The notes below the pieces were generated by a model. The model worked only from the letters and a program-made list of their open reading frames with translations, was not told the origin of the DNA and did not search any database. A stretch of DNA of 64,000 nt from positions 1,550,001 through 1,614,000 of the forward strand of contig NZ_CP071462.1 of assembly GCF_017352155.2 (NCBI RefSeq). Reading direction: 5' to 3'. A program made the translations under genes and the position numbers. How positions within the stretch are numbered: the stretch's first letter is position 1; each line of letters starts with the position of its first letter. This stretch comes from Haloterrigena alkaliphila (GTDB lineage: Archaea > Halobacteriota > Halobacteria > Halobacteriales > Natrialbaceae). This document shows positions 1 to 64,000 of this stretch, piece by piece.

Positions 1-120
1 TACTACTGCTTGCAGCGGAGGAGTCACCGTTAGCATCCGCGAGCGACCAACGGGAGCGAGCGGGCCAACGACTGATGTGAGCGAGCAGCGCGAGCGAACG
101 GAGGGAGGAGTGCTGTTATA

Positions 121-231
121 CTAAATTTTGCCGAGGGTATGGCGAAGCCGCGCCCGTGGTTCGAAAGGCGCTTCGCGCCTTTCGTCATCACGAGAGAGCT
201 TCGCTTTCTCGAACGACAGAGCAAAATTTAG
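121..231. repeat. Small inverted-repeat element with two hairpins
   Basis: A perfect 10-bp inverted repeat (CTAAATTTTG at 121-130, CAAAATTTAG at 222-231) brackets about 110 bp. Inside are two hairpins with TTC loops: 162-184 (10-bp stem) and 191-211 (9-bp stem with one G-T pair). The right arm overlaps the stop codon of the alcohol dehydrogenase, so the element forms that gene's 3' end. It looks like a miniature element or a structured 3' UTR/terminator; no clear target-site duplication is visible. Bases 1-120 hold no gene I can support, only purine-rich GAGCGA-type sequence. Confidence 0.6.
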
Positions 232-1292
232 TTGAAGTTGTCGATGACCGGGATCCCGACCGTCTCGAAGTCGGTCATGGCCTCGAGTTTGTCGCTGACG
301 TCCTCGAGGCCGATCGTCTCGGAGACCACTTTTTCGGGCTCGAGTTTGCCCGTCGCGACCATCCGGAAGATCTCGTCGTAGCGGGTCGGCGGCATCCCCA
401 GCGAGCCGATGAACTCGATCTCCTGCATGACCATCGCGTCGGACGGGAGGGGGATGATCCCCTGTTCCTCCTGAGTCGTGAGGCCGACCTGGATGTGCTG
501 GCCGCGGGCGTCGAGACTCGAGACGGAGTTCTGACTGGTCGTCGCGATGCCCAGCGCGTCCATCGAGACGTTCGCGCCGCCGTCGGTGATTCCCTGCACC
601 TCGCCGGGGACGTCGTCGACGTCCGCCGCGTTGACGGTCTCGACCGCGCCGAGGGACTCGGCCTTCTCGAGTTTTTCGTCCTTGAGGTCGACCGCGACGA
701 CGTTCGCGCCGAGCGCGTCGGCGATGTGGACCGCCGAGAGGCCGACCCCGCCGCAGCCGTGGACCGACACCCAGTCGCCGGCGTCGACGTCGGCGCGGTG
801 GGCCAGCGCGTGGAACGAGGTCATGAACCGACAGCCCAGTCCGGCCATGTCGACCGACGAGACGCCGTCCGGGAGCGTCACGAGGTTGTGGTCGGCGACG
901 GGGACGTGGACCTGCTCGGCGAACGCGCCCTGGGCCTGCTCGATGAACCCCAGCGGCATCACGTTCTCGCAGATATTGGAGCGGCCCCGCTGACACCGCG
1001 GACAGGACCCGTCGCCGAGGTTGAAGGGAACGGCGACGTGATCGCCCTCCGCGACCCCTTCCACCTCGTCGCCGACGGCCGCGACGCGGCCGGCGGGTTC
1101 GTGGCCGAGGATCTGCCCGGGTTGGGTTTCGAGGCCGAGCCATCCCCAGTCGCCCTGCCAGCCGTGCCAGTCGCTCCGGCAGACGCCGCAGGCTTCCAGT
1201 TCGACGACGGCTCCGTCCGGCGCCGGCTCCGGCGCGTCGACGTCTTCGATCGATAGCGGTTCGCCGTGCTCCTCGAGGACTGCTGCACGCAT
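228..1292 (-). CDS. Zinc-dependent alcohol dehydrogenase (MDR family)
   Basis: The 354-residue protein is a medium-chain Zn alcohol/polyol dehydrogenase, the usual length for the family. The GroES-like domain carries the catalytic zinc set: Cys38 in GVCRSDWHG, then GHEPAG near residue 63. A Rossmann domain follows with GCGGVGLSA and an Asp at the end of beta-2 (VAVDLKDEK), which favours NAD(H) over NADP(H). The structural zinc loop reads CPRC-x7-C; the position of the usual first Cys is Asp, so only three Cys remain plus a possible Asp ligand. The substrate cannot be read from sequence. The gene stands alone and is transcribed away from DUF5784; its stop codon lies inside the 121-231 inverted-repeat element. 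Confidence 0.93.
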   Translation of the reverse strand: MRAAVLEEHGEPLSIEDVDAPEPAPDGAVVELEACGVCRSDWHGWQGDWGWLGLETQPGQILGHEPAGRVAAVGDEVEGVAEGDHVAVPFNLGDGSCPRCQRGRSNICENVMPLGFIEQAQGAFAEQVHVPVADHNLVTLPDGVSSVDMAGLGCRFMTSFHALAHRADVDAGDWVSVHGCGGVGLSAVHIADALGANVVAVDLKDEKLEKAESLGAVETVNAADVDDVPGEVQGITDGGANVSMDALGIATTSQNSVSSLDARGQHIQVGLTTQEEQGIIPLPSDAMVMQEIEFIGSLGMPPTRYDEIFRMVATGKLEPEKVVSETIGLEDVSDKLEAMTDFETVGIPVIDNFN

Positions 1293-1418
1293 AGAGTGTG
1301 TATCGCTATCATATCACAAATACCTGTCCGAAACGTCACCGAACCTGAGAGTTATTCCTCGAGGAGCGGTGAGAACGGCTCTGCGAACGGTCGCGGGAGC
1401 CGGCGGAGCGCCGGGCGG

Positions 1419-2426
1419 TCAGTTCAGCAGGTCGATCGCACCCGCCAGATCGAGCGGCACCGACCCCTTGGTGTAGCCCTCGACGTGGCCGTTCGGTCTG
1501 ACGCGGTAGACGACGGCGGGTCGGTGGCGCACGTCCGGTTGTTCGGCCCGAACGGCGTTCCAGGCCTCGTCGCGGAAACTCGAGCAGTCGACGAAGAGGA
1601 CGGCGCCGCCGCCGTGTTCCGCGAGTTGGCCGCTGGTCTTGGTCTCGACGGTGTCGCGGACGGCGGCGACGGGGCCGGCCGCCACGCGGTTGTTCGGGGG
1701 CTGGGGCCGGGTAACTTCGACGAGGACGTTGGTGCGTTCGTCCTCGGCGCGAAAGTCCAGCGAGTGGCCCGTCGTGACCTCGATTTCGGGCTCGACGTCG
1801 TAACCGGCGTCGGTGAGGATCTTCGCCGCGATGAACTCGGCCATCGCGGCGCTCATGCGGACTCGGTCGACGTGGTCGCTGGTGCCGAGTTTCCCCGACA
1901 TGACGTGTCGGTACTCGTCCAAGACGCCGGTGCCGAGAAAGTCCTCGAAGAAGCGGGTCGCTTCCCGGCGGCCGGCGTCGGGGAAGCCGGCGGCGTGCTC
2001 GCGGAAGAAGGCCCGCGTCGACTCGCGGCCGTCCTTGGACATGAATACGGGGAGGAAGAACCACGAGAGGTGCGGGTAGTCGGCCAGCCACGGATCCTCC
2101 TCGTGGAGGGTCGCGAGCAGTTCGCGCTGGGTCCAGCGCGCGACGTGATAGGGGACGTCCCGCCAGCCGACCTTGTCGGTCTTCCAGAGTGCGGAGGGCG
2201 TCTCAGTGTTGCCCATCCAGTAGGCCTTTTCGCCGTTTCGCGCGAAAAGCGCGACGTCGCCGTTTTGCATCTCGAAGCGGTGCGTCTCCCAGTTCGCGCC
2301 GATATCGAACCACGGCGCGACCGCGCGAGCCCCGATGTTCGACCGGAGCGGCTGGAGAATTTCGTGTCGAACCTTCTCCTCGCTCCAGGCGATGGGCGAG
2401 TGTCGAAAGCGAAGCGGCCGTGCCAC
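1419..2426 (-). CDS. DUF5784 family protein, nuclease-fold candidate
   Basis: This is a 335-residue haloarchaeal protein with a GTG start (GTG GCA CGG CCG). I recognise it as the DUF5784 type, which has no established function. The C-terminal third has the layout of a PD-(D/E)xK nuclease core: an acidic helix, 'HSLDFRAEDE', a short hairpin, then the hydrophobic strand 'NVLVEVT' (roughly residues 240-262). The last motif residue is Thr rather than the canonical Lys. The N-terminal part is aromatic-rich (several Trp). It is a single gene separated from the dehydrogenase by 126 bp. The nuclease reading is inference from motif spacing only. Confidence 0.8.
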   Translation of the reverse strand: MARPLRFRHSPIAWSEEKVRHEILQPLRSNIGARAVAPWFDIGANWETHRFEMQNGDVALFARNGEKAYWMGNTETPSALWKTDKVGWRDVPYHVARWTQRELLATLHEEDPWLADYPHLSWFFLPVFMSKDGRESTRAFFREHAAGFPDAGRREATRFFEDFLGTGVLDEYRHVMSGKLGTSDHVDRVRMSAAMAEFIAAKILTDAGYDVEPEIEVTTGHSLDFRAEDERTNVLVEVTRPQPPNNRVAAGPVAAVRDTVETKTSGQLAEHGGGAVLFVDCSSFRDEAWNAVRAEQPDVRHRPAVVYRVRPNGHVEGYTKGSVPLDLAGAIDLLN

Positions 2427-2537
2427 GGGTTCACTACGGAGGCCGACTGCATACGTCTTACGCGTTCCGCGAGCACCGGGTGGTATGAGGGACCGTTACA
2501 TTAATGTGAGACAGCGACATACGTGTGTATACTTACC

Positions 2538-2711
2538 ATGTCAATGGGTGCCTATGACGAAGACGAACACGAGCGACGCGAGCAGCAGGCCTCCACTGTC
2601 GATACGGACTTCGACGACGAGCGGACGATCTACCGCGGCGAAGTCGAGTACGACTCCGGGGAGTCGGCCGAGGAACTGCTAGATCAGTTCGAGCAGATCA
2701 AGTCGAACTAG
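2538..2711 (+). CDS. Small acidic haloarchaeal protein (DUF5786 type)
   Basis: A 57-residue, very acidic protein starting MSMGAYDEDEHERRE and ending in a short helix 'EELLDQFEQIKS'. An in-frame ATG lies 15 bp upstream, but the chosen start gives the N-terminus I know from the haloarchaeal family. It has no cysteines or membrane segment. Function is unknown. An AT-rich palindrome (ACATTAATGT) lies about 35 bp before the start and may be part of its promoter. It is divergent from DUF5784 and convergent with the YkgJ-type gene. Confidence 0.85.
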   Translation: MSMGAYDEDEHERREQQASTVDTDFDDERTIYRGEVEYDSGESAEELLDQFEQIKSN

Positions 2712-2778
2712 CGGCGATCACCGCTCCGTTCTTCTGCGGGTGCTTCGCGACGTCGGACCGCCAGCGACGCGACCGAAC

Positions 2779-3750
2779 TCACTCGAGGGCGTCCCAGCCC
2801 GGCGTTTCGGGTGCGCCGCGGTCCACCTCGACGTACCCGGCGACGTCAGCCGGTGGAACCGTTCCGTTCGCGTCCCGATAGCGGCGCTGCCACTCTCGTA
2901 TCGCTGGACCGACCCACGATTCGTCGCGGCCACGGTCGCCCGTCTCGCGCTCGCCCGTGTCGCGGTCGTCGTCTCTTGCGGTCTCGAGCGCCCGCGCTTT
3001 CCCCCACTCGTAGTGGGACTCGGAGATCGCGAGCGTGCCGGGACTGGAGCCCGCGGCGACGCCGAGACACTCCGCGCGGTCCGCCGCGGTGAGCTCTCCG
3101 GCGGCCGACCGGTCGACGATCCCCTCGAGGCGCTCGGGGTCGGGATGAACGAAGAGCTTCGCACCCAGCGCCTGCGAGCCCAGCAGGAGGCCGTCGAGAT
3201 CGGCGTCGACCTCGGCCTCGAGGAGCCGCTCGCCCCCGAAAGCTGACTCGACGCGCTGGCACTCGGTTTCCTGCTCGAGCGCGAGGTTGTAGGCGGGGTA
3301 GGCCCCGCACTCGTCCGGGAACCGCTCGTCGCCGTGGATGCGACACTGCAGCGTCGTCGGATCGAGGAAGACGCACGCCGGGAGCCACGTCGTCTCCTCG
3401 CGGCCGAAGGGCGCGACCGGCTTCGGGGGCTTCCGGAGGCCGACGAAGAAGACGGGACGCCCCGCGACGGCGGCGACGCTGCGGCCGTCGATCTCGACGC
3501 CCTCGTCAGCGTCGCGAGCGCGCCAGAACCGCGGCGTCAGTGCAGCGGCCATCCCGTCCTCGAGGAAGCTCCGTACCTCTTCGCGGGTCAGGGGGACGAA
3601 ACTGGTGTCGTCGTCCAGCGGCGCTCGAGCGTCGGTGTCGAACGGCGTCCGCCGCCGGCCGCGGGTCGCGTCGTTCGTACGGGGAGCGTCCTCGAGCAGC
3701 GGTCGCCAGTCCAGACAACAGCCCGCACAGCCCTCGCAGTGCACCTCCAT
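2779..3750 (-). CDS. YkgJ-family cysteine-cluster protein
   Basis: The 323-residue protein begins MEVHCEGCAGCCLDW, the N-terminal CxxCxxCC signature of the YkgJ/UPF0153 family, thought to bind zinc or an Fe-S cluster. More cysteines follow in 'ACVFLDPTTLQCRIHGDERFPDECGAYP' style spacing, with broken intervals near residue 135. The C-terminal 120 residues are low-complexity and acidic. The ATG at 3750 is preceded by a clear TATA-like box (ATTATATTC, minus strand, about 3771-3780) 25-30 bp upstream. That supports this start and a leaderless mRNA. Exact substrate is unknown. Confidence 0.88.
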   Translation of the reverse strand: MEVHCEGCAGCCLDWRPLLEDAPRTNDATRGRRRTPFDTDARAPLDDDTSFVPLTREEVRSFLEDGMAAALTPRFWRARDADEGVEIDGRSVAAVAGRPVFFVGLRKPPKPVAPFGREETTWLPACVFLDPTTLQCRIHGDERFPDECGAYPAYNLALEQETECQRVESAFGGERLLEAEVDADLDGLLLGSQALGAKLFVHPDPERLEGIVDRSAAGELTAADRAECLGVAAGSSPGTLAISESHYEWGKARALETARDDDRDTGERETGDRGRDESWVGPAIREWQRRYRDANGTVPPADVAGYVEVDRGAPETPGWDALE

Positions 3751-3830
3751 GCGTATCGATAGCACTGGCGCGAATATAATCGATCGGGCACGGGGGAACG
3801 ACTTTCAGCGCGCGGAGCGCGGTGGGACAC

Positions 3831-4070
3831 ATGGCAAAGACTTCTTGCGACGGCTGCGGTCGGACGGTCTCCGTTACCGGCGGGATCGCCAATATCTGGA
3901 CGTTCGGGGCCGGTAGCGACGGCACCGCGATGACGCTGGAACTCGCCGACGGCTCCGAATACCTGCTCTGTTACCCCTGTATCGAGGCGTTACCCGACGA
4001 TCCGTCCGCCGCGGACGTCGACCGACTCGAGCGAGTCGACGAGGAGCGTTCGCAACTCGGCGCGTCGTGA
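3831..4070 (+). CDS. Small CxxC zinc-finger-like haloarchaeal protein
   Basis: A 79-residue protein starting MAKTSCDGCGRTVSV. It has a CDGC pair near the N-terminus and a second Cys-containing pair region (LLCYPCIEAL) about 45 residues later, a four-Cys zinc-ribbon layout. The C-terminus is acidic. I recognise it as a conserved haloarchaeal protein of unknown function. A small GC hairpin with a GGA loop (3809-3821) sits just upstream of the start. Confidence 0.75.
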   Translation: MAKTSCDGCGRTVSVTGGIANIWTFGAGSDGTAMTLELADGSEYLLCYPCIEALPDDPSAADVDRLERVDEERSQLGAS

Positions 4071-4134
4071 CGGCAAAAAATTGGGCCGACGCGAGCGGAT
4101 AACGAGTGGACCGTTGTCGTGAGCGCGACGTGTG

Positions 4135-4216
4135 ATACGGACCGCTGTAAGTCATTTCCGGAGCAACCACGAACCGTCCTGTGGTTGCTCCGGCAAATCG
4201 TTACAGCAGACCGTAT
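4135..4216. repeat. 82-bp imperfect palindrome
   Basis: Two 36-base arms (4135-4170 and 4181-4216) are reverse complements at 29 of 36 positions around a 10-base loop. The innermost 13 bp (CCGGAGCAACCAC / GTGGTTGCTCCGG) pair perfectly and the outer ends pair over GCTGTAA and ATACGG. It lies in the 510-bp gene-free stretch between the small zinc protein and the helicase. Nothing else in that stretch (4071-4580) looks coding. It could be a MITE-like palindromic element or a structured RNA. Confidence 0.75.
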
Positions 4217-4580
4217 GAGTGCCCATCGACCGCGCGTCGCTCGCGATTCGATCGCGGACTGGCGCGTGAGCCACGAGCGCAACCGCGATCCGTGGTGCCG
4301 ACAGCCGCACGCGGAAGGGGTGGGTCGCCACGAGATGCCGCCGCGGCGTCCGTCGCCGACGCCCCTTCCGTACTCCATTCGTATTGGGAGTTGATATTTG
4401 TAATCGGGCGACTATCCGCCGGTATCGGTCACTTACAGCCCGTCGACGCGGACGCGTGGTCGGTAGGCCGTCCGTTCGTGGCCCGGCGGCGGCCGTTTCC
4501 GTCGTTTCGGCTATTGCGTCGCGTCGCTCGAGGACCCCACGACGGGCGACGGTTCGCAGCCTTTAGGACGCCGCCGCTCC

Positions 4581-6452
4581 GTGAGTCGAACGGTGAACCC
4601 CGAGCGGATCTTCGAGGAGTTTCCCGCGCCGAGTTACCGCGGGGCGCAGGAGCAGGCCCTCCGCGACATTCGCGACGCCTTCGCGGCCGGCAACGACGTC
4701 GTGTTAGTCCGCGCGCCGACGGGGAGCGGCAAGTCCCTGCTGGCCCGGGCCGTCGCAGGCTGTGCTCGGCCGGTGGATGATGCCGACCCCAGCGACGCGA
4801 CGGGTGCCTACTACACGACCCCGCAGGTCTCGCAGCTGGACGACGTCGCGGCCGACGACCTGCTGGCAGATCTGAACGTCATCCGCGGGAAGTCCAACTA
4901 CTCCTGTATCCTCCCCGACGAGCGCGACACGCCGGTCAATCAGGCTCCCTGCGTCCGCGAGCGGGGGTACGACTGCTCCGTCAAGCACCGCTGTCCGTAT
5001 TTCTCCGACCGCGCGATCGCCTCGAACCGGTCGATCGCGGCGATGACGCTCGCCTATTTCATGCAGACCGCGGGCAGCGAGGTCTTCCGCAAGCGCGACG
5101 TCGTCGTCGTCGACGAGGCCCACGGCCTCGCGGAGTGGGCCGAGATGTACGCGACCATTCAGTTGGGACCGCGGACCGTCCCGTTCTGGGACGACCTCCG
5201 CGTGCCGGAGATCGACTCCGTCGACCGCGCGGTCCGCTACGCCGAGAGCCTCCAGCAGACCTGCGGCCGGCGGAAGGACGACCTCCTCGCCCAGGACTCC
5301 CTGTCGCCCGCCGAAGTGCGCGAACGCGACCGCCTGCAGGAACTCATCGGGGAACTCGACTGGTTCGTCTCGGACTACCGTGACCCGCAGAGCCCGACGA
5401 CGTGGCTGGTCGACCAGTCCGAACCGTCGGGCTCTGCGGGTCGGGGCGGCGACTCGAGCGGGAGCGACGCCGCCGACGACGAACCGGCCGGCGGCCCCCT
5501 CACGATCAAGCCGATGAACCCGGAGAAGTACCTCCAGCACACCGTCTGGGACCGGGGGAACAAGTTCGCGCTGCTGTCGGCCACGATTCTGAACAAGGAC
5601 GCCTTCTGCCGACAGGTGGGTCTGACCCCCGAGAACGTCGCGCTGGTCGACGTCGAACACACCTTCCCGGTCGAGAACCGACCGCTGTACGACGTGACGC
5701 AGGGGAAGATGACCTACGAGCACCGCGACGAAACGACGCCGAAGATCGCTCGCACGATCGTTCGGCTGATGCAGCGCCACCCCGACGAGAAGGGGCTGGT
5801 CCACGCCCACTCCTACGACATTCAGGAACGACTCGCCGACCTACTCGAGGACTTCGGCGTCGGCGACCGGATTCGAACCCACGACCGCGACGGCCGCGAC
5901 GCCGCGCTGGACGGCTGGAAGGCCGGCGACGACCCCGACGTCTTCCTCTCGGTGAAGATGGAGGAGGCGCTCGACTTGAAGGGCGACCTCTGTCGGTGGC
6001 AGGTACTCTGCAAGGCCCCCTTCCTCAACACGGGCGACTCTCGCGTCGCCCACCGACTCGAGGAGGGGCAGTGGGCGTGGTACTACCGCACCACGCTGCG
6101 GACGGTCATCCAGGCCTGCGGCCGCGTCGTGCGGGCGCCCGACGACTACGGCGCGACGTACCTCGCGGACTCGAGCCTGCTGGACTGCTTCGAGCGCGCT
6201 CGCGCGGATATGCCCGACTGGTTCGCGGCGCAAGTCGATCGGATGGAACGGCCCGAATTGCCCGAGTTTCGGCCGCAGGCGGCCCTCGGCGACGGCACCG
6301 CGTCGTCGGGAGGGAACGGCGGGTCCGGCGGATCCGGGGGGAACGGAAGCGAGTCGCGAACCGGACGGTCACGATCGCGCTCTCGGTCGAGACGATCGGG
6401 TCGGTCGTCGTCCTCGAGTCCGCTGGCCGACGTCTGGGACACCGATGGATAA
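4581..6452 (+). CDS. XPD/Rad3-type ATP-dependent DNA helicase
   Basis: A 623-residue superfamily 2 helicase with a GTG start. Walker A is APTGSGKS (residues 45-52) and the DEAH box is at 178-181. Four cysteines between them (109, 124, 132, 138) match the 4Fe-4S insertion that defines XPD/DinG/FancJ-type 5'-3' helicases. The C-terminal half carries the helicase motifs V and VI region (QACGRVVRAPDDYG), so the enzyme should be complete. The role is probably nucleotide-excision repair or replication-stress unwinding in the cytoplasm. The last 50 residues are a Gly-rich and Ser/Arg-repeat tail that is likely disordered. Confidence 0.9.
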   Translation: MSRTVNPERIFEEFPAPSYRGAQEQALRDIRDAFAAGNDVVLVRAPTGSGKSLLARAVAGCARPVDDADPSDATGAYYTTPQVSQLDDVAADDLLADLNVIRGKSNYSCILPDERDTPVNQAPCVRERGYDCSVKHRCPYFSDRAIASNRSIAAMTLAYFMQTAGSEVFRKRDVVVVDEAHGLAEWAEMYATIQLGPRTVPFWDDLRVPEIDSVDRAVRYAESLQQTCGRRKDDLLAQDSLSPAEVRERDRLQELIGELDWFVSDYRDPQSPTTWLVDQSEPSGSAGRGGDSSGSDAADDEPAGGPLTIKPMNPEKYLQHTVWDRGNKFALLSATILNKDAFCRQVGLTPENVALVDVEHTFPVENRPLYDVTQGKMTYEHRDETTPKIARTIVRLMQRHPDEKGLVHAHSYDIQERLADLLEDFGVGDRIRTHDRDGRDAALDGWKAGDDPDVFLSVKMEEALDLKGDLCRWQVLCKAPFLNTGDSRVAHRLEEGQWAWYYRTTLRTVIQACGRVVRAPDDYGATYLADSSLLDCFERARADMPDWFAAQVDRMERPELPEFRPQAALGDGTASSGGNGGSGGSGGNGSESRTGRSRSRSRSRRSGRSSSSSPLADVWDTDG

Positions 6453-6550
6453 GCCGAAGTCGATCGACGACGCGGTGGTTCCGCCGCTCGAGACGGCGAC
6501 GGCGAGACGAATCGCCGAGTGCGTGCAAACTGCTGGGGGACACGACGCGC

Positions 6551-6637
6551 CTAGAGTGCGGCGAGGACGCCCCACGCCACCATCGAGGTAACCATGAGGA
6601 CGGCGAAGGTGATGGCGATAATCTGGTTTCGATCCAT
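6551..6637 (-). CDS. 28-residue membrane peptide
   Basis: A very short reading frame starting MDRNQIIAITFAVL and ending VLAAL-stop. After a four-residue polar start it is one continuous hydrophobic segment with small residues (TSMVAWG), as expected for a single transmembrane helix. It lies between the convergent helicase gene and the Taw2-like gene. I have an impression of similar tiny proteins in other haloarchaea but cannot check it. Function unknown; it is too short for coding statistics. Confidence 0.5.
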   Translation of the reverse strand: MDRNQIIAITFAVLMVTSMVAWGVLAAL

Positions 6638-6722
6638 ACGAGACGCCACTCACTACTCCGGCATGAAAGTCACGCCCGTCCCGGCCGCGGCCGTTCGTCG
6701 TTTCGCGTCGCCGCGGGTCGGC

Positions 6723-7973
6723 TCACTCGAACCGCGCGTCGACGACGACGTGCGCGACGCCCGCGCTGTGGCTCTTGACGCGACGTTTCTCGACAATCTC
6801 GAGCGCTCGGCCGGCCGTCTCACTCGCGGTCTCGAGGCGCTCGAGGGGCCGCTCCCAGAGCCGCGCTTCCGGGGTGGCCTCGTGGTAGTGGAGGACGCCG
6901 CCGGGGACGAGCGCCTCGAGGGCGGCCGGGAGGAACTCGTGGGCCTCGTCCGTCCGTGAGCCGTGTCCGTCCTCGTCTAAGCCGTCGTCGCTCCCGTAGT
7001 ACCCCATCACGACGCGGTCGGCGTCGATCTCGCCCGCGAGGTCCCGGCAGTCGGTCATGTAGGCGTCGACCCGGTCCCCGACGTCGTTGAGCACGGCGTT
7101 CTCGAGCAGGTAGCGGAACGCGGTCGGGTTGAGCTCCGTCGCGGTCACCCGCGCGCCGGAGCGGGCCATCGGGAGGGTGAAGTAACCGATGCCGGCGAAC
7201 ATGTCGAAGACCCGCTCGTCGGCGTCAGTCAACTCGCCCATGCGGACGCGTTCCGCTTGATTCCCCGGCGAGAACATCACCTTCGCGGGGTCGAGCCCGT
7301 ACCGGGTCCCGTGTTCGGTGTGGATCGTCTCCGTGTCGCGCTCGCCCGCGATCAGCCGGGTGCGAGGCTCGCGGTAGGTTCCGGCCGCGCCATCGTTGGC
7401 GATCCCCTTGTCGGCCAGCACGCTGTCGGCCTCGCCGTGTCGCTCGAGCAGAGCTTCGCCCAGCGCCCGCTCGTCGGGACAGCCCTCGGGGACCGTCACG
7501 AGGATCACCGAGCCGATCACGGCCCACGAGCCCGGCACCGACTCGAGGTCCGCCTCGCTCCAGCCCCGCTCGGCCAGCAGGTCCTCGAGGTCCGGATTCC
7601 GGCGGTCGGGCTCGAGCTGGCGGACGACCTCGAGGACGCGCGTCTCGCTGGGAGGCTCCGTGACGGGCAGCGCGACCCTGTCGCCCTCGTCCTCTCGCTC
7701 GCCGCGCTCCCCGGTCGCGTCGCTCACGGGTCGTCTCTCCCCGTTCGTATCGTCCGAGGGCGTTGCTCCGCGTCGCCCTCGCGCCTCGCGCACGCGCCTC
7801 GAGTCGTCGTAGACCCCCTCGGCGCGCAGGGACTCGATGGCCGTCTCGGCACGCGATTGCTCGACGACGGCGGCCAGCGGGGCGTCGGCCTCGGCTCGCT
7901 CGAGGACGTCGTCGGCCGTCGGTTCCGCTCGCGCTGGCCCGTCGCCCTCGCTCGGCGCGTCGTCCTCACTCAT
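6723..7973 (-). CDS. Trm5/Taw2-family SAM-dependent tRNA enzyme
   Basis: A 416-residue protein of the COG2520 family, which modifies G37 of tRNA-Phe. The first 100 residues are acidic and low-complexity. A class I SAM fold follows, with motif I DMFAGIGYF at about 257-265. Where Trm5 methyltransferases have an N-L/P-P motif, this protein has MGYYGS (about 322-327) followed by 'HEFLPAALEAL' and 'GGVLHYHE'. That pattern fits Taw2, the aminocarboxypropyl transferase of wyosine synthesis, better than the methyltransferase. The ATG at 7973 overlaps the NMD3 stop in ATGAGTGA, so the two are probably translationally coupled. Confidence 0.82.
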   Translation of the reverse strand: MSEDDAPSEGDGPARAEPTADDVLERAEADAPLAAVVEQSRAETAIESLRAEGVYDDSRRVREARGRRGATPSDDTNGERRPVSDATGERGEREDEGDRVALPVTEPPSETRVLEVVRQLEPDRRNPDLEDLLAERGWSEADLESVPGSWAVIGSVILVTVPEGCPDERALGEALLERHGEADSVLADKGIANDGAAGTYREPRTRLIAGERDTETIHTEHGTRYGLDPAKVMFSPGNQAERVRMGELTDADERVFDMFAGIGYFTLPMARSGARVTATELNPTAFRYLLENAVLNDVGDRVDAYMTDCRDLAGEIDADRVVMGYYGSDDGLDEDGHGSRTDEAHEFLPAALEALVPGGVLHYHEATPEARLWERPLERLETASETAGRALEIVEKRRVKSHSAGVAHVVVDARFE

Positions 7974-9105
7974 CGTCGGTCTCGGGGAGAATGTGTAGGC
8001 CGGCACGGCTCTTCAGTACGGACACCGTCTCGGCGTCGACATCGAAGTAGTCCGGCCGGGAGACCGTTTTGGCTTGATAGGTCTCGGGATCGAGCACTTG
8101 CACGGCGTTCTCGTCCTCGACCGTGACGACGGTCGTCTCGACGGCGTCCTCGAGGTCGCCGAGTTTCCGCGCGTCGGGCGAGTTCCCCTCCTCGTAGCCG
8201 GCCTCGTAGCGCTCGCCGGTCGTCGCGCGGACGCCCTTGAGGTTGCCGCGGGCGCTGCGGACGATGACGGGCCCGCCCTCGTCGTCGGCGAGGTCGATGA
8301 CGTCGCCGGGGGTGTAGGGCGGCAGGCGGACGGCGAAGGTGACCCGATACACTTCGTTGCCGTCCTCGTCCTCCGTCACGAGCGTCTCGGCGTCGTTGAC
8401 GGTGCCGCCGTACCCCTCGATCATCTTGTTCGCGATCTTCTTGCCGATCTTGTTGGTCGAGACCTTGATGTTCAGCCCCTCGTCGACCTCGCCGACCTCG
8501 GTGACGAAGGCGTTGCGGTCGCCCGTCGCCTCCATGTCGGCGACGACCGTATTCGCGATTTCCTTCGCGCGGTCCATCTCGTCGCTCGTCGGCGTCCGAT
8601 CCTCGGCGCGGATCTGGACGATGCTGGCGTAGTAGTCGCCGGCGATCCGGCCGCAGCGCTTGCAGGTCTGGCGGGCGATCTTGACGGGGACCATCACCTG
8701 CTCCTCGACGGGCGTCCCGCGCACGACGCCCGTGAAGTAACAGTGCATCCGGATCGTGTTCTCGTCGATCTGTTCGGGTTCGACCTGCCAGGCGACGTCC
8801 TCGACGTCGACGTGGACGCCCAGCGCCTCGCTGACCTCCTCGATCGCGATGTCGGTGTAATCCTGCGCGCCGACGTCGACCCAGCGGTTGCCCCGGTAGA
8901 CCGCGCCGCACCGGGCGCAGACGCGAACGTCGATCCGATCCGGCGCGTCGACGAAGTCGAACCCCTCGAAGTAACACGAATCGCAGAGTTCGACCTCCGC
9001 ACCGGGTCGCAGCGGATCCGCCGGGGTCTCGCCGTCGGCGTCGTCGGCCGACCGCTCGGGTACCGGATCCCCACAGCGAGGACAGAACGCACGAGACTCA
9101 CTCAT
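7966..9105 (-). CDS. nmd3: NMD3-type 60S/50S export-related ribosomal protein
   Basis: A 379-residue homologue of NMD3, which in eukaryotes binds the large ribosomal subunit during biogenesis; the archaeal role is presumed to be in translation or subunit maturation. Cysteine pairs are visible in order: CPRCGD at the N-terminus, CDSCYF, CARCGAVY, and CKRCGR near residue 155, consistent with zinc-binding treble-clef modules. An OB/SH3-like C-terminal part follows. ATG at 9105 is chosen because a TATA-like GTTTAAC lies about 28 bp upstream; longer in-frame extension has no family-like sequence. First gene of a two-gene unit with the Taw2-like enzyme. Confidence 0.9.
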   Translation of the reverse strand: MSESRAFCPRCGDPVPERSADDADGETPADPLRPGAEVELCDSCYFEGFDFVDAPDRIDVRVCARCGAVYRGNRWVDVGAQDYTDIAIEEVSEALGVHVDVEDVAWQVEPEQIDENTIRMHCYFTGVVRGTPVEEQVMVPVKIARQTCKRCGRIAGDYYASIVQIRAEDRTPTSDEMDRAKEIANTVVADMEATGDRNAFVTEVGEVDEGLNIKVSTNKIGKKIANKMIEGYGGTVNDAETLVTEDEDGNEVYRVTFAVRLPPYTPGDVIDLADDEGGPVIVRSARGNLKGVRATTGERYEAGYEEGNSPDARKLGDLEDAVETTVVTVEDENAVQVLDPETYQAKTVSRPDYFDVDAETVSVLKSRAGLHILPETDDE

Positions 9106-9442
9106 TGCCCCCGCTTGGGCCCTGACGGAGTTAAACGCCGTGTTCTCCGCGCCGCTTCGATCCGTCGCCCCTCGATACTTTCGTGACGGCCTACGCGAAC
9201 CGAAGGCTTCCCCCGCGACCGTCGCCCGCCGCGAGTCGATTTCCGCCCTCGAGCGGCCCACGAACCGTCAGACGCGCGTCAGACGACGGCCGATTCGAGC
9301 GTGTCAGACGTGACCGCGTCCCGGAGTCTCCATGCGAAACGAAGGGGTTCACCGAACGTCGACGAGTATTGTCCGATAAATTATCAGTTGTTCGCCGGTT
9401 GTGTTGGTGATACTTATTCGTCCGGAACCCCTCATTCCACCC
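9106..9442. promoter_or_regulatory. Divergent intergenic region, nmd3 and htpX promoters
   Basis: No gene is visible here. The nmd3 side has GTTTAAC (minus strand) about 28 bp from its start. The htpX side has a TACTTATTC box near 9412-9418, about 28 bp before the ATG. A perfect 11-bp palindrome, GATAAATTATC (9375-9385), lies upstream of that box and could be a regulator site. The rest is ordinary GC-rich sequence. Confidence 0.5.
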
Positions 9443-10330
9443 ATGAACTGGCAGGCGGACTGGGGATTACGGTTCCGGATGTTCGTGACGATGTTCCTGC
9501 TGTTCGCGCTGTACATCGTCTTCGCCGGCGTAATCACCGCGTATATCGGCGGCGGCATCTTCGTCTTCGCGCTCATGTTCGGCGGGATGTCGCTGGTCCA
9601 GTACTACTTCAGCGACACGCTCACCCTCCGGAGCATGGGCGCCAAGACGGTCTCGGCCGACGAGTACCCGCAACTGCACGGGTCGATCGAACGGCTCTCC
9701 CAGCAGGCCGACCTCCCGAAGCCGAAAGTGGCGGTCATCGACTCCGACGTGCCCAACGCCTTCGCGACGGGGCGCAACCAGAAGAACGCCGCCGTCTGCG
9801 TGACGACGGGGATCATGCGCACGCTCGATCAGGAGGAACTCGACGGCGTCCTCGCCCACGAGCTCGCCCACGTCAAGAACCGGGACATGATGGTGATGAC
9901 CATCGCCTCGTTCCTCTCGACGATGGCGTTCATGATCGTCCGCTGGGGCGCGTTCTTCGGCGGCGGTCACAACCGCGGTCGCGGCGGCGGGGGCGGCGGC
10001 ATCGTCGTCGCCATCGTCATCTCGCTGGTCGTCTGGATCATCAGCTACCTGCTGATCCGCGCGCTCTCGCGGTACCGCGAGTACTCCGCCGACCGGGGCG
10101 CGGCCGCCATCACCGGGAACCCGTCGGCGCTCGCCTCGGCGCTCCTGAAGATCTCCGGCGAGATGGACAAGGTCCCCAAGGACGACCTGCGCGAGGAGGC
10201 CGAGATGAACGCGTTCTTCATCATTCCCATCAAGTCCGGCATCGTCGGCCGACTGTTCAGCACCCACCCGCCGACGGAGAAGCGCATCGAACAGCTCCGC
10301 ACCCTCGAGCGCGAGATGCAGGCGCTGTGA
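9443..10330 (+). CDS. htpX: HtpX-type M48 membrane zinc protease
   Basis: A 295-residue membrane metalloprotease of the HtpX family, which degrades misfolded membrane proteins under stress. Two transmembrane segments lie in the first 55 residues. The zinc motif HELAH is at 139-143 and the third ligand region (YREYSADRGA) at about 212-221, with another hydrophobic pair between. A Gly-rich loop follows the third segment. The ATG at 9443 (MNWQADWG) is preferred over upstream starts because of the TATA-like box 28 bp before it. PspAB is encoded two genes downstream; that association suggests an envelope-stress unit. Confidence 0.95.
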   Translation: MNWQADWGLRFRMFVTMFLLFALYIVFAGVITAYIGGGIFVFALMFGGMSLVQYYFSDTLTLRSMGAKTVSADEYPQLHGSIERLSQQADLPKPKVAVIDSDVPNAFATGRNQKNAAVCVTTGIMRTLDQEELDGVLAHELAHVKNRDMMVMTIASFLSTMAFMIVRWGAFFGGGHNRGRGGGGGGIVVAIVISLVVWIISYLLIRALSRYREYSADRGAAAITGNPSALASALLKISGEMDKVPKDDLREEAEMNAFFIIPIKSGIVGRLFSTHPPTEKRIEQLRTLEREMQAL

Positions 10331-10403
10331 ACTGCATTGCATCCGGGAGAGTAGTCGTGCTTTCGAGTGATTACTTAAGAGGTGTCGGGCGGACGCCACG
10401 GAC

Positions 10404-10961
10404 ATGGTCGAACTGATCGGTCACGCCGCGACGGCGCTGTTGTTCGCGGTGCCCGCGTGGTTCCTGTGGGGTCGCCGCCCGGCTGTCACGTTCACCGCGT
10501 TGACCCAGGTGACGGCCCTTCTCCCCGACGTCGATATGGTCCTCAAGGACTACTTCTCGCATCCGTTGCTCCAGCACCACGGAATCACCCACACGATTCC
10601 GTTTATGCTGCTCGTCGGCGCCGTTTTCGGCGCCATCGCCGCGCGCGTGCTGACGCCGTTCCTCAATGCGACCCGGCTGATCCACAGCGACTCGATCACG
10701 CCGTCGACGACGTTCGTGTTCACGACGGGCGCGTTCTGGGCCGGCGGCGTCAGTCACGTTCTCGCCGACCTGCTCTCGGCCGAACCGGACACGGCGATCG
10801 CCCCGCTCTGGCCGCTGTACCGCGGCGACGTGATCGTGAACGTCATCGCGTACGACTCGACCCCGGTGAATCTCAGCCTGATTATCACCGCAGTCGTCCT
10901 CCACGTCGGCCTGTACCGCGCCGAGCGGTATCCGTACGAGACGCGCTGGGGGATCAACTGA
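10404..10961 (+). CDS. YdjM/DUF457-like membrane-bound metal-dependent hydrolase
   Basis: A 185-residue polytopic membrane protein with about four hydrophobic segments. The conserved polar motifs of the YdjM family are present: 'GHAATALL' at the start, 'LLPDVDMVLKD', 'HHGITHTIPF' and 'GGVSHVLADLL', whose His and Asp residues form the presumed metal site. The biochemical activity of the family is not firmly known. A TTAAG box lies about 28 bp before the ATG, suggesting its own leaderless promoter although it follows htpX by 73 bp. Confidence 0.85.
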   Translation: MVELIGHAATALLFAVPAWFLWGRRPAVTFTALTQVTALLPDVDMVLKDYFSHPLLQHHGITHTIPFMLLVGAVFGAIAARVLTPFLNATRLIHSDSITPSTTFVFTTGAFWAGGVSHVLADLLSAEPDTAIAPLWPLYRGDVIVNVIAYDSTPVNLSLIITAVVLHVGLYRAERYPYETRWGIN

Positions 10962-11030
10962 CGCCGCGACAGAGTCCCGTCGTCGCGGCCAAACGCAATC
11001 CTTCTAAGGAATTATGCGCTTTAGACGAGC

Positions 11031-11684
11031 ATGGGACTGTTCGACGGACTCCGGGCCGTCTTCGGCCTGCGCGCCGAGACCGACGCCAGACGCGACGCCG
11101 ACCCCGACGACCTCTTCGGGATGAGCACCGCCTACATGACGATGGAGGCCGATCTGGGCTACGAGTCGCTCGACGTCGGCGCGCTCTGTTTCTCCGGGGT
11201 CGACTCGAGCAGCTTTCGGGACGCGGTCGACGAGGTCGAGGCGATCCTCGAGGCCGGCCAGGAGGAGACCGGCACGGCGTTCTCGGTCACCAGCGACGAC
11301 CACGGCTACCACTGGGTCGTCCTCGAGGACGACGACCCCGAGGACCTGATCACGAGCATGCACTTCGCCGCCGACACCTTCATCGAGCACGGCTACGGCT
11401 CGCGGCTGCTGGCGGCCGTCTTCGCCTACGAGGATGGCGATGCCGCTTCGCGGCATCGGGACGGAGGCGGTGAAACCGCCGGAGTGGACGGTCCCGCCTA
11501 CTGGATCTACTCGTTCCGTCGCGGCCGATTCTACCCCTTCGCCCCCCGCTCCGGCCGCGAGCGCGACTCGAGCGCCGAGTTCAAACTCGAGGCGGCCCTG
11601 GACGGCGAACTCGAGATCGAGCGAGAGAAGGAGTACTGGTACCCGCTGTGGCCGAGTTCGGGCGGAACGCATCCCTGGGAGTGA
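11031..11684 (+). CDS. pspAB: PspA-associated protein PspAB
   Basis: A 217-residue soluble acidic protein starting MGLFDGLRAVFG. I recognise the PspAB family, an accessory of the PspA envelope-stress protein commonly encoded near htpX in haloarchaea, as here. No membrane segment or catalytic motif is evident. Residues about 136-150 are an odd Arg/Gly/His-rich insert between 'FAYEDG' and 'DGPAYWIYS'. It is encoded by two back-to-back hairpins (11438-11458 with a TTC loop, 11466-11480 with a GAA loop). The reading frame is kept, so the gene is probably functional. Confidence 0.82.
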   Translation: MGLFDGLRAVFGLRAETDARRDADPDDLFGMSTAYMTMEADLGYESLDVGALCFSGVDSSSFRDAVDEVEAILEAGQEETGTAFSVTSDDHGYHWVVLEDDDPEDLITSMHFAADTFIEHGYGSRLLAAVFAYEDGDAASRHRDGGGETAGVDGPAYWIYSFRRGRFYPFAPRSGRERDSSAEFKLEAALDGELEIEREKEYWYPLWPSSGGTHPWE

Positions 11685-12055
11685 GATCGAACGGAGGAGC
11701 GGGACGACGGCGACGGTCCAGCCCTCGTCTCGAACCGGCGGCGCCCTCGTTCTCGGCCGATACCAAATCGTGTTGGCATCACTGCTATGCCAGCGGAGGC
11801 CATGGATGAAAGTACGGCAGGAAGTCATCCACGCCACATCATCACCAACTGCGCCATACACCAGTTGCCCCCTTTTCCTGCCGCTTTTCAACTCCTGACG
11901 AGTCCCGGACTCGAGCAGCATCGTCTCCGCCCACTCGCGTCTCGGGGTCTCGTTCGTCGGACGGTCCTCGTTCACCTGACTGACGGCTGGCCGGCGGACC
12001 TCTCGTGGCCGATGTAGCTATAGTCCCGGCTCCGCAGTACCGAGTGAACGATACA
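11685..12055. other. Gene-free stretch with lower-GC patch
   Basis: No convincing gene. From about 11765 to 11895 the GC content drops and codon usage stops looking haloarchaeal, unlike flanking DNA. A short inverted repeat TGGCAT/ATGCCA lies near 11774-11792. A minus-strand frame crosses this patch but has no recognisable domain, so I read it as a possible decayed foreign fragment. GCTATAG near 12017 may be the TATA element of the downstream kinase. Confidence 0.4.
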
Positions 12056-13735
12056 ATGAGTGGCGTTTCGAACCGGCTCGCGGGCGGGATACTCGTCGCA
12101 GCAGGCCTCTTCCTCTCGTTGTTTCACCTGGCCACCGCCGTCGGCCTGCGGACGACGTCGGTACCGTTGCTCGTCACGGTGCCGCCCCTCGTGCTATCGC
12201 TCGGGCTGATCGGCGCCGGCGCGTTGCTCGCACGAGAGCGCCTGCTTCCCGGGCGGTTCGCGGGACGGCTGCTGGCGTGGACCTGTGCGGGCGTGCTGGC
12301 GCTCACGGCGCTGGCTGCGTGGCTGTTCGCCGCGACCGTCGTCAGCGGGTTCTCGCTGCTGGACCCGCTGACGGCGATGCTCAACGTCTCCACGTTCGGT
12401 GCGCTCGTCGGCCTGCTGGTGGGCGTGTACGACGCCCGGGGAACGGACCGACAGCGCTCGATCGAGCAGTTGAATCGCATCAACGACACGCTCCGCATCG
12501 CGACTCGAGAGCTGGTGAACAAGACGGAGCGATCGGCCCTCGAGCGGGCCGTCTGCGAGCGGTTGAGCGAATCCGACCCCTACGAGGCGGTGTGGATCGG
12601 CCGATACGACGAGGCGAACGCCCGCGTCCGCCCTGCGGCGTGGTCCGGGTTCGACGACGAGTACTTCGAGTCGATCGAGATCACCGTCGACGACAGCCCG
12701 ACCGGCAACGGTCCCGGCGGCCGCGCCATCAAGCGCCGCGAGATGCAGTGCGTTCCGAACGTGTTCGAGGATCCGACGATGGAGCCGTGGTGGGACCTGC
12801 TGGAGTGGCACGGCGTCCAGTCGCTCGCGGTCGTTCCTGTCGGTCACGGCGATACCGTCTACGGGTTTTTCAGCATCTACGCGGACCGCCAGAACGTGTT
12901 CGACGACCACGAACGAACGGTCCTCACGGAACTCGGCGAGACGATCGGTCACGCCATCGCCACGATCGAGACCCGCGAACGCCTCGCGGAACGCGAGCGC
13001 GAACTGGCCCGGCAGAACGAACGGCTGGACGCGTTCGCCGGCGTCGTCTCGCACGACCTCCGGAACCCGCTCAACGTCGCGTCGGGCAACCTCGAGCTCG
13101 CCCGCGAGGAGCGGGACGACGAGTATCTCTCCGAGGTGTCGGACGCGTTGGCCCGCATGGACGCTCTCATCGGGGATCTGCTGACGCTCGCGCGACAGGG
13201 CGAACTGGTCGACGAGTTCGATCGCGTCCCGTTTCGCCCCCTCGTCGAATCGGCGTGGTCGACGGCCGGGTCCTCAGCGGCGACGCTCCGGATCGAGGGC
13301 GACCCGGGCGTGATCTCGTGCGACCGGGACCGACTGCGTCAGTTGCTCGAGAACCTGTTTCGGAACTGCGTGGAACACGGTTCCACGGGCAGTCGGCCGC
13401 AGGCCGACGACAGTGTGGAACACGGCTCCGCGAACGACCGGCCCGCAGCCGACGAGGACAGCGGCGATCCGGGCGTAACCGTCACCGTCCGTCGGACGAA
13501 CGCAGGGTTCGTCGTCGAAGACGACGGCCCCGGGATCCCGGCCGACCGTCGGGAGGCGGTGTTCGAGATGGGGTACACGACGAACGCCGAGGGGACCGGG
13601 TTCGGACTCAACATCGTTCGCAGCATCGCGGAGGCCCACGGCTGGGACGTCTCGGTCGACGAGAGCGCCGCGGACGGCGCCCGCTTCGAGTTCTCCGGCG
13701 TCGAGCCGGTCGAGTCGGAGCAGAGCGCGCGCTGA
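12056..13735 (+). CDS. Membrane sensor histidine kinase with GAF domain
   Basis: A 559-residue kinase. Residues 1-125 hold four hydrophobic segments. A GAF domain covers about 155-310. The dimerisation/phosphoacceptor helix has VVSHDLRNPL with His at about 332. The HATPase domain has the N-box (LFRNCVEHG), the G1 box DDGPGIP and a G2 box GTGFGLNIV. Between N-box and the next strand lies an insert (about residues 438-467) in which 'VEHGS' is repeated; its DNA contains hairpins at 13369-13387 and 13392-13408. The cognate regulator is not nearby. Translation may start at ATG 12056; a longer in-frame N-terminus is possible but looks unlike a signal. Confidence 0.92.
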   Translation: MSGVSNRLAGGILVAAGLFLSLFHLATAVGLRTTSVPLLVTVPPLVLSLGLIGAGALLARERLLPGRFAGRLLAWTCAGVLALTALAAWLFAATVVSGFSLLDPLTAMLNVSTFGALVGLLVGVYDARGTDRQRSIEQLNRINDTLRIATRELVNKTERSALERAVCERLSESDPYEAVWIGRYDEANARVRPAAWSGFDDEYFESIEITVDDSPTGNGPGGRAIKRREMQCVPNVFEDPTMEPWWDLLEWHGVQSLAVVPVGHGDTVYGFFSIYADRQNVFDDHERTVLTELGETIGHAIATIETRERLAERERELARQNERLDAFAGVVSHDLRNPLNVASGNLELAREERDDEYLSEVSDALARMDALIGDLLTLARQGELVDEFDRVPFRPLVESAWSTAGSSAATLRIEGDPGVISCDRDRLRQLLENLFRNCVEHGSTGSRPQADDSVEHGSANDRPAADEDSGDPGVTVTVRRTNAGFVVEDDGPGIPADRREAVFEMGYTTNAEGTGFGLNIVRSIAEAHGWDVSVDESAADGARFEFSGVEPVESEQSAR

Positions 13736-13804
13736 CGGGTCGGCGGTCTTCCGGCCGGTCTCGAGGACGTATCTTCATACCGGTCCGTTCGCTATCACCA
13801 GCCA

Positions 13805-14989
13805 GTGACCGACTGGAATCAGTTCAAGGGCGATCCGCACCACTCGGGACTCCGACGCGACCTCGAGGGGCCGGATCGCGTCACGAAGGCATGGACGGCC
13901 GATCTCGCCGGCCCGGCCGGAACGCCGGTTCTCGACCGCGACACCGTCTTCGTCGGGACGAGCGCCGGGAACTGTTACGCGCTCGAGCGCGAGACCGGAC
14001 GGAAGCGTTGGTCCGTCGAGACGACGGCTTCGACCGACGCGGCGCCGGTCGTCACGCGCGACCTGTTGTATTTCGGCACCGGCGAGGGGACCGTCCGCGC
14101 GCTCGATCCCGGGACCGGCGAGGAGCGCTGGGAGACCGAACTCGAGGGCGCGCTCGAGTCGCCGCTCGCGCTGTCGGACGGGCTGCTTTACGCCGGCCAC
14201 GCGGCCGGTCTGTCTGCGCTCGAGGCGGAAACGGGCGCCCGCGTCTGGGCGCACGAAACGGACGCCCCCGTCGCCGGCGCGCCGGCGGTCGACCGCGACG
14301 CGGATCGGGACCGGCGGGGCTGGGGGCAGGAACGCGACGAGACGGAGATCGACCTGCTGTCGCTCGACGACGCCGAGATGGACGAGCGGGCGAGCGATCA
14401 GGACCGGGTCTACGCCGGCACCGCCGACGGGACGGTGCTCGCGCTCGAGGCCGAGACCGGCGAGGAACTGTGGGACGCACCGACTGGCGGCGCGGTCGTC
14501 GACGGACCGACGGTCGTCGGCGAGCGGGTGTACGTCGCGGACGACGGCGGCACGCTCGTCGCGTTGCACGCCGACGACGGCCAGTCGTGGTTCTCCTACG
14601 GAACCGAGGACGGGTTCACGTCGTCCCCGACCGTCCTCCCCGAGATCGATACGACGTTCGTCGGCGCCGGGGACGGCTACCTCCACGTCACCGACACGAC
14701 CTTCGGCCGGCGAAAACTCCGGGGCTGGCTCTTCTCGAAGCAGGGTGTGGCACTCGACGGCCCGGTTCGCTCGAGTCCCGTCGTCGCCGGCGATATCTGC
14801 TGCGTCGGCGACGCGGCCGGGTCGCTCTACGGCGTCGACGTCGGCGACGACTGCGACCTCGAGTGGCACTACCGCCTCGAGAGCGCGGTCTCGGGGACGC
14901 CCGCGCTCGGTGACGGACGGTTGTTCGTCGGCTCCGAGGACGGGCACCTCCACTGTCTCGAGTGGGGATCCGGCGAATCGAGTCGCTAA
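13805..14989 (+). CDS. PQQ-binding-like beta-propeller repeat protein
   Basis: A 394-residue protein starting at GTG (VTDWNQFKGDPHHSG). About seven blades of the PQQ/pyrrolo-quinoline-quinone-like propeller are visible as repeats of 'GTxxGxxYALExETGxxxW' type. No signal peptide is seen, so it is predicted to be cytoplasmic, unlike the BamB and dehydrogenase relatives. An acidic insert rich in Arg/Asp lies near residues 160-200. It probably acts as a protein- or ligand-binding scaffold; no quinoprotein catalytic residues can be claimed. It follows the kinase by 69 bp on the same strand. Confidence 0.88.
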   Translation: MTDWNQFKGDPHHSGLRRDLEGPDRVTKAWTADLAGPAGTPVLDRDTVFVGTSAGNCYALERETGRKRWSVETTASTDAAPVVTRDLLYFGTGEGTVRALDPGTGEERWETELEGALESPLALSDGLLYAGHAAGLSALEAETGARVWAHETDAPVAGAPAVDRDADRDRRGWGQERDETEIDLLSLDDAEMDERASDQDRVYAGTADGTVLALEAETGEELWDAPTGGAVVDGPTVVGERVYVADDGGTLVALHADDGQSWFSYGTEDGFTSSPTVLPEIDTTFVGAGDGYLHVTDTTFGRRKLRGWLFSKQGVALDGPVRSSPVVAGDICCVGDAAGSLYGVDVGDDCDLEWHYRLESAVSGTPALGDGRLFVGSEDGHLHCLEWGSGESSR

Positions 14990-15194
14990 CGCTCACGGCT
15001 CGATTCGGTTTCGTCACCCGCTCGTTCGCTCGCGGCCGGGTCTCGTCACCCGCTCGTTCCTCCACGACTACTCTCTCGTCCACGACCACTCTCTCGCCAG
15101 CGAGCCGACGTCATTCCTTCTAAACTTGCTGCTCTTCTCTCGAAGAGCCCGCTGCCGGCCCACAGTTTCACTTTCACTCCCCTGTTAACGAGGG

Positions 15195-15200
15195 TTTATG
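15195..15200 (+). promoter_or_regulatory. TATA-like box of radA
   Basis: TTTATG about 28 bp before the radA ATG fits a leaderless haloarchaeal promoter. The upstream 200 bp (14990-15190) has no gene, only imperfect direct repeats such as CGTCACCCGCTCGTTC twice and CTCTCTCG twice. Confidence 0.6.
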
Positions 15201-15224
15201 AGGGGTCCGGCACAAGGAGTGGAT

Positions 15225-16256
15225 ATGCCTGAAGCAGACCTCGAGACGCTCCCCGGCGTCGGACCGGCAACCGCAGACAAACTCCACGATGCTGGCTTCG
15301 ACTCCTACCAGAGTCTCGCCGTGGCTTCCCCCTCGGAACTGTCGAACACCGCGGACGTCGGCGAGTCCACCGCGTCGGACATCGTCCGCGCCGCCCGAGA
15401 CGCGGCCGACATCGGCGGCTTCGAGACCGGGTCGACCGTCCTCGAGCGACGAAACGAAATCGGCAAGCTGAGCTGGCACATCGACGAGGTCGACGACCTG
15501 CTCGGCGGCGGGATCGAGACCCAGTCGATCACCGAAGTGTACGGCGAGTTCGGCGCCGGCAAGTCCCAGGTCACCCACCAGATGGCCGTCAACGTCCAGC
15601 TTCCCAAGGAGGTCGGCGGCCTCCACGGCTGTGCGATCTTCGTGGACAGCGAGGACACGTTCCGTCCCGAGCGGATCGACGACATGGTTCGCGGCCTGCC
15701 CGACGAGGCCATCAACGCGACGCTCGAGGACCGCGAAATCGAGGGCTCGGCCGACGACGAGGCCGCGGTCGACGAACTCGTCGAGGACGTCCTCGAAAAG
15801 ATCCACGTCGCGAAGGCGTTCAACTCCAACCACCAGATGCTGCTGGCCGAGAAGGCCAAGGAACTGGCTAGCGAGCACGAGGACTCGGAGTACCCCGTCC
15901 GCCTGCTCTGCGTCGACTCGCTGACCGCCCACTTCCGCGCCGAGTACGTCGGCCGCGGCGAACTCGCGGACCGACAGCAGAAACTCAACAAACACCTCCA
16001 CGACATCGACAAGGTCGGCAACCTCTACAACTGCGCCGTCATCGTCACGAATCAGGTCGCCTCGAACCCCGACTCGTTCTTCGGCGACCCGACCCAGCCG
16101 ATCGGTGGCAACATCCTCGGTCACAAGTCGACGTTCCGCATCTACCTCCGCAAGTCCAAGGGCGACAAGCGGATCGTCCGACTCGTCGACGCGCCGAACC
16201 TCGCCGACGGCGAGGCCGTCATGCGCGTCCAGGACGGCGGGCTGAAGCCGGAATAA
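15225..16256 (+). CDS. radA: DNA repair and recombination protein RadA
   Basis: The 343-residue archaeal RecA/Rad51 recombinase, which forms filaments on single-stranded DNA and catalyses strand exchange. The N-terminal helix-hairpin-helix domain ([12 protein letters not shown]) spans about 8-60. The polymerisation segment has FETG at about 65-69. Walker A is GEFGAGKS (107-114) and the Walker B strand is LLCVDSL. The L1/L2 DNA-binding loops lie in the [14 protein letters not shown] region. Length is normal. The ATG is set by MPEADLETL and the TATA-like box 28 bp upstream. Confidence 0.98.
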
Positions 16257-16281
16257 CGACGGTTCGACGCGCTTCGATTCT

Positions 16282-16375
16282 ATTCTTCGACTGCCTCGAG
16301 CGAGACGGTGACCACGCCGTCGACATCGATTGCGACGTCGATCACGAGTGGATACTCATCGAAAGCGCTACGCTA
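16282..16375 (-). pseudogene. Possible decayed coding remnant
   Basis: Downstream of radA the minus strand can be read as about 28 codons ending 'VVTVSLEAVEE'-stop with good haloarchaeal codon usage. An in-frame stop closes it upstream and no ATG or sensible GTG gives a full protein. It may be the C-terminal relic of a gene or chance. Nothing else is visible in 16257-16488. Confidence 0.25.
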
Positions 16376-16488
16376 GATACCGATACGTAGCTATCAGTAC
16401 TCGCAACCCGGCTGTACGATCCAAAATCAGGAGGGAACTGTCGAGGCCGGCAGCTCACCGATCGTCGACGGGTCGGAAGCGAGGCGCC

Positions 16489-16908
16489 TCAGTCCTCGGT
16501 CGTCGTCTTGTCCACGTCGAGTTCGCCCTGATAGATCTCCGCGCCGTCCTGAGCGACCTTTTCGGCGAGGACGGCGCACTTGACCCGCATCGGCGAGATG
16601 TCGACGCCGAGCATGTCGGTCACGTCGTCGCGGTCCATCTCGTGGAGTTCCTCGAGGCTCTTGCCCGTAAGCTCCTTCGAGAGCATGCTGGCGGAGGCCT
16701 GGCTGATCGCACACCCGTCGCCGGAGAACGCGACGCGTTCGATCGTCTCCTCCTCGTCGTCGAGCTTGACGTCCATGCGAATCTCGTCGCCGCACATCGG
16801 GTTCTCGCCGACGTGGGTGAAGGTCGGATCCTCGAGTTCCCCGTAGTTCCGGGGGTTCTTGTAGTGGTCGAGGATCTGCTGTCGGTACATATCCGAGCCC
16901 AGTCCCAT
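16489..16908 (-). CDS. sufU: SUF-system Fe-S assembly protein SufU
   Basis: A 139-residue NifU/IscU-like protein. It has the three conserved cysteines, Cys39 (with the Asp41 of CGD), Cys66 and Cys111, and the insertion length typical of SufU rather than IscU. SufU accepts persulfide sulfur from SufS. A partner SufS is encoded 2.1 kb away (19020-20264) on the same strand but with unrelated genes between. The minus-strand sequence CTTTTACAA about 30 bp upstream is its likely TATA element. Confidence 0.93.
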   Translation of the reverse strand: MGLGSDMYRQQILDHYKNPRNYGELEDPTFTHVGENPMCGDEIRMDVKLDDEEETIERVAFSGDGCAISQASASMLSKELTGKSLEELHEMDRDDVTDMLGVDISPMRVKCAVLAEKVAQDGAEIYQGELDVDKTTTED

Positions 16909-17099
16909 TGTTGTCTTCGAATAGGCCCGAGAGTTGTAAAAGGGTTCCGGGGCGGAATCGATCGGTCCCGCGAACGGTCACGTGAACGGCTCGTTGACGG
17001 GCAAATCCGGGTGCGGACGGCCGACTGACTGGGCGTCGGGACGGCGGCGTCGCTGGTCGGTTGGGACCGGCGGCGAAAAACGGTTGCTGGTCGATACCG

Positions 17100-17348
17100 C
17101 TACGTGGACCCCTGGTCGATCGGCGGGTTGCGGTAGCAGGCATCGATAACGACGAGCACGCCGATCGTCGCCGCGATGCCCATCGCTCCGGGCAGCGATA
17201 CGCTCAGGGTGCTCGCCGCGACCAGCGCAACCGCGAACGCGATCGGGACGATCCCGAGCAGGAGGTCGTCCCGATCGACCGCGGCGAGAACGTCGACCAG
17301 GGTTTCGAAGGGGTCGCGTCGGGGACGACTGATACCGTTCTCTTGCAT
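17100..17348 (-). CDS. Small two-helix membrane protein
   Basis: An 82-residue protein starting MQENGISRPRRD. Two hydrophobic segments (IVPIAFAVALVAAS and MGIAATIGVLVVI) follow a basic/acidic cytoplasmic N-terminus. A GAGGTGA Shine-Dalgarno-like sequence five bases before ATG 17348 decides this start over an in-frame GTG three codons upstream that would lie inside it. I do not recognise a family with certainty; function unknown. Confidence 0.6.
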   Translation of the reverse strand: MQENGISRPRRDPFETLVDVLAAVDRDDLLLGIVPIAFAVALVAASTLSVSLPGAMGIAATIGVLVVIDACYRNPPIDQGST

Positions 17349-17370
17349 CGTTCTCACCTCGGCAGGCCGT

Positions 17371-17400
17371 CGTAGGATCGGGATTCGGAAAAATCCTACG
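17371..17400 (-). terminator. Hairpin with T run between two minus-strand genes
   Basis: CGTAGGAT and ATCCTACG (8-bp arms, 14-base loop) with a TTTTT run on the minus strand. It follows the HD-domain gene and precedes the small membrane protein. It may end the upstream transcript or act in the leader of the downstream one. Confidence 0.45.
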
Positions 17401-17472
17401 CGAGTTTGTTGTTGTTGTTCCCGTACTGCGGCTCCCCCGACGTGCGACTCGAGCGGCGGTCGCCCGCAGCCG

Positions 17473-18111
17473 TCAGCGCTCGCCGGCCAGTTCCGCGTCG
17501 AACTGGGCGACGTACTCGCGGACGAACGCCGCCCGGTCGGCGGCGAGCTCTCGGCCGACGTCGGTGTACATGCGCTCGGGGAGGTCGAGGATCTTCTTGT
17601 GGAGGTGATTGTACTGCGTGGCGCCGGCCGACGTCTCGTCGTCAGCCGGTGGGACCGCGGGATCGTGAATCGCCTCGCCTAACGCGGCGCCGTGGGCGAA
17701 GGTGCGCGCGATCCCGACGGCGCCGAGCGCGTCGAGGTTGTCCGCGTCGCTGACGAGTTTCGCTTCGAGGCTCTCGGGTTCGACGGCGTTCGAGTACCGG
17801 TGGGCGCGCACGCAGTGGCGGACCGCCTCGATCGTCGCCGGGTCGGCGCCGAGGTCCTCGAGGATCCGACCCGCCTCCTCGGCGCCCCAGGCCGAATGAT
17901 CGTCGATCTCGCCGCGATCCTCCTTCTCGCGGCCGATATCGTGCAGGAGAACGGCGAGGGTGACGACCTGGTCGTCGATTTCGTCAGTCTCCGGGTGCCG
18001 GTCGAGCAGCGTCTCCGCGAGCGTCTCGACGCGCTGGACGTGGTGCCAGTCGTGGGCCGGCGGGGCCGCCTCGAAGTAGGTTCGGGCGCGGGTTCGGACT
18101 GCCTCGAGCAT
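17473..18111 (-). CDS. HD-domain phosphohydrolase
   Basis: A 212-residue HD-superfamily metal-dependent phosphohydrolase. The metal-binding motifs are in order: H in HDWHHVQRV (near 18-26), LLHDIGRE (HD pair, near 57), HxxxxAE-like 'AWGAEEAG' and the distal Asp in 'LVSDADNLDALG'. This is the YedJ/YpgQ-like arrangement for small HD hydrolases, possibly acting on nucleotides. The start (MLEAVRTRARTYF) gives the normal length; an upstream extension is non-homologous looking. A T-run hairpin follows it. Confidence 0.87.
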   Translation of the reverse strand: MLEAVRTRARTYFEAAPPAHDWHHVQRVETLAETLLDRHPETDEIDDQVVTLAVLLHDIGREKEDRGEIDDHSAWGAEEAGRILEDLGADPATIEAVRHCVRAHRYSNAVEPESLEAKLVSDADNLDALGAVGIARTFAHGAALGEAIHDPAVPPADDETSAGATQYNHLHKKILDLPERMYTDVGRELAADRAAFVREYVAQFDAELAGER

Positions 18112-18188
18112 GGCCGTCGTGTTTCGGTACGGGTCGAATAAACGCTCCGTTCGCGACCAGCGACCCGATCTCCGGCGTTCCTGCCGCA

Positions 18189-18644
18189 TCAGGACTGGTT
18201 TCGCAGCGACGTCCGCATACACGTGGCCGACGCGGGACAGAGCTCATCGAACTGGGTCGTCTCGCGAATCGCGGCCGGTGCGTCGCTTCGCTCGAGTTCC
18301 TCGCACCCTCGACCCGCGAAAAAGCCGGCGGCGGTCGTCGTGAGCAGGTACAGCGTCTCGAGACCGTCGGCTCGAGCCCGCCGCTCGAGCGCATCACAGA
18401 GCGCCGTTCCGTACCCGTTCCCGCGCACCGATCGCTCGACCACGACCGAGCGGAGGAGTCCGTCGGTGCCGTAGCGCTCGAGGCCGCCGATACCGACCCG
18501 TTCGTCGCCGTCGAAGCCGACGTAGAACCGCGCGGACGACGTTCGGACGTCCGCCGAGGGGAGGTCGTTCTCGGCGAGCAGCGTTTCGACGTCCTCGAGT
18601 GCGCTCTCGTCGGCCCGTCGGAGCGTGACTGTCGCGTCGTCCAT
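18189..18644 (-). CDS. arsN2: ArsN2-type GNAT acetyltransferase
   Basis: A 151-residue GNAT protein. The acetyl-CoA loop is RGNGYGT and the motif order (LRRADES, VGIGGLERYG, LRSVVVERSVRGNGYG, LYLLTTTAAGFF) matches ArsN2, linked by genomic context elsewhere to arsenic resistance. No ars gene is adjacent here, so the arsenic role is family knowledge only. It is separated by 77 bp from the HD hydrolase, same strand. Confidence 0.82.
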   Translation of the reverse strand: MDDATVTLRRADESALEDVETLLAENDLPSADVRTSSARFYVGFDGDERVGIGGLERYGTDGLLRSVVVERSVRGNGYGTALCDALERRARADGLETLYLLTTTAAGFFAGRGCEELERSDAPAAIRETTQFDELCPASATCMRTSLRNQS

Positions 18645-18765
18645 ACTGCTATCAACGCACTGATCGGACTAATACATTCGTCGAGCAGCAGTACGTTCGG
18701 TGTGCAGTCGCCCGTTGACGGTACGGTAGGATGAACCACAGGTATCAGTAGTGACGACGAGCGTG

Positions 18766-18913
18766 CGTTCTGCTGCTACTGGCAACTGGGATTTCCACAC
18801 CCTCCCCAGCCGATTCGCTCACGTTGTTCGCTCATCCCTCGCACGATTTGGGCCGCGAGTCGCTGTCGCTCCTCGCGGCTCAGCGCGCGCCACCGCACGC
18901 GGACTGTGTCCGT
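18766..18913 (+). repeat. Dispersed repeat, copy A
   Basis: The first of four related copies (others at 57691-57845 inverted, 57916-58170, 61331-61475). Shared blocks are CTGGCAAC-like, CCCTCCCCAGCCGATTCGCT, CGCTCATCCCTCGCACGA and the distal GCGCGCCACCGCAC. It occupies the gap between arsN2 and sufS (18645-19019), which has no gene. Confidence 0.75.
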
Positions 18914-19019
18914 TGCTGTCGCGTCCGACTCGAGTCGTGCAGTCGATGGCCGCGACGTCGCTCGTCGGATTCGAACAGTAGCGAAGAACCCGCGAAACCG
19001 TCCCGCAGCCAGCAGTCGC

Positions 19020-20264
19020 TTACGCGAACAGTTCTCGAGCGTCGTCTAACGCCGCGACCAGTTTGTCGACCTCCTCCCGCGTGTTGTAGACGTAGAACGA
19101 CGCTCGAGTCGAGGCCGGAACCCCCAGTTTGTCGTGCAGCGGCTGGGTACAGTGGTCGCCCGCGCGGACCGCGATGGTGTGATCGTTCATGATCGAGGCG
19201 AGGTCGTGGGCGTGGACGCCCTCGATGTTGAAGCTGACCAGGCCGCCGCGGTCGGGGCCCGGTTCGGGGCCGTAGATCTCCACGTCGTCCTCGTCCGCGA
19301 GTCGCTCGTAGGCGTAGCGGGCGATCTCCTCCTCGTGGGCCGCGATGCGCTCCATGCCGATCTCCTCGAGCCAGTCGATGGCGGCCTCGAGGCCGACGGC
19401 CTCGGCGATCTGGGGCGTGCCGGGTTCGAACTTCCAGGGCAGGTCGCCCCACGTGGAGTCCTCGAAGGTGACCTTCCGGATCATCCCGCCGCCGTAGAGG
19501 TAGGGCTCCATTTCTTCGAGGAGGTGCTGCTTGCCGTAGAGGACGCCGATACCGGTGGGGCCGGCCATCTTGTGGCCCGAAAAGGCGTAGAAGTCGGCGT
19601 CGATGGCCTCGACGTCGACGGGGCGGTTCGGAACCGCTTGGGCGCCGTCGATGAAGGAGAGCGCGTCGTGCTCGTGGGCCAGATCGGTCAGTTCGGCGAC
19701 GGGGTTGACCGTTCCCAGCGTGTTCGAGACGTGGACCGCCGAGACGATGGCCGCGTCGTCGTCGATCAGTTCGCGGGCGTGGTCCATGTCGAGGCGGCCG
19801 TCCTCGTCGATCCGGATGTACTCGACGTCGGCACCGGTGCGCTGGCCGATCTGTTGCCACGTGACCAGCGAAGCGTGGTGTTCCATCTCCGTGAGGACGA
19901 CCCGATCGCCGGGACCGAGTTCGTTCAGCCCCCACGCGTAGGCGACGAGGTTCTCGCTCTCCGTCGTGTTCTTCGTGAAGATGACCTCCTCCCGGCCGTC
20001 GGCGTTGATGAACTCCGCCACGCGGTCGTGGGCCTCCTCGTACATGATGGAGGCCTCCTGACTCAGGTGGTGGATCCCCCGGTGGATGTTCGCGTTGGAC
20101 TCGCGGTAGTAGTCGCTCATCGCGTCGACGACCGGATCGGGGGTCTGGGTCGTCGCCGCGTTGTCGAGGTAGACGACCTGCTGGCCGTCGAACTCCCGCT
20201 CGAGGATGGGGAACTCGTCGCGGATGGCCTCGACGTCGAGCGCCTCGAGATTCTGTTGACTCAT
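19020..20264 (-). CDS. sufS: SufS-type cysteine desulfurase
   Basis: The 414-residue PLP enzyme that takes sulfur from cysteine for Fe-S cluster assembly. The PLP lysine is Lys232 in SGHKMAGPTGIG, and the persulfide-forming cysteine is Cys372 in RAGDHCTQPLH, typical of group II (SufS) enzymes. Length is normal. SufU (16489-16908) is the expected sulfur acceptor. The upstream region is unusually G-rich on the opposite strand. Confidence 0.96.
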   Translation of the reverse strand: MSQQNLEALDVEAIRDEFPILEREFDGQQVVYLDNAATTQTPDPVVDAMSDYYRESNANIHRGIHHLSQEASIMYEEAHDRVAEFINADGREEVIFTKNTTESENLVAYAWGLNELGPGDRVVLTEMEHHASLVTWQQIGQRTGADVEYIRIDEDGRLDMDHARELIDDDAAIVSAVHVSNTLGTVNPVAELTDLAHEHDALSFIDGAQAVPNRPVDVEAIDADFYAFSGHKMAGPTGIGVLYGKQHLLEEMEPYLYGGGMIRKVTFEDSTWGDLPWKFEPGTPQIAEAVGLEAAIDWLEEIGMERIAAHEEEIARYAYERLADEDDVEIYGPEPGPDRGGLVSFNIEGVHAHDLASIMNDHTIAVRAGDHCTQPLHDKLGVPASTRASFYVYNTREEVDKLVAALDDARELFA

Positions 20265-20367
20265 TGGCGACTAGGAGGGACCGCAGGCAAAACACTCCTT
20301 CGGTCTCGTCGATCGAACCGGCGTTCACGACGGTGGGTGCGGGGAGTTGGGGCCAAAAACCGGAGGC

Positions 20368-20411
20368 GGGAGGCGGATGCGGTGGGAGTGGTGGGTCGGT
20401 TGGTGGGTGGG
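20368..20411 (+). other. G-rich tract, possible G-quadruplex
   Basis: Runs of GGG at 20368-20370, 20384-20386, 20393-20395, 20405-20407 and 20409-20411 on the plus strand. They lie in the 420-bp gene-free interval upstream of sufS (minus) and the ABC transporter (plus), about 100-150 bp before the sufS start, on the strand that is the sufS template. The rest of 20265-20685 shows no gene. Confidence 0.45.
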
Positions 20412-20685
20412 TGCCTCGGCAGGGATCTGGTCAGATCGTCCAGTAACCTGCCCTGCCACTTCGGTGTTCTTGGGGGAGCGACATATCGATGTCTCCAAAC
20501 TATTTTGGTACTACTGCCGGCCGGGTGACCCGACACCCGCGTGATTGACGTTCAACGAGGGGCGATTACGCCGCAGACGCCACTCCGAACGGGTCTGGCG
20601 CCGCGTTGAACCACGCGGGTCGGAACTTCCGACTGTGAAACTGCGGCCCAGCGGTTATGTGTCTCTCGCGTGTTGGCTGAAGTAC

Positions 20686-21663
20686 ATGACCGCGATAGAG
20701 ACGACCGGATTGACGAAAGCGTACGGCGACCTCGTCGCCGTCGACGATCTCGACCTCGCGGTGGAAGCGGGAGAGGTCTTCGGCTTTCTGGGCCCCAACG
20801 GCGCCGGGAAATCGACGACGATCAACATGCTACTCGATTTCACCCGGCCGACCGCGGGATCGGCGACGGTACTCGGCCACGACGCACAGACCGAGATCGA
20901 CGAGATCAGCCCCCGCGTCGGCGTCCTGCCGGAGGGGTTCGACATCTACCCGCGTCTCTCGGGACGTCGGCACATCGAGTTCGCGATCGAGACCAAAGAC
21001 GCCGCCGACGATCCGGACGCGATCGTCGAGCGCGTGGGCCTCTCCGCCGCCGACGCCGACCGACCGGCCGGCGACTACTCCAAGGGGATGCGTCAGCGGC
21101 TCGCGACCGGGATGGCCCTGGTGGGCGACCCCGACCTGCTCATCATGGACGAGCCCTCGAGCGGTCTCGACCCCCACGGCATCCGCGAGATGCAGGACCT
21201 GGTCCGCTCGGAGGCCGAACGGGGAACGACCGTCTTCTTCTCGAGTCACATCCTCCAGCACGTCGAGGCGGTCTGCGATCGCGTCGGCGTGTTGAACGAC
21301 GGCGAACTCGTCGCCGTTGACACCATCGCGGGGCTCCGCGAGGAGATCGGCGGCGGCGCGTCGATGGAACTGATCCTCGCCGACGGCGCCGCCGACGTGC
21401 GCGAGCCGGCCGCGTCGGTCGCCGGCATCACCGACGTCGTCGCGTCCGACCACACCCTCGAGTGTACCGTCACCGATCCCGCGGCGAAAGCCGACCTCGT
21501 GATCGCGCTCGACCGCGCGGGGGCGACGATCGCGGACGTGCGGATCGAGGACGTCTCGCTCGAGACGCTGTTCACGGCGCTGACGAGCGGCGACGAGGGC
21601 GAGGCGGAGCCCGACGCGACGGCCGCTCCCGTGACCGCCTCGGAGACGGAGGTGAGCCGATGA
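20686..21663 (+). CDS. ABC transporter ATP-binding protein
   Basis: A 325-residue ABC ATPase of the multidrug/lantibiotic exporter type. Walker A is GPNGAGKS, the signature region is YSKGMRQRL (a degenerate LSGGQ), Walker B is LLIMDEPSSGLDP and the switch His is in FFSSHIL. A C-terminal regulatory extension of about 100 residues ends in an acidic linker. ATG 20686 is chosen for MTAIETTGL and a TTAT box near 20655. The stop overlaps the permease start (ATGA), so the pair is one operon. Confidence 0.95.
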   Translation: MTAIETTGLTKAYGDLVAVDDLDLAVEAGEVFGFLGPNGAGKSTTINMLLDFTRPTAGSATVLGHDAQTEIDEISPRVGVLPEGFDIYPRLSGRRHIEFAIETKDAADDPDAIVERVGLSAADADRPAGDYSKGMRQRLATGMALVGDPDLLIMDEPSSGLDPHGIREMQDLVRSEAERGTTVFFSSHILQHVEAVCDRVGVLNDGELVAVDTIAGLREEIGGGASMELILADGAADVREPAASVAGITDVVASDHTLECTVTDPAAKADLVIALDRAGATIADVRIEDVSLETLFTALTSGDEGEAEPDATAAPVTASETEVSR

Positions 21664-22535
21664 GCGGCCACGTCGGCACCGTCGCCCGCAAGGAGTTCGA
21701 GGACGCCGGGCGGTCGAAACTGCTCTGGGCGCTGATCGGACTGCTCGTCGGACTGGTCACGATCGGCTACGTCGCGATCTGGTACACGGTAGACGACGTC
21801 AGCGGGGCGGAAGTGCTCAGCTTCGTCGCCACGCCGCTGCAGGTGATCCTCCCCATCGCGGCGCTGATCGCCGGCTACATGGCCGTCGTCGGGGAGCGCC
21901 GCTCGGGAAGCATCAAGCTCCTCCTGGGCCTGCCGCCGAACCGAACCGACGTCGTCTTCGGGAAACTGCTCGGTCGGACGGCCGTCGTCACCGTCGCCGT
22001 CGCGCTCGCGTGTCTCGTCTCGCTCGTGCTCGGGGCCGTCCTGTTCGGCTCGGTCCCGTTCGTCGATTGGCTCGGCTTCGCCGCCGTCTCCGTGCTCTTC
22101 GGGGCTGCCTTCGCCGGACTGGCCGTCGGCACCTCCGCCGCCGTCTCCACGCGGGGCAAGTCGATGGCGATCGTCGTCGGGATCTACATGATCCTCATCG
22201 CGCTCTGGGAACTGCTCACGGCCGGTCCGTACCACCTCATCTACGGCGAAGGACCGCCGGTCGAGGCCGAGACGTGGTACCTCGTCGTCGAGCAGTTCAA
22301 TCCGATCTTCGCCTACACGAATCTGGTCAGCAACGTCGTCGAGGGGTCGGTGTTCCCCTTCCAGTTCCAGTACGGCCTCCAGTCGATGGAGGCCTACGGG
22401 ATGACGCCCGCCGAGCGGTATCCCGGCGACGCGCCCTTCTACCTGCAGGACGAGTTCGGCGTCGTCGTCCTGCTGGTATGGCTGGCCGTTCCCGTCGCGA
22501 TCGGCTACTATCGGTTCCAGCGGACGGATCTGTAG
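21660..22535 (+). CDS. ABC transporter permease
   Basis: A 291-residue ABC-2 type permease with six hydrophobic segments. A cytoplasmic elbow helix (ARKEFEDAGRSK) precedes the first, as in NosY/YhaP-like proteins. A large extracellular loop of about 90 residues lies before the last segment. It is translationally coupled to the preceding ATPase. Substrate cannot be inferred. Confidence 0.92.
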   Translation: MSGHVGTVARKEFEDAGRSKLLWALIGLLVGLVTIGYVAIWYTVDDVSGAEVLSFVATPLQVILPIAALIAGYMAVVGERRSGSIKLLLGLPPNRTDVVFGKLLGRTAVVTVAVALACLVSLVLGAVLFGSVPFVDWLGFAAVSVLFGAAFAGLAVGTSAAVSTRGKSMAIVVGIYMILIALWELLTAGPYHLIYGEGPPVEAETWYLVVEQFNPIFAYTNLVSNVVEGSVFPFQFQYGLQSMEAYGMTPAERYPGDAPFYLQDEFGVVVLLVWLAVPVAIGYYRFQRTDL

Positions 22536-22835
22536 TCAGGACCGTCCCATCCGCAGCAACTGGGCGTGCAGCGTCGAGCCGACCTCGAGGACGTTGGCCT
22601 CGTCGACGAAGCCCTCCTCGATGGCCAGTTCGACGGCCTGCCGACCGACGATGTTGGCGACGTCGGCCCGGGCCAGGCTCTCGACGGTGGCGCTCTCGTC
22701 GACCGCGTCGCCGCCGTAGAACTCCTCGGTGACGGTCAGCGAGACGCCCTCGCCCTCGAAGGTCTCGCCGAGGACGTCCTCGTCGCAGACCGCGACGAGC
22801 AACCCTTCCGGCGTCTCCCGTTCTGTGACCAGCAT
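22536..22835 (-). CDS. DUF424 family protein
   Basis: A 99-residue archaeal protein of the DUF424 family, whose structures resemble small translation-associated domains; function is not established. The conserved 'ANIVGRQAVELAIEEG' core is present. It lies 3 bp downstream of the TPR gene, so they form an operon, and abuts the convergent ABC permease with no gap. Confidence 0.88.
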   Translation of the reverse strand: MLVTERETPEGLLVAVCDEDVLGETFEGEGVSLTVTEEFYGGDAVDESATVESLARADVANIVGRQAVELAIEEGFVDEANVLEVGSTLHAQLLRMGRS

Positions 22836-22838
22836 TCG

Positions 22839-23714
22839 TTACTCGAGGCGCCAGTCCTCTTCGTCGCGGTCGGACGTGCGGCCGGGATCCGTAACGTCGG
22901 CCCCGCCCTGTGGGTCCCGTCGCTGCTGGCCGCCGCCGGCCGACTCGGGGGTGTGCCCCTGCATCTCCCGGCGTTCCTCGACGAGGCGCTGTTCGGCGCT
23001 CTCGCGCAGTTCGTTCGCCTCGTCGGCGATTTCTTCGGCCTCGTCGTACTCGCCGAGTTCCTCGAGGATCTCGGCCTTCTCCTCGAGGACCCGCGCGTTG
23101 CGCATGCCCAGCCGAATCGCGTTGTCGATGCAGTGCAGCGCTTCCTCGGCCAGCCCCCGCTCGGAGAGGAAGAAGGCCCGGTTGAACCAGCCCTGGGCGA
23201 AGCGCTCGTCGATCTCGACGGCGCGCTCGGCGTGCTCTAAGGCCTGTGCGGTCTCGCCGAACTCCCAGAGCGCGTAGGCGAGGTTGGTCTCGGCGGTCGC
23301 GGCGTGTTCGCTCGTGTCGTCGAGCCGCAGCGCCTCGCGGTGGGCGCCGATCGCCTCGTCGTACTCCTCGAGTTCGGCGTGGGCGACGCCCTTGTTGATC
23401 CAGGCCTCCTGGGCCGTGTGGTCGTCCTCGGCGAACTGGGCGGCCCGCTCGAAGGCTTCGGTGGCCTGCTCGTAGCGGTTGATCTGCATGTAGTTCAGCC
23501 CGACGTCGAGCAACTCCTCGGCGTCGACGTCCTCGCTGTCGATGTTGTGCTTGTCGAGCGTGTCGGTGACGACGCGGGAGTCGACCGGGTCGACCTTCGA
23601 GGGATCGACGCCCAGTTCCGGCGGATCCAGATCGAACTCCTCGTAGGAGGGGTCGACCCCCTCGCCCTCGGAGAACCGGTGATCGCGGTCGTCATCGCCG
23701 TCTCGGTCGGTCAT
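22839..23714 (-). CDS. Tetratricopeptide repeat protein
   Basis: A 291-residue soluble TPR protein. An acidic 60-residue N-terminus precedes about four or five TPR units (for example 'LNYMQINRYEQATEAFERAAQF', shown here by its W/L/G/Y/A/F/A/P-like spacing) from about 70 to 230. A Gln/Arg/Gly-rich tail follows. It is probably a cytoplasmic interaction scaffold. It shares an operon with DUF424. Confidence 0.88.
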   Translation of the reverse strand: MTDRDGDDDRDHRFSEGEGVDPSYEEFDLDPPELGVDPSKVDPVDSRVVTDTLDKHNIDSEDVDAEELLDVGLNYMQINRYEQATEAFERAAQFAEDDHTAQEAWINKGVAHAELEEYDEAIGAHREALRLDDTSEHAATAETNLAYALWEFGETAQALEHAERAVEIDERFAQGWFNRAFFLSERGLAEEALHCIDNAIRLGMRNARVLEEKAEILEELGEYDEAEEIADEANELRESAEQRLVEERREMQGHTPESAGGGQQRRDPQGGADVTDPGRTSDRDEEDWRLE

Positions 23715-23936
23715 TGTCGGAAACTAGCGGCGACGACTGTTAAGGGCTGCGACCTCGGGAATCGCCAGCCGCGCACCCGACGGCGGGCTCTACCCGAGTC
23801 CCCGACGGCGGATCGAACTCGAGTCTCCGGATCCGATTCTCGAGCGCTTCCTCGCCCGGACGGGGTCTTCCCGAAATGTCGACGGACCCGTGACGAGCGG
23901 CCCGCTATTACCACGACAAACGTGTCAACAGAAAAG

Positions 23937-23944
23937 TTTTTATC
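23937..23944 (+). promoter_or_regulatory. TATA-like box before lipoprotein gene
   Basis: TTTTATCC lies about 30 bp before the ATG at 23970, in the only AT-rich patch of the 255-bp divergent gap with the TPR gene. Confidence 0.55.
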
Positions 23945-23969
23945 CCCCTTCCTGATAGCGGCGACTAGC

Positions 23970-24629
23970 ATGACCACGCCAATCGACCGCCCTGACTCGA
24001 CAGGTACGCCCGCCTCTCCCGACCGAAACTCCGGACTCGTCTCCCGACGGACGTTCGTCGCCGCCGGCGGGACCGCGGCGCTCACCTCCCTAGCCGGCTG
24101 TTCGGCGCTCGTGGACTTCGTCGCGGACTTCGCGCTGAAGGAGGTGAACGTCTTCAACGGCGCCAGTCGGCCGGTCAACGGAACTGTCGAGATCGTCGAC
24201 CCCGCTGGGGACGTGGTGTTCGAGGAGTCGTTCGCCCTCGCGGCCAATAAGGGAGACGACGGCGCCGAGGCCAGCGACGACGAGTCGGCCGCGCTCTACG
24301 ACGACGTCTGGACGGAGACCGGCGACTACGAGGTCAGCGTCGAACTCGAGGAACGACTCGAGAGCACCTCGAGCGACGACGGGGACGCCGAGAACGGTAC
24401 GGACACGAACAGTACCGCCGAGGAGAACGGCTCCGCCGAGCAGGACTCCGCGGACACCGGCGCGTCCGGGTCGGGGACGTCGGCAACCGACACCGTCACG
24501 ATCGAGAATACCGAGGAAGAGCGGCTCGTGATCGGCCTCGCACAGGACGATCCGGACGAACTGATCGGGTTCCACGTCATTGAGGATCTGAGCGACCTCG
24601 AGGACGAGTCGAACCAGAGCGCCCAGTAA
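23970..24629 (+). CDS. Tat lipoprotein of unknown function
   Basis: A 219-residue exported protein. The twin-arginine signal is SRRTFVAAGG followed by the lipobox SLAGC (Cys near residue 46), so it should be exported folded and lipid-anchored outside the membrane. The mature part has a beta-rich half (VNVFNGASRPVNGTVEI) and a Ser/Asp/Gly-rich low-complexity linker near 135-180. I recall similar haloarchaeal lipoproteins without assigned function. Confidence 0.82.
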   Translation: MTTPIDRPDSTGTPASPDRNSGLVSRRTFVAAGGTAALTSLAGCSALVDFVADFALKEVNVFNGASRPVNGTVEIVDPAGDVVFEESFALAANKGDDGAEASDDESAALYDDVWTETGDYEVSVELEERLESTSSDDGDAENGTDTNSTAEENGSAEQDSADTGASGSGTSATDTVTIENTEEERLVIGLAQDDPDELIGFHVIEDLSDLEDESNQSAQ

Positions 24630-24768
24630 GTCGCCGATTCGACCGCGACGATTCGGCCGCGGCGGTCCAGCCACCACGTTCGGGCCTCGAGATTGCGTCA
24701 CTCGGTTGAACCGACACCCGCCGTAGGCGGACCCATCGTTGAAGGAGCCTCCCGTCCGAGAGCTGTAC

Positions 24769-25326
24769 ATGCGACTGTTCGTCGGCGTCGACTTGCCCGA
24801 CGACCTCGCGAAACCGGTCGCCGACCTGCAGGCCGAGTTCGAGGGGGCCAGCGGGCTGAACGTCACGGATCCCGAGCAGGCCCACGTGACGCTGAAGTTC
24901 CTCGGCGATGTCTCGGAGGACCGCCTGCCCGACCTCGAGCGCGAACTCGCGGCCGCCGTCGACGACGCCGGCGTCGACCCCTTCACGGTTCGCTACGGCG
25001 GGCTGGGAGTCTTCCCGAGCCTGGAGTACATCAGCGTCGTCTGGTTCGGCACCGAGACGGGCGGCGAGGAGCTCACCCGGTTACACGAGACCGTCGAGGA
25101 TCGAACGACGGCGATGGGCTTCGAGGCGGAGTCCCACGACTTCACGCCTCACGTCACGCTCGCGCGGATGGAACACGCCGGCGGGAAGGAGCTGGTGCAG
25201 GAGCTCGTCCGCGAGCGGGACCCGACGGTCGGCGAGGCCCGCGTCGAGGAGATCCGACTCACCGAGAGCACGCTGACCGATTCGGGCCCGGTGTACTCGA
25301 CGGTCGAGTCGTTCCCGCTCGAGTGA
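24769..25326 (+). CDS. thpR: RNA 2',3'-cyclic phosphodiesterase
   Basis: A 185-residue 2H phosphoesterase of the ThpR/LigT family, acting on RNA ends with 2',3'-cyclic phosphates and originally found as a 2'-5' RNA ligase. The two HxT motifs are HVTLKF (39-44) and HVTLAR (128-133). Start MRLFVGVDLP is the standard N-terminus. A single gene; the 140 bp before it shows nothing else. Confidence 0.94.
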   Translation: MRLFVGVDLPDDLAKPVADLQAEFEGASGLNVTDPEQAHVTLKFLGDVSEDRLPDLERELAAAVDDAGVDPFTVRYGGLGVFPSLEYISVVWFGTETGGEELTRLHETVEDRTTAMGFEAESHDFTPHVTLARMEHAGGKELVQELVRERDPTVGEARVEEIRLTESTLTDSGPVYSTVESFPLE

Positions 25327-25419
25327 CCGTTGGGCCTCGAGGACCGACCGGTACAAAACCCGACCGGCGTTTGCAAGGCAGAAACCGATTGCGGGACTTG
25401 TGGTAGCGATCGAGTAGCA

Positions 25420-25434
25420 CGGCGATCATCGCCG
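25420..25434. promoter_or_regulatory. Perfect palindrome before exported zincin-like gene
   Basis: CGGCGAT-C-ATCGCCG, a 7-bp stem around one base, ends 10 bases before the GTG start. GATCGA/TCGATC just outside extends the symmetry. It may be an operator or leader hairpin. Confidence 0.4.
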
Positions 25435-25444
25435 TCGATCCCTC

Positions 25445-26461
25445 GTGATACCGTCGCTCCCGTCCCCATCGACCGCAGCGACCGCCAGCGCCGCCTCCGT
25501 CTCTCGCAGAGAGGTGCTGGCCGCCGTCGGCGGCGCGGCCGGCGTGGCCACCGTCTCCCGAGCCCGAGGCGCCGAACGACCAGTCGGCGACGCGGCGCTG
25601 CACGTGCGCGTCTACCCCACCTCGATCCCGCTGCGCGTCCGACTGCAGGCGGGCGTCGCCGGCCTGCGAGGCGACTGGACGACGCCCCACCGGGAGGCGC
25701 TGGACGCCGTCGACGGTGCGCTCGAGCAGGTCCTCGAGTACGCACGCGAGCGCTCGCGCCTCGAGGACGCCGAGGTCCGCGTCGAGCGCGGGGCCCCGGT
25801 CAGCCTTCCGCTGTCTACGGTTCAGCGGCCGTCCGGCGTGGTCGTCCCCTCGCTCGAGACCGTCCTCGACGGCTTTCGAGAGCGACTCCGGGAGCGGGAC
25901 GCGCTGACGGGGTCGACCTGCCACCTGCTGGCGTGCTGGGCGCCGCTGAACTACCGCGTCGGCTACGGCGGGACGCTGTCGCCGAACGCGCGGGTCGGGA
26001 TCGACGCCGGGGGCACGAGCGGCGACGCGCTGACCGTCGCGAACCTCGGGGCGACCGAGCTCTGGGACTCGCGGGCGGTGACGGCGAACATGGCGATCCA
26101 CGAGACGCTGCACACGTTCGTCTCGAGCGACGTGGCCCAGTCGGTCGTCGGATCGGGCTGTAATCACCACCTCGGCACCGCGGTCCGGACCGACGAGGAG
26201 ACGCTGCGGATCTCCCCGATGGCGTCCGCCTACGCCGGGCGGGCCGAGTTCGGTGCCGGCACCCGATTCCACGGCAGTGGCTGTGCCGACCACGACCGAT
26301 TCGCCCGCCACGACGGCTCCGAGGGGGTCGAAAACTGGGAGTACACGACCACGCTCAGCGACGCGACCTGTGAGGCGGTTACCCGGTACCTCGAGCGCAA
26401 CGGGCTCTCGTCGGATGACGACGGGGGTTCGACGGAACACGACGGACGCTCGTCGGAGTAG
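25445..26461 (+). CDS. Tat-exported putative zinc protease
   Basis: A 338-residue protein with a GTG start. A twin-Arg signal ([11 protein letters not shown], near 20-30) predicts Tat export; no lipobox follows, so it is probably soluble outside the cell. The only recognisable catalytic feature is HETLH (residues 219-223), a HExxH zincin motif in a helix ([10 protein letters not shown]). Candidate third ligands are His/Asp/Glu residues in the 40 residues after it. Four cysteines could make disulfides (two near 159-164, others near 240 and 280). The tail is Asp/Ser/Gly-rich. I do not recognise a named peptidase family. Confidence 0.75.
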
Positions 26462-26565
26462 AACGGACGCTCGTAACCGTGGCCGATCCGTCGCCGATCG
26501 ATCGCGCTGTGAGTCCCGGCGGTCGAATCCGCCGCCCTCCGGCCTCGTCGGCGAGATGGACAAGA

Positions 26566-26572
26566 TTTTATG
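26566..26572 (+). promoter_or_regulatory. TATA-like box of the L39e operon
   Basis: TTTTATG about 29 bp before the rpl39e ATG, fitting a leaderless promoter for rpl39e-rpl31e-eif6. Confidence 0.6.
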
Positions 26573-26597
26573 CCAGCGTAGGCTACGTGCGGCTACT

Positions 26598-26750
26598 ATG
26601 GGTAAGAAAACGAAGGGCAAGAAGAAGCGACTTGCCAAACTCGAGAACCAGAACAGCCGCGTGCCGGCCTGGGTCATGATGAAGACCGACATGGACGTCC
26701 AGCGAAACCCCAAGCGCCGCAACTGGCGGCGCAATGACACTGACGAGTAA
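26598..26750 (+). CDS. rpl39e: 50S ribosomal protein L39e
   Basis: A 50-residue, strongly basic ribosomal protein ([15 protein letters not shown]...), the standard length. L39e lines the polypeptide exit tunnel of the large subunit. It is the first gene of an operon with rpl31e (2-bp gap) and eif6. Confidence 0.98.
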
Positions 26751-26752
26751 CG

Positions 26753-27031
26753 ATGAGCGCAAGTGATTTCGAGGAACGCGTCGTCACCGTTCCGCTGCGC
26801 GACGTCAAGAAGGGGGCCAACCACGAGGCCGCCGACTACGCGATGCGACTCGTCCGCGAACACCTCGCGAAACACTTCGCCGTCGACGAGGACGCCATCC
26901 GACTGGACCCCTCGATCAACGAAGAGGTCTGGTCGAACGGCCGAGCCAACCCGCCGCGAAAGCTGCGCGTCCGTGCGGCCCGCTTCGACGAAGAGGGTGA
27001 GGCCGTCGTCGAGGCCGAGGTCGCCGAGTAA
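26753..27031 (+). CDS. rpl31e: 50S ribosomal protein L31e
   Basis: A 92-residue L31e protein, located near the tunnel exit. The conserved 'VPLRDVKKG' and '[19 protein letters not shown]' segments are present, with the acidic adaptation typical of haloarchaea. It begins 2 bp after rpl39e and ends 2 bp before the eif6 TTG. Confidence 0.98.
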
Positions 27032-27033
27032 AT

Positions 27034-27699
27034 TTGCTGCGTCTCGCCTTCGCCGGGTCGGCCTACGTCGGCGTCTTCGCCCGCGCGACCGACTCGTGCG
27101 TGCTCGTTCGCCCGGACGTCGACGACGACGTCGTCGCCGACCTGACCGACGAACTCGAGGTGCCCGCGGTCCAGACGACCGTCGGCGGCTCCTCGACGGT
27201 CGGCGCGCTAGCGACGGGTAACGAGAACGGCCTGCTCGTCAGTTCCCGCGTCCTCGAGTACGAACGCGACCGCCTCGAGGAGGCGGTCGACGTCCCCGTC
27301 GCGGAACTGCCGGGGAACATCAACGCCGCGGGCAACGTCGTGCTGGCGAACGACTACGGCGCGTACGTCCACCCCGACCTCCCACGGGAGACGGTCGAGA
27401 TCGTGAAAGACACCCTCGAGGTTCCCGTCGAACGCGGCGACCTCGCCGGCGTCCGCACCGTGGGAACGGCCGCCGTCGCGACCAACACCGGGGTGCTCTG
27501 TCATCCGAAGGCGACCGACGAGGAACTGGACGTCCTCGAGGAGGTTCTGGACGTCCGGGCCGATGTCGGCACCATCAACTACGGTGCGCCGCTGGTCGGC
27601 TCGGGGCTGATCGCCAACGAGGCCGGCTACGTCGTCGGCGAGGACACGACGGGGCCGGAACTGGGCCGGATCGAGGACGCCCTCGGCTATCTCGACTGA
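27034..27699 (+). CDS. eif6: Translation initiation factor 6 (aIF6)
   Basis: A 221-residue aIF6, the anti-association factor that binds the large ribosomal subunit and blocks 30S joining. Its five-fold pseudo-symmetric pentein repeats are visible as recurring 'GNxxxxxxxGxxxVxP' units. The start is TTG directly after the L31e stop. In many archaea rpl18a and pfdA follow at once; here two minus-strand genes (27793-29180) separate them. Confidence 0.96.
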
Positions 27700-27792
27700 C
27701 CGTCGACCCCCGCTCTCGAGTCGCCCTGACTCCCGTTTTCACCGTTCGATCGCCGGTTCTCGAGCGATCCGTTCGTATCGTCCGAGGCCACG

Positions 27793-28809
27793 CTATCGCT
27801 GTGGCCTGATAACCAGTTTCCCGACCTGCTCCCGGTCGTCCATATTGCGGAACGCCCGCGCCGTCTCCGCGAGCGGGTACTGCTCGGCGACGACCGGTTC
27901 GAGGCGGCCGTCGGCGACGAACCCGACGAGCCGCTCGAGGTCGGGCTGGGTCCCGAGGGTGCTCCCCAGGATGCGTTTGTGGCCGTAATAGAGGTCTCGA
28001 GCGTCGAACTCGGGGTACTGGCCAGCGGTGCGTCCGCAGATGACCATCGCGCCGTTCGTCCGGAGGACTTCGGCGCCGACGCGGGTGTAGGGGCCGCCGA
28101 GGTGGTTGATCGTCACGTCGACCTCGCCGACCCGTTCGACGGCCTCCCGGATCTCGTCGGGATCGCCGGCGTGAATCGCGTGCTCCAGCCCCTCCCGTTC
28201 GACGCGCTCGAGTTTCGTCGCCGACGTCGAGGTGCCGATCGTCTCCGCGCCCATCAGCGACGCGAGTTGCACCGCAGCGATTCCGACGCCGCCGGTCGCG
28301 CCGGGGACGAACACGCGGTCGCCCGCGCCGGTATCGCCCCGCTCGAGCATCCGGTAAGCGGTCACGTAGGCGATCGGAAGCGCGGCCGCGTCGACGACGT
28401 CGACCGCGTCGGGAAGCGGGACGAGGCGGCTGGCGTCGACGAGCGCTCGCTCGGCGAACGCCCCGTCGTAGCTGCCGTAGTTCTCGCACATGTTCTCCGG
28501 GCCGTCGCGACAGAACCGACACTCGCCGCAGGTATTCAGGGGGCAGAGGACGACCCGATCGCCCTCCGCGACCCTCGAGACGTTCGGGCCCGTCTCCGCC
28601 ACGGTGCCGGCGAGGTCGCCGCCCGGAACGAACGGGAACTCCTCGTCGCCGAGCCGCCCGTCGTCGTGGATCTTCCAGAGATCGCGGTGGTTGAGCGCCG
28701 CCGCCTCGACGCGGACGACCGCCTCGCCGCGCTCGGGCGTCGGATCGGGACGCTGCTGCACCTCGATTTCGTCGATACTCTCGCCGGCAGTGAACGCCGC
28801 GACACGCAT
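27793..28809 (-). CDS. Zinc-type quinone oxidoreductase / alcohol dehydrogenase family
   Basis: A 338-residue MDR oxidoreductase. A full structural zinc motif is present (C-x2-C-x2-C-x7-C, CGECRFCRDGPENMC). The catalytic zinc Cys/His set is not canonical (NHRDLWK and GGDLAG), so it is closer to the quinone oxidoreductase subgroup. The dinucleotide loop is GATGGVGIAA, and 'GTSTSATKLERV' after beta-2 suggests NADP(H). It lies on the opposite strand within the ribosomal/secretion cluster, with the ASCH gene upstream on the same strand. Confidence 0.9.
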   Translation of the reverse strand: MRVAAFTAGESIDEIEVQQRPDPTPERGEAVVRVEAAALNHRDLWKIHDDGRLGDEEFPFVPGGDLAGTVAETGPNVSRVAEGDRVVLCPLNTCGECRFCRDGPENMCENYGSYDGAFAERALVDASRLVPLPDAVDVVDAAALPIAYVTAYRMLERGDTGAGDRVFVPGATGGVGIAAVQLASLMGAETIGTSTSATKLERVEREGLEHAIHAGDPDEIREAVERVGEVDVTINHLGGPYTRVGAEVLRTNGAMVICGRTAGQYPEFDARDLYYGHKRILGSTLGTQPDLERLVGFVADGRLEPVVAEQYPLAETARAFRNMDDREQVGKLVIRPQR

Positions 28810-28868
28810 GCGATGAGCTATCGAGTCTCGAACGGATAGGTGTATTCGCCGTCCCGGCCGCCCGACGC

Positions 28869-29180
28869 TTACCGGGGTTCGAACCGGTGGCGGACGACCT
28901 CGCTGTCGTCGTCCCACTCGAAGTTCTCGTGGGCGCGCTCGAGCATTCGCCGATATCCCTCGAGGTCGTCCATCCCCTCCGCCTGCGCGTCCTCGTCGGT
29001 CAGGTCGCCGAGCCGGCGCTCGGTCACGTCGGTCACCTCGAACGCGGTTCCGTCGATGGCGAACGTGTCGCCCTCGTCGGCGTACCGGTGGCCGCGGTGG
29101 ATCTGGGTGACGTCGCCCTCGAGAGCCTGGCTTCGCATTCGCTCGCTGGGCAGTAACTCCTCGGACTCGAGTTCGCTCAT
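28869..29180 (-). CDS. ASCH-domain protein
   Basis: A 103-residue small beta-barrel protein of the ASCH (PUA-like) superfamily, thought to bind RNA. The family pattern shows in 'DVTQIHRGHRYADEGDTFAIDGTAFEV' spacing and the helix with EGMDDLEGYRR. Specific function unknown. It is probably cotranscribed with the oxidoreductase 59 bp downstream. Confidence 0.82.
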   Translation of the reverse strand: MSELESEELLPSERMRSQALEGDVTQIHRGHRYADEGDTFAIDGTAFEVTDVTERRLGDLTDEDAQAEGMDDLEGYRRMLERAHENFEWDDDSEVVRHRFEPR

Positions 29181-29385
29181 GGGAGGTCGTACGTGATCGC
29201 ACGCAAAATCGTTATGGTGCGGATATCGTCGACGACCGCGCTCTCCCGGTACGCTACGGACGGATCGTCGGACCGGCGGCCCGGCCAGATATCGCGCGTA
29301 TCGACGGTATTTCGCCCCGATCGAGATCCTGGCCTGCCTCCGACGGAAAGGAACATTCTTCCGACTGCCTGCCGGAGTGTGTGCC

Positions 29386-29562
29386 ATGAGTCAGTTTACG
29401 GTCACCGGTCGTTTCGAGAATCGCGACGGGTACGCGCCGTTCGAAACGTCGGTCGACGCCGAAAACGAGAACGTCGCCCGCGAGTACGTTCTCTCTCGAC
29501 TCGGCAGTCAGCACGGACTGAAGCGGACGCAGATCGAACTCGAGGAGGTCGACCCACAATGA
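29386..29562 (+). CDS. rpl18a: 50S ribosomal protein L18a/LX
   Basis: A 58-residue archaeal LX (L20a/L18a) protein with start MSQFTVTGRF. The conserved 'FETSVDAENE' and 'REYVLSRLGSQHGLKR' are present. Its stop overlaps the pfdA start (ATGA). A Shine-Dalgarno-like GGAG lies 10 bp before the ATG. Confidence 0.95.
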   Translation: MSQFTVTGRFENRDGYAPFETSVDAENENVAREYVLSRLGSQHGLKRTQIELEEVDPQ

Positions 29563-30011
29563 GTCAGCAACAACTACAGCAGCTTTCCCAGGAGCTTCAG
29601 GAGATCGAAGAACAGATCGAGGCCCTCAACGAGAACGTCGAGGCCATCCAGCAACAGAAGAGCGAGACCGACGAGGCCATCGAGGCCCTCGAGACGCTCG
29701 AGACCGACTCGACGGTACAGGTCCCGATCGGCGGCGGGGCCTACCTCCGTGCGAGCATCGAGGACATCGACGAAGTGATCGTCGAACTCGGCGCCGACTA
29801 CGCCGCGGAGTTCGAACAGGACGGCGCTATCGACGCCCTCGAGAGCAAGAAAGAGAACCTCGACGACCGCATCGACGAGGTCAACTCGGAGATCGCCGAA
29901 CTCGAGACCGAGAGCGAGGAACTCGAGCAGCAGGCCCAGCAGCTTCAACAGCAGGCGATGCAACAGCAGATGCAGCAGATGGGCCAGGGTCAGCAACAGC
30001 CCGACGAGTAA
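29559..30011 (+). CDS. pfdA: Prefoldin subunit alpha
   Basis: A 150-residue prefoldin alpha subunit, part of the hexameric cytoplasmic chaperone that hands unfolded proteins to the thermosome. Long N- and C-terminal coiled coils flank a central hairpin region (VQVPIGGGAYLRASI). The C-terminus is a Gln-rich tail (QQQMQQMGQGQQQ). Coupled to rpl18a by ATGA and followed 21 bp later by ftsY. Confidence 0.96.
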   Translation: MSQQQLQQLSQELQEIEEQIEALNENVEAIQQQKSETDEAIEALETLETDSTVQVPIGGGAYLRASIEDIDEVIVELGADYAAEFEQDGAIDALESKKENLDDRIDEVNSEIAELETESEELEQQAQQLQQQAMQQQMQQMGQGQQQPDE

Positions 30012-30032
30012 CGAGGGGCCTTCTTTCCCACC

Positions 30033-31577
30033 ATGTTTGACAACCTGAAGGACAAGCTCGGGAGCTTCCGGAAAGACGCCGAAGAGGCCGCCGAAGAGAA
30101 CGTCGAGGACGTCGACGAGGACGACCTCGAGGCGGCGGAACTCGAGGACGCCGAGGCGGCCGACGCCGACGGTGCGGCCGACGCCAGCGAGGCGGCGGCG
30201 CCGACCGACGCCGAAGCCGAGGTGACGACCGACGACGCGACGGCCGAACCCGACGCTCCTGATACTACCGGTGAACCGGTCGACGACGGCGTCGACGAGC
30301 CAGCGAGCGACCGCGAGGCCGAGACGGCGGCGACCGAGACGCCGGAGCCGACCGAGACGGCGGAGGTCAGCGCCGAGGCGGAGGCCGACGCCGGGACGGA
30401 ACCCGCGTCGTCCCCTGCAGGAGTCGAGGCCGAGACGTCGTCGACGGACGAGCCGTCGGCCGCGGAGCCGGCGACCGAACCCGAATCGGACCCCGAAGCC
30501 GAGTCCGAGGCGGAATCCGGACTCGACCTCAAGGGGATGATCGAACGGGGCAGCGAAGCCGACGAGTCGACGGACACGGCCGATACGGACGAGCCGGCCG
30601 GTCCAGTCGAGACGGACGAACCGGCGGACGCCGAGGCAGCCGAGACGGCCGACGCTGCGGCGGCCGAGGACGACGCCGACGAGAGCTCGACCGGCTTCGG
30701 TGCCAAAGCGCGCTCGCTCGTCAAGGGGAAGTTCGTCATCGAAGAGGAGGACCTCGAGGGCCCGCTCCACGAACTCGAGATGGCGTTGCTCTCGAGCGAC
30801 GTGGAGATGGGGGTCGCCGAGGAGATCCTCGACAACATCCGCGACGAACTGGTCGGCGAGACGCGGACCTTCACGACGTCGACCGGCGAGGTCGTCGAGG
30901 AGGCCCTGCGCGACGCCATCTACGACGTGATCAGCGTCGGCCAGTTCGACTTCGACGAGCGCGTCGCCGACGCGGACAAGCCGGTCACCATCGTCTTCAC
31001 GGGTGTCAACGGCGTCGGGAAGACCACCTCGATCGCCAAACTGAGCCGTTACTTCGAACGGCAGGGCTACTCGACGGTGATGGCCAACGGCGACACCTAC
31101 CGCGCCGGCGCCAACGAGCAGATCCAGGAGCACGCCGACGCCCTGGGAACGAAGTGCATCAGCCACGAACAGGGTGGCGACCCCGCGGCGGTACTCTACG
31201 ACGCCGTCGAGTACGCCGAGGCCAACGACATCGACGTCGTGCTGGGCGACACCGCCGGTCGCCTTCACACGAACGAGGGACTGATGGATCAACTCGAGAA
31301 GATCGACCGGGTCGTCGGTCCCGACATGACGCTGTTCGTCGACGAGGCGGTCGCGGGCCAGGACGCGGTCAACCGCGCCCGCGAGTTCGACGAGGCCGCC
31401 GAGATCGACGGCGCGATCCTGACGAAAGCCGACGCCGACTCCAACGGCGGTGCGGCGATCTCGGTCGCTCACGTCACCGGGAAGCCGATCCTCTTCCTCG
31501 GCGTCGGGCAGGGGTACGACGACATCGAGCGGTTCGATCCCGACGAGATGCTCGACCGACTGCTCGAGGAGGAGTAG
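30033..31577 (+). CDS. ftsY: SRP receptor FtsY
   Basis: The 514-residue SRP receptor GTPase that docks SRP-ribosome complexes at the membrane. Residues about 15-225 are an Ala/Asp/Glu/Thr-rich acidic A domain, long for the family. The NG domain follows: GVNGVGKTTSIAKLS (G1), DTYRAGA, DTAGRLHTN (G3), and TKAD (G4). The last gene of the rpl18a-pfdA-ftsY unit; its partner Ffh is at 54106. Confidence 0.97.
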   Translation: MFDNLKDKLGSFRKDAEEAAEENVEDVDEDDLEAAELEDAEAADADGAADASEAAAPTDAEAEVTTDDATAEPDAPDTTGEPVDDGVDEPASDREAETAATETPEPTETAEVSAEAEADAGTEPASSPAGVEAETSSTDEPSAAEPATEPESDPEAESEAESGLDLKGMIERGSEADESTDTADTDEPAGPVETDEPADAEAAETADAAAAEDDADESSTGFGAKARSLVKGKFVIEEEDLEGPLHELEMALLSSDVEMGVAEEILDNIRDELVGETRTFTTSTGEVVEEALRDAIYDVISVGQFDFDERVADADKPVTIVFTGVNGVGKTTSIAKLSRYFERQGYSTVMANGDTYRAGANEQIQEHADALGTKCISHEQGGDPAAVLYDAVEYAEANDIDVVLGDTAGRLHTNEGLMDQLEKIDRVVGPDMTLFVDEAVAGQDAVNRAREFDEAAEIDGAILTKADADSNGGAAISVAHVTGKPILFLGVGQGYDDIERFDPDEMLDRLLEEE

Positions 31578-31671
31578 TCGCCGGTCGCTCACTTCGACGC
31601 CACTCGTCGGCCCCGTTCGACGCGAATCCGGTTATTCTACAACCTCTACCGAAGAATACGAAAAGTACATA

Positions 31672-31690
31672 TAATGTCTCTTTGACATTA
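31672..31690. promoter_or_regulatory. Operator-like inverted repeat at lipoprotein promoter
   Basis: Perfect 7-bp arms TAATGTC and GACATTA with a 5-base spacer, ending 4 bases before the ATG at 31695 and overlapping the downstream side of a TATA-like TACATATAA (31667-31675). Confidence 0.55.
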
Positions 31691-31694
31691 CGGT

Positions 31695-32273
31695 ATGCGC
31701 AGGCCCCGCTCTCGCCGTGCCCTCCTCGCCTCGCTACTGCCGGTTACCGCCGGATTGACGGGCTGTTCCGACAGTCAGCTGCCGGAGTCGGACGAACCGC
31801 TCGAGTCCGGCGTCGTGCCGGTCGACGCGTACGACTGTACCGACACCGAGCGTCCACGACCGGCTACGCCGCCCGTCGACGACGCACTCGAACCGGCATC
31901 CTACCCCGACCCGTCGGAGCCGTTGCTCGACGACGTCGATCAGTTCGTCCGCGACTTCGAAGCGACGTACCGGCGAAACGCCTTCATCGAGGCGTTCGGG
32001 ACGGAGACGCGAGCATTCGACTTCCGGTTCGGAACGCGCCGGACGGACGAGGTCGAGTCGGAGTCCGACCGCGACGCCGCGCTGGTGTCGATGGTCTACC
32101 ACCTCGAGACCGAGACGGCAACGGGGGGCGAACGACCGGAGTGGGCGACCCGCGTCACGTACTACGTCGACGAGAATATCGTCCTCCGGGCGCGCTACGA
32201 CGGGATCGCGAACGGCCCCGAGTTCGAACCCGATCCGCGGAGTGCGGGCGAACCGGTAGCGTGTTTCGACTGA
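31695..32273 (+). CDS. Putative lipoprotein of unknown function
   Basis: A 192-residue exported protein. The basic N-terminus MRRPRSRRALLASLL with lipobox LTGC (Cys near 24) indicates a lipoprotein; the RSRRALL stretch may be a Tat signal. The mature part has a region of short polar Pro/Asp segments and then an alpha/beta domain with two Cys (near 51 and 190). I recognise no family. The operator-like repeat at 31672-31690 suggests dedicated control. Confidence 0.75.
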   Translation: MRRPRSRRALLASLLPVTAGLTGCSDSQLPESDEPLESGVVPVDAYDCTDTERPRPATPPVDDALEPASYPDPSEPLLDDVDQFVRDFEATYRRNAFIEAFGTETRAFDFRFGTRRTDEVESESDRDAALVSMVYHLETETATGGERPEWATRVTYYVDENIVLRARYDGIANGPEFEPDPRSAGEPVACFD

Positions 32274-32551
32274 GCGCGATCGTTTCGGAGCGCGTGGCCG
32301 GCCGTCCCCGTCGCGACGCGACTCAGTTCGCGTCGGTCGCTCGGATCTCGGATAATGTGGCCGCTATCGGTGACGCGTTTCGAGACGGTGGTCTGTCGCC
32401 GCCCGTCTGCCACCCTCACAGGGATTATCTCCTCGTGACCGACCGCTGGGGCAGCCACGATGAGGCAATATTTACTGGTGCAAACGACCCTCGTCATGAT
32501 TCGCCCCTTTGCAGGGTGGTATAGGCTTCGGGTGATACTACCCGCTAAACG

Positions 32552-32620
32552 ATGGCTCTTTACGATAGTGTGATCGCTCTGCTGGCGACTGGCGACGCTT
32601 CCCAGTGGTGGTCCGAATGA
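32552..32620 (+). CDS. 22-residue leader ORF coupled to siroheme reductase
   Basis: An ATG-initiated frame of 22 codons (MALYDSVIALL...SQWWSE). Its TGA stop overlaps the siroheme reductase ATG in ATGA, as in translationally coupled genes. Two adjacent Trp codons precede the end. An AT-rich box (ATATTTACT, about 32467-32475) lies upstream. It may be a real micro-protein or a regulatory leader peptide; 32274-32551 otherwise holds no gene. Confidence 0.45.
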   Translation: MALYDSVIALLATGDASQWWSE

Positions 32621-34317
32621 ACACGACGGAACAGTACAAGCAGAACAAGCACCCGCTCGACGTGATCGACGACGTCTACGACTACGCCGAGGACGAACTC
32701 TCCTTCGAGGAGATCGAGGAGCGCGCCGGCGGCGGCGAGTGGGAGCGCCTGAAGTGGGCCGGGATGTACGCCCAGAAGCAGGAGGGCTACTTCATGATCC
32801 GGACCAAGGTCCCGGGCGGGAAGCTCACCCCCGAACAGGCCGAGGTCATCGGCGAGGTCACGGACGACCTCGCCGTCGCGCCCGACGAGTACGGCGGCGC
32901 GGAGCAGAACGAACTCTGGGGAGACGCCTACCTCGACATCACGACCCGACAGGACATCCAGAAACACTGGATCCGCGTCGAAGACGTTCCCGAGATGTGG
33001 GAGCGCTACGACGAGGTCGGCCTGACGACGGTCCAGGGCTGCGGTGACTCGGCCCGGAACGTGCTGGGCTGTCCCGCCGCCGGACTCGACGACCACGAGT
33101 GTTTCAACGCCCAGCCGGTCATCGACGCCGTCTCCGAGTTCTTCACGAACAACCGCGAGTACGCCAACCTCCCGCGGAAGTTCAAGATCACGATCACCGG
33201 CTGCGCTCACGACTGCGCGCAGTCCCAGATCAACGACGTCGGACTGGTTCCCGCGAAGAAGGAGATAAACGGCGAGCACCTCTACGGCTTCCACGCTCGC
33301 GTCGGCGGCGGCCTCTCCGACGGGCCGCGGATGGGCTCCGAACTGGACGTCTTCATCAGGCCCGAGGACGCCGTCGAGTTCTGTCGCGCCGTCGCCCAGA
33401 CGTTCAAGGAACTGGGCGACCGCAACAACCGCGGCGTCTGCCGCATGCGATACCTCGTCGAACAGATGGGCCCCGAGAAGTTCGAGGAGGCCATCCGCGA
33501 CCGCTGTACCGTCGACCTGCCGACCGGCGGCGAGAACCTGACCGTCGGCTACCAGGGCGACCACGTCGGCGTTCACGAGCAGAAACAGGACGGGCTCAAC
33601 TACGTCGGCTTCAACGTGATCGCCGGCCGCACGGGCGGCGACGAGTTCGCCGCGGCCGCCCGCGCCGCCGAGAAGTACGGCACCGAGGACGCCTCCGTGC
33701 GCCTCGCGACCGATCAGAACTTCCTCATCACCCACATTCCCGACGAGAACGTCGACGACCTGCTCGCGGAGCCGTTCGCACAGGAGTACAGCCCCGATCC
33801 GGGGCCGTTCTCCCGCGGCGCGGTCGGCTGCACGGGCAACGAGTTCTGTAACTACGCGATCATCGAGACGAAGAAGCGCACCAAGCGCTGGGCTCGCGAA
33901 CTCGACGAGCGCATCGACGTCCCCGACGACATCGAGGCCATCCGGATGCACATGTCCGGCTGTTCCGCGTCGTGCGCCCAGCCCCAGATCGCGGACATCG
34001 GCTTCCGCGGCGAGACCGTCAAGGTCGACGACGAGAACAGCACCAACGCGGAGGGCGACAACATCGTCGAGGGCATGGACTTCGGACTCGGCGGCTCGCT
34101 CGGCGCGGACAACGAGTTCCTCGACTGGGTCGAGAACGCTGTCCCCGCCCACGCCGTGATCCCCGCCCTCGAGCAGCTGTTCGAGGCCTACAGCGAGGGC
34201 CGCGAGGGCGGCGAGAAGTTCTACGAGTGGTGTCGCCGCGTCGACAACGAGCGACTCCGACAGATCATGCAAGGAGCCGACGCGCCGGTCGCGCGAGGTG
34301 TTGCTCATGGGGACTAA
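32617..34317 (+). CDS. Siroheme nitrite/sulfite reductase
   Basis: A 566-residue assimilatory siroheme-[4Fe-4S] reductase. The ferredoxin-like half-domains repeat twice. The cluster/siroheme cysteines are C405-x5-C411 and C449-x3-C453 (GCTGNEFC and GCSASCAQ). The family covers nitrite reductase (nirA-like) and sulfite reductase; sequence alone does not decide the substrate here. The overlapping downstream gene encodes a FrhB-like Fe-S flavoprotein, which suggests the electron donor is delivered by that protein and possibly F420H2 instead of plain ferredoxin. Confidence 0.92.
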   Translation: MNTTEQYKQNKHPLDVIDDVYDYAEDELSFEEIEERAGGGEWERLKWAGMYAQKQEGYFMIRTKVPGGKLTPEQAEVIGEVTDDLAVAPDEYGGAEQNELWGDAYLDITTRQDIQKHWIRVEDVPEMWERYDEVGLTTVQGCGDSARNVLGCPAAGLDDHECFNAQPVIDAVSEFFTNNREYANLPRKFKITITGCAHDCAQSQINDVGLVPAKKEINGEHLYGFHARVGGGLSDGPRMGSELDVFIRPEDAVEFCRAVAQTFKELGDRNNRGVCRMRYLVEQMGPEKFEEAIRDRCTVDLPTGGENLTVGYQGDHVGVHEQKQDGLNYVGFNVIAGRTGGDEFAAAARAAEKYGTEDASVRLATDQNFLITHIPDENVDDLLAEPFAQEYSPDPGPFSRGAVGCTGNEFCNYAIIETKKRTKRWARELDERIDVPDDIEAIRMHMSGCSASCAQPQIADIGFRGETVKVDDENSTNAEGDNIVEGMDFGLGGSLGADNEFLDWVENAVPAHAVIPALEQLFEAYSEGREGGEKFYEWCRRVDNERLRQIMQGADAPVARGVAHGD

Positions 34318-35926
34318 CGGCTCCAACGATCCCGATGAGCGCGTCTTCCCGACCGTCCCCGAGTCGAACACGGACGACGACGAAGCGGTCATGTTCCCCG
34401 AAACGGGCGACGCCGCGCCGCGCTCGCGCGAGGGAACGGAGCACGCTCGAGACGGCGCCATCGCGACGGACGGCGGCGCTAACGACGACAGCTGCTCGCC
34501 CGACACCTGCACCTGCGGCGAGAAGACGGCCGAGCCGACCGCCGAATCGGCCGGCGATAAGCGCGTCGCCACCGACGGAGCGGGCGCCGCCAACGTCGAC
34601 GAGATGGGCGAACTCGGCGAGCTCGAGTTCACCGAGCCCGCGGAGAACGTCAGCCAGGACGTCTACGGCGACGCGCCGGACACCCGCGTCGGGGTTCCGG
34701 AGGGTGTCAATCTCGAGACGCCGGAGTACTCGATCCGGTCGCGGATGAACGACATCGAGACGCCCGACGAGAAGACCTGGTTCATGGAACTGGACGAGGC
34801 GGTCATCGACGAGGGCCGCTGTATCCAGTGTGGGACCTGCGTCGCCGCCTGTCCCTCGGACTCGATCGGCGTCGGCGACGACGACCTGCCGGAACTGGTC
34901 AAGATGTGTACCGGCTGTTCGCTCTGTTGGGACTTCTGTCCCCGCGGCGGCCTGCGCTACGAGCGCCAGTGGAAGATCACCGGCGGCGAGGACAACGTCA
35001 AGGGCGCCGGCGACCCGATCACGGAGTTCTCCGCGAAGGTCGAGGACGACTGGACCGACGGCGCCCAGGACGGCGGCGTCGTCACCGGTATCCTCGCGAC
35101 GCTGCTCGAGGAGGGCGAGATCGACGGCGCGCTCGTCGCCACCGAGAGCGAGGAAGAGGAGTGGAAGGCAGAGAGCTACCTCGCGACCACGACCGAGGAA
35201 CTCATCGCGAACGCCGGCACCGTCTACAACCAGACGCTCGCGCTGGGCAACCTCGACCTGAAACAGTGGGAGCACAAGCTCCCCGACAAGGACTGGGACG
35301 ACCTCTCGCTCGCGCTGGTCGGCACGCCCTGCGAGATCGAGGGCATCCGCGCCCTGCAGGACTTCGAGTGGGACTACCAGGCCCAGAACGAGGGCATCCG
35401 CGCGGTGGACTACACCATCTCGCTGATGTGTACGAAGAACTTCAACTACTACAGCCTCATGGGCGAGCAGTTGGAGGAAAAGCGGGGCATCTCGCCCGAG
35501 GAGATCGGCAAGATGGACGTCCTCCACGGCAAGATGATGGTCTACGGCCACGACGGCGAGATGATCCTCGAGGAGGACGTCGAGAACTTCCACGACGCCG
35601 CGCTGAAGGGCTGTGACGAGTGTGCCGACTTCACCGGCTTCTGTTCGGACATCACCGTCGGCTCCGTCGGCTCGGCCGACGACTACTCGAGCGTCATCAT
35701 CCGGACCGAGCAGGGGATGAAGGCGTGGGACCTCACCGAGCCGAACCTCGACTACCACGACTTGGAGGACAAGTCCGCGGTCGGCAAACTGCAGGGCTGG
35801 GACAAGAAGAAGGCCTTCGAGAGCCTCGAGCGTCCCTTCGACCCCGACGCGCCGCGCTTCATCGACTACACCGACCACGCCGAGAACTACGGCACGGCGC
35901 TGAACCCCCACGACCAGGGCCACTAG
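34307..35926 (+). CDS. FrhB-like F420 hydrogenase/dehydrogenase beta-subunit protein
   Basis: A 539-residue protein with the coenzyme F420 hydrogenase beta-subunit C-terminal domain (about residues 240-530), which binds FAD and F420. Two ferredoxin-type 4Fe-4S motifs precede it: Cys172/175/178/182 and Cys201/204/207/211. The first 150 residues are acidic and low-complexity with a Cys cluster near residues 62-69 (CSPDTCTC). ATG 34307 overlaps the reductase stop by 11 bp, so it is in the same operon. It likely passes electrons to the siroheme reductase. Confidence 0.9.
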   Translation: MGTNGSNDPDERVFPTVPESNTDDDEAVMFPETGDAAPRSREGTEHARDGAIATDGGANDDSCSPDTCTCGEKTAEPTAESAGDKRVATDGAGAANVDEMGELGELEFTEPAENVSQDVYGDAPDTRVGVPEGVNLETPEYSIRSRMNDIETPDEKTWFMELDEAVIDEGRCIQCGTCVAACPSDSIGVGDDDLPELVKMCTGCSLCWDFCPRGGLRYERQWKITGGEDNVKGAGDPITEFSAKVEDDWTDGAQDGGVVTGILATLLEEGEIDGALVATESEEEEWKAESYLATTTEELIANAGTVYNQTLALGNLDLKQWEHKLPDKDWDDLSLALVGTPCEIEGIRALQDFEWDYQAQNEGIRAVDYTISLMCTKNFNYYSLMGEQLEEKRGISPEEIGKMDVLHGKMMVYGHDGEMILEEDVENFHDAALKGCDECADFTGFCSDITVGSVGSADDYSSVIIRTEQGMKAWDLTEPNLDYHDLEDKSAVGKLQGWDKKKAFESLERPFDPDAPRFIDYTDHAENYGTALNPHDQGH

Positions 35927-36015
35927 GTCGGTTCGCCGCGATTTCTTCTCCGATTCGTTCGATAGCGGTTCCCCGGATCTACGTCACGAGCGCCGCGTAC
36001 GCGTCAGCAGCGGAC

Positions 36016-36453
36016 TCAGGTCTCGATCGTGTACGTCGTGACGTCCGCTCCCTCGTCGACGGTGACGGCGACGGACTGGCCCGTCGGTCGGAGGATGTCC
36101 GTGACCGCGGCTTCCGGCCCGGGCGCGAGTTCCGTCGGGAACGCGAGTTCGACGGTTGCGTCGGGGACGTCGTGGCGTTCCGCGGTGGCCTGCACGACGT
36201 CCCCGTCGTCGACGTGGACCGTTATCGCGACGTCCGGTCTGGGGCCGTCGTCCGTCCCGTCCGAAACGGTGACTGCTCGAACGCCGTCGTCGAGTTCGAA
36301 CGCACGGGGCTCGTCGGTCGCCACCGTCTCGTCGTGTTCGTCGGCGAGATACGCCTCGAGGCGGGCGACGTACTCGGTTTCGAGTGCGAGTTTCGCGAGC
36401 CGCGCTCCCTCTTCGTCGTCCAGCGCCGTCGGTTGCCGGGCCTGCTCGTCCAT
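36016..36453 (-). CDS. Acidic haloarchaeal protein of unknown function
   Basis: A 145-residue soluble acidic protein (MDEQARQPTALDDEE). An N-terminal helix is followed by a beta-rich domain. No membrane segment, Cys or catalytic motif. I do not recognise the family. It is isolated between the F420-type gene (convergent) and the PAP2 gene (divergent). Confidence 0.65.
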   Translation of the reverse strand: MDEQARQPTALDDEEGARLAKLALETEYVARLEAYLADEHDETVATDEPRAFELDDGVRAVTVSDGTDDGPRPDVAITVHVDDGDVVQATAERHDVPDATVELAFPTELAPGPEAAVTDILRPTGQSVAVTVDEGADVTTYTIET

Positions 36454-36615
36454 ACCAGTCGCGGTACCGGCCCGGACGAAAAGAAATCGTCTCGTAACGT
36501 TCGCGACGGCGGGTTCTCCGTCGGTGGCTCGCCCCGCCCCCGCGTTTTCTTCGCGCCGCGACTCGAGCCGCGGCGAGCCGACACCGATTAGTGACCCGTC
36601 GGCGTAGCGTCGACC

Positions 36616-37329
36616 ATGTCCAGGGGCATCGGCGCGTTGCCGGCGATTCAGGAGCTCGTCCCCGAGTGGGCGGTGCTGCTGGTCGCCCTCGTGACCCAGC
36701 TGGGAGACGTCTGGTTCCTGACCCTCCTCGTCGCGGTCGTCTACTGGGTTCGGCCCGACGACCGCGAGGACGCCGCCGTCGTCGTCGGGCTGATGCTGGC
36801 CGGGTTCTCGCTGATCACCGCCCTGAAGTACGCCTTCGCCCTGCCTCGTCCCGGCCAGCCGCTCGCGGAACTCGAGACGCTGGGACCGCTGGCCCGGTCG
36901 CTGTACGAGGCGACGGGGACGGCCGACGGCTACGGCTTCCCGAGCGGACACGCCGTCCTGACGACGGTCGTCTACGGCGCGCTCGCCGGGCGACTTTCGG
37001 TCGGGACGGCCCGCCAGCGCGCGCTGGGCGCGGCGACCGTCGTCGCGCTCGTCGCCGCCTCGAGGGTCGCACTGGGCGTTCACTACCTCGTCGACGTCGT
37101 GGCCGGAATCGCCGTCGGACTGGCGTTCCTGTTCGTCGCGAACCGGCTGACGGCGCGCTACCCTACCGACCGGCTCACGGTCGCGTTCTCGCTGGCGATC
37201 ACCCTCGCGATCGTCGCGCTCGTCGTCAGCGGCGGGACGATAGACGCCGTGTTGCTGCTCGCCGCCTCGTTCGCCGCGTTCGGGGGGCTCGAGCTCCGAC
37301 GGCGCGTTCGCGACCGGACGTCGGTCTAG
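36616..37329 (+). CDS. PAP2-family membrane phosphatase
   Basis: A 237-residue integral membrane phosphatase. The three catalytic motifs are present: KYAFALPRP (KX6RP), PSGH in the second, and SRVALGVHYLVDV (SRX5HX3D) in the third. About six hydrophobic segments. Family members hydrolyse lipid phosphates or pyrophosphates at the membrane surface; exact substrate unknown. Confidence 0.93.
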   Translation: MSRGIGALPAIQELVPEWAVLLVALVTQLGDVWFLTLLVAVVYWVRPDDREDAAVVVGLMLAGFSLITALKYAFALPRPGQPLAELETLGPLARSLYEATGTADGYGFPSGHAVLTTVVYGALAGRLSVGTARQRALGAATVVALVAASRVALGVHYLVDVVAGIAVGLAFLFVANRLTARYPTDRLTVAFSLAITLAIVALVVSGGTIDAVLLLAASFAAFGGLELRRRVRDRTSV

Positions 37330-37370
37330 CGCGTTCCGTCTTCGATTTCTCGAGACGCAAGCGGGGACGC

Positions 37371-38330
37371 TCAGAGCACCGCACCCGACTGCAGGATCGC
37401 GATCAGGACGGTGAGCACCGGGATCGAAAGCAGCGTCGTGAGAAAGACGCACGTCGAGACGTACTCGGAGACGAGCACTCCCTCGGAGCGCGCGCTGCCG
37501 GCGAACTCGATGACGAGGATCAGCGGCGTCACCGCGGCGGGCATCGCGGTCTCGAGGACGAACACGCGCGCGACGGTCGGATTCTCGAAGCCCACGAGGA
37601 GCGCGATTCCGAGTCCGACGACGGGGGCGACTCCCATCTTGAGCGCCGTCGCGGGCCAGGCGCGGGAGACCGCCGACGCGGTGTCGGTTCGCGCGAGTTG
37701 AATTCCGAGGATGAGCAACATCAGCGGGATCGAGGCGTCGCCGACGAGTTGCAGCGTCTCCATCGCCGCCGTGTCCGCGGACGGGACCAGATCTAGCGCC
37801 CGCGCGGCCAGTGCGGCGACGACGGCGTAGGCCAGCGGGATGTAGAACACCCGTCGGACGCCCTCGAGGCCGGCGGAGCCGCTGCTCCGGGAGGCGACGT
37901 AGACGCCGAGGGTGTACATCAGCACGGACTGGACCGAGAGGAAGAGGACGGCCGTCTGGCGGCCGACCTCGCCGAACGCGAAGTCGGAGACGGGGATCCC
38001 GAGGTTCCCCGAGTTGGTGAAGATCGCGACCAACACCAGCGCGCTCAGTGCGGGCTCGCGCTCGCCGGTGGCGCGCCCGACGAGTTCGGCGACCGCCCAC
38101 ATCGCGGCCGTGAAGGCGACGATGCCGACAGCCACCCGCGCGAGCGTCGCCGCCGCGAGTCGCGTCACCGCGAGGCTGTGAAACACCAGCGCGGGCGCCA
38201 GCACGTAGACGACGGCCGTGTTCAGCGGTTCCGGATCGATCTCCTTGACGGTCGCCAGCACGTAGCCGACCCCCGCGATCGCGACGATCGGGCCGATCGC
38301 CGAGGCGAAGATGCCGACCAGATCGGCCAT
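37371..38330 (-). CDS. AEC-family transporter
   Basis: A 319-residue membrane protein with ten hydrophobic segments of the auxin efflux carrier (AEC)/BART type, which exports small organic acids or malate-like anions. Asn/Pro-containing motifs 'TNSGNLGIPV' and 'GVGIALLVGF' typical of the family are present. Convergent with the PAP2 gene. Confidence 0.92.
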   Translation of the reverse strand: MADLVGIFASAIGPIVAIAGVGYVLATVKEIDPEPLNTAVVYVLAPALVFHSLAVTRLAAATLARVAVGIVAFTAAMWAVAELVGRATGEREPALSALVLVAIFTNSGNLGIPVSDFAFGEVGRQTAVLFLSVQSVLMYTLGVYVASRSSGSAGLEGVRRVFYIPLAYAVVAALAARALDLVPSADTAAMETLQLVGDASIPLMLLILGIQLARTDTASAVSRAWPATALKMGVAPVVGLGIALLVGFENPTVARVFVLETAMPAAVTPLILVIEFAGSARSEGVLVSEYVSTCVFLTTLLSIPVLTVLIAILQSGAVL

Positions 38331-38483
38331 CGGTCACCGCTCCCCCGATCGGTCGGAGGATCGACTCGAGGGACTCGCCGAACTCGGAACGATCGCTCGC
38401 ATCACGGCACAGATACGCTTCGTCGTCGATATGGGAGTTACGATCGGTGCGTCGCGTGTCGGTCGCCCGGGGCGTCGCCTTCG

Positions 38484-38557
38484 TTCTTTAAGTGCTTCTG
38501 GTCACAAGGTAGAGCTATGACGGGACGACGCCGTTCTCCGGACTGCTAATCGGATAG
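38484..38557 (+). ncRNA. Tandem small RNA-like unit, copy 1
   Basis: Copy 1 starts with CTTTAAGTGCTTCTGGT, a TATA-like promoter start, then ACAAGGT and AGCTA. About 28 bp on lies the likely RNA start near GACGGGA. The 75-bp segment recurs 118 bp downstream with conserved spacing. A 10-codon frame (MTGRRRSPDC) exists here, but its ATG is ACG in the second copy, so the product is probably not a peptide. Confidence 0.45.
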
Positions 38558-38601
38558 TCGCAACACCGTCTTTCTCGGCTATTAGGACTGGATTCCGTAC
38601 C

Positions 38602-38678
38602 TCCTTTAAGTGCTTCTGGTTACAAGGTGAAGCTACGACGGGAGAACGTCCCCTTCTCGCGGTGCTCGATCGATTAGC
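38602..38678 (+). ncRNA. Tandem small RNA-like unit, copy 2
   Basis: Copy 2 has the same CTTTAAGTGCTTCTGGT block (38604-38620), then TACAAGGTGAAGCTACGACGG. The downstream 40 bases diverge but keep the positions of TTCTC, TGCT and ATCG. GACG...CGTC pairing may form a small stem. The region 38331-38740 has no protein gene. Confidence 0.45.
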
Positions 38679-38740
38679 GGCGCGTGTCCGTCGCGTTCGT
38701 TTCAGCGGACTTATCTCGCGAGACCGGAAAGCGGAGCCGT

Positions 38741-39355
38741 ATGACAGCCGACGCGCGGATTCGAGTCGCGACGCCGGACGACGCCGGCGCCGTCCGCGAC
38801 ATCTACGCCCCCTTCTGCGAGTCGACGGCGGTCACGTTCGAGGAGACGCCGCCGACCGCAGCCGAGATGGCCGACCGGATCGAGTCGACCCTCGAGCGCT
38901 ATCCGTGGCTCGTCTGCGAACGGGACGGGCGGGTCGTCGGCTACGCCTACGCGAGCCGACTGCGCAAGCGCCGGGCCTACCAGTGGACGGTCGAACTCTC
39001 CGTCTACGTGGCCGACGACGCCCGACGGTCGGGCGTCGGGCGCGCGCTTTACGCGTCGCTGTTCGCCGTCCTCGAGCGCCAGGGCGTTCGCGACGCCTAC
39101 GCCGTGACGACGGTTCCGAACCCCGACACCGAGCGGTTTCACGAGCGGCTGGACTTCGAGCGCTGCGTCGACTTTCCGACCATCGGCTACACCGAGGGCG
39201 AGTGGCGCGACGTCGCGTGGTGGCGCCGATCGATCGGCGAGAAGACGGCCGATCCCGATCCGATCACGCCGCTGCCCGAACTCCGGGACCGGCTGGACGA
39301 CGCCGACTGGGACGCGCTCGTTCGGGCCGGTGAGGACCGCCTCGAGCGACCGTAA
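38741..39355 (+). CDS. GNAT acetyltransferase, phosphinothricin acetyltransferase-like
   Basis: A 204-residue GNAT enzyme of the Pat/MnaT type that acetylates phosphinothricin-like or methionine-sulfoximine amines in relatives. Conserved segments: IRVATPDDAGAVRDIY, VTFEETPPT, ARRSGVGRALY (acetyl-CoA loop) and NPDTERFHERLDF. The C-terminal 35 residues extend beyond the usual domain. ATG 38741 gives the normal N-terminus; an upstream GTG adds residues unlike the family. Confidence 0.88.
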   Translation: MTADARIRVATPDDAGAVRDIYAPFCESTAVTFEETPPTAAEMADRIESTLERYPWLVCERDGRVVGYAYASRLRKRRAYQWTVELSVYVADDARRSGVGRALYASLFAVLERQGVRDAYAVTTVPNPDTERFHERLDFERCVDFPTIGYTEGEWRDVAWWRRSIGEKTADPDPITPLPELRDRLDDADWDALVRAGEDRLERP

Positions 39356-39396
39356 GTCGTTCACCGCTCGAGCGCCGTTCAACACCCGAGCGCCGT

Positions 39397-40086
39397 TCAA
39401 CACCCGAGTCGCTCGGCCAGATCGGCCAGCCCCTCGCAGACGAGGTCCGGTTCGGCGCCGAACGGCTCCCGCGGGTTCCCCTTGCGGTCCAGCCAGACGC
39501 CCTGCATCCCGGCGTGGATCGCCCCCTGCACGTCAAACCACAGCGCGGAGACGTGGGCGACCTCCTCGATCGGCGTTCCCGTCCGGCCCGCGGCGTGGCG
39601 GTACAGGTCGGGGTCCGGTTTGAACCGCTCGAGTTCGTCCGCGCTGATCGTGTCGACGAGCAGGTCCCCGATCTCGGCGCCCTCGACCATCGACTCGAGC
39701 ATCTCGGGGTTTCCGTTCGAGAGCACGTAACAGTCGTAGCCGCCCTCGCGAAGGCGTTCGACGCTTTCCCGAACGTCGTCGAACACCCGCAAGTCGTGGT
39801 ACGTCGAGAGGATGTCCTCGCGTTCCTCGTCGGTCGCGTCGATATCGTGGGCCGCGAGCGCGTACTCGAGGGCGTCGCGGTTGACGTCGTAGAACGGCTC
39901 GTAGACGTCCGTCTGGTTCCCGACGAGGGTGTACTGCATCGAGCGGCTCCGCCACAGCCGCGAGATCGGCTCCGGATCGTCGACGCCGGGGTGGTCCGCC
40001 AGCGCCGTTTCGACTGCGTCGACGTCGACGAGCGTGCTGTAGGAGTCGAACGTGACGGTCGTCACGCGGTCGGGATCGAACGCCAT
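39397..40086 (-). CDS. Haloacid dehalogenase type II (HAD hydrolase)
   Basis: A 229-residue HAD-superfamily protein. Motif I is FDSYSTLVD with Asp in the nucleophile position, motif II is VLSNGNPEM, motif III Lys in RFKPDPDLY and motif IV 'SALWFDVQGA', in which the usual metal-binding SxxxxD shows S-A-L-W-F-D. This matches 2-haloacid dehalogenases. The last codons overlap an 18-bp tandem duplication (39369-39404). Confidence 0.88.
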   Translation of the reverse strand: MAFDPDRVTTVTFDSYSTLVDVDAVETALADHPGVDDPEPISRLWRSRSMQYTLVGNQTDVYEPFYDVNRDALEYALAAHDIDATDEEREDILSTYHDLRVFDDVRESVERLREGGYDCYVLSNGNPEMLESMVEGAEIGDLLVDTISADELERFKPDPDLYRHAAGRTGTPIEEVAHVSALWFDVQGAIHAGMQGVWLDRKGNPREPFGAEPDLVCEGLADLAERLGC

Positions 40087-40230
40087 AGCTGGGGTTACGG
40101 CCTCGAGGGCCAAGAAACGGGGCCGTGAACGGGCCGTCAGCGGGATCGACTCCCAGGTATTAGCGCGATCCGGCACCCCGCCGGTCGATCGACCGAAGCC
40201 GCTTAGTGGCTCAGAACCGCCAGTTCGCCC

Positions 40231-40896
40231 ATGGATCCCTCGAACTACGGCACCTACCTCGTCACCCAGCAGTCGCTCTCCGAGGACCGGTCGACGCTCG
40301 AGATCGTCCGCGCGGCGATCGAGGGCGGCGTCGACGTCGTGCAACTGCGGGAGAAGGAGACCGAAGCGCGCTTCCGGTACGACCTCGGCCGCGAACTGCG
40401 CGAGGTGACCGCCGAGGCGGGCGTGGACCTGATCGTCAACGACCGCGCGGACGTCGCGGAGGCGATCGACGCCGACGGGGTCCACGTGGGTCAGTCGGAC
40501 CTCCCGGTCGGCGTCGCGCGGGACCTGCTCGGTTCCGACGCGGTCGTCGGCTGTTCGACGTCGGCGGTCGAAGAGGCGCTCGAAGCTGAGGCCGCAGGTG
40601 CGGACTACCTCGGCGTCGGCGCGGTTTACGGAACGTCTTCGAAGGACGTCGCCGCCGAGGAGGACGGCATCGGTCCCGAACGGATCGCCGCCATCGCGGA
40701 CGCGGTCTCGATCCCGGTCGTCGGCATCGGCGGGATCACGGCCGACAACGCGGGACCGGTCGTCGAGGCCGGCGCGGCCGGCGTGGCCGTCATTAGCGAG
40801 ATCACCGCGGCCGACGATCCGCGGGCCGCGACCGAAGCGCTCGCTGCCGCCGTCGAAACGCCAAAGGACGTCGGTCGCGGAGGAGAAGAGGAATGA
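40231..40896 (+). CDS. thiE: Thiamine phosphate synthase
   Basis: A 221-residue ThiE that joins HMP-PP and thiazole phosphate. Conserved stretches are QLREK, VNDRADVA, GVHVGQSDL, GCST and GIGGI. In an operon with thiM: the stop overlaps the next ATG (ATGA). I looked for a TPP riboswitch upstream and saw none. Confidence 0.96.
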   Translation: MDPSNYGTYLVTQQSLSEDRSTLEIVRAAIEGGVDVVQLREKETEARFRYDLGRELREVTAEAGVDLIVNDRADVAEAIDADGVHVGQSDLPVGVARDLLGSDAVVGCSTSAVEEALEAEAAGADYLGVGAVYGTSSKDVAAEEDGIGPERIAAIADAVSIPVVGIGGITADNAGPVVEAGAAGVAVISEITAADDPRAATEALAAAVETPKDVGRGGEEE

Positions 40897-41723
40897 ACGT
40901 CACTGACATCGCCGCCGCCGACCTCGCCGACTCCGTTCGGACCGTCCGGGAGACGGAGCCGCTCGTCCAGCACGTGACCAACACGGTGACGATCGACGAC
41001 GTCGCGAACCTGACGCTGCACTGGGGCGGGCTCCCGGTGATGGCCGACTCCTTCGGCGACGCCGGCGAAATGACCGCGGCCGCGCGCGCACTCGTCATCA
41101 ACATCGGCCAGGTGCCCGACGACCGCGTCGAGGCCATGCACGAGGCCGGCCGGAAGGCCAACGAGCGCGACGTTCCGGTCGTCCTCGACCCCGTCGGCCT
41201 CGGCTCGACCCCCTCGCGCGAGGCGGTCACCGAGAGCCTCCTCGAGGCGGTCGACTTCGCCGCGATCAAGGGCAACTACGGCGAGATAAGCGCCTTGGCC
41301 GGGGTCGAAGCGAACGTCGAGGGCGTCGAGTCCATCGGCGACTACGAGGAGATCGAGGAGACGGCCCGCTCCGTCGCCGACTCGACCGGCGCAGTCGTCG
41401 TCGCCTCGGGCGTCGAGGACGTCGTCGCCGACGCCGACGGCGCGGTCCGAATCACCGACGGCCACGAGATGCTCGGCGAGATCGTCGGCACCGGCTGCAT
41501 GCTCGGCGCGACCGTCGGTACCTTCGCCGGCGCGCTCGAGGACCCCCGTGAGGCTGCCGTCCACGGGACGCTCGCGTTCGGGCTGGCGGGCGAACGCGCG
41601 GCCGAGATGCCCCACGAGGGGCCGGCCAGCTTCCGCACCAACTTCCACGACGCGGTCGCCGGATTCGATCCCGACGAGGCGGCCCAACTGGACCTCGCGG
41701 GACGGATCGAACGCGTCGACTGA
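40893..41723 (+). CDS. thiM: Hydroxyethylthiazole kinase
   Basis: A 276-residue ThiM, the ribokinase-fold kinase that makes thiazole phosphate for ThiE. Conserved segments: VQHVTNTVTID (near the N-terminus), VLDPVGLG, IKGNYGEI and GTGCMLGA. Together with ThiE this is a thiamine salvage operon. Confidence 0.96.
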   Translation: MNVTDIAAADLADSVRTVRETEPLVQHVTNTVTIDDVANLTLHWGGLPVMADSFGDAGEMTAAARALVINIGQVPDDRVEAMHEAGRKANERDVPVVLDPVGLGSTPSREAVTESLLEAVDFAAIKGNYGEISALAGVEANVEGVESIGDYEEIEETARSVADSTGAVVVASGVEDVVADADGAVRITDGHEMLGEIVGTGCMLGATVGTFAGALEDPREAAVHGTLAFGLAGERAAEMPHEGPASFRTNFHDAVAGFDPDEAAQLDLAGRIERVD

Positions 41724-41841
41724 GGCGATTCGCGTTCGCGGCCGCGTTCACGTCTTCGTCCCCGTCCGATTGCAGCGCTCGAGCCGTTCCACCTCCGGAG
41801 CGATTGAAACCATTTTAACGGCCCCGGATGAACGATACCGT

Positions 41842-42114
41842 ATGGCACGAGAAAACCTCGACGACGCGGCGGCGACGCTCCGGGAGGCCGCCGACGCGGC
41901 GTCCGACGACGAGACGCGCGACCGACTCGAGAATCAGGCGAACGAATTCGCCACCCACGCCGACGCCGACCGCGGACCCGACCACGGGAAACTGGCCCGA
42001 CACGAGCACATCCTCACCGATATCGCCGACGACGAGGGCGGCGAGGTCGCCGACCGCATCGAGGACGCTCTCGCGTCGATTCGGGCGTTTCGGGAGACGG
42101 TAGAGGGCGTTTAA
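41842..42114 (+). CDS. Small helical haloarchaeal protein
   Basis: A 90-residue, highly charged helical protein (MARENLDDAAATLREAADAA). It resembles a conserved haloarchaeal family (DUF7553 type, from memory). The pattern 'ADADRGPDHGKLARHEHIL' is probably the family signature. A TTTTAA box lies 27 bp before the start. Function unknown. Confidence 0.72.
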   Translation: MARENLDDAAATLREAADAASDDETRDRLENQANEFATHADADRGPDHGKLARHEHILTDIADDEGGEVADRIEDALASIRAFRETVEGV

Positions 42115-42140
42115 CGACCGCGAAAAACCGTTTATCCCGT

Positions 42141-42776
42141 TCAGCAGACCGGCTTTGGATTCGCGCCCATCGCCTCCAGATTCTCGACGTACTCGTCGTA
42201 GGCGGCCTGGATCGCCCCGTCGGCGGCCTCGCGGGCGCGCTCCAGATCGTCGTCGCTCTCACAGACCGCCTCGAGCAGCGCCTGCGCGCGCTCGAGCTGG
42301 TCGTCAAGGTCTTCGCCGAACTCGCGGAAGACGCCGGCGGTCTGGGGGTCGGCGTCGCCGACGAAGTAGCCGACGACCTGTTCCTTCGAGCGTTTGCTGG
42401 CGAGGATCCGACCGATAAGGGCGCCGACGCGCTCGACGGTCGATTCCCGGTCCCGCAGGTAGTCGTGGAGCTTAGGGACCCGGTCCGGCTCGTACTCCTC
42501 GTTCCCGAGGTGGTCGAGCGTGATCTCGTAGTGGCTCTCCTCCTCCGCCGCGGTGGTCTCGAAGGCCTCGCGGGCCTCGTCGTGGGTCTCGCTCTCGATC
42601 CACTCGCGGAACGTCTGCCAGGCCGCGTGTTCGGCGTCCACCGTCGCCTCGAGGACGGGTTCGGTGTCGATGTCGCCGCCGGTGTCGGCGTACAGCGATT
42701 TCGACGACCCGAGTCGCGAGAGGGCCGTCTGATTGTCCTCGCGCACGGTCTCGACGAACGCTTCGGAATCGTTCAT
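42141..42776 (-). CDS. Rubrerythrin/ferritin-like protein
   Basis: A 211-residue all-helical protein. Two ExxH-type motifs, 'DAEHAAW' and 'EEESHYEI', sit on consecutive helices as in di-iron ferritin-like proteins. A C-terminal helical pair follows. No rubredoxin domain is present. It may act in peroxide detoxification, but the full ligand set cannot be confirmed by eye. Confidence 0.78.
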   Translation of the reverse strand: MNDSEAFVETVREDNQTALSRLGSSKSLYADTGGDIDTEPVLEATVDAEHAAWQTFREWIESETHDEAREAFETTAAEEESHYEITLDHLGNEEYEPDRVPKLHDYLRDRESTVERVGALIGRILASKRSKEQVVGYFVGDADPQTAGVFREFGEDLDDQLERAQALLEAVCESDDDLERAREAADGAIQAAYDEYVENLEAMGANPKPVC

Positions 42777-42943
42777 AACCGCTTCTTCAACCGGCCTCGA
42801 GTTAGATCTGTCGCGATGGGTCCCTCGTTGTGCTCTGGTGCAACCGTCGGTTCGTTCCGGTCGACATGAACCGATTATTGTCCGCATAACCGGACTCTAA
42901 CGAGTCTATAACAATCACTACTTGGCGGATTTTTGCGACTGGA

Positions 42944-44137
42944 ATGAAACGACGAGCATACCTCACGACAGCCGCCGCGGTCACGTTCGCCGGCTGTTCC
43001 GCCCTGAGTGATTCGGAAACCGCTGAAGACGACGGTAACGGAAACGGTGACGACAGCGGCAACGGCGGCAACGGGTCGTCGGAGCCGGTCGACGAGGAGC
43101 CCGGCTCGTTCGACGACTTCGAGGATCTCTCGAACTGGACGGTGATGGCGGGTTCGCTCTCGCCCGACGAAGACCGCGCGTACGTCGGCTCCCAGTCCGG
43201 CCGCATGGAGGTCGGCGCCGACGACGATCGCGCGATGATCAAGCGCGAGTTCGACTCGCCGCGGGACCTCTCCACCGAGTTCCCCGCCTTCGCGTTCACG
43301 AGCGACTCCGACGTCGCTCCGGTCGTCCAGCTCTGGGACGAGAACGAAGACCACGTGATGCTCCAGTGTCGGATCGAACCGGACCAGCCCTTCGCTCCCT
43401 ACGATCTGGGACTCATCGACATCGTCGGCGAGCCCGACATGAGTTCGATCGTCCACGCGAAGATTTCCGTCTGGGCTCCCAACAGCGAGCCGACGCTGTG
43501 GGTCGACGACTTCCAGTTCGTCGGCCGACCCGACACCGGCACCGTCATGCTCCAGTTCCCGGACGAGACGATCGCTCTCGACGCGGCGGAGCGCCTCGCG
43601 GAGCACGACCTCCCCGCGACGACGTTCGTCAGCACCGACTACGTCGGCTCTTCCGGACGCCCCTCGCTCGAGGAGCTCGAGACCCTCCAGGACGAGGGCT
43701 GGACGATCGCTAGCAGCGGCGCCCGCGGCCGCGACCTCACCCAGCTCGATGCCGACGCGCAGGAAGCCGAGATCAGCGGCGCTGTGGACTGGCTGACCGA
43801 GCACGGCTTCGATGCCGGCGCCTTCTCCTATCCGCTCAACAACTACGACGAGACGAGCATCGACCTGGTCGAGGAGTACCACGATATCGGATTCGTCGCC
43901 GGCTACACGGGCCACGGGAACGTGACCAACCCGCAGATCGTTCCCCGGAACACCAATCCGAGCGCGGATGAAGCCGACAAACTCATCGAGTGGACCGCCG
44001 AACTGGGAACGATCACGACCCTGTCCTTCCGCACCCTCGAGTCGCTCGAGGAGGCGCTCCCGGAGGTCCTCGACTTCGCGGACGAACTCGAGTTCGTCAC
44101 GCCCGCCGACGTCGCGTCCGACTATCGCCACGAGTAA
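42944..44137 (+). CDS. Polysaccharide-deacetylase-like lipoprotein, catalytic residues missing
   Basis: A 397-residue lipoprotein with signal MKRRAYLTTAAAV and lipobox TFAGC (Cys near 18), then an Asp/Gly/Asn-rich linker. A beta-sandwich, probably carbohydrate-binding, covers about 55-195. The C-terminal domain (about 200-397) has the NodB deacetylase barrel layout. The metal site is not intact: the usual 'FDDG' is LQFPDE (203-208) and the HxxxH region is SSGARG (257-262) without histidines. It is thus likely a binding protein rather than an enzyme. Confidence 0.82.
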   Translation: MKRRAYLTTAAAVTFAGCSALSDSETAEDDGNGNGDDSGNGGNGSSEPVDEEPGSFDDFEDLSNWTVMAGSLSPDEDRAYVGSQSGRMEVGADDDRAMIKREFDSPRDLSTEFPAFAFTSDSDVAPVVQLWDENEDHVMLQCRIEPDQPFAPYDLGLIDIVGEPDMSSIVHAKISVWAPNSEPTLWVDDFQFVGRPDTGTVMLQFPDETIALDAAERLAEHDLPATTFVSTDYVGSSGRPSLEELETLQDEGWTIASSGARGRDLTQLDADAQEAEISGAVDWLTEHGFDAGAFSYPLNNYDETSIDLVEEYHDIGFVAGYTGHGNVTNPQIVPRNTNPSADEADKLIEWTAELGTITTLSFRTLESLEEALPEVLDFADELEFVTPADVASDYRHE

Positions 44138-44165
44138 CGCCCTATCCCGTTGGGACTGTCCGCCG

Positions 44166-44171
44166 TTTTTT
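44166..44171 (+). terminator. T6 run after the deacetylase-like gene
   Basis: TTTTTT 29 bp after the stop, the usual haloarchaeal intrinsic termination signal. The rest of 44138-44414 has no gene; GTGGCTCCGTTTC appears twice near 44250-44285. Confidence 0.45.
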
Positions 44172-44414
44172 CGGTCGTTCCCGTCCGCGAGCGACGGCGC
44201 CGGTTCGCGGCTCGAGCACTGGCTCCGATCTCGTGACACCGGTGGCGGCTGTGGCTCCGTTTCGGCGGACGTGGCTCCGTTTCTCATTTCGTCGCCCGCA
44301 CGCACGAGCACCGTACGCGAGTCCCCAGAGAGCGGCTGCGAACACTCGCCCGATACCTCGAGCGAGGAGCGGTCGACCGGACGCTATATCACGGCTGGCT
44401 CGCAACGGCCGTCC

Positions 44415-44858
44415 ATGAGAGTACCACGTCCGCGCCGGCCGCGCCAGTTTCGGCTGGCCGACTCCGCACAGCAGATCGTCGGCGGCTTCCTGCTCGCCGG
44501 CCCGTTCGTCGTGACGGAGGAGGTCTGGACCCTCGCGGAGAGCATGAGTCTCCTCCAAGCAGTGTTGACGATGGGTGTCGTCTCCGCGATCGGCTACGGC
44601 GCCCTCTACACGGCCGACACGACCCGCGATCCGGACGCCGAACAGGAGGTCGCCGGCGTGCCGGTCCGCTTTATCTCGCTGCTCTGTGTCTCCGTCGGCT
44701 CGGTACTCATCCTCGCACTCCTGTTCGACGCGCCGGCGACGTTCCTCGAGGGCGAAACGGATGCCGGGAAGGTCGAGATCACGCTCAAGGCCGTCAGCGT
44801 CGGCTCGGTGTTCAGCATCGTCGGCGCGGCGACGGCCGACAGCGTCTTTTCGAAGTAG
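44415..44858 (+). CDS. DUF2391 family integral membrane protein
   Basis: A 147-residue membrane protein with four hydrophobic segments (VGGFLLAGPFVV, LLQAVLTMGVVSAIGYGAL, ISLLCVSVGSVLILALL, VSVGSVFSIVGAATA). Resembles the DUF2391/TIGR02587 family of unknown function. A TATATCA box lies about 28 bp before the ATG. Confidence 0.82.
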   Translation: MRVPRPRRPRQFRLADSAQQIVGGFLLAGPFVVTEEVWTLAESMSLLQAVLTMGVVSAIGYGALYTADTTRDPDAEQEVAGVPVRFISLLCVSVGSVLILALLFDAPATFLEGETDAGKVEITLKAVSVGSVFSIVGAATADSVFSK

Positions 44859-44919
44859 CGGGCGCGTCTCCGCATCGATTCGCGTCGGCGGATACCGACC
44901 GCTCGCGGATCAGCGACTG

Positions 44920-44925
44920 AAAAAA
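44920..44925 (-). terminator. T6 run after the minus-strand rhodanese
   Basis: AAAAAA on the plus strand gives TTTTTT on the minus strand, about 108 bp after the stop at 45034, preceded by the small GTTCGAAC palindrome. Confidence 0.4.
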
Positions 44926-45033
44926 GTTCGTTCGAACCTCGTTTCGAGACGCGACCGCCGCCGCGTCGCTCAGTTGCCCCTCTCCACGGGTCGCTTGCGC
45001 TCCCCGTTTCGTTACGAGACCTCCTTCGCGTGC

Positions 45034-45897
45034 TCAGTCGCCCTCGCCCTTTTCGATGGGCGCGTTGACCAGGTTGCCCCACTCGGTCCACGAGCCGTCG
45101 TAGTTGACGGTGTCGTCGTAGCCGAGCAGTTCGTGCAGGGCGAACCAGGCGACGGAGGAGCGCTCGCCGATGCGGCAGTAGGCGACGGTCGTCTCGTCGC
45201 CGTCGATGTCTTCGTCGGCGTAGAGTTCCTCGAGTTCCTCGCGGGTCTTGAAGGTGCCGTCGTCGTTGGTGACGGCGGCCCACGAGATGTTCTTCGCGCC
45301 GGGGATGTGGCCGCCCCGCTGGGCGGTCTCCTGGAGTCCCGGGGGCGCGAGGACCTCGCCGGAGTACTCCTCGGGCGAGCGGACGTCGACGAGCGGAACG
45401 CCGCGCTCGATCGCGTTCTCGACGTCCTCGCGGTAGGCGCGGATGCTCTCGCGCGGGCCGGCCGCGTCGTACTCGGTCTCGGAGAAGTTCGGCTCCTCGT
45501 CCGTGGTCGGGTAGTCGTTCTCGAGCCAGTACTCGCGGCCGCCGTCGAGCAGCTTCGCGTCGTCGTGGCCGTAGTACTTGAACTGCCAGTAGGCGTAGGC
45601 GGCGAACCAGTTGGAGTTGTCGCCGTAGAGGACGACCGTGTCGTCCTCGCTGATGCCGTGACTGCCCAGCAGGTCCTCGAAGTCCTCCTTCTCGAGGATG
45701 TCTCGCTGGGTCTGGTCCTGAAGCTGGGTTTCCCAGTTGAACCCGATCGCGCCGGGTGCGTGTTCCTCCTCGTAGGCTTCCGTGTCGACGTCGACCTCGA
45801 CCAGTCGGAGGTCGGAGTCGTCGCTCTGGAAGTCGTCGAGGCGCTCCTCGACCCAATCGGCCGTGACGAGTACGTCGTTGGCGTAGTCGCTTGCCAT
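45034..45897 (-). CDS. Rhodanese-domain sulfurtransferase (thiosulfate type)
   Basis: A 287-residue two-domain sulfurtransferase. The N-terminal domain is the inactive-looking half; the C-terminal domain has Cys241 in YCRIGERSS, matching CRxGxR of thiosulfate sulfurtransferases. It moves sulfane sulfur to cyanide or a physiological acceptor. Start MASDYANDV is favoured by a TTAAGTAG box about 35 bp upstream and an operator-like inverted repeat (45902-45930). Divergent from a second rhodanese. Confidence 0.94.
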   Translation of the reverse strand: MASDYANDVLVTADWVEERLDDFQSDDSDLRLVEVDVDTEAYEEEHAPGAIGFNWETQLQDQTQRDILEKEDFEDLLGSHGISEDDTVVLYGDNSNWFAAYAYWQFKYYGHDDAKLLDGGREYWLENDYPTTDEEPNFSETEYDAAGPRESIRAYREDVENAIERGVPLVDVRSPEEYSGEVLAPPGLQETAQRGGHIPGAKNISWAAVTNDDGTFKTREELEELYADEDIDGDETTVAYCRIGERSSVAWFALHELLGYDDTVNYDGSWTEWGNLVNAPIEKGEGD

Positions 45898-45901
45898 AGC
45901 T

Positions 45902-45930
45902 GTCCCTTCGGCGGCGACACACAAAGGGAC
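45902..45930. promoter_or_regulatory. Operator-like inverted repeat before rhodanese
   Basis: GTCCCTT and AAGGGAC (7-bp arms, 15-base spacer) lie between the minus-strand TATA-like TTAAGTAG (45930-45937) and the ATG at 45897. Confidence 0.5.
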
Positions 45931-45944
45931 TACTTAACCGGTCA

Positions 45945-46178
45945 ATTCGGACACCGATCGATCCTGTCGGAAATACTTGCCACTACTTCGGGCCGCCGCG
46001 AGGTTTGTCTCCACTGACAGCCGGTGAAAGAAGCAGAATTCCCGCATTTCCCACGAATGAGCCAGCTCAACGATACCTTTCGTCGACTGACACCAGCAAT
46101 AGTTGCCACTGTCCCGGAACTCGGTCTGATGGGTCCAAACCGGTGCGTTCTCGGGGCTCCGCTCGTATAGACCGACCA
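45945..46178. other. Lower-GC divergent spacer between two rhodaneses
   Basis: No gene is supported. From about 45975 to 46115 GC is clearly lower than in the flanks, and a minus-strand frame reads through without starting in a recognisable protein. Its composition suggests inserted DNA, perhaps part of an element end, but I see no terminal inverted repeats. Confidence 0.35.
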
Positions 46179-46985
46179 ATGAACGATTCGGTCGTCGTCA
46201 CGCCCGACTGGCTCGCGGCCCACCGCGAGGACGAACAGGTGCGCATCGTCGACGTCAGGGACGCCTGGGAGTACGACGGCATCGGCCACATTCCCGGCGC
46301 CGTCAGCATTCCGTTCGACAGCTACCGAGACGAGAGCGACGTCGACCGCGGGACGCTCCCCGGCGCCGACGCCTTCGCCGACCTGTGCTCCGAGGCCGGC
46401 ATCTCGCCCGACGATACGATCGTCGCCTACGACGACACCCACGGCGTCTTCGCCGCCCGCTTCGTGCTCACGGCCCTCGAGTACGGCCACGCCGACGTGC
46501 GCCTGCTCGACGGCGACTACAGCGCCTGGAACCGCGAGTACGAGACCACGAGCGACGCCCCCGAGGTCGAACCGACCGACTACGAGCCCGACCCGCTCTC
46601 GCGCGAAGAGAGCCCGCTGGTCGGCTACGACGCCGTCGCCGAGGCCCTCGAGCGCGGCGCGCTGTTCGTCGACACGCGCGAACAACACGAGTTCGAGGAA
46701 TCCCGTCTCCCCGGCGCGGTCCGGTTCGACTGGCGCGAGGTCGTCGACGACGAGACGCGCCGGTTGAAGCCGCCGGCCGAACTCGAGGCCCTGCTCGAGT
46801 CGTACGGAATCACGCCGGACCGCGAGATCGTCCTCTACTGTAACACGGCGCGGCGGATCAGCCACACCTACGTCGTGCTCCGGGCGCTGGGCTACGAGGA
46901 CGTCGCCTTCTACGAGGGGAGTCTGACGGAGTGGCTGGCCAACGACGGAACGGTCGAGACCGGGCCGGCGACCGAGGACGACTGA
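46179..46985 (+). CDS. Second rhodanese-domain sulfurtransferase
   Basis: A 268-residue tandem-rhodanese protein. The active-site cysteine is Cys221 in YCNTARRISH, not CRxGxR, so its sulfur acceptor preference probably differs from the divergent neighbour. The N-terminal domain (VDVRDAWEYDGIGHIPGAV) lacks the cysteine. ATG 46179 has no TATA box close by, so it may use a leadered transcript. Confidence 0.93.
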   Translation: MNDSVVVTPDWLAAHREDEQVRIVDVRDAWEYDGIGHIPGAVSIPFDSYRDESDVDRGTLPGADAFADLCSEAGISPDDTIVAYDDTHGVFAARFVLTALEYGHADVRLLDGDYSAWNREYETTSDAPEVEPTDYEPDPLSREESPLVGYDAVAEALERGALFVDTREQHEFEESRLPGAVRFDWREVVDDETRRLKPPAELEALLESYGITPDREIVLYCNTARRISHTYVVLRALGYEDVAFYEGSLTEWLANDGTVETGPATEDD

Positions 46986-47265
46986 GCGCTGCCGCCGATC
47001 GGTGTTCGATCGGACTACCGACGACCGACGCGCGGCGGTCTTCCTCGAGACGCCTGTAGTTCCAGCCCCTTCGATGACCGTTTCGATGGTCCGAGGGGTG
47101 TCGATGAGTACGTGACGGATACCCGCGAATCGTCGGTATCGATCCTCCGTCTGCGCTCTCATTTGCTAGCTATTACCACTCACAGTGTTGCGATCGGTTC
47201 GTGCGGACCGACGAACCCGCTCTACCGTTCGACTCCTGTTTCGGCTTGAATAGGTACGACCCAGT

Positions 47266-47314
47266 TACCGGGCAGAAATCACTGCATTACAAGGGTGACA
47301 GTTACCGCCCGGTA
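47266..47314. promoter_or_regulatory. Inverted repeat around the asnB TATA box
   Basis: TACCGGGC (47266-47273) and GCCCGGTA (47307-47314) form a perfect 8-bp inverted repeat. A TTACAAG box (about 47286-47292) lies between them, and CAGTTACCG also occurs as a direct repeat. This is a plausible operator. The 46986-47265 stretch upstream has no gene. Confidence 0.5.
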
Positions 47315-47318
47315 GCCT

Positions 47319-49187
47319 ATGTGCGGTATTGTCGGTGCCTACGGTTGGACTAACGACGAGACCCTCTCGTCGATGCTCGATCGGATCGAACACCGTGGTC
47401 CGGACGAAGAAGGATCGTATCTCGACCGTGACGCCGGGCTCATGATGGGCGCCCGGCGGCTGGCTATCGTCGACCTCGAGGGCGGCTCCCAGCCGAAGTG
47501 GAACGAGGACGAGACGGTGGGCGTGGTCTTCAACGGCGAGATCTACAACCACGCGGAGCTTCGCGAGTCGCTGTCCCGGCAGGGACACCGGTTCGAGAGC
47601 GAGTGCGACACCGAAGTGCTGGTCCACCTCTGGGAGGAGTACGGCGAGGCGATGGTCTCCCACCTCGAGGGCATGTTCGCCTTCTCCATCTGGGACCGCG
47701 AGGCCGACGCCGTCTTCCTCGCCCGCGACCGGTTCGGGATCAAACCGCTGTACATCGGCGAGACCGACCAGGGGTACGTCTGGGGGAGCGAACTCCCCGC
47801 GCTGCTGATCGGCGGCGTCGACCGGACGATCGATCCCGCGGCCGTCTACAACCACTTCTCGCTCGAGTACACGCCGGCCCCCCAGACCCTGCTGGAGTCC
47901 GTCCAGAAGGTCGAGCCCGGTCAGGCGGTGCGGATCGACGCCGACGGCGTCGAGAAACACCAGTACTGGAACCTGCTGGACCTCGATACCGGGAGCCAGA
48001 CCGCGACGATGGCCGGTGCGGCCGACCGTCTGCGCACCATCCTCGAGCGATCCGTCGAGAAGCGCCTCATGGCGGACGTTCCGGTCGGCGCGTTCCTCTC
48101 CGGCGGACTGGACTCCTCCGCGGTCGTCGGCATCGCGTCGCAACTGAAGGACGACCCGCTCAAGACCTACTCCGTCTCCTTCGAGAACGAGATGCTCGAC
48201 GAGAGCGAGGAGGCCCGCCTCGTCGCGGACCACTTCGGCACCGACCACACCGAGGTCCCAATCGACCTCTCGTCGATGAACCTGTTCGGCGAGATGATCC
48301 AGCACCTCGGCGAACCGACGGGCCACCTCCAGATGCTCCCGATGTACGCCCTCTCCGAGCGGGCCAGTCAGGACGTCAAGGTCGCGCTGGCCGGCGAGGG
48401 CGCCGACGAACTGTTCGCGGGCTACCCGTGGTACCAGCACGTTCCCCAGCACAAGCGGAAGGTCGACTTCATGCCGGAGTTCACCCACGACGTCGCCGGC
48501 GCCGTCGCGCAGGTGGCGCCGGTCGGCAACAAGCACCTCCGGTACTACTCGGGGCTGAAGAACAACGAGGAGATGCTGCTCAACCACGTCTGTGGCTTCA
48601 CCACGTTCCGACCCGAACCCGACGAGTTCCTCCGGACCGGGGAGACCGCCACGACCTCCGGCCTGCGCTCGGACGTCAGCGAGGTCATCGACAACGTCGA
48701 GGACCCGTCCCTCGAGCAGCACATGTCGACCTACGAGACGCGCTACACCATGCCGGACTACCACCTCTACAAGGCCGACCACATGAGCATGGCCCAGTCG
48801 CTGGAACTCCGGGTCCCGTTCCTCTCGACCGAGATGGTCGAGTTCGCCCACTCGCTGCCGGCCGAACTCAAGGTCAACGACGACGACGTCAAACGGGTGC
48901 TCAAGACCGCCGTCAGCGACCTTCTCCCCGATCCGATCCTCGAGCGAAAGAAGATGGGGATGCGCCCGCCCGTCGAGGACTGGTTCGAGGAGGAACACGC
49001 GTCGATCGAGACCTGGTTCACCCGGGAGAAACTCCGGCGGACGCCGTACGTCGACGCCGACAGGGCCACCGAACTCCGGGAGGCCCACCGTCGCGGCGAG
49101 CAGTCCGTCGGCCGAACCCTCTGGATGATCCTCACCTACGTCGCGTGGTACCACTCCTTCGTCGACGAAGAGAACGCCGTCGTCTGA
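47319..49187 (+). CDS. asnB: Asparagine synthase (glutamine-hydrolysing)
   Basis: A 622-residue AsnB. Cys2 is the N-terminal glutaminase nucleophile (MCGIVGAYG), with GEIYNH motif and RDRFGIKPLY present. The synthetase domain has the PP-loop SGGLDSSAV at about residue 263. It makes asparagine from aspartate, glutamine and ATP. Start is fixed by the mandatory Cys2. An inverted repeat brackets its TATA-like box. Confidence 0.96.
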   Translation: MCGIVGAYGWTNDETLSSMLDRIEHRGPDEEGSYLDRDAGLMMGARRLAIVDLEGGSQPKWNEDETVGVVFNGEIYNHAELRESLSRQGHRFESECDTEVLVHLWEEYGEAMVSHLEGMFAFSIWDREADAVFLARDRFGIKPLYIGETDQGYVWGSELPALLIGGVDRTIDPAAVYNHFSLEYTPAPQTLLESVQKVEPGQAVRIDADGVEKHQYWNLLDLDTGSQTATMAGAADRLRTILERSVEKRLMADVPVGAFLSGGLDSSAVVGIASQLKDDPLKTYSVSFENEMLDESEEARLVADHFGTDHTEVPIDLSSMNLFGEMIQHLGEPTGHLQMLPMYALSERASQDVKVALAGEGADELFAGYPWYQHVPQHKRKVDFMPEFTHDVAGAVAQVAPVGNKHLRYYSGLKNNEEMLLNHVCGFTTFRPEPDEFLRTGETATTSGLRSDVSEVIDNVEDPSLEQHMSTYETRYTMPDYHLYKADHMSMAQSLELRVPFLSTEMVEFAHSLPAELKVNDDDVKRVLKTAVSDLLPDPILERKKMGMRPPVEDWFEEEHASIETWFTREKLRRTPYVDADRATELREAHRRGEQSVGRTLWMILTYVAWYHSFVDEENAVV

Positions 49188-49254
49188 TTGCGATTCGGAA
49201 CTGCGTCGCCCTCGATAGACGGACTCCGCGTCCCCGATCGGCGGTCGAGAGCGA

Positions 49255-50820
49255 TCACGATTCCCGAGCCGTCGCCGTCGGTAGCGTGAACCGGAACGTC
49301 GCCCCCTCGTCGGGATCCGAGTCGACCCGGATCTCGCCGCCGTGGCGCTCGACGATGCGTCGACAGAGTGCCAGACCGATCCCCGTCCCGTCGTGTTCTT
49401 CGTGGCTGTGCAACCGCTGAAACACCTCGAAGATCCGCTCCTGATCGTCGGGATCGATGCCGATGCCGTCGTCGCTGACCGCAATCTCACACTCGTCGCC
49501 GCGATGGTCGGCACTGACGCGAATCCGTGGCGAACCGTCGCTGTACTCGATGGCGTTCGAGACGAGGTTCTGGAACACCTGCCGCAACTGGTCGGGATCT
49601 CCCTCGACACGGGGTAGCGACTCGCTCGAGAGGGTCGCGTCGGTCTCCTCGAACCTGAGTTTCAGATCGCTGTGCACGTCCTCGAGGACGGCGTCGAGGG
49701 TGACCGGTTCGAAGGAATTCCCTCGCGTTTCGACGCGAGAGTACGCGAGCAGCCCGTCGATCATGTCGTGCATGCGTTCGGCGCCGTCGACGGCGTAATC
49801 GATGAACTCCTCGGCATCGTCGTCGAGTTCGTCACCGTATCGTCGATCGAGCAGCGACAGGTAGTTCGTGACCATCCGCAGCGGCTCCTGGAGGTCGTGG
49901 CTGGCGGTGGAGGCGAACTGTTCGAGGCGCTCGTTCGATTCCTCGAGTTTTCGCTCGTACCGGCGGCGCTCGAGTTCGGCGCTCACCCAGTTGCCGAGCA
50001 GTTCGACGAAGGTGACCTCCCAGTCGGAGAACTCCTCGGTTCTGGCGTCCAGATCGTAGAAGCAGAAGGTCCCGTAGACCTCGTCGTCGACGGTGACCGG
50101 CGTCCCGAGATAACAGGAGATCCCCCACTCGGCGTTGCCCGCGCGATCGGCCAGGTCCGGCGCGTCTTCGTCGACGTCCTCGAGGACGAGCGTTCGCTCG
50201 GTACTGACGACTCGTTCGCAGTTGGTCGCCTCGAGCGGGGCGGTGTCCCCCGCCTCGAGATCGGCGTTCGGCGGTGCGTCGACGGCCTCGAAGATGTATT
50301 CGTTGGCGTCCTCGTGGACGCACGACAGCGCCGCGTACTCCGTGCCGATCGTGCGTCGAACGACGCCCAGCAACGCCTCGAGCTGGTCATCGAACGGTCG
50401 ATCCGGGTCCGCGATGACCTCGTAGGCGTCCCGGAGCGCGCGTTCGCGCTCCCGGGTCCCGTTCTCTCGGCCGTTTCGGTCGCTCACCTCGCGCACGCAG
50501 ACCGTGACCCCCGTCTCCGAGGGGTGCACGCGCCCTTCGAGCCTCGCGCCGATGGGCTGGGAGAACGCGTCGAACGAGACCGGGTTCCGGGTCTCGAACG
50601 CGCGCTCGAACGCTCGCCGGCACGACTCGAACGCGTCGTCGTCCCAGACGACCGTCCCGAGCAGTTCGCTTTCGGACCGCTCGAGCAGTCGCTCGGCTCG
50701 GTCGTTCAGAAAGGTGAACCGCCACTCCTCGTCGAGTGCGAACACGGCGTCGGCGATCCGCTCGTAGACGACGGACGCGTCGTCGTCGTGCGGTTCGGGC
50801 GGTTCTGATCGGTCTCCCAT
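49255..50820 (-). CDS. Cytoplasmic histidine kinase, PAS and GAF domains
   Basis: A 521-residue kinase with no membrane segment. A PAS domain covers about 15-120, a GAF domain about 140-285, then the phosphoacceptor helix with His308 (TASHDLQEPL) and an HATPase with N-box NLVSNAIEY, DDGIGIDP and GTGIGLAL. No adjacent response regulator. The N-box lacks the insert seen in the kinase at 12056. Confidence 0.93.
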   Translation of the reverse strand: MGDRSEPPEPHDDDASVVYERIADAVFALDEEWRFTFLNDRAERLLERSESELLGTVVWDDDAFESCRRAFERAFETRNPVSFDAFSQPIGARLEGRVHPSETGVTVCVREVSDRNGRENGTRERERALRDAYEVIADPDRPFDDQLEALLGVVRRTIGTEYAALSCVHEDANEYIFEAVDAPPNADLEAGDTAPLEATNCERVVSTERTLVLEDVDEDAPDLADRAGNAEWGISCYLGTPVTVDDEVYGTFCFYDLDARTEEFSDWEVTFVELLGNWVSAELERRRYERKLEESNERLEQFASTASHDLQEPLRMVTNYLSLLDRRYGDELDDDAEEFIDYAVDGAERMHDMIDGLLAYSRVETRGNSFEPVTLDAVLEDVHSDLKLRFEETDATLSSESLPRVEGDPDQLRQVFQNLVSNAIEYSDGSPRIRVSADHRGDECEIAVSDDGIGIDPDDQERIFEVFQRLHSHEEHDGTGIGLALCRRIVERHGGEIRVDSDPDEGATFRFTLPTATARES

Positions 50821-50852
50821 CTACGCCTAGTGACGCGACTGTCCCGTATAAG

Positions 50853-52283
50853 CTATCCGCCGCTCACGTCCCGCCAGTCCGGTGCCGTCGAGTACTCGCT
50901 CGCGGACAGCTCGTCGAACGCCGCGTCGATCACCTCCGACAGCGCCGGGTGGACGTGGACGGGGTCGGCGACGTCCTCGACGGTCCCCTCCCCGCTCTTC
51001 ATCGCGACGACGACCTCCTGAATCAGCGTCGAGGCCTGCGGACCGGCGACGTGACAGCCCAGAATCTCGCCGTCGGGCGCCGCGAGGACCTTCACGAGTC
51101 CGTCGCCGGCGTCCATAATCATCCCCAGCGGCGCGACGTCGAAGGGGACCGTCGCCGACTCGTACTCTCGCCCTGCGTCCTCGAGTTCGCCCTCCGTCCG
51201 CCCGACGCTGGCGGCTTGCGGCTCGGTGAAGATGGCGTGGGGCATCGCACTGTAATCGACTTCCCGGCCGGCGTCGTCCAGGACGTTCGCGCAGACGATT
51301 TCCGCCTCGTAGTCCGCCGCGTGCTTGAACGGCTGCTCGCCGACGACGTCGCCGAGCGCCCAGATTCCGTCGCAGGTCGTCTCGAGCCGGTCGTCGACCA
51401 CGACGTGCTCGCCGTCGTCGGTCTCGACGCCGGTCGCCTCGAGGTTCAGCGTATCCGTGTTCGGCCGCCGCCCCGTCGCGAGCAGCAGTTCCTCGGCCTC
51501 GAGGTCGACGGCGTCGGTATCGTCGTCGCTCGGCTCGGCGGTGACGACTACCGCCGAACCCGTCTCTTCGACCGCAGCGGCCTCGTACCCAGTGTAAACA
51601 TCGAAGTATTCCTCGAGCGACTCCGTCACGACCTCGCTGATCGCGTCGTCCTCCCGGGACACGAGTTGCTCGCTGCGGCCGACGATCGAGACGTCGGTTC
51701 CCATCGCGGCGAAGAAGTAGCCCAGTTCGGCGCCGATGTAGCCCCCGCCGACAATCACGAGGGAGTCGGGTCGCTCGTCCAGAAAGAGCGCGTCGTCGCT
51801 GGTGAGGAAGTCGACGTCCTCGAGGCCGTCGATCGGCGGGACCATCGGTCGACCCCCGACCGCGAGGACGACGCTGTCGCCCCGCAGGCGCTCGGTGCCG
51901 CCGTCGTTCAGGTCGACCTCGAGCGTCCGCTCGTCGACGAACCGGCCCTCGCCGCGGTAGAGCGCGACGTCGTCTGATTCCTCGAGGCTCGCCGCCTGTC
52001 GCTCCGCCTTCCCGTAGACCGTCTCGTGGATCGCCGACGTGATCTCCCCGTAGTCGACGCCCTCGAGCGCGGCCTCGACGCCGAACGCCTCGGCGTGGCG
52101 AACCGTCTCGACGACGTCGGCGCGGTGGATGAGCGCCTTCGAGGGGATACAGCCCCGCGTGATGCAGGCGCCGCCGAGGGGGCCGCGTTCGATCACGGCC
52201 GCCTCGAGGCCGTCGTCGGCCGCCGCGGTGGCGGCCTGACTCCCGGAGCCGCCGCCGATCACGACCAGATCGTACTCGTCCAT
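50853..52283 (-). CDS. Pyridine nucleotide-disulfide oxidoreductase, candidate bis-gamma-glutamylcystine reductase
   Basis: A 476-residue flavoprotein disulfide reductase. FAD site GGGSGSQAA at 10-18, redox pair Cys40/Cys45 (ACITRGCIPSK), NAD(P)-binding GGGYIGAEL, FAD motif GIWALGDV, and a C-terminal HVHPALSE with the catalytic His. Such proteins are often labelled mercuric or dihydrolipoyl reductase. In Halobacterium an orthologue of this type is the bis-gamma-glutamylcystine reductase; a GCS2-family ligase is also in this window. The substrate here is inference; no mer or pdh genes are nearby. Confidence 0.88.
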   Translation of the reverse strand: MDEYDLVVIGGGSGSQAATAAADDGLEAAVIERGPLGGACITRGCIPSKALIHRADVVETVRHAEAFGVEAALEGVDYGEITSAIHETVYGKAERQAASLEESDDVALYRGEGRFVDERTLEVDLNDGGTERLRGDSVVLAVGGRPMVPPIDGLEDVDFLTSDDALFLDERPDSLVIVGGGYIGAELGYFFAAMGTDVSIVGRSEQLVSREDDAISEVVTESLEEYFDVYTGYEAAAVEETGSAVVVTAEPSDDDTDAVDLEAEELLLATGRRPNTDTLNLEATGVETDDGEHVVVDDRLETTCDGIWALGDVVGEQPFKHAADYEAEIVCANVLDDAGREVDYSAMPHAIFTEPQAASVGRTEGELEDAGREYESATVPFDVAPLGMIMDAGDGLVKVLAAPDGEILGCHVAGPQASTLIQEVVVAMKSGEGTVEDVADPVHVHPALSEVIDAAFDELSASEYSTAPDWRDVSGG

Positions 52284-52378
52284 GCCCGATGCGACTACGG
52301 GAAGGCGCGTAAAACTCGAGCCTGCGAGTCGAATTCGTTCGGGTGGATCGAACCCGTTTGGGAGGGACGACTCTCGAG

Positions 52379-53500
52379 CTACGTGTCGGCTTCGTCTCGC
52401 CGCTGGACGGCGTCGTCGGCCTCGCCGTCACGCACGGTCCAGTGCAGCCCGATGCCGACGGTGTCGTCGACGAAGGGGATCGCGGACGCGTCGCGGTCGG
52501 CGTCGACTCGGTCCGGCGGCGGGAGGCGCACTGACTCGCCGTCGACGACGATTCGGACGTCGGTCGCGGTCGGAAGCCGCTCCTGGAGATCGTCGATCGC
52601 GTCGACGGGGTCGACACTGAATTCGGCGCTGCCGCCTCCGCTCGGTCGGGGAGCGTCGGCGGTGTCGCCGTCCGCGGGGACGCCGCCGATCACGGGTTCG
52701 ATGGAGACGTCCTCGCTGCGATTCGAGAGCACGGCGTTGACGGCCGCGCCGACGAGGACCACGAGGCCGCTGACGTAGAGCCAGGTCATCAACACGATAA
52801 CGCCCGATAGCAGGCCGTTCTCGGCGTTCGTGGAGCCGTACTCCACGTAGAGTCGAAACAGCGATTCGGCGGTCACGAGACCGACGGCGGTGACGGCGAC
52901 GCCGGGCAGCACCTCCCTGACGGTGATGTCCGGCACGTCGGGGAAGCGGTAATACAGCGGGACGAGCGCGACGCCGGTCGCGAGGACGAGCAGAAGCCGC
53001 TGGGCGAGCCAGCCCGCGATGCCGCCGACCGCGCCAATCCCGCTGGAGGTCGACTCGACGGCGACGACGACGCCGACGACCGTCGCCATCGAGACCAGCA
53101 CGACGATTCCGTCCCGGAGCTGATCGACGAACGTGTTCTCCGCCTGCGACTCGTAGACGTCGGAGAACGCCATGTCGAGGCTCCGGAAAATACGCAGTGC
53201 TCCCCAGAGGAGGGCGGCGAGACCGACGAGCGAGGCGCCGGCCGACGTCGTCCGGAGTTCCGCGACGAGCACGTCCGCCGCCCCGGGCGTCAGCGCCGCA
53301 CGGGTGATCGACAGCAGCCCCTCCTCGAGGCCTTCGTTGCCGACGCTGCCGATGATCGCGAGCAGGAGTAACAGGAGCGGGAGCAGGGAGAGGAAGGCGT
53401 TGTACGCGATGCTACCGGCCATGAACGTCACGCGCTCGGTCCGCAGTTCGTGGACGATGGCTCGCAGTACGGTTTCGACGCGGTCCCGCCGAGCGTTCAT
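52379..53500 (-). CDS. YihY/BrkB-family membrane protein
   Basis: A 373-residue inner-membrane protein with six hydrophobic segments in the first 250 residues and the family's 'SIAYNAFLSLLPLLLLL' start. The last 120 residues are soluble, acidic and Pro/Asp-rich. Relatives were once called ribonuclease BN; function is uncertain. Upstream bases show only the start region. Confidence 0.9.
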   Translation of the reverse strand: MNARRDRVETVLRAIVHELRTERVTFMAGSIAYNAFLSLLPLLLLLLAIIGSVGNEGLEEGLLSITRAALTPGAADVLVAELRTTSAGASLVGLAALLWGALRIFRSLDMAFSDVYESQAENTFVDQLRDGIVVLVSMATVVGVVVAVESTSSGIGAVGGIAGWLAQRLLLVLATGVALVPLYYRFPDVPDITVREVLPGVAVTAVGLVTAESLFRLYVEYGSTNAENGLLSGVIVLMTWLYVSGLVVLVGAAVNAVLSNRSEDVSIEPVIGGVPADGDTADAPRPSGGGSAEFSVDPVDAIDDLQERLPTATDVRIVVDGESVRLPPPDRVDADRDASAIPFVDDTVGIGLHWTVRDGEADDAVQRRDEADT

Positions 53501-53587
53501 GCTCGCCGGAAGGATTTCGGCTCACATAACCGCTGCGTCAGACCGCAGTCGGCCTCGCGACCGAGTAGCGGGTCGCGAGCGGGCTGA

Positions 53588-53815
53588 CTACAGCCAGTCG
53601 TCGCCCGGATCGTCGTCCGTCGCCTCCCGGTAGGATCGGACCGCCTCCGCGAGGTTCCGCAGCGCCTCCGCGGGCGTCTGCCCCTGGCTCGAGACGCCCG
53701 TAATCTCGTCGTCGGCGATGTGGAGACCGTGGTCGTTTTCGCGCATGGTGACGTCCGCGTCCTCGAGCGCCTCGTACTCGCCGGGGTCGGCGCTCGCGTC
53801 GTCCTCGGAACTCAT
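53588..53815 (-). CDS. Orphan HicB-like antitoxin-domain protein
   Basis: A 75-residue protein. The HicB/UPF0150-type core is visible as 'HGLHIADDEITGVSSQGQTPAEALRNLAEAV'-like sequence (described by short pieces: ITGVSSQGQTP, EALRNLAEAV). Such domains neutralise HicA RNase toxins. No HicA-like gene lies within 1 kb on either side, and no DNA-binding domain is attached. It probably regulates something else or its toxin was lost. Confidence 0.78.
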   Translation of the reverse strand: MSSEDDASADPGEYEALEDADVTMRENDHGLHIADDEITGVSSQGQTPAEALRNLAEAVRSYREATDDDPGDDWL

Positions 53816-53936
53816 ACTCGGAAGTAGTTCGGGTCGGCTGAAATACTCACCGACGACAGGTGACGAGCGCGGACGGCTGTTACGCGAAAAGGGGTACAGT
53901 ATCGCGGTTCGTCCTCGCACACAGCATCACGGTTCG

Positions 53937-54035
53937 TTGTACGTAGATATTCATCCGATAGACGTGCTCACGACCGTACTGACTGCCGTCGAAGAACGAA
54001 TCGAACGGTGGTGGGACGCGGCGTCCTCCCGATAG
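53937..54035 (+). CDS. Possible 32-residue small protein
   Basis: A TTG-initiated frame (YVDIHPIDVLTTVLTAVEE...) with amphipathic helix and a Trp-Trp pair, ending DAASSR-stop. It sits between the HicB-like gene and ffh, where there is no other gene. Codon usage is haloarchaeal in the last two thirds only. Weak. Confidence 0.25.
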   Translation: MYVDIHPIDVLTTVLTAVEERIERWWDAASSR

Positions 54036-54075
54036 CGACCGGTCGCGGGTCGATCCTGTCGGCGTAGAAAAAACC

Positions 54076-54080
54076 TTTAA
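54076..54080 (+). promoter_or_regulatory. TATA-like box of ffh
   Basis: TTTAA preceded by an A-rich tract, about 28 bp before the ffh ATG; fits a leaderless start. Confidence 0.6.
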
Positions 54081-54105
54081 CGCCGTCGCCCCGTAGACCG
54101 AGCAA

Positions 54106-55500
54106 ATGGTACTCGACGATCTCGGGAGTTCTCTGCGGGGCACCCTCGACAAACTCCGCGGGAAGTCGCGACTCAGCGAGGAGGACATCGAGGAGATCGT
54201 CAAGGAGATCCAGCGCTCCTTGCTCTCCGCCGACGTCGACGTCTCGCTCGTGATGGAGCTGTCGGACAACATCAAAGAGCGAGCCCTCGAGGAAGAGCCT
54301 CCGGCCGGCACCCCGGCGCGGGACTTCGTCCTCCGCATCGTCTACGAAGAACTGGTCGATCTCATCGGCGACTCGACGGAGTTGCCCCTCGAGGAGCAGA
54401 CCATCCTGCTGGCGGGGCTGCAGGGCTCGGGGAAGACGACCTCCGCCGCGAAGATGGCCTGGTGGTTCTCGACGAAGGGGCTGCGACCCGCCGTGATCCA
54501 GACTGACACGTTCCGGCCCGGTGCCTACGAGCAGGCCCAGGAGATGGCCGGCCGCGCAGAGGTCGACTACTACGGGAATCCGGACGCCGAGGATCCAGTC
54601 GAGATCGCCCGGAAGGGCCTCGAGGAGACCAGCGAGGCCGACGTCCACATCGTGGACACGGCGGGTCGCCACGCGCTCGAGGACGACCTGATCGACGAGA
54701 TCGAGCAGATCGAGGGCGTCGTCGAACCCGACACCTCCCTGCTCGTGCTGGACGCGGCGATCGGCCAGGGCGCCAAGGACCAGGCCCAGCAGTTCGACGA
54801 GTCCATCGGGATCGAGGGCGTCGTCATCACGAAACTCGACGGGACCGCGAAGGGTGGCGGTGCGCTGACGGCGGTCGACCAGACCGACTCCTCGATCGCC
54901 TTCCTCGGGACCGGCGAGGAAGTGCAGGACATCGAGCGCTTCGAGCCCGACGGCTTCATCTCGCGGCTGCTCGGCATGGGCGACCTCGGCCAGCTCGCCG
55001 AGCGCGTCGAGCGCGCCATGGAGCAGACCGAGATGGAGGAAGACGACTGGGACCCCGAGGACATGCTGCAGGGGTCGTTCACCCTCAACGACATGCAAAA
55101 GCAGATGGAGGCGATGAACAACATGGGGCCCCTCGACCAGGTGATGGACATGATCCCCGGCTTCGGCGGCGGGATCAAGGACCAGTTGCCCGACGACGCG
55201 ATGGACGTCACCCAGGAGCGGATGCACACCTTCAGCGTCATCATGGACTCGATGACCGACGCCGAGAAGGAGTACCCGAAGGCCATCGGCGCCAGCCAGA
55301 TCGAACGCATCGCCCGCGGGTCGGGCACCAGCGAGGACGAGGTCCGGGAACTGCTCCAGCAGTTCAAGATGATGGAACGCACCATCAAGCAGTTCCAGGG
55401 CATGGGCTCGGACAAGGAGATGCAGCGCATGATGAAACAGATGCAACAGCAGGGCGGCGGCGGTGGCGGCGGCATGGGCGGCATGGGTCCGTTCGGCTGA
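54106..55500 (+). CDS. ffh: Signal recognition particle protein Srp54/Ffh
   Basis: The 464-residue SRP54 GTPase that binds signal sequences and SRP RNA. NG domain: [13 protein letters not shown] (G1), [17 protein letters not shown] (G3), [10 protein letters not shown] (G4). The Met-rich M domain runs from about 325 to 450. The tail is a Gly/Met-rich low-complexity stretch. FtsY (30033) is the receptor. Confidence 0.97.
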
Positions 55501-55649
55501 TCGTCCCGTTCGGTCACTCACTCGAACTGACCGCCGTCTCGCCACGTTTCCTCCCCGGTCCTCAGCATACCCGTTTTCCTTCTGACTGGATCGCCCTCGT
55601 GTTATCTGCCACTACGTTCATGATGCTCTAGGCGTATCCTCGAGTATCT

Positions 55650-56609
55650 ATGAATCGTCGGCAGTATCTCGTTCGTACCGGCGCGGGCGCCGTCACGCTG
55701 ACCGCGCTCGCCGGTTGTCTCGACCGCTCCGAGGACGCCTCGAGTCAGCCCGTTTCCGATCGAACCGGCGAGCGCGCACTCGACCGCGCCGTCGGCACCC
55801 TGAACCTCGCCGCGGTCGCGCTCGCCGTCGACGAGGACGCCCTCGAAGACGTCGAGCGCGACGCGTTCGATTCGGGGGAACCCACCGAACTGATCGACGA
55901 CGCCCGGGATCACCTCGAGACCGCGGCGACCGAACTGCCGTCGGATCGCGACGCCGACGTCGAGACGCTGAACACGTACGCCGACGTCCTCGAGCAACTG
56001 ATCGCGGTCACCGCGGTCGTCACCGACGAGGCGCTCGCGGACGCGGTCGACGACGTCGTCGCGGCGATCGACGGCGAGGGTGACCGCGAGGCGGCGGCCG
56101 CGACGCTCGACGAGCAGACGACGGAGATCGACGCGGCCCGAACGACGTACGACGAGGCGCTCGCGGACGTTCGGTCGTTCGGCGATCGGTTCGAGGAGTT
56201 GACTAGCCTCGAGCCAGCACAACTGGAGGAGGGAGTCGCCCCGCTCGGCGACGCGGTGGCGTCGCTCGCGACGATCGGCGACGGGCTCGAGTCGATGCTG
56301 GACGGCACCGGCTCCCTCGAACGCGGGCGGGACCACTTCGAGAACGGAGCGTACGACCGCGCACGGAAGGCGTTCGCCGCCGCCGAAACGGCCTTCGAGT
56401 CGGCGAGGACGGCGTTCGACGCTGACAATCCGCCGGCCGGCTTCGCCGACCGCGTCGGGACGGCGCACTGTCAGGCCACCCGACTGGGCGAGGCCGCGGG
56501 CGACTTCCGCGCGGCCGCGAGCGCGGCGGCCGACGGCGACCGGATCACCGCCCGAGAGAAGCGAAACGACGGCGAAGACGCGCTCGAGGCGGCCGGCCGC
56601 TGTGCGTAG
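55650..56609 (+). CDS. Tat lipoprotein with helical repeats
   Basis: A 319-residue exported protein. Signal MNRRQYLVRTGAGAV with twin Arg and lipobox ALAGC (Cys near 24). The mature part is almost wholly alpha-helical, Ala/Asp/Glu-rich with a possible TPR-like segment near 225-260 (ENGAYDRARKAFAAAETAF). No enzymatic motif. Function unknown. Confidence 0.8.
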   Translation: MNRRQYLVRTGAGAVTLTALAGCLDRSEDASSQPVSDRTGERALDRAVGTLNLAAVALAVDEDALEDVERDAFDSGEPTELIDDARDHLETAATELPSDRDADVETLNTYADVLEQLIAVTAVVTDEALADAVDDVVAAIDGEGDREAAAATLDEQTTEIDAARTTYDEALADVRSFGDRFEELTSLEPAQLEEGVAPLGDAVASLATIGDGLESMLDGTGSLERGRDHFENGAYDRARKAFAAAETAFESARTAFDADNPPAGFADRVGTAHCQATRLGEAAGDFRAAASAAADGDRITAREKRNDGEDALEAAGRCA

Positions 56610-56663
56610 TCGGTTACTACCACGATAGCGCATCAGACATCGATCAACGGTCGCGTCGGGCCG

Positions 56664-57614
56664 TCAGTCGACGGTCGCCGCGTCCGCCTCGAGGGCCGCC
56701 TCCGACGGCAGGTCGTCGATCAGGACGACCGCGTCGCCCTCGAGGACGGTCGCCCCGTCGCCGTCGGTGACGGTCGTCTCGATCCGGTACTTCGACCGGC
56801 CCAGGTCGTCGACGACCTCGCAGACGGCGGTCACCCGCTCTTCGAGCGGGATCGGCGCGAGAAAGCTGCTCTCCTGAGAGATGTAGATCGTCAGCCCGGG
56901 CAAGCGGGCGAGCGCGGCGCTGATCAGGCCGTTCGCGAGCACGCCGTGGACGATCCGCTCGCCGAAGCGGGTCTCGGCGGCGTAGCCGGCGTCGAGGTGC
57001 AGGCGATTCGTGTCGCCGGTGACCTCGGCGAACGCCTCGACGTCGTCCTCGGAGATCGACTTCGAGAAGCGAGCGACGTCGCCGACGTCGACGGTGGTCT
57101 CGTCCTCGCCGCGGTACTCGAACTCCCAGTCGTCGCGTTCGTAGAGGGTGTCGGTCCGGACCTGCCGTCTCGGGTGCCCGGCCTCGAGTCCGCCCGTCCG
57201 GTGGGCCAGGTGCGGGACGTAGTAGGTGAGTTCCGTCGTCGTGAGGATGCCGACGAGGCGGCCCGGGTCGTCGTCGCCGGCGTCGCCGTCGCGTTCCACG
57301 ACCGGGAGGTGCTCGATTCCCATCTTCCGGAGAACGGAGACGGCGTCGAGGATCGACGTCTCGGGGGTGATCGTCTCGAGCGGGGACGACATCACGTCGT
57401 TCAGCGTGGCGGCACCGAGGTCGGTGCGGTGACAGAGTTCGGTGGCGAAGTCGCCCTCCGTCACGATGCCGACCGGCGCGCCGTCGCGGACGACGACGAC
57501 CGAACTGACACCTTCGTCGCGCAGCAGCGTCGCGGCGCGGGTCGCGGTGGCGTCAGGCGGGGCGGTGACGACGTCGGTGACCATGATCTCGGCGGCGGTG
57601 ATCGTGTCGTGCAT
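56664..57614 (-). CDS. CBS-domain pair fused to MaoC-like hydratase
   Basis: A 316-residue fusion. Two CBS motifs (adenosine-nucleotide sensors) cover about 1-130. A MaoC/hotdog hydratase-type domain covers about 170-300. The hydratase-2 motif pattern of Asp and His is seen in 'DTNRLHLDAGYA' and 'RFGERIVHG', which would catalyse R-specific hydration of enoyl-CoA. The start MHDTITAAEIM gives a normal CBS N-terminus. Confidence 0.88.
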   Translation of the reverse strand: MHDTITAAEIMVTDVVTAPPDATATRAATLLRDEGVSSVVVVRDGAPVGIVTEGDFATELCHRTDLGAATLNDVMSSPLETITPETSILDAVSVLRKMGIEHLPVVERDGDAGDDDPGRLVGILTTTELTYYVPHLAHRTGGLEAGHPRRQVRTDTLYERDDWEFEYRGEDETTVDVGDVARFSKSISEDDVEAFAEVTGDTNRLHLDAGYAAETRFGERIVHGVLANGLISAALARLPGLTIYISQESSFLAPIPLEERVTAVCEVVDDLGRSKYRIETTVTDGDGATVLEGDAVVLIDDLPSEAALEADAATVD

Positions 57615-57690
57615 TCGTCGGGTGTATGTGGTCGACACCCATCATAGGGGCGGGCAGTTTCGAGGTTCGAATCCGTCTCTCGGTCATCGT

Positions 57691-57845
57691 GCAGACCGGA
57701 CCCGGTGTGCGGTGGCGCGCGCAGGCGGTCGGCCGAGCGCCAGCGAGGCAGACTGACGAATTCGTGCGAGGGATGAGCGAGTGAGCTTGCGAACGAGCGA
57801 ATCGGCTGGGGAGGGTGTGGGAATCCCCGTTGCCAGAACGAGTAG
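57691..57845 (-). repeat. Dispersed repeat, copy B (inverted)
   Basis: Same family as 18766-18913, here in reverse orientation, with the conserved TGGCAACG, CCCTCCCCAGCCGATTCGCT and GCGCGCCACCGCAC blocks reading on the minus strand. It lies 80 bp downstream of the start side of the CBS-MaoC gene in a 640-bp gene-free stretch (57615-58257). Confidence 0.75.
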
Positions 57846-57915
57846 ATCGGTTATTTCCCGTTTTCGCTCGAGCTCACCGTTACGTAACTGGATCTGAGTA
57901 GATGTGAAGAAAACT

Positions 57916-58170
57916 GTCCTGCTATCCTGGCAACAGGGAATCGCCTCGCCCTCCCCACCCGATTCGCTCACTGCGTCTGCTCACGGGCGCGAAGCGCCCG
58001 TTCGCATGGTATGCGGGACCACCGGTCCCGCACTATTCGCTCATCCAAAGGAAGACGCGAAGCGTCTTCCAGGCCGTCACTCGCTACGCTCGCGACGACC
58101 TCGCGCGATATCGTGTCGCGGTTCGTTCGCCACTCACCGCGACACAGCGCGCGCCACCGCACCGGATCCT
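57916..58170 (+). repeat. Dispersed repeat, copy C with hairpin insertions
   Basis: Plus-strand copy, longer than the others. Three perfect hairpins interrupt it: 57983-58001 (8-bp stem, GAA loop), 58012-58032 (9 bp, ACC loop), 58050-58070 (9 bp, GAA loop). It faces copy B across a 70-bp spacer, giving an inverted pair. Confidence 0.75.
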
Positions 58171-58257
58171 CGGTCCGGAGTGCGCTTTCGTGGCCCGTAC
58201 TGTGTACTGCGCGTCCAGACGAGCGAAGGCGAACTCGAGTGCGAGCGGAAAACCGAC

Positions 58258-58671
58258 TCAGGCGTCGACCGGCCGGCCGTCTTCCGTCGGCGGCGCGATG
58301 TGGTCGACGTACTCCTCGAGGCTGGGCTCCTCGACCCGGACCCGAACGGCGATTTCGCCGAGTTCGTCGGGTTTGCCCACCGAAAAGTTCACGTAATCCT
58401 CGAAGGCCGCCTGCTTCTTCAGCGCGAAGGAGAAGGTGTCGCCCTCGCGATTCGCGAAGAACTCGCCGCGCGCGGTGTCGAGGATCTCCTGTCGGTGGAG
58501 CAGGTCGGAGAAGTGGTCCATCGCGTGGGCCTCGGCCCTGACCTCGCCGAACTCCTCCTCGAGGTCGGCGTTGGGGAAGATGTTGGCGACGGCGTCGACC
58601 ACCCGACTCGTGACTTCGGTGTCGTAGACCGGCGCCGTGATCTCGACGTCGACGCGGTAGATGTCGGTCAT
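58258..58671 (-). CDS. RNA-binding domain protein (COG1325 type)
   Basis: A 137-residue archaeal protein (MTDIYRVDVEITAPVYDTE) of the RNA-binding, exosome-associated COG1325 type. The start overlaps the stop of the upstream UPF0200-type kinase gene by the ATGA signal. Structure-based claims about RNA binding are from the family; the sequence shows only the fold pattern (alpha-beta with FSFALKKQAAFEDYVNF). Confidence 0.85.
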   Translation of the reverse strand: MTDIYRVDVEITAPVYDTEVTSRVVDAVANIFPNADLEEEFGEVRAEAHAMDHFSDLLHRQEILDTARGEFFANREGDTFSFALKKQAAFEDYVNFSVGKPDELGEIAVRVRVEEPSLEEYVDHIAPPTEDGRPVDA

Positions 58672-59294
58672 GGGTCCGTGTTCGAGACGGAGTCTGGAGT
58701 CGGTTCCGGTTCCGATTTCGAGTCGCCGTCGCGGTGGGTCGCCGCGTCGCCGCCCTCGCGGATGATCGCCTCGATGCGATCGTGAAAGGCCTCGAGCGAG
58801 TCAGTGTTCTCGACGACGACGTCCGCGCGGTCCATCGCGTCGTCCATCCCGAACCCGCGCTCGCGCTCGTCGCGGGCGGCAAGCCCCTCGCCGCCGTCGT
58901 CCTCGCCGGCGTCCCGGCCGCGGTCGTCGATGCGCTCGGCCCGCATCTCGAAGGGAGCCTCGATGCTGACCAGCGTGAACGCCGCGCCGAAGCGCTCCTC
59001 GAAGACGTCGACCTCGGTCCCCGAGCGGAGGCCGTCCACGAGGACGGTGTCGTGGTCCTCGAGGCGGTCCTCGATCATCGGCAGCGAGCGCTCGGCGATG
59101 GCCGTCGGCCCGTTCTCGTCGCGCAGGGCCTGGGCGACCTTGCCGTGATCCTTCGTCGGGTCGAGGCCGCGGTCGGCCGTCTCCTGGCGGACGACGTCGC
59201 CCATCGTCACCACCGGGATGCCGTGCTCGCGCGCGACGGTCGCCGCCTCGCCCTTGCCGCTGCCTGGCAGTCCCACCGTTCCGATGACGTGCAT
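58668..59294 (-). CDS. UPF0200-type P-loop kinase
   Basis: A 208-residue P-loop protein. Walker A is GLPGSGKGE near the N-terminus (MHVIGTVGLPGSGKGE). It resembles archaeal UPF0200 proteins, similar to dephospho-CoA and adenylate kinases; substrate not established. The last 40 residues are Ser/Pro/Glu-rich. Coupled by ATGA to the RNA-binding gene. A TTATGCACG box precedes the start. Confidence 0.87.
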   Translation of the reverse strand: MHVIGTVGLPGSGKGEAATVAREHGIPVVTMGDVVRQETADRGLDPTKDHGKVAQALRDENGPTAIAERSLPMIEDRLEDHDTVLVDGLRSGTEVDVFEERFGAAFTLVSIEAPFEMRAERIDDRGRDAGEDDGGEGLAARDERERGFGMDDAMDRADVVVENTDSLEAFHDRIEAIIREGGDAATHRDGDSKSEPEPTPDSVSNTDP

Positions 59295-59427
59295 CGGGGA
59301 AACGTATCGGCGAGACGTGCATAAGCGCTGTGTTCGGCGCTCACCGCGGTTCCGTTCCGCCGGTCGGCCGGTGAGCAGAACGGAAATCCACACCGCTTAT
59401 GCCGGTCGGTCGTGGATTCGTACTCGA

Positions 59428-59502
59428 GGGCGCGTAGCTCAGTCCGGATAGAGCGTCGGACTTCTAATCCGACGGTCGTGGGTTCGAATCCCATCGCGCC
59501 CG
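59428..59502 (+). tRNA. tRNA-Arg (anticodon UCU)
   Basis: Acceptor stem GGGCGCG/CGCGCCC, D-arm starting TAGCTC, anticodon stem-loop GTCGGA-CTTCTAA-TCCGAC with UCU, variable loop, T-arm GGGTTCGAATCCC and discriminator G. CCA is not encoded. No intron is visible. Its 3' end (21 bp, 59481-59501) is repeated at 59590-59610. Confidence 0.95.
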
Positions 59503-59589
59503 TGCAGCGAGGAACGAAGTGACGAGCGAACCGGCACGTGGGATTCGAAATAGACCGAGGTTCTGCGCGGAGCGCAGGTTCTCGGGTGT

Positions 59590-59610
59590 GGTTCGAATCC
59601 CATCGCGCCC
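59590..59610 (+). repeat. Duplicate of tRNA-Arg 3' end (solo att-like site)
   Basis: A perfect 21-bp copy of GGTTCGAATCCCATCGCGCC+C from the T-arm and acceptor of the tRNA, 109 bp downstream in the same orientation. This is the footprint of integrases that target tRNA 3' ends. There is no integrase gene between the copies. A hairpin (59563-59577, GGA loop) and lower-GC DNA follow to about 59790; the stretch 59503-60016 has no gene. Confidence 0.65.
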
Positions 59611-60016
59611 ACTAACTGCTCGTACTCGAGAACCAGATCCTCGCCGTCAATTCGAGGACCTCGCCAGCGTTGCTCCCATCTGGCCACTCGTGGACACGAT
59701 TCCAATATCATTTGTCTGTGGCACAGTTCACATCTGACTTCCTGCTCCGATAAACTAATGCGTGTTGACACCCAACCAATCCTGTCGGCAGAGCCGGCAA
59801 CGGCATCACATTGGGGATAGGGGGGAACACAACGATCATCGCCACGCGCGACGATCACCATCCCCGCTGCCGACACGCGTACACCCTTTGAGGGACTGCA
59901 CGCCGCGTCGAGTGCCCCGACTTCGTCGGTCAGGACGACGGAACTCGGTCACTCGAGGCCAGCGCACAGGACAATTCAGGCCCGTGATACAACCCCGGCG
60001 AGTGCTACCTCCAGGT

Positions 60017-61246
60017 ATGGACGATACGGCCGTCGAGACCACTCGCTACAGCGACGTCGTCGCCGGCGTCGACTCGTTCGCCGACCACGCTCGGCGCCGC
60101 GCCGAGACCGAGCGCGAGGCCGTCGAGTGGGCCGTCGACGAACTCGAGTCCCTGATCGACGAGCGGGACGTCGACCTCGAGCCGCTGCTCGAGTACGCGC
60201 GGCGGAGCCGAGAGAGCCTGCCCGAGCGCCACTTGCGGGCCTACGAGGCGATGGCGGGGGTGTTCGACGTCGACCCCGAGGTCTACGAGGCGTACGTCTT
60301 CGCCTACGCGGAGCTCTGCGAGGCGCTGGCGCCGGGGGAGGGCCGCTCCGAGAAGAACCCGATGGGAGCGGGCAGGGGATGTACGAACGCGCTCGTCGCG
60401 CCGCCCCGAGTCGAGTCCGACGGCGGGATCGACACCGGAGCCGACGATTCCGGCACCGCCGGCCCGCTGGTGCTCAAGAACCGGGACATCGCGGGTCGGG
60501 GCACGCGCCCGAAGTCGGTCGTCGAGCAGCCGCCGATCGACGGCTATCACGGCATTCTGACGATCGACACCTGCGGAACGATTTCGATGTTCAAGGGGGT
60601 CAACGATCAGGGGCTCGTCGCCGCGAACACCTACATCGACTGCGAGGGCGAGGGCGAGGACGTCACCCCCGAAACCCAGCTCCGGAACGGGACCGTCATC
60701 CGGATGATCCTGGAGGAGTGCGCCACGATCGAGGAGGCCCGGGCACTGCTCGAGTCCCGGCCGACGCGCCAGTTGATGGGCCAGACGCTGTTTCTGGCCG
60801 ACGACACCGACGCCGTCTTGCTCGAGGTCGATCCCGCGAACGAACGGATCGCGGTCCAGGACGACGCCGTGGTCACGCGGACGAACCACTTCGTCTGCTC
60901 GGCGTCGACCGAGGCCGAGAGTTCGACGAAGCGCCGGCGGCGGGCCCTGGAGTTGCTCGAGGGCGACGCGCAGCTCGATCGCGACGACCTCTGGACGATC
61001 GCACAGGATCACGCGAACGGGCCGGGGGACGACTCGATCTGTCGCCACCCCGAACCGGAAACCGACGAACCCCACGCGTTCGGGCAGCTGACGACCGCGA
61101 GCACGGCCATCTTCGAGGGCGGGTCGCCGGCGATCGAGGTCGGCATGGGTAACCCCTGTGAGACCGAGCGCACCCGCTGTGCGTTCGGCGACGAGGTGCC
61201 GGCTAATCTTCGAACCGGTCAGCGGTGGCTCGATCGACTGCACTGA
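60017..61246 (+). CDS. C45-family autoproteolytic acyltransferase/hydrolase
   Basis: A 409-residue Ntn-hydrolase of the C45 (acyl-CoA:6-aminopenicillanate acyltransferase-like) family. The presumptive nucleophile is Cys122 in AGRGCTNALV, the residue exposed by autocleavage. Downstream 'KNRD' and 'TRTNHF' (Asn/His) match the family catalytic set. Substrate unknown; relatives act on acylated amines or lactones. It starts at ATG 60017, preceded by a long run of non-coding sequence. Confidence 0.87.
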   Translation: MDDTAVETTRYSDVVAGVDSFADHARRRAETEREAVEWAVDELESLIDERDVDLEPLLEYARRSRESLPERHLRAYEAMAGVFDVDPEVYEAYVFAYAELCEALAPGEGRSEKNPMGAGRGCTNALVAPPRVESDGGIDTGADDSGTAGPLVLKNRDIAGRGTRPKSVVEQPPIDGYHGILTIDTCGTISMFKGVNDQGLVAANTYIDCEGEGEDVTPETQLRNGTVIRMILEECATIEEARALLESRPTRQLMGQTLFLADDTDAVLLEVDPANERIAVQDDAVVTRTNHFVCSASTEAESSTKRRRRALELLEGDAQLDRDDLWTIAQDHANGPGDDSICRHPEPETDEPHAFGQLTTASTAIFEGGSPAIEVGMGNPCETERTRCAFGDEVPANLRTGQRWLDRLH

Positions 61247-61330
61247 TTCGTGAAGTGGTTGTAGGTTTCCGTCGGTGGTCGATCAGTTACAGTGTGAATG
61301 GAACGAGGCTTTGATTAGCCAGAAGGTGAA

Positions 61331-61475
61331 GAGTAGTGTTCTGCTATCGTGGCAACAGGGAATCGCCACGCCCTCCCCAGCCGATTCGCTCACTGCGTTC
61401 GCTCATCCCTCGCACGAATTCGTGGCACAGTTCACTATCGTTCACTGCGCCACAGCGTGCGCCACCGCCTGCCGG
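61331..61475 (+). repeat. Dispersed repeat, copy D
   Basis: Closest to the family consensus: CTGCTATCGTGGCAAC, CCCTCCCCAGCCGATTCGCT, TTCGCTCATCCCTCGCACGA and GTGCGCCACCGC. The surrounding 61247-61561 stretch has no gene. Confidence 0.75.
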
Positions 61476-61561
61476 ATGGACGGACTGGCGGATTCCGCTC
61501 TCGATCTGAACGCATCAGGTAGAAATACCGCCTCGAGTAGCAATACGAGGTCGATGCGCCG

Positions 61562-62647
61562 TCAGGCCCGAACGCGGCGCTGCTCGAGGTCGGCCTCGAG
61601 CCGCGTGGCGGCCTCGAGACGCAGTTTCTTCGCGCGGCGTTTCGAGAGCCGCGAGTCGGGCAGGCGGTTCGCGAGCGGGTCGTACGCCGACGGCGTGAAC
61701 CCGAGATTTCGGAGGTAGTTCCGGACGCGCGGGGTCTCAACCCCGTCGTGGATCGCGGCGTCGGTGGCCGCTTCGACGGTGTCGAACGCGGGCAGCGTCA
61801 TCGCACCGTCGGGGCCGCCGGCAGCCGATTGCGAGTCGCCGATCGCGGTCCCGCGGGCGTCGGCCCGGGTAACGATCGATCTGACGTCCTCCGCGAGGCG
61901 CAGTACCTGACTCGGCAGGGCCGTGTCGGGCGAGCGCCACTCGACCGTCGGCATCGCCTGCCGCAGTCGAACCGGCGTCCAGACCGCGTCGTAGGGGGAG
62001 AACTCCTCGTCGAACGCGTCCGGGTCGACGCCGCGCTCGAGCGCGCGCTCGCGGAACCCGTCGTAGGCGTCCTCGAGCCGTCGCTCCCACTCGTCGACGC
62101 TGTCGACGTAGGGCCAGAGCTGGCCCTGTTCGGGACAGGTCTCGTAACACGAGCGCCGGTAGAGGAACGGGCGAGCGCACTCAAGAATGCGCTCCCCGCG
62201 GTAGTGCGAAGAACTGTTCACGAGCGCGAAGGCGGGGTCGAGGGCCGTCAGCGCGCTCAACTGGTCGGCGACGTTCGACTGCTCGAAGTGCAGGTGCGTC
62301 CCCGCACAGACCCGCGCGTCGTGGAACGCCGGTCCGACGGTCCGGCGCTGGAGGTCGGTCCCCTCCTTCTCGCGGTAGGGAATCTCCGTGGGGCTGGCGT
62401 GCAGCGGCGTCGCCAGCGGGACGAGTCGCCTGTCCCGCTCGCGGGCCGCGTCGACCACCTGACCGACGAGAGCGCGGAACTCCTCGCGGAGTTCGGCCGT
62501 CGACGAACAGGGCGTCGTCTTGATCTCGAGCATCGGCTCGACGAACTCGGGGTCGATCTGGTCCGAGAGATCGAGCAGTGGTCCGGGCGGGACCAGGTCG
62601 CCGTCGTCGTCGACGACCCAGTACTCCACCTCGAGGCTGGTTTTCAT
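61562..62647 (-). CDS. GCS2-family glutamate-cysteine ligase-like protein
   Basis: A 361-residue ATP-dependent carboxylate-amine ligase of the GCS2 family. The N-terminal EVEYWVVD and the His/Asn-rich 'GTHLHFEQS' motif (near 117-125) match the family's active site. A second type of family member with EVEEEFYVVD start is the proven GshA in haloarchaea, so this is probably a paralogue and its substrate is open. The start has no longer in-frame alternative with family sequence. Confidence 0.87.
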   Translation of the reverse strand: MKTSLEVEYWVVDDDGDLVPPGPLLDLSDQIDPEFVEPMLEIKTTPCSSTAELREEFRALVGQVVDAARERDRRLVPLATPLHASPTEIPYREKEGTDLQRRTVGPAFHDARVCAGTHLHFEQSNVADQLSALTALDPAFALVNSSSHYRGERILECARPFLYRRSCYETCPEQGQLWPYVDSVDEWERRLEDAYDGFRERALERGVDPDAFDEEFSPYDAVWTPVRLRQAMPTVEWRSPDTALPSQVLRLAEDVRSIVTRADARGTAIGDSQSAAGGPDGAMTLPAFDTVEAATDAAIHDGVETPRVRNYLRNLGFTPSAYDPLANRLPDSRLSKRRAKKLRLEAATRLEADLEQRRVRA

Positions 62648-63019
62648 GGATGTCTCCGTTGGGGATGGGGTGCTGTGTTGGCCCTCGAGCAAGCCGTCAC
62701 CGGGCCACGTTTGTCGAACTGTGTCCGGCAGCGGATCGGATTCCGGTGCCGTCGTCCAGTTTTCTGTGTTGTGGATCCGAACGTAGGAGGAGTTACCCTG
62801 AAGCGGTTGAGCCTGCATGCGCAGGCGAGAGATCGGCAGTATCAGGCCGTGTACTCGCTCGAATCCGACTATACGCTCGACCGGTAGTTCCGCCGAACCG
62901 ATAGCTTCCGCGAGCGTCGGAAGCCACGGGCCGTTCCGGGCCGGTAACACGGATGTTACGTGGTTGATCCAGTGTCTCTGCTGGGTTCATACGGCTGCGG
63001 TAACATTGTGTAACTACAC
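62648..63019. promoter_or_regulatory. Divergent control region with GTAACA palindromes
   Basis: No gene is supported. GTAACA-cgga-TGTTAC (62944-62959) is a 6-bp inverted repeat, and GTAACA recurs at 63000-63005 close to the next start. These are candidate regulator sites for the GTG-started oxidoreductase at 63020 and the GCS2-family gene. Confidence 0.4.
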
Positions 63020-63739
63020 GTGAGCAACGATACGACTGCGGACGACAACGGAGAAACTGCGTCGGTGATCGTCGTCGGCGGCGGTGCCGCCGGTCTGAGC
63101 GCCGCGCTGTTTACCGCGAAGAACGGCCTCGAGACGACGGTGTTCGACACCGACGAGACGTGGATGCACAAGGCCCACCTGTTCAACTACCTCGGCATCG
63201 GCTCCGTCGGCGGCAGCGAGTTCATGGCGACGGCCCGCCAGCAGGTCGACGACTTCGGCGCCGACCGCCGACAGGGCGAGGAAGTGACCGCGGTCGGCGA
63301 GTCCGGCGACGGCTTCGTCGTCGAGACCAGCGTTGCGTCGGAGACGCAACGAGCAGACGGCGATAGCGCGGAGCGAAGCTCCGCGGACCGTTCGAGCGGG
63401 CGACGCCCGCGAGAAGAAGCCGTCGACGAGGACGGGAGCTACGAGGCCGACTTCGTCGTCCTCGCGACGGGCGCGAACCGCGACCTCGCCGAGGATCTCG
63501 GCGTCGCGTTCACCGACGAGGGCACCGTCGACGTCGGCGTCGAGATGGAGACCAGCCTCGAGGGCGCGTACGCGACGGGCGCGATGGTCCGCGCCGAGGA
63601 GTGGCAGGCCGCGATCGCCGTCGGCGACGGCGCCGCCGCAGCACTCAACATCCTCTCGAGCGTAAAGGGTGAACACTTCCACGACTTCGACGTCCCGACC
63701 GACGCCGAGCGCGTCTTCGGGGAACACGTCGCGGAGTAA
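63020..63739 (+). CDS. Thioredoxin reductase-like NAD(P)/FAD oxidoreductase with insert
   Basis: A 239-residue small FAD-dependent oxidoreductase. FAD motif GGGAAGLSAA near 20 and ATGAMVRAEEW-type C-terminal FAD motif. No CxxC redox pair is seen, unlike true thioredoxin reductase. Residues about 104-131 (VASETQRADGDSAERSSADR...) are a polar insert encoded by three adjacent hairpins: 63331-63351 (9-bp stem, GGA loop), 63367-63385 (8 bp, GAA), 63396-63410 (6 bp, GAC). The frame is kept. GTG start. Confidence 0.85.
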   Translation: MSNDTTADDNGETASVIVVGGGAAGLSAALFTAKNGLETTVFDTDETWMHKAHLFNYLGIGSVGGSEFMATARQQVDDFGADRRQGEEVTAVGESGDGFVVETSVASETQRADGDSAERSSADRSSGRRPREEAVDEDGSYEADFVVLATGANRDLAEDLGVAFTDEGTVDVGVEMETSLEGAYATGAMVRAEEWQAAIAVGDGAAAALNILSSVKGEHFHDFDVPTDAERVFGEHVAE

Positions 63740-63745
63740 CCCACC

Positions 63746-64000
63746 ATGTCAGACGACTCACAGCGCCCGGTCACGCCGGAACTGCCCGACAGCCCGGTCC
63801 ACACGACGGGAACCGACCACATCACTATCTGGGGGAGCAACGAGGCCGACACGGTCGAGTTCTACCAGGACGTGCTCGGCATGCCGCTCGTGCTCCGCCA
63901 GCCGAACCTCGACGACCCCTCCCAGACCCACCTGTTCTTCGACACCGGGGACGGTCGCATCCTCACCTTCTTCGTCAGCGACGACCGCCCTTCCGCCCGC
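63746..64000 (+). CDS. VOC-family (glyoxalase-like) protein, truncated by window end
   Basis: Eighty-five codons from ATG 63746 (MSDDSQRPVT) to the window edge. The vicinal oxygen chelate pattern is clear: 'HTTGTDHITIWGSN' (first metal His), 'EFYQDVLGMPLVL', 'HLFFDTGDGRILTFF'. Probably a ring-cleavage or glyoxalase-type metal enzyme. It starts 6 bp after the FAD oxidoreductase stop, so likely the same operon. The C-terminus lies outside. Confidence 0.85.
   Translation, partial: MSDDSQRPVTPELPDSPVHTTGTDHITIWGSNEADTVEFYQDVLGMPLVLRQPNLDDPSQTHLFFDTGDGRILTFFVSDDRPSAR

Follow-up and report, generated by a model that had tools for sequence, protein, structure and literature searches.

A double-hairpin element, probably spread by copying, recurs in many unrelated, often essential protein genes of haloarchaea, nearly always in the same reading frame

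The window analysed here, a stretch of 64,000 nucleotides from Haloterrigena alkaliphila (contig NZ_CP071462.1, positions 1,550,001 to 1,614,000), contains a pspAB gene that carries two adjacent hairpins with three-base loops. The features at this locus are given below.

11031..11684, plus strand: pspAB host gene from the ORF list, 217 aa (Pfam PF22742 PspAB, E 5.3e-72)
11434..11493, plus strand: region in which the 201-aa form is 48 nt (16 codons) shorter, edges ambiguous
11438..11458, plus strand: hairpin 1, CGATGCCGC-TTC-GCGGCATCG, with a 9-bp stem and a 3-base loop (GAA on the other strand)
11459..11465, plus strand: 7-nt linker GGACGGA between the hairpins (AGACGGA being the most frequent form elsewhere)
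11466..11480, plus strand: hairpin 2, GGCGGT-GAA-ACCGCC, with a 6-bp stem and a GNA loop

The Pfam match spans nearly the entire 217-aa product, and the two hairpins, first pointed out in a preliminary description of the DNA, are both perfect, in frame and located within this ORF. The gene measures 651 nt compared with 603 nt for the common form, a difference of 48 nt that keeps the frame. The same description took the native loop for a continuous 'YEDG/DGPAYW'; the short loop of the common form reads YENRDGPAYW instead, so RDG may be native. The edges of the insert are ambiguous because RDG/DG is present in both the filled and the empty state. In the AlphaFold2 model of PspAB (mean pLDDT, 76), the insert is predicted to form a disordered loop between two strands, with residues 138-151 (pLDDT of <50) lying between strands 126-135 and 156-161. 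Hairpins of this kind were frequent in the window, which contains eight perfect triloop stems of at least 9 bp (mean 1.75 and maximum 6 in 20 third-order Markov copies) and no tetraloop hairpin with a stem of that length. A 400-kb sample of the same genome gave 23 such triloop stems and 6 with four-base loops, and two Markov copies of the sample gave 7 and 3 triloop stems.

PspAB was found in 122 of the 125 genomes of the family; 69 loops were read, and the other 53 genes were judged from match length alone (all 603 nt). A long insert was present in 16 of the 69 loops and a shortened form in one (L017), which agrees with the earlier expectation that the insert would be absent from most homologues; it was also expected to vary where present, and the variation consisted largely of paired changes. 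The insert alleles belong to seven genera (g1, g8, g11, g15, g16, g21, and g23), each of which has insert-free or differently altered relatives. A tree was built from 68 protein rows with the loop excluded; on it, the insert label (16 rows, with L017 outside the group) required 12 changes, and well-supported branches make no fewer than 6 of these unavoidable. With random labels the average was 14.6 changes, and 24 of 500 needed as few as 12. Insert presence is only weakly clustered on this tree. The DNA beside the insert was nearest to that of insert-free relatives, as in G064, which was 95-99% identical to G065, G061 or G075, and this affinity held even in the nearest 60-80 nt. Long recombination tracts were considered as a means of bringing in the insert, and the flank identities give them no support. 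Two species of other families, Halostella pelagica (Natronoarchaeaceae) and Halorussus aquaticus (Haladaptataceae), carry a pspAB insert at the same position. A similar peptide encoded without hairpin DNA was sought in distant PspAB proteins, and both of these homologues have hairpin DNA too, that of Halorussus aquaticus with one first-stem mismatch. Arms have decayed in three Natrinema pspAB alleles (L014-L016) and in L008, which speaks against the reading given in the preliminary description.

Base pairing among the pspAB inserts was assessed in an alignment (A1) of 11 of the 16 alleles, a choice that favours pairing, as it left out L014-L016 (decayed and shorter), L032 (with a nested copy of the A-type relative described below) and L011 (its element being the same as that of L003). 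Standard pairs filled 97.6% of the pair cells, compared with 23-58% in slid controls, and double changes occurred at 5 of the 15 pairs, a number reached by 0 of 500 shuffles. Examples are CGATACCGC/GCGGTATCG in L004 and CGATGGCGC/GCGCCATCG in L005; through such paired changes, the residues encoded on the two sides of a hairpin can both be altered.

A covariance model built from the 11 pspAB alleles found matches in 117 of the 125 family genomes (E<=1e-3), and a broader model of 50 rows found them in 167 of 292 genomes of the class, spanning 54 of 77 genera and several families (E<=1e-5), with E-values reaching 1e-14 per genome. When applied to 1.26 Mb from three genomes, the broader model gave seven matches at E<=1e-3, three of which were pspAB. 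A phylum-wide draw yielded matches in 31 of 294 genomes, all in the same order as the window's genome; it was dropped as an outgroup control, since the share of the 294 genomes outside that order is not given. The preliminary description had overlooked that the pspAB element also sits in many other genes. Fifty-eight non-pspAB copies, taken among the best-scoring matches, were read, and 55 of them show an exact 43-nt layout consisting of a 9-3-9 hairpin, a 7-nt linker and a 6-3-6 hairpin. Grouped by host, the exact copies form 13 multi-member clusters and 5 singles, and the non-pspAB hosts represent about 16 unrelated protein families. By Pfam, these include DNA topoisomerase (TopA), glutaredoxin plus thioredoxin-reductase-like, tetrapyrrole methylase, tRNA-synt_1g (MetG), tRNA-synt_1 (which we call IleS-like), AMP-binding, glucose/sorbosone dehydrogenase, lumazine-binding (riboflavin synthase), Cys/Met PLP enzyme, M20 peptidase, biotin carboxylase (AccC), PQQ_2, urocanase, the ribosomal proteins uL13 and uL29, and AAA_11/12 helicase.

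Across these unrelated genes, and across genera, the layout nearly always keeps to a single orientation and a single frame. Codon bias placed 50 of the 58 copies in that frame and orientation; the same frame was indicated by Pfam for L159 (Ribosomal_L13), L183 (Ribosomal_L29) and L169 (TP_methylase), and by homology to L169 for L181 and L185. Coding in one frame is supported for 55 of the 58 copies, those without such support being L174, L180 and L188; no 43-nt copy among those read was demonstrably intergenic, the three having no assigned coding state. Further copies in the window's own genome (helicase L196, L211, L352, and L353) are in the same frame, and 23 of 23 class-wide loci that were fetched, six of which repeat earlier places, are open in it (the frame here was imposed, not picked by codon bias). 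Translated, the element gives approximately [G/S]-x-A-x-x-x-x-R-D-[G/E]-G-G-E-[A/T]-A, a Gly-rich and hydrophilic peptide. In TopA, different stems occupy one site in different families.

For the dispersed copies, pairing was examined in an alignment (A3) of 50 rows, comprising the window copy and 49 of the 55 exact non-pspAB copies; L164, L166, L192, L203, L204, and L206 were left out, as were L188, L197, and L211 (40-42 nt). Among 48 distinct copies, 97.8% of the cells were paired (slid controls, 27-57%), and 118 cells held double changes versus 30.9 in shuffles. The 47 distinct non-pspAB copies carried 21 different first arms; stem 1 was perfect in 32 and imperfect in 15, and stem 2 was perfect in 45. 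Loop 2 was GNA in 43 of the 47 and loop 1 was GNA/TNC in 36, compared with 11-15% among the 4-8 bp hairpins of the own-genome sample. The Glu codon of loop 2 was GAA in all 42 of 42 copies versus 22.5% in host genes, and codon 9 was GGA or GAA, both disfavoured, in 50 of 53 copies (L174 and L180 were left out of this count, their coding state being unproven). Copies sharing a site in related species are not independent, and the P values are hence too small. The loop, codon and pairing counts thus place the constraint on the nucleic acid and not on the peptide alone. GNA loops are described as forming exceptionally stable DNA mini-hairpins (PMC4686876), and the stability argument rests on this literature because the energy models used give GNA no bonus; hairpin energy was useless as a test, both parameter sets scoring nearly all 64 triloops alike. 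A known RNA family was ruled out, as an Rfam covariance search of the window gave only a tRNA at gathering score and one of six loci with related elements gave no match at E<=1.

Some copies share the same stems and carry inverted loops, namely TCC (L172) versus GGA (L182 and L190) in TopA, TCC (L157) versus GGA (L178) in the IleS-like genes, TTC (L179) versus GAA (L210) in riboflavin synthase, and TTC (L007) versus GAA (L006) in pspAB. Inversions accounted for 6 of 22 same-stem, different-loop pairs in a test that took in 11 further hairpins from class-wide loci, compared with 12.4% expected (P of about 0.05); this mild excess is suggestive only as a sign of template switching.

The preliminary description also remarked that such hairpins recur in the window, and triloop arrays indeed lie near 162-240, 13369-13408, 57977-58070 and 63331-63416, with the following features.

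162..240, plus strand: apparently intergenic triloop array, CGAAAGGCGC-TTC-GCGCCTTTCG plus a second, imperfect hairpin, with similar linkers
13369..13408, plus strand: two triloop hairpins (VEHGSTGSRPQADD) in an ORF that we name histidine-kinase-like, a naming made outside any family search
57977..58042, minus strand: apparently intergenic A-type copy (67.6 bits and E 1.6e-15 with the R3 model, this copy being among the nine that built R3)
63331..63416, plus strand: related coding element in a pyridine-nucleotide-oxidoreductase-like ORF, CGTTGCGTC-GGA-GACGCAACG followed by an A-type double hairpin

The A-type relative is about 61 nt long and consists of TAGCG, a hairpin, the linker ACC(G/A)T(T/G/C)CGA(G/A)CGG and a second hairpin. 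Its model matched 25 of 31 genomes at E<=1e-6, with 29 matches in the window's own genome and 45 in G027. Among 43 distinct copies, 98.0% of the cells were paired and 96 double changes were counted versus 23.8, in an alignment fitted to the structure. Many A-type copies appear intergenic; 8 of 25 loci examined (L366 being unparsed) are coding, in one frame, and encode AERSSADRSSG or a close variant. At 63331-63416, the A-type copy lies within what is elsewhere hairpin 2 (GACGGC..GCCGTC), and in the pspAB of G017 and the metG of G068 it comes after the first hairpin and linker; these positions suggest that one element inserts into the other. In L127 (G024, minus strand, about 7300-7411), the first hairpin of an A-type copy in an oxidoreductase-like gene itself contains more hairpins, as though elements were inserting into one another's loops. 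The same A-type element is found at the same place in two paralogous oxidoreductase-like genes of the window's own genome (L092 and L093, at G000:C1:1613384 and 3449821).

In both pspAB and MetG, close relatives differ in a mosaic fashion in whether a given site is filled, and the arms change together. The metG loop was visible in 29 of 30 fetched loci, with the element in 5 and an empty site in 22; the metG of G068 has the element's first hairpin followed by an A-type element, that of G035 holds a remnant, and five further metG loci were all empty. Filled and empty metG sites differ by 48 nt, as in pspAB. The flanks of the filled metG of G061 were 97% like those of G075 and 95-99% like those of G064, both empty. 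Clean in-frame insertions of the related A-type were seen between genomes about 94% alike. When 400-kb syntenic parts of G023 and G024 were compared, indels of at least 40 nt filled 29 rows, with one event listed twice (A300398/300399). Ten of these rows hold a triloop stem of at least 7 bp versus an expectation of 1.15 for random segments matched to the full set of 32 indel rows of at least 20 nt; loops of 4, 6, and 8 bases gave 1, 2, and 1, and hairpins with 5- and 7-base loops were mostly the same triloop hairpins counted again. A 124-nt insertion in G023 relative to G024 (offset 138462, C1 about 3219463) repeats GGGCGCGATGGGATTTGAACCCA, which resembles a tRNA end and is perhaps an integration scar.

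We consider it probable that the pspAB insert belongs to a dispersed haloarchaeal element, a protein-coding double hairpin with 43 nt of paired layout in a 48-nt insertion. Copies would have spread at the DNA level, and selection would retain those in a tolerable frame and in surface loops. Template switching during replication may copy one arm from the other and occasionally invert a loop, so that the hairpins stay matched, and the GNA loops, unusually stable as single-stranded DNA hairpins, may help this matching. The arms are probably kept matched by processes at the nucleic-acid level, replication template switching being the one proposed here. Yeast coding genes have yielded inferred cases of template switching between inverted repeats, GAA/TTC swaps among them (PMC8604942), and the process has been proposed for RNA stems (PMC8794818). 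Several findings stand against this explanation: neither transposition nor excision was seen, no mobilising enzyme has been linked to the element, the arms of L008 and L014-L016 are broken, the first stem is imperfect in the 15 copies mentioned above, and the same sites recur across genera. Such recurrence could equally reflect insertions repeated at a site, exchange of alleles, or an old insertion followed by loss.

An account compatible with the dispersed element, and one that may well hold although we place it somewhat short of probable, is that each site received a single ancient insertion that was inherited vertically, lost many times and exchanged between species by homologous recombination, with no mobility today. 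The filling of the same few sites in several genera, with the pspAB site filled in two other families as well, fits such a history, as do the decayed remnants in the metG of G035 and in pspAB L014-L017. However, the pspAB flanks are closest to insert-free relatives, right up to the adjoining 60-80 nt (G064 with G065/G061/G075), the MetG of G061 is likewise closest to G075/G064, the TopA stems at one site differ between families, and common DNA in unrelated genes still requires copying. Retention of the hairpin by selection for mRNA structure, acting in regulation, pausing or co-translational folding, appears unlikely. Strong covariation is the classical sign of a selected stem, but template switching can yield it without selection (PMC8794818, PMC8604942), the element is optional between sister species, and its hosts have no common function and the element no Rfam match. 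We regard it as very improbable that the stretch is absent from the protein through ribosome bypass or RNA splicing: bypassed palindromic inserts are described for a yeast mitochondrion (PMC6649704), but such processes would need neither the one open frame supported for nearly all copies read nor the 48-nt difference in pspAB and metG. Convergence of low-complexity hydrophilic loops on Gly/Glu/Ala codons through GC-rich coding, with hairpins as a by-product, is hardly tenable. The frequency of short chance hairpins in this genome favours it, but the disfavoured codons in loop and linker, the stems that vary in protein yet stay paired, and the model E-values speak against it; the codon and pairing counts have already refuted it unless they are artefacts.

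Among known systems, Rickettsia palindromic elements (RPEs) insert in frame in unrelated protein genes and encode a conserved peptide (PMC10969869, PMC6649704), and the haloarchaeal element resembles them in its palindromic DNA in frame, its many unrelated protein genes and its conserved peptide. RPEs are bacterial, about 150 bp long and nearly half within ORFs (PMC10969869), and their repeats are described as becoming less identical with time (PMC6649704). Compared by description, the haloarchaeal element differs in being archaeal and in having two hairpins and a 43-nt paired unit in a 48-nt insertion rather than about 150 bp; its arms stay matched, and its copies are supported as coding in one frame. 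It would be best read as an RPE-like element, far shorter. REP/BIME sequences are GTAG-/CGTC-tagged, RAYT-linked hairpins of 20-40 bp, present in many copies and sometimes in genes (PMC3733652); no word beginning Halo or Natr was found in the text of that paper. The A-type relatives are similarly multicopy and often intergenic. In contrast, the haloarchaeal element has no fixed GTAG/CGTC tag and its stems differ from copy to copy; the 43-nt copies begin with CG and vary at the third and fourth bases, and A-type copies have NTAG before the stem, only some of them GTAG. As a candidate mobiliser, the Y1/RAYT transposase is represented in the window's own genome by just one intact Y1 gene and one broken.

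Fungal mitochondrial double-hairpin elements consist of two adjacent hairpins with very short loops. The haloarchaeal element shares this arrangement, whereas the fungal elements lie mostly in non-coding mitochondrial DNA. Nematomorpha mitochondria have perfect inverted repeats in protein genes that are gained and lost between species, for which template switching has been proposed; these palindromes reach 284 bp and, in the account given in PMC6649704, do not appear to be one common dispersed sequence (PMC6649704). Inverted repeats in protein genes and mosaic presence are common to both systems, and the haloarchaeal element differs in its size of 43-48 nt and its one common dispersed layout.

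With hosts such as MetG, IleS-like, TopA and ribosomal protein genes, an archaeal family spread across a whole class would show that this way of gaining new protein segments has also arisen elsewhere. The haloarchaeal hosts are culturable and offer many sites with empty, full and decayed alleles, making the arrival of the element, the matching of its arms by template switching and its effects on proteins directly approachable. For annotators, such inserts mean common DNA, not common ancestry of the host proteins. No earlier report of the element came up when open-licence papers in PMC were searched. In a bolder version that we offer tentatively, as possible rather than probable, it is perhaps the smallest known dispersed element living inside protein genes; it might spread in the form of single-stranded DNA, whether through template switching, snap-back synthesis or an enzyme that recognises hairpins, be filtered to one frame and maintain its palindromes by copying one arm from the other, and might have rewritten loops of essential proteins throughout the class, with the A-type inserting into its hairpins.

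Two further observations concern the other arrays of the window. Between 121 and 231, a 10-base inverted repeat, CTAAATTTTG...CAAAATTTAG, encloses the triloop array and possibly marks a complete larger element. At 13369-13470, the histidine-kinase-like gene contains a repeated VEHGS segment with triloop hairpins, and repeats like this one occur in haloarchaeal kinases.

Follow-up and report, generated by a model that had tools for sequence, protein, structure and literature searches.

The locus analysed here raises the question of what two closely similar repeats are doing in an intergenic stretch of the Haloterrigena alkaliphila genome, for which the original prediction offered two readings: paired small non-coding RNAs or a duplicated regulator-binding promoter. 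In the window, i.e. the whole 64,000-nucleotide stretch of contig NZ_CP071462.1 that was analysed, the sequence at 38484-38678 is as that prediction described it. A repeat search recovers the tandem pair at 38486-38530 and 38604-38648, two 45-nt blocks that are 87% identical at a spacing of 118 bp (Table 1), and a 23-nt core, allowing up to three mismatches, matches exactly twice in the window and never in 100 shuffles. The pair lies in a 410-bp gene-free stretch, again as previously noted, between transporter and GNAT acetyltransferase genes that begin at 38330 on the reverse strand and 38741 on the forward strand, respectively. The arrangement of this locus (transporter / units / GNAT/HAD-ThiE-ThiM) is syntenic in approximately 12 Natrialbaceae loci, each with one to several copies, or units, of the repeat.

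Table 1. Features of the repeat locus, in coordinates of the window.
Feature	Position	Strand	Basis
Unit 1 conserved block, type A, TTTAAGTGCTTCTGGTCACAAGGTAGAGCTATGACGGG	38487..38524	+	Repeat and unit alignments
Unit 2 conserved block, type A, TTTAAGTGCTTCTGGTTACAAGGTGAAGCTACGACGGG	38605..38642	+	Repeat and unit alignments
Putative TATA-like box TTTAAG, unit 1	38487..38492	+	Near-invariance across units
Putative TATA-like box TTTAAG, unit 2	38605..38610	+	Near-invariance across units
Conserved spacer, unit 1, TTCTGGTCACAA, including AA at positions 20-21	38497..38507	+	Unit alignments
Conserved spacer, unit 2, TTCTGGTTACAA, including AA at positions 20-21	38615..38625	+	Unit alignments
Predicted transcription start, unit 1 (position 31)	38517	+	TATA spacing and conserved A
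Predicted transcription start, unit 2 (position 31)	38635	+	As for unit 1
TTCTC after unit 1	38534..38538	+	Partly conserved among type A units
TTCTC after unit 2	38654..38658	+	Partly conserved among type A units
Membrane transport protein (PF03547), divergent flanking gene, marks syntenic locus	37371..38330	-	
GNAT acetyltransferase, flanking gene, marks syntenic locus	38741..39355	+	

To judge from sequence comparison, the repeats are members of a widespread family and not a local duplication. The genome holds seven copies, two in the window and five others 270 kb away (C1:1854618-1858339), the latter all on one strand among the genes for mptA, an RlaP-type nucleotidyltransferase (PF10127), a histidine kinase and, beside this main array, a gene that we take to be rpoeps, for RNA-polymerase subunit epsilon. 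Homologues exist in other Natrialbales genomes, as had been anticipated: of the 125 genomes in the GTDB family, 105 contain the element (28 nt, up to three mismatches), for the most part as same-strand arrays with copies ~95-150 bp apart, and the reversed control gave no match. A scan of named genomes returned 86 stretches, nearly all from Natrialbaceae, plus Haladaptatus, Halorhabdus and Halorientalis, and a sequence-only model (R1) places the element in 176 of the 392 genomes of the order. On haloarchaeal plasmids, matches almost always fall outside annotated genes. We note that Haladaptatus litoreus contigs (G271, L193-L202) and Haladaptatus plasmids (L212-L214) carry approximately ten solo units with longer common flanks, ACTRACC-like before the unit and with a GTTAGTA..TACTAAC palindrome ~130 bp after it; on these plasmid-sized contigs the units look as if embedded in a larger, dispersed element. 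In the literature searched, mostly open-access, on haloarchaeal epsilon, the element sequence and conserved haloarchaeal intergenic motifs, a description of the element was not found.

The alignments reveal a layout reminiscent of a core promoter. The Natrialbaceae block reads TTTAAGTRNYTCTGGTCACAAGGTRRAGMTAYGAMGGG; ahead of it lie a weaker CC(G) at -9 to -7 and YYC at -2 to 0. Alignment of 101 units, drawn mainly from other families, leaves TTTAAGTRNYTCTSGYNAYAA as the common core, which again has CC(G) upstream and continues in Natrialbaceae as GGTRRAGMTAYGAMGGG. TTTAAG is near-invariant both in 293 units and in these 101, in line with the TATA-like box and the start ~30 bp further on that had been proposed, the latter as a prediction. 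Overall, the order is a TATA-like TTTAAGT, TTCTSG as a fixed spacer, AYAA at ~-10 and, at approximately position 31, the predicted start. Reading TTTAAG as a TATA box makes position 31, a conserved A, the natural start candidate; with the start there, the AA at positions 20-21 falls at approximately -11/-10, the site of the haloarchaeal WW element (PMC4983044). The haloarchaeal core promoter consists of BRE CGAAA, TATA TTWT and -10 WW (PMC4983044), and the element resembles it in its TATA-like TTTAAG, in the AA ~17 bp on and in a predicted start ~27 bp from the TATA centre. It differs in that no CGAAA-type BRE is found directly upstream of the TATA-like box, where the consensus is CC(G) and YYC, in being conserved from the TATA through the predicted start and ~10 bp beyond, and in occurring as tandem same-strand copies that are nearly confined to genomes encoding epsilon. 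Natrialbaceae units commonly continue in one of two ways, as type A (GACGGGA...TTCTC) or as type B (GAAGGG[AC]TTTTCG); in many genomes the final unit ahead of RlaP or rpoeps is of type B. The letters that the two window copies share after position ~40 are conserved to different degrees: TTCT(C) is partly retained among relatives, whereas TGCT and ATCG are not conserved elsewhere.

The element is strictly directional and its constraint is sharply bounded. Neighbouring units within 600 bp form 170 same-strand pairs and no opposite pair, spaced mostly by 93-150 bp (median 135), so that the 118 bp of the window pair is typical for arrays. Orthologous units, compared in 624 pairs, have an identity of 0.86-0.92 over +1 to +40 and of 0.75 over -9 to 0; in either flank it is mostly 0.6-0.7, with lower values at the edges of the compared stretch. 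The original prediction had named conservation of only the first 30 bp as an outcome that would speak against it; the conserved part comprises the first ~40 bp, which comes close. A leaderless peptide was rejected, also as previously expected: copy 1 has ATG at the predicted start and copy 2 ACG, and ATG occurs at +31 in only 90 of 381 units, opening short, unrelated frames. A CTTC..GAAG hairpin inside the block was likewise discarded, as it is broken by GTGTAG variants (judged by eye).

Could the units nevertheless be tandem small-RNA genes, whose block would combine a promoter with a functional 5' end and whose short products (tens of nt) would target RNA polymerase or mRNAs? Same-strand arrays in which the spacing never drops below 93 bp, the ~10 nt conserved after the predicted start, TTCTC/TTTT at a fixed distance and the many units with no gene after them are all compatible with such genes, and like archaeal small-RNA genes that carry promoters of their own the element is intergenic, directional and promoter-like. 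A GGGA..TTCT hairpin also scores better than inner-shuffled controls, weak evidence that is confounded because the shuffles break the conserved CG too. However, no conserved or structured transcribed body of the kind found in archaeal small-RNA genes is apparent: constraint stops near +40, the 38 nt after the predicted start of type A units fold like shuffled sequence (mean MFE -8.68 versus -8.67), the continuation differs among type A, type B and other families, and an Rfam scan gave no match at the gathering score (best E 1.3), in agreement with the earlier remark that no named RNA family fits. We regard small-RNA genes as unlikely. Since constraint ends at ~+40 and neither a fold signal, an Rfam match nor a conserved peptide was detected, the conserved entity appears to be a compact, directional DNA-level cis element of ~48 bp, about -9 to +40, with a promoter-like layout; a pair of extended structured RNA genes is not supported. 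The interpretation originally given is thus partly supported: its alternative of a duplicated regulator-binding promoter is judged right, whereas the view that the repeats work by producing paired small non-coding RNAs is not supported.

The link of the element to rpoeps is new and was not visible to the original prediction. Plasmid relatives of the gene following the main array are annotated 'DNA-directed RNA polymerase subunit epsilon'. Among the order's 392 genomes, the element and a strong RpoEps match occur together in 175 and are both missing from 211; one genome has only the element and five have only RpoEps. The corresponding Fisher value of 6e-105 overstates the evidence, as genomes and not independent evolutionary events are counted, and agreement within genera is the stronger point. 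In genus g10, two genomes (G028 and G032) are without the element and without RpoEps, and G030, also without the element, has only a weak RpoEps match; in genus g42, G137 lacks both. Conversely, G323 has the element and RpoEps, whereas the rest of its family has RpoEps homologues that are weak at most and no element. The single element-only genome is 87% complete, and three of the five RpoEps-only genomes (G013, G014 and G202) carry a diverged copy beside rpoeps.

Where element and rpoeps co-occur, they mostly lie next to each other, and such adjacency is found in many families. From Halobacterium to Natrialbaceae rpoeps is preceded by tandem units, one to three of them in Halobacterium (genus g52), and plasmids carrying rpoeps have units beside it. 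Two divergent RpoEps paralogues also have a unit nearby, one of which, on the Halobacterium hubeiense plasmid pSTJ003 (31% identity), has its own upstream unit and lies near an extra TATA-box-binding protein gene. Adjacency has an exception in genus g69, where no unit was found in the loci retrieved around rpoeps, although most of these genomes have weak matches elsewhere. We also observe that across Natrialbaceae the gene for the RlaP-type (RNA-repair-associated) nucleotidyltransferase retains its place between mptA and rpoeps, with unit arrays on either side. In the H. alkaliphila genome, a TFB gene is located ~7 kb from rpoeps, outside the window (G000:C1:1846627-1847172).

Subunit epsilon was first described decades ago. 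It is an extra subunit in Halobacterium salinarum and a subset of haloarchaea, and haloarchaeal RNA polymerase containing it transcribes native templates efficiently, yet its relevance was called enigmatic in a 2021 review (PMC8305020). Our RpoEps model is all-helical (core model pLDDT 82), and its best fold matches in the PDB are TFIIB and cyclins, with probabilities of 0.94-0.96 but E values of 0.2-0.7 and TM scores of 0.37-0.45. No Pfam match exceeds the cut-off, and RpoEps has no sequence homology to the cyclin repeats of this genome's TFB (hhalign probability 2.8), its resemblance to TFIIB being limited to the weak fold match. The possible TFIIB-like fold is a weak lead and not a statement of membership.

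We propose that the units form an epsilon-linked promoter class, arranged in tandem near rpoeps for autoregulation or polymerase holding and used at a few further loci, a reading that we incline, if only slightly, to regard as correct. The units as the sole promoter of rpoeps were rejected, as a proximal TATA box separate from the units seems to lie between the final unit and the ATG of the gene. This and the many units that stand before no gene weigh against the proposal, as do the lack of a CGAAA-type BRE, the g69 loci and the weak fold match of epsilon, and it is these first two points that lead us to autoregulation or polymerase holding. Each repeat is one copy of a directional cis element whose layout resembles that of a core promoter; in the proposed mechanism it would belong to the RpoEps system. 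Epsilon, or polymerase carrying epsilon, would be recruited at the element, whose tandem copies upstream of rpoeps would serve as a self-regulating or polymerase-holding array and which also occurs at a few further places, the locus in the window among them. The sequence family, its directionality, the bounds of its constraint and its association with rpoeps are observations, whereas promoter activity, the start site, binding by epsilon and the role of any short transcripts are inferred. Possible but doubtful is the more specific proposal that RpoEps is a promoter-specificity factor, perhaps with a TFIIB-like fold, that the element is its cognate promoter and that the tandem copies before the gene mediate self-regulation. 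As with alternative specificity factors, such as bacterial sigma factors and the multiple haloarchaeal TFB/TBP pairs, a polymerase-associated protein and a distinctive promoter-like sequence are co-inherited and adjacent; in contrast to those systems, factor binding and factor-dependent transcription are predictions for the element.

The units might instead go untranscribed and serve as operators or titration sites that bind a putative regulator genetically linked to rpoeps, with the TATA-like overlap arising by chance or serving repression. Base conservation from the TATA to the start is strong in a way that ordinary promoters lack, copies occur on several Haladaptatus replicons, and the match in several distant genera is limited to the first ~27 bp, all as expected of such sites. 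Less easily reconciled with them are the strict directionality, the conservation beyond the predicted start in every family sampled and the RlaP starts 68-155 bp after a unit (e.g. L007:9102-10022), and we consider untranscribed sites somewhat less likely again than small-RNA genes. That the units are remnants of a mobile repeat is highly improbable: despite their multiple copies and the longer, palindrome-containing flanks in Haladaptatus, two syntenic unit loci are kept across genera, constraint is confined to ~48 bp, the match with rpoeps is tight, and searches of viral and phage sequences gave no match, so that a virus or phage origin was also discarded.

Returning to the proposed epsilon-linked promoter class, the element is of a known general kind, promoter-like, but unusual in its conserved TATA-to-start spacer, its same-strand arrays and its co-inheritance with an accessory polymerase subunit. 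An element inherited with epsilon constitutes a concrete candidate target for this subunit, whose role would be directly testable in Halobacterium. On the more specific and doubtful proposal, RpoEps and the element would be to archaea what an alternative sigma factor and its promoter class are to bacteria. If the link to epsilon is confirmed, archaeal transcription would gain a promoter class specific to one factor.
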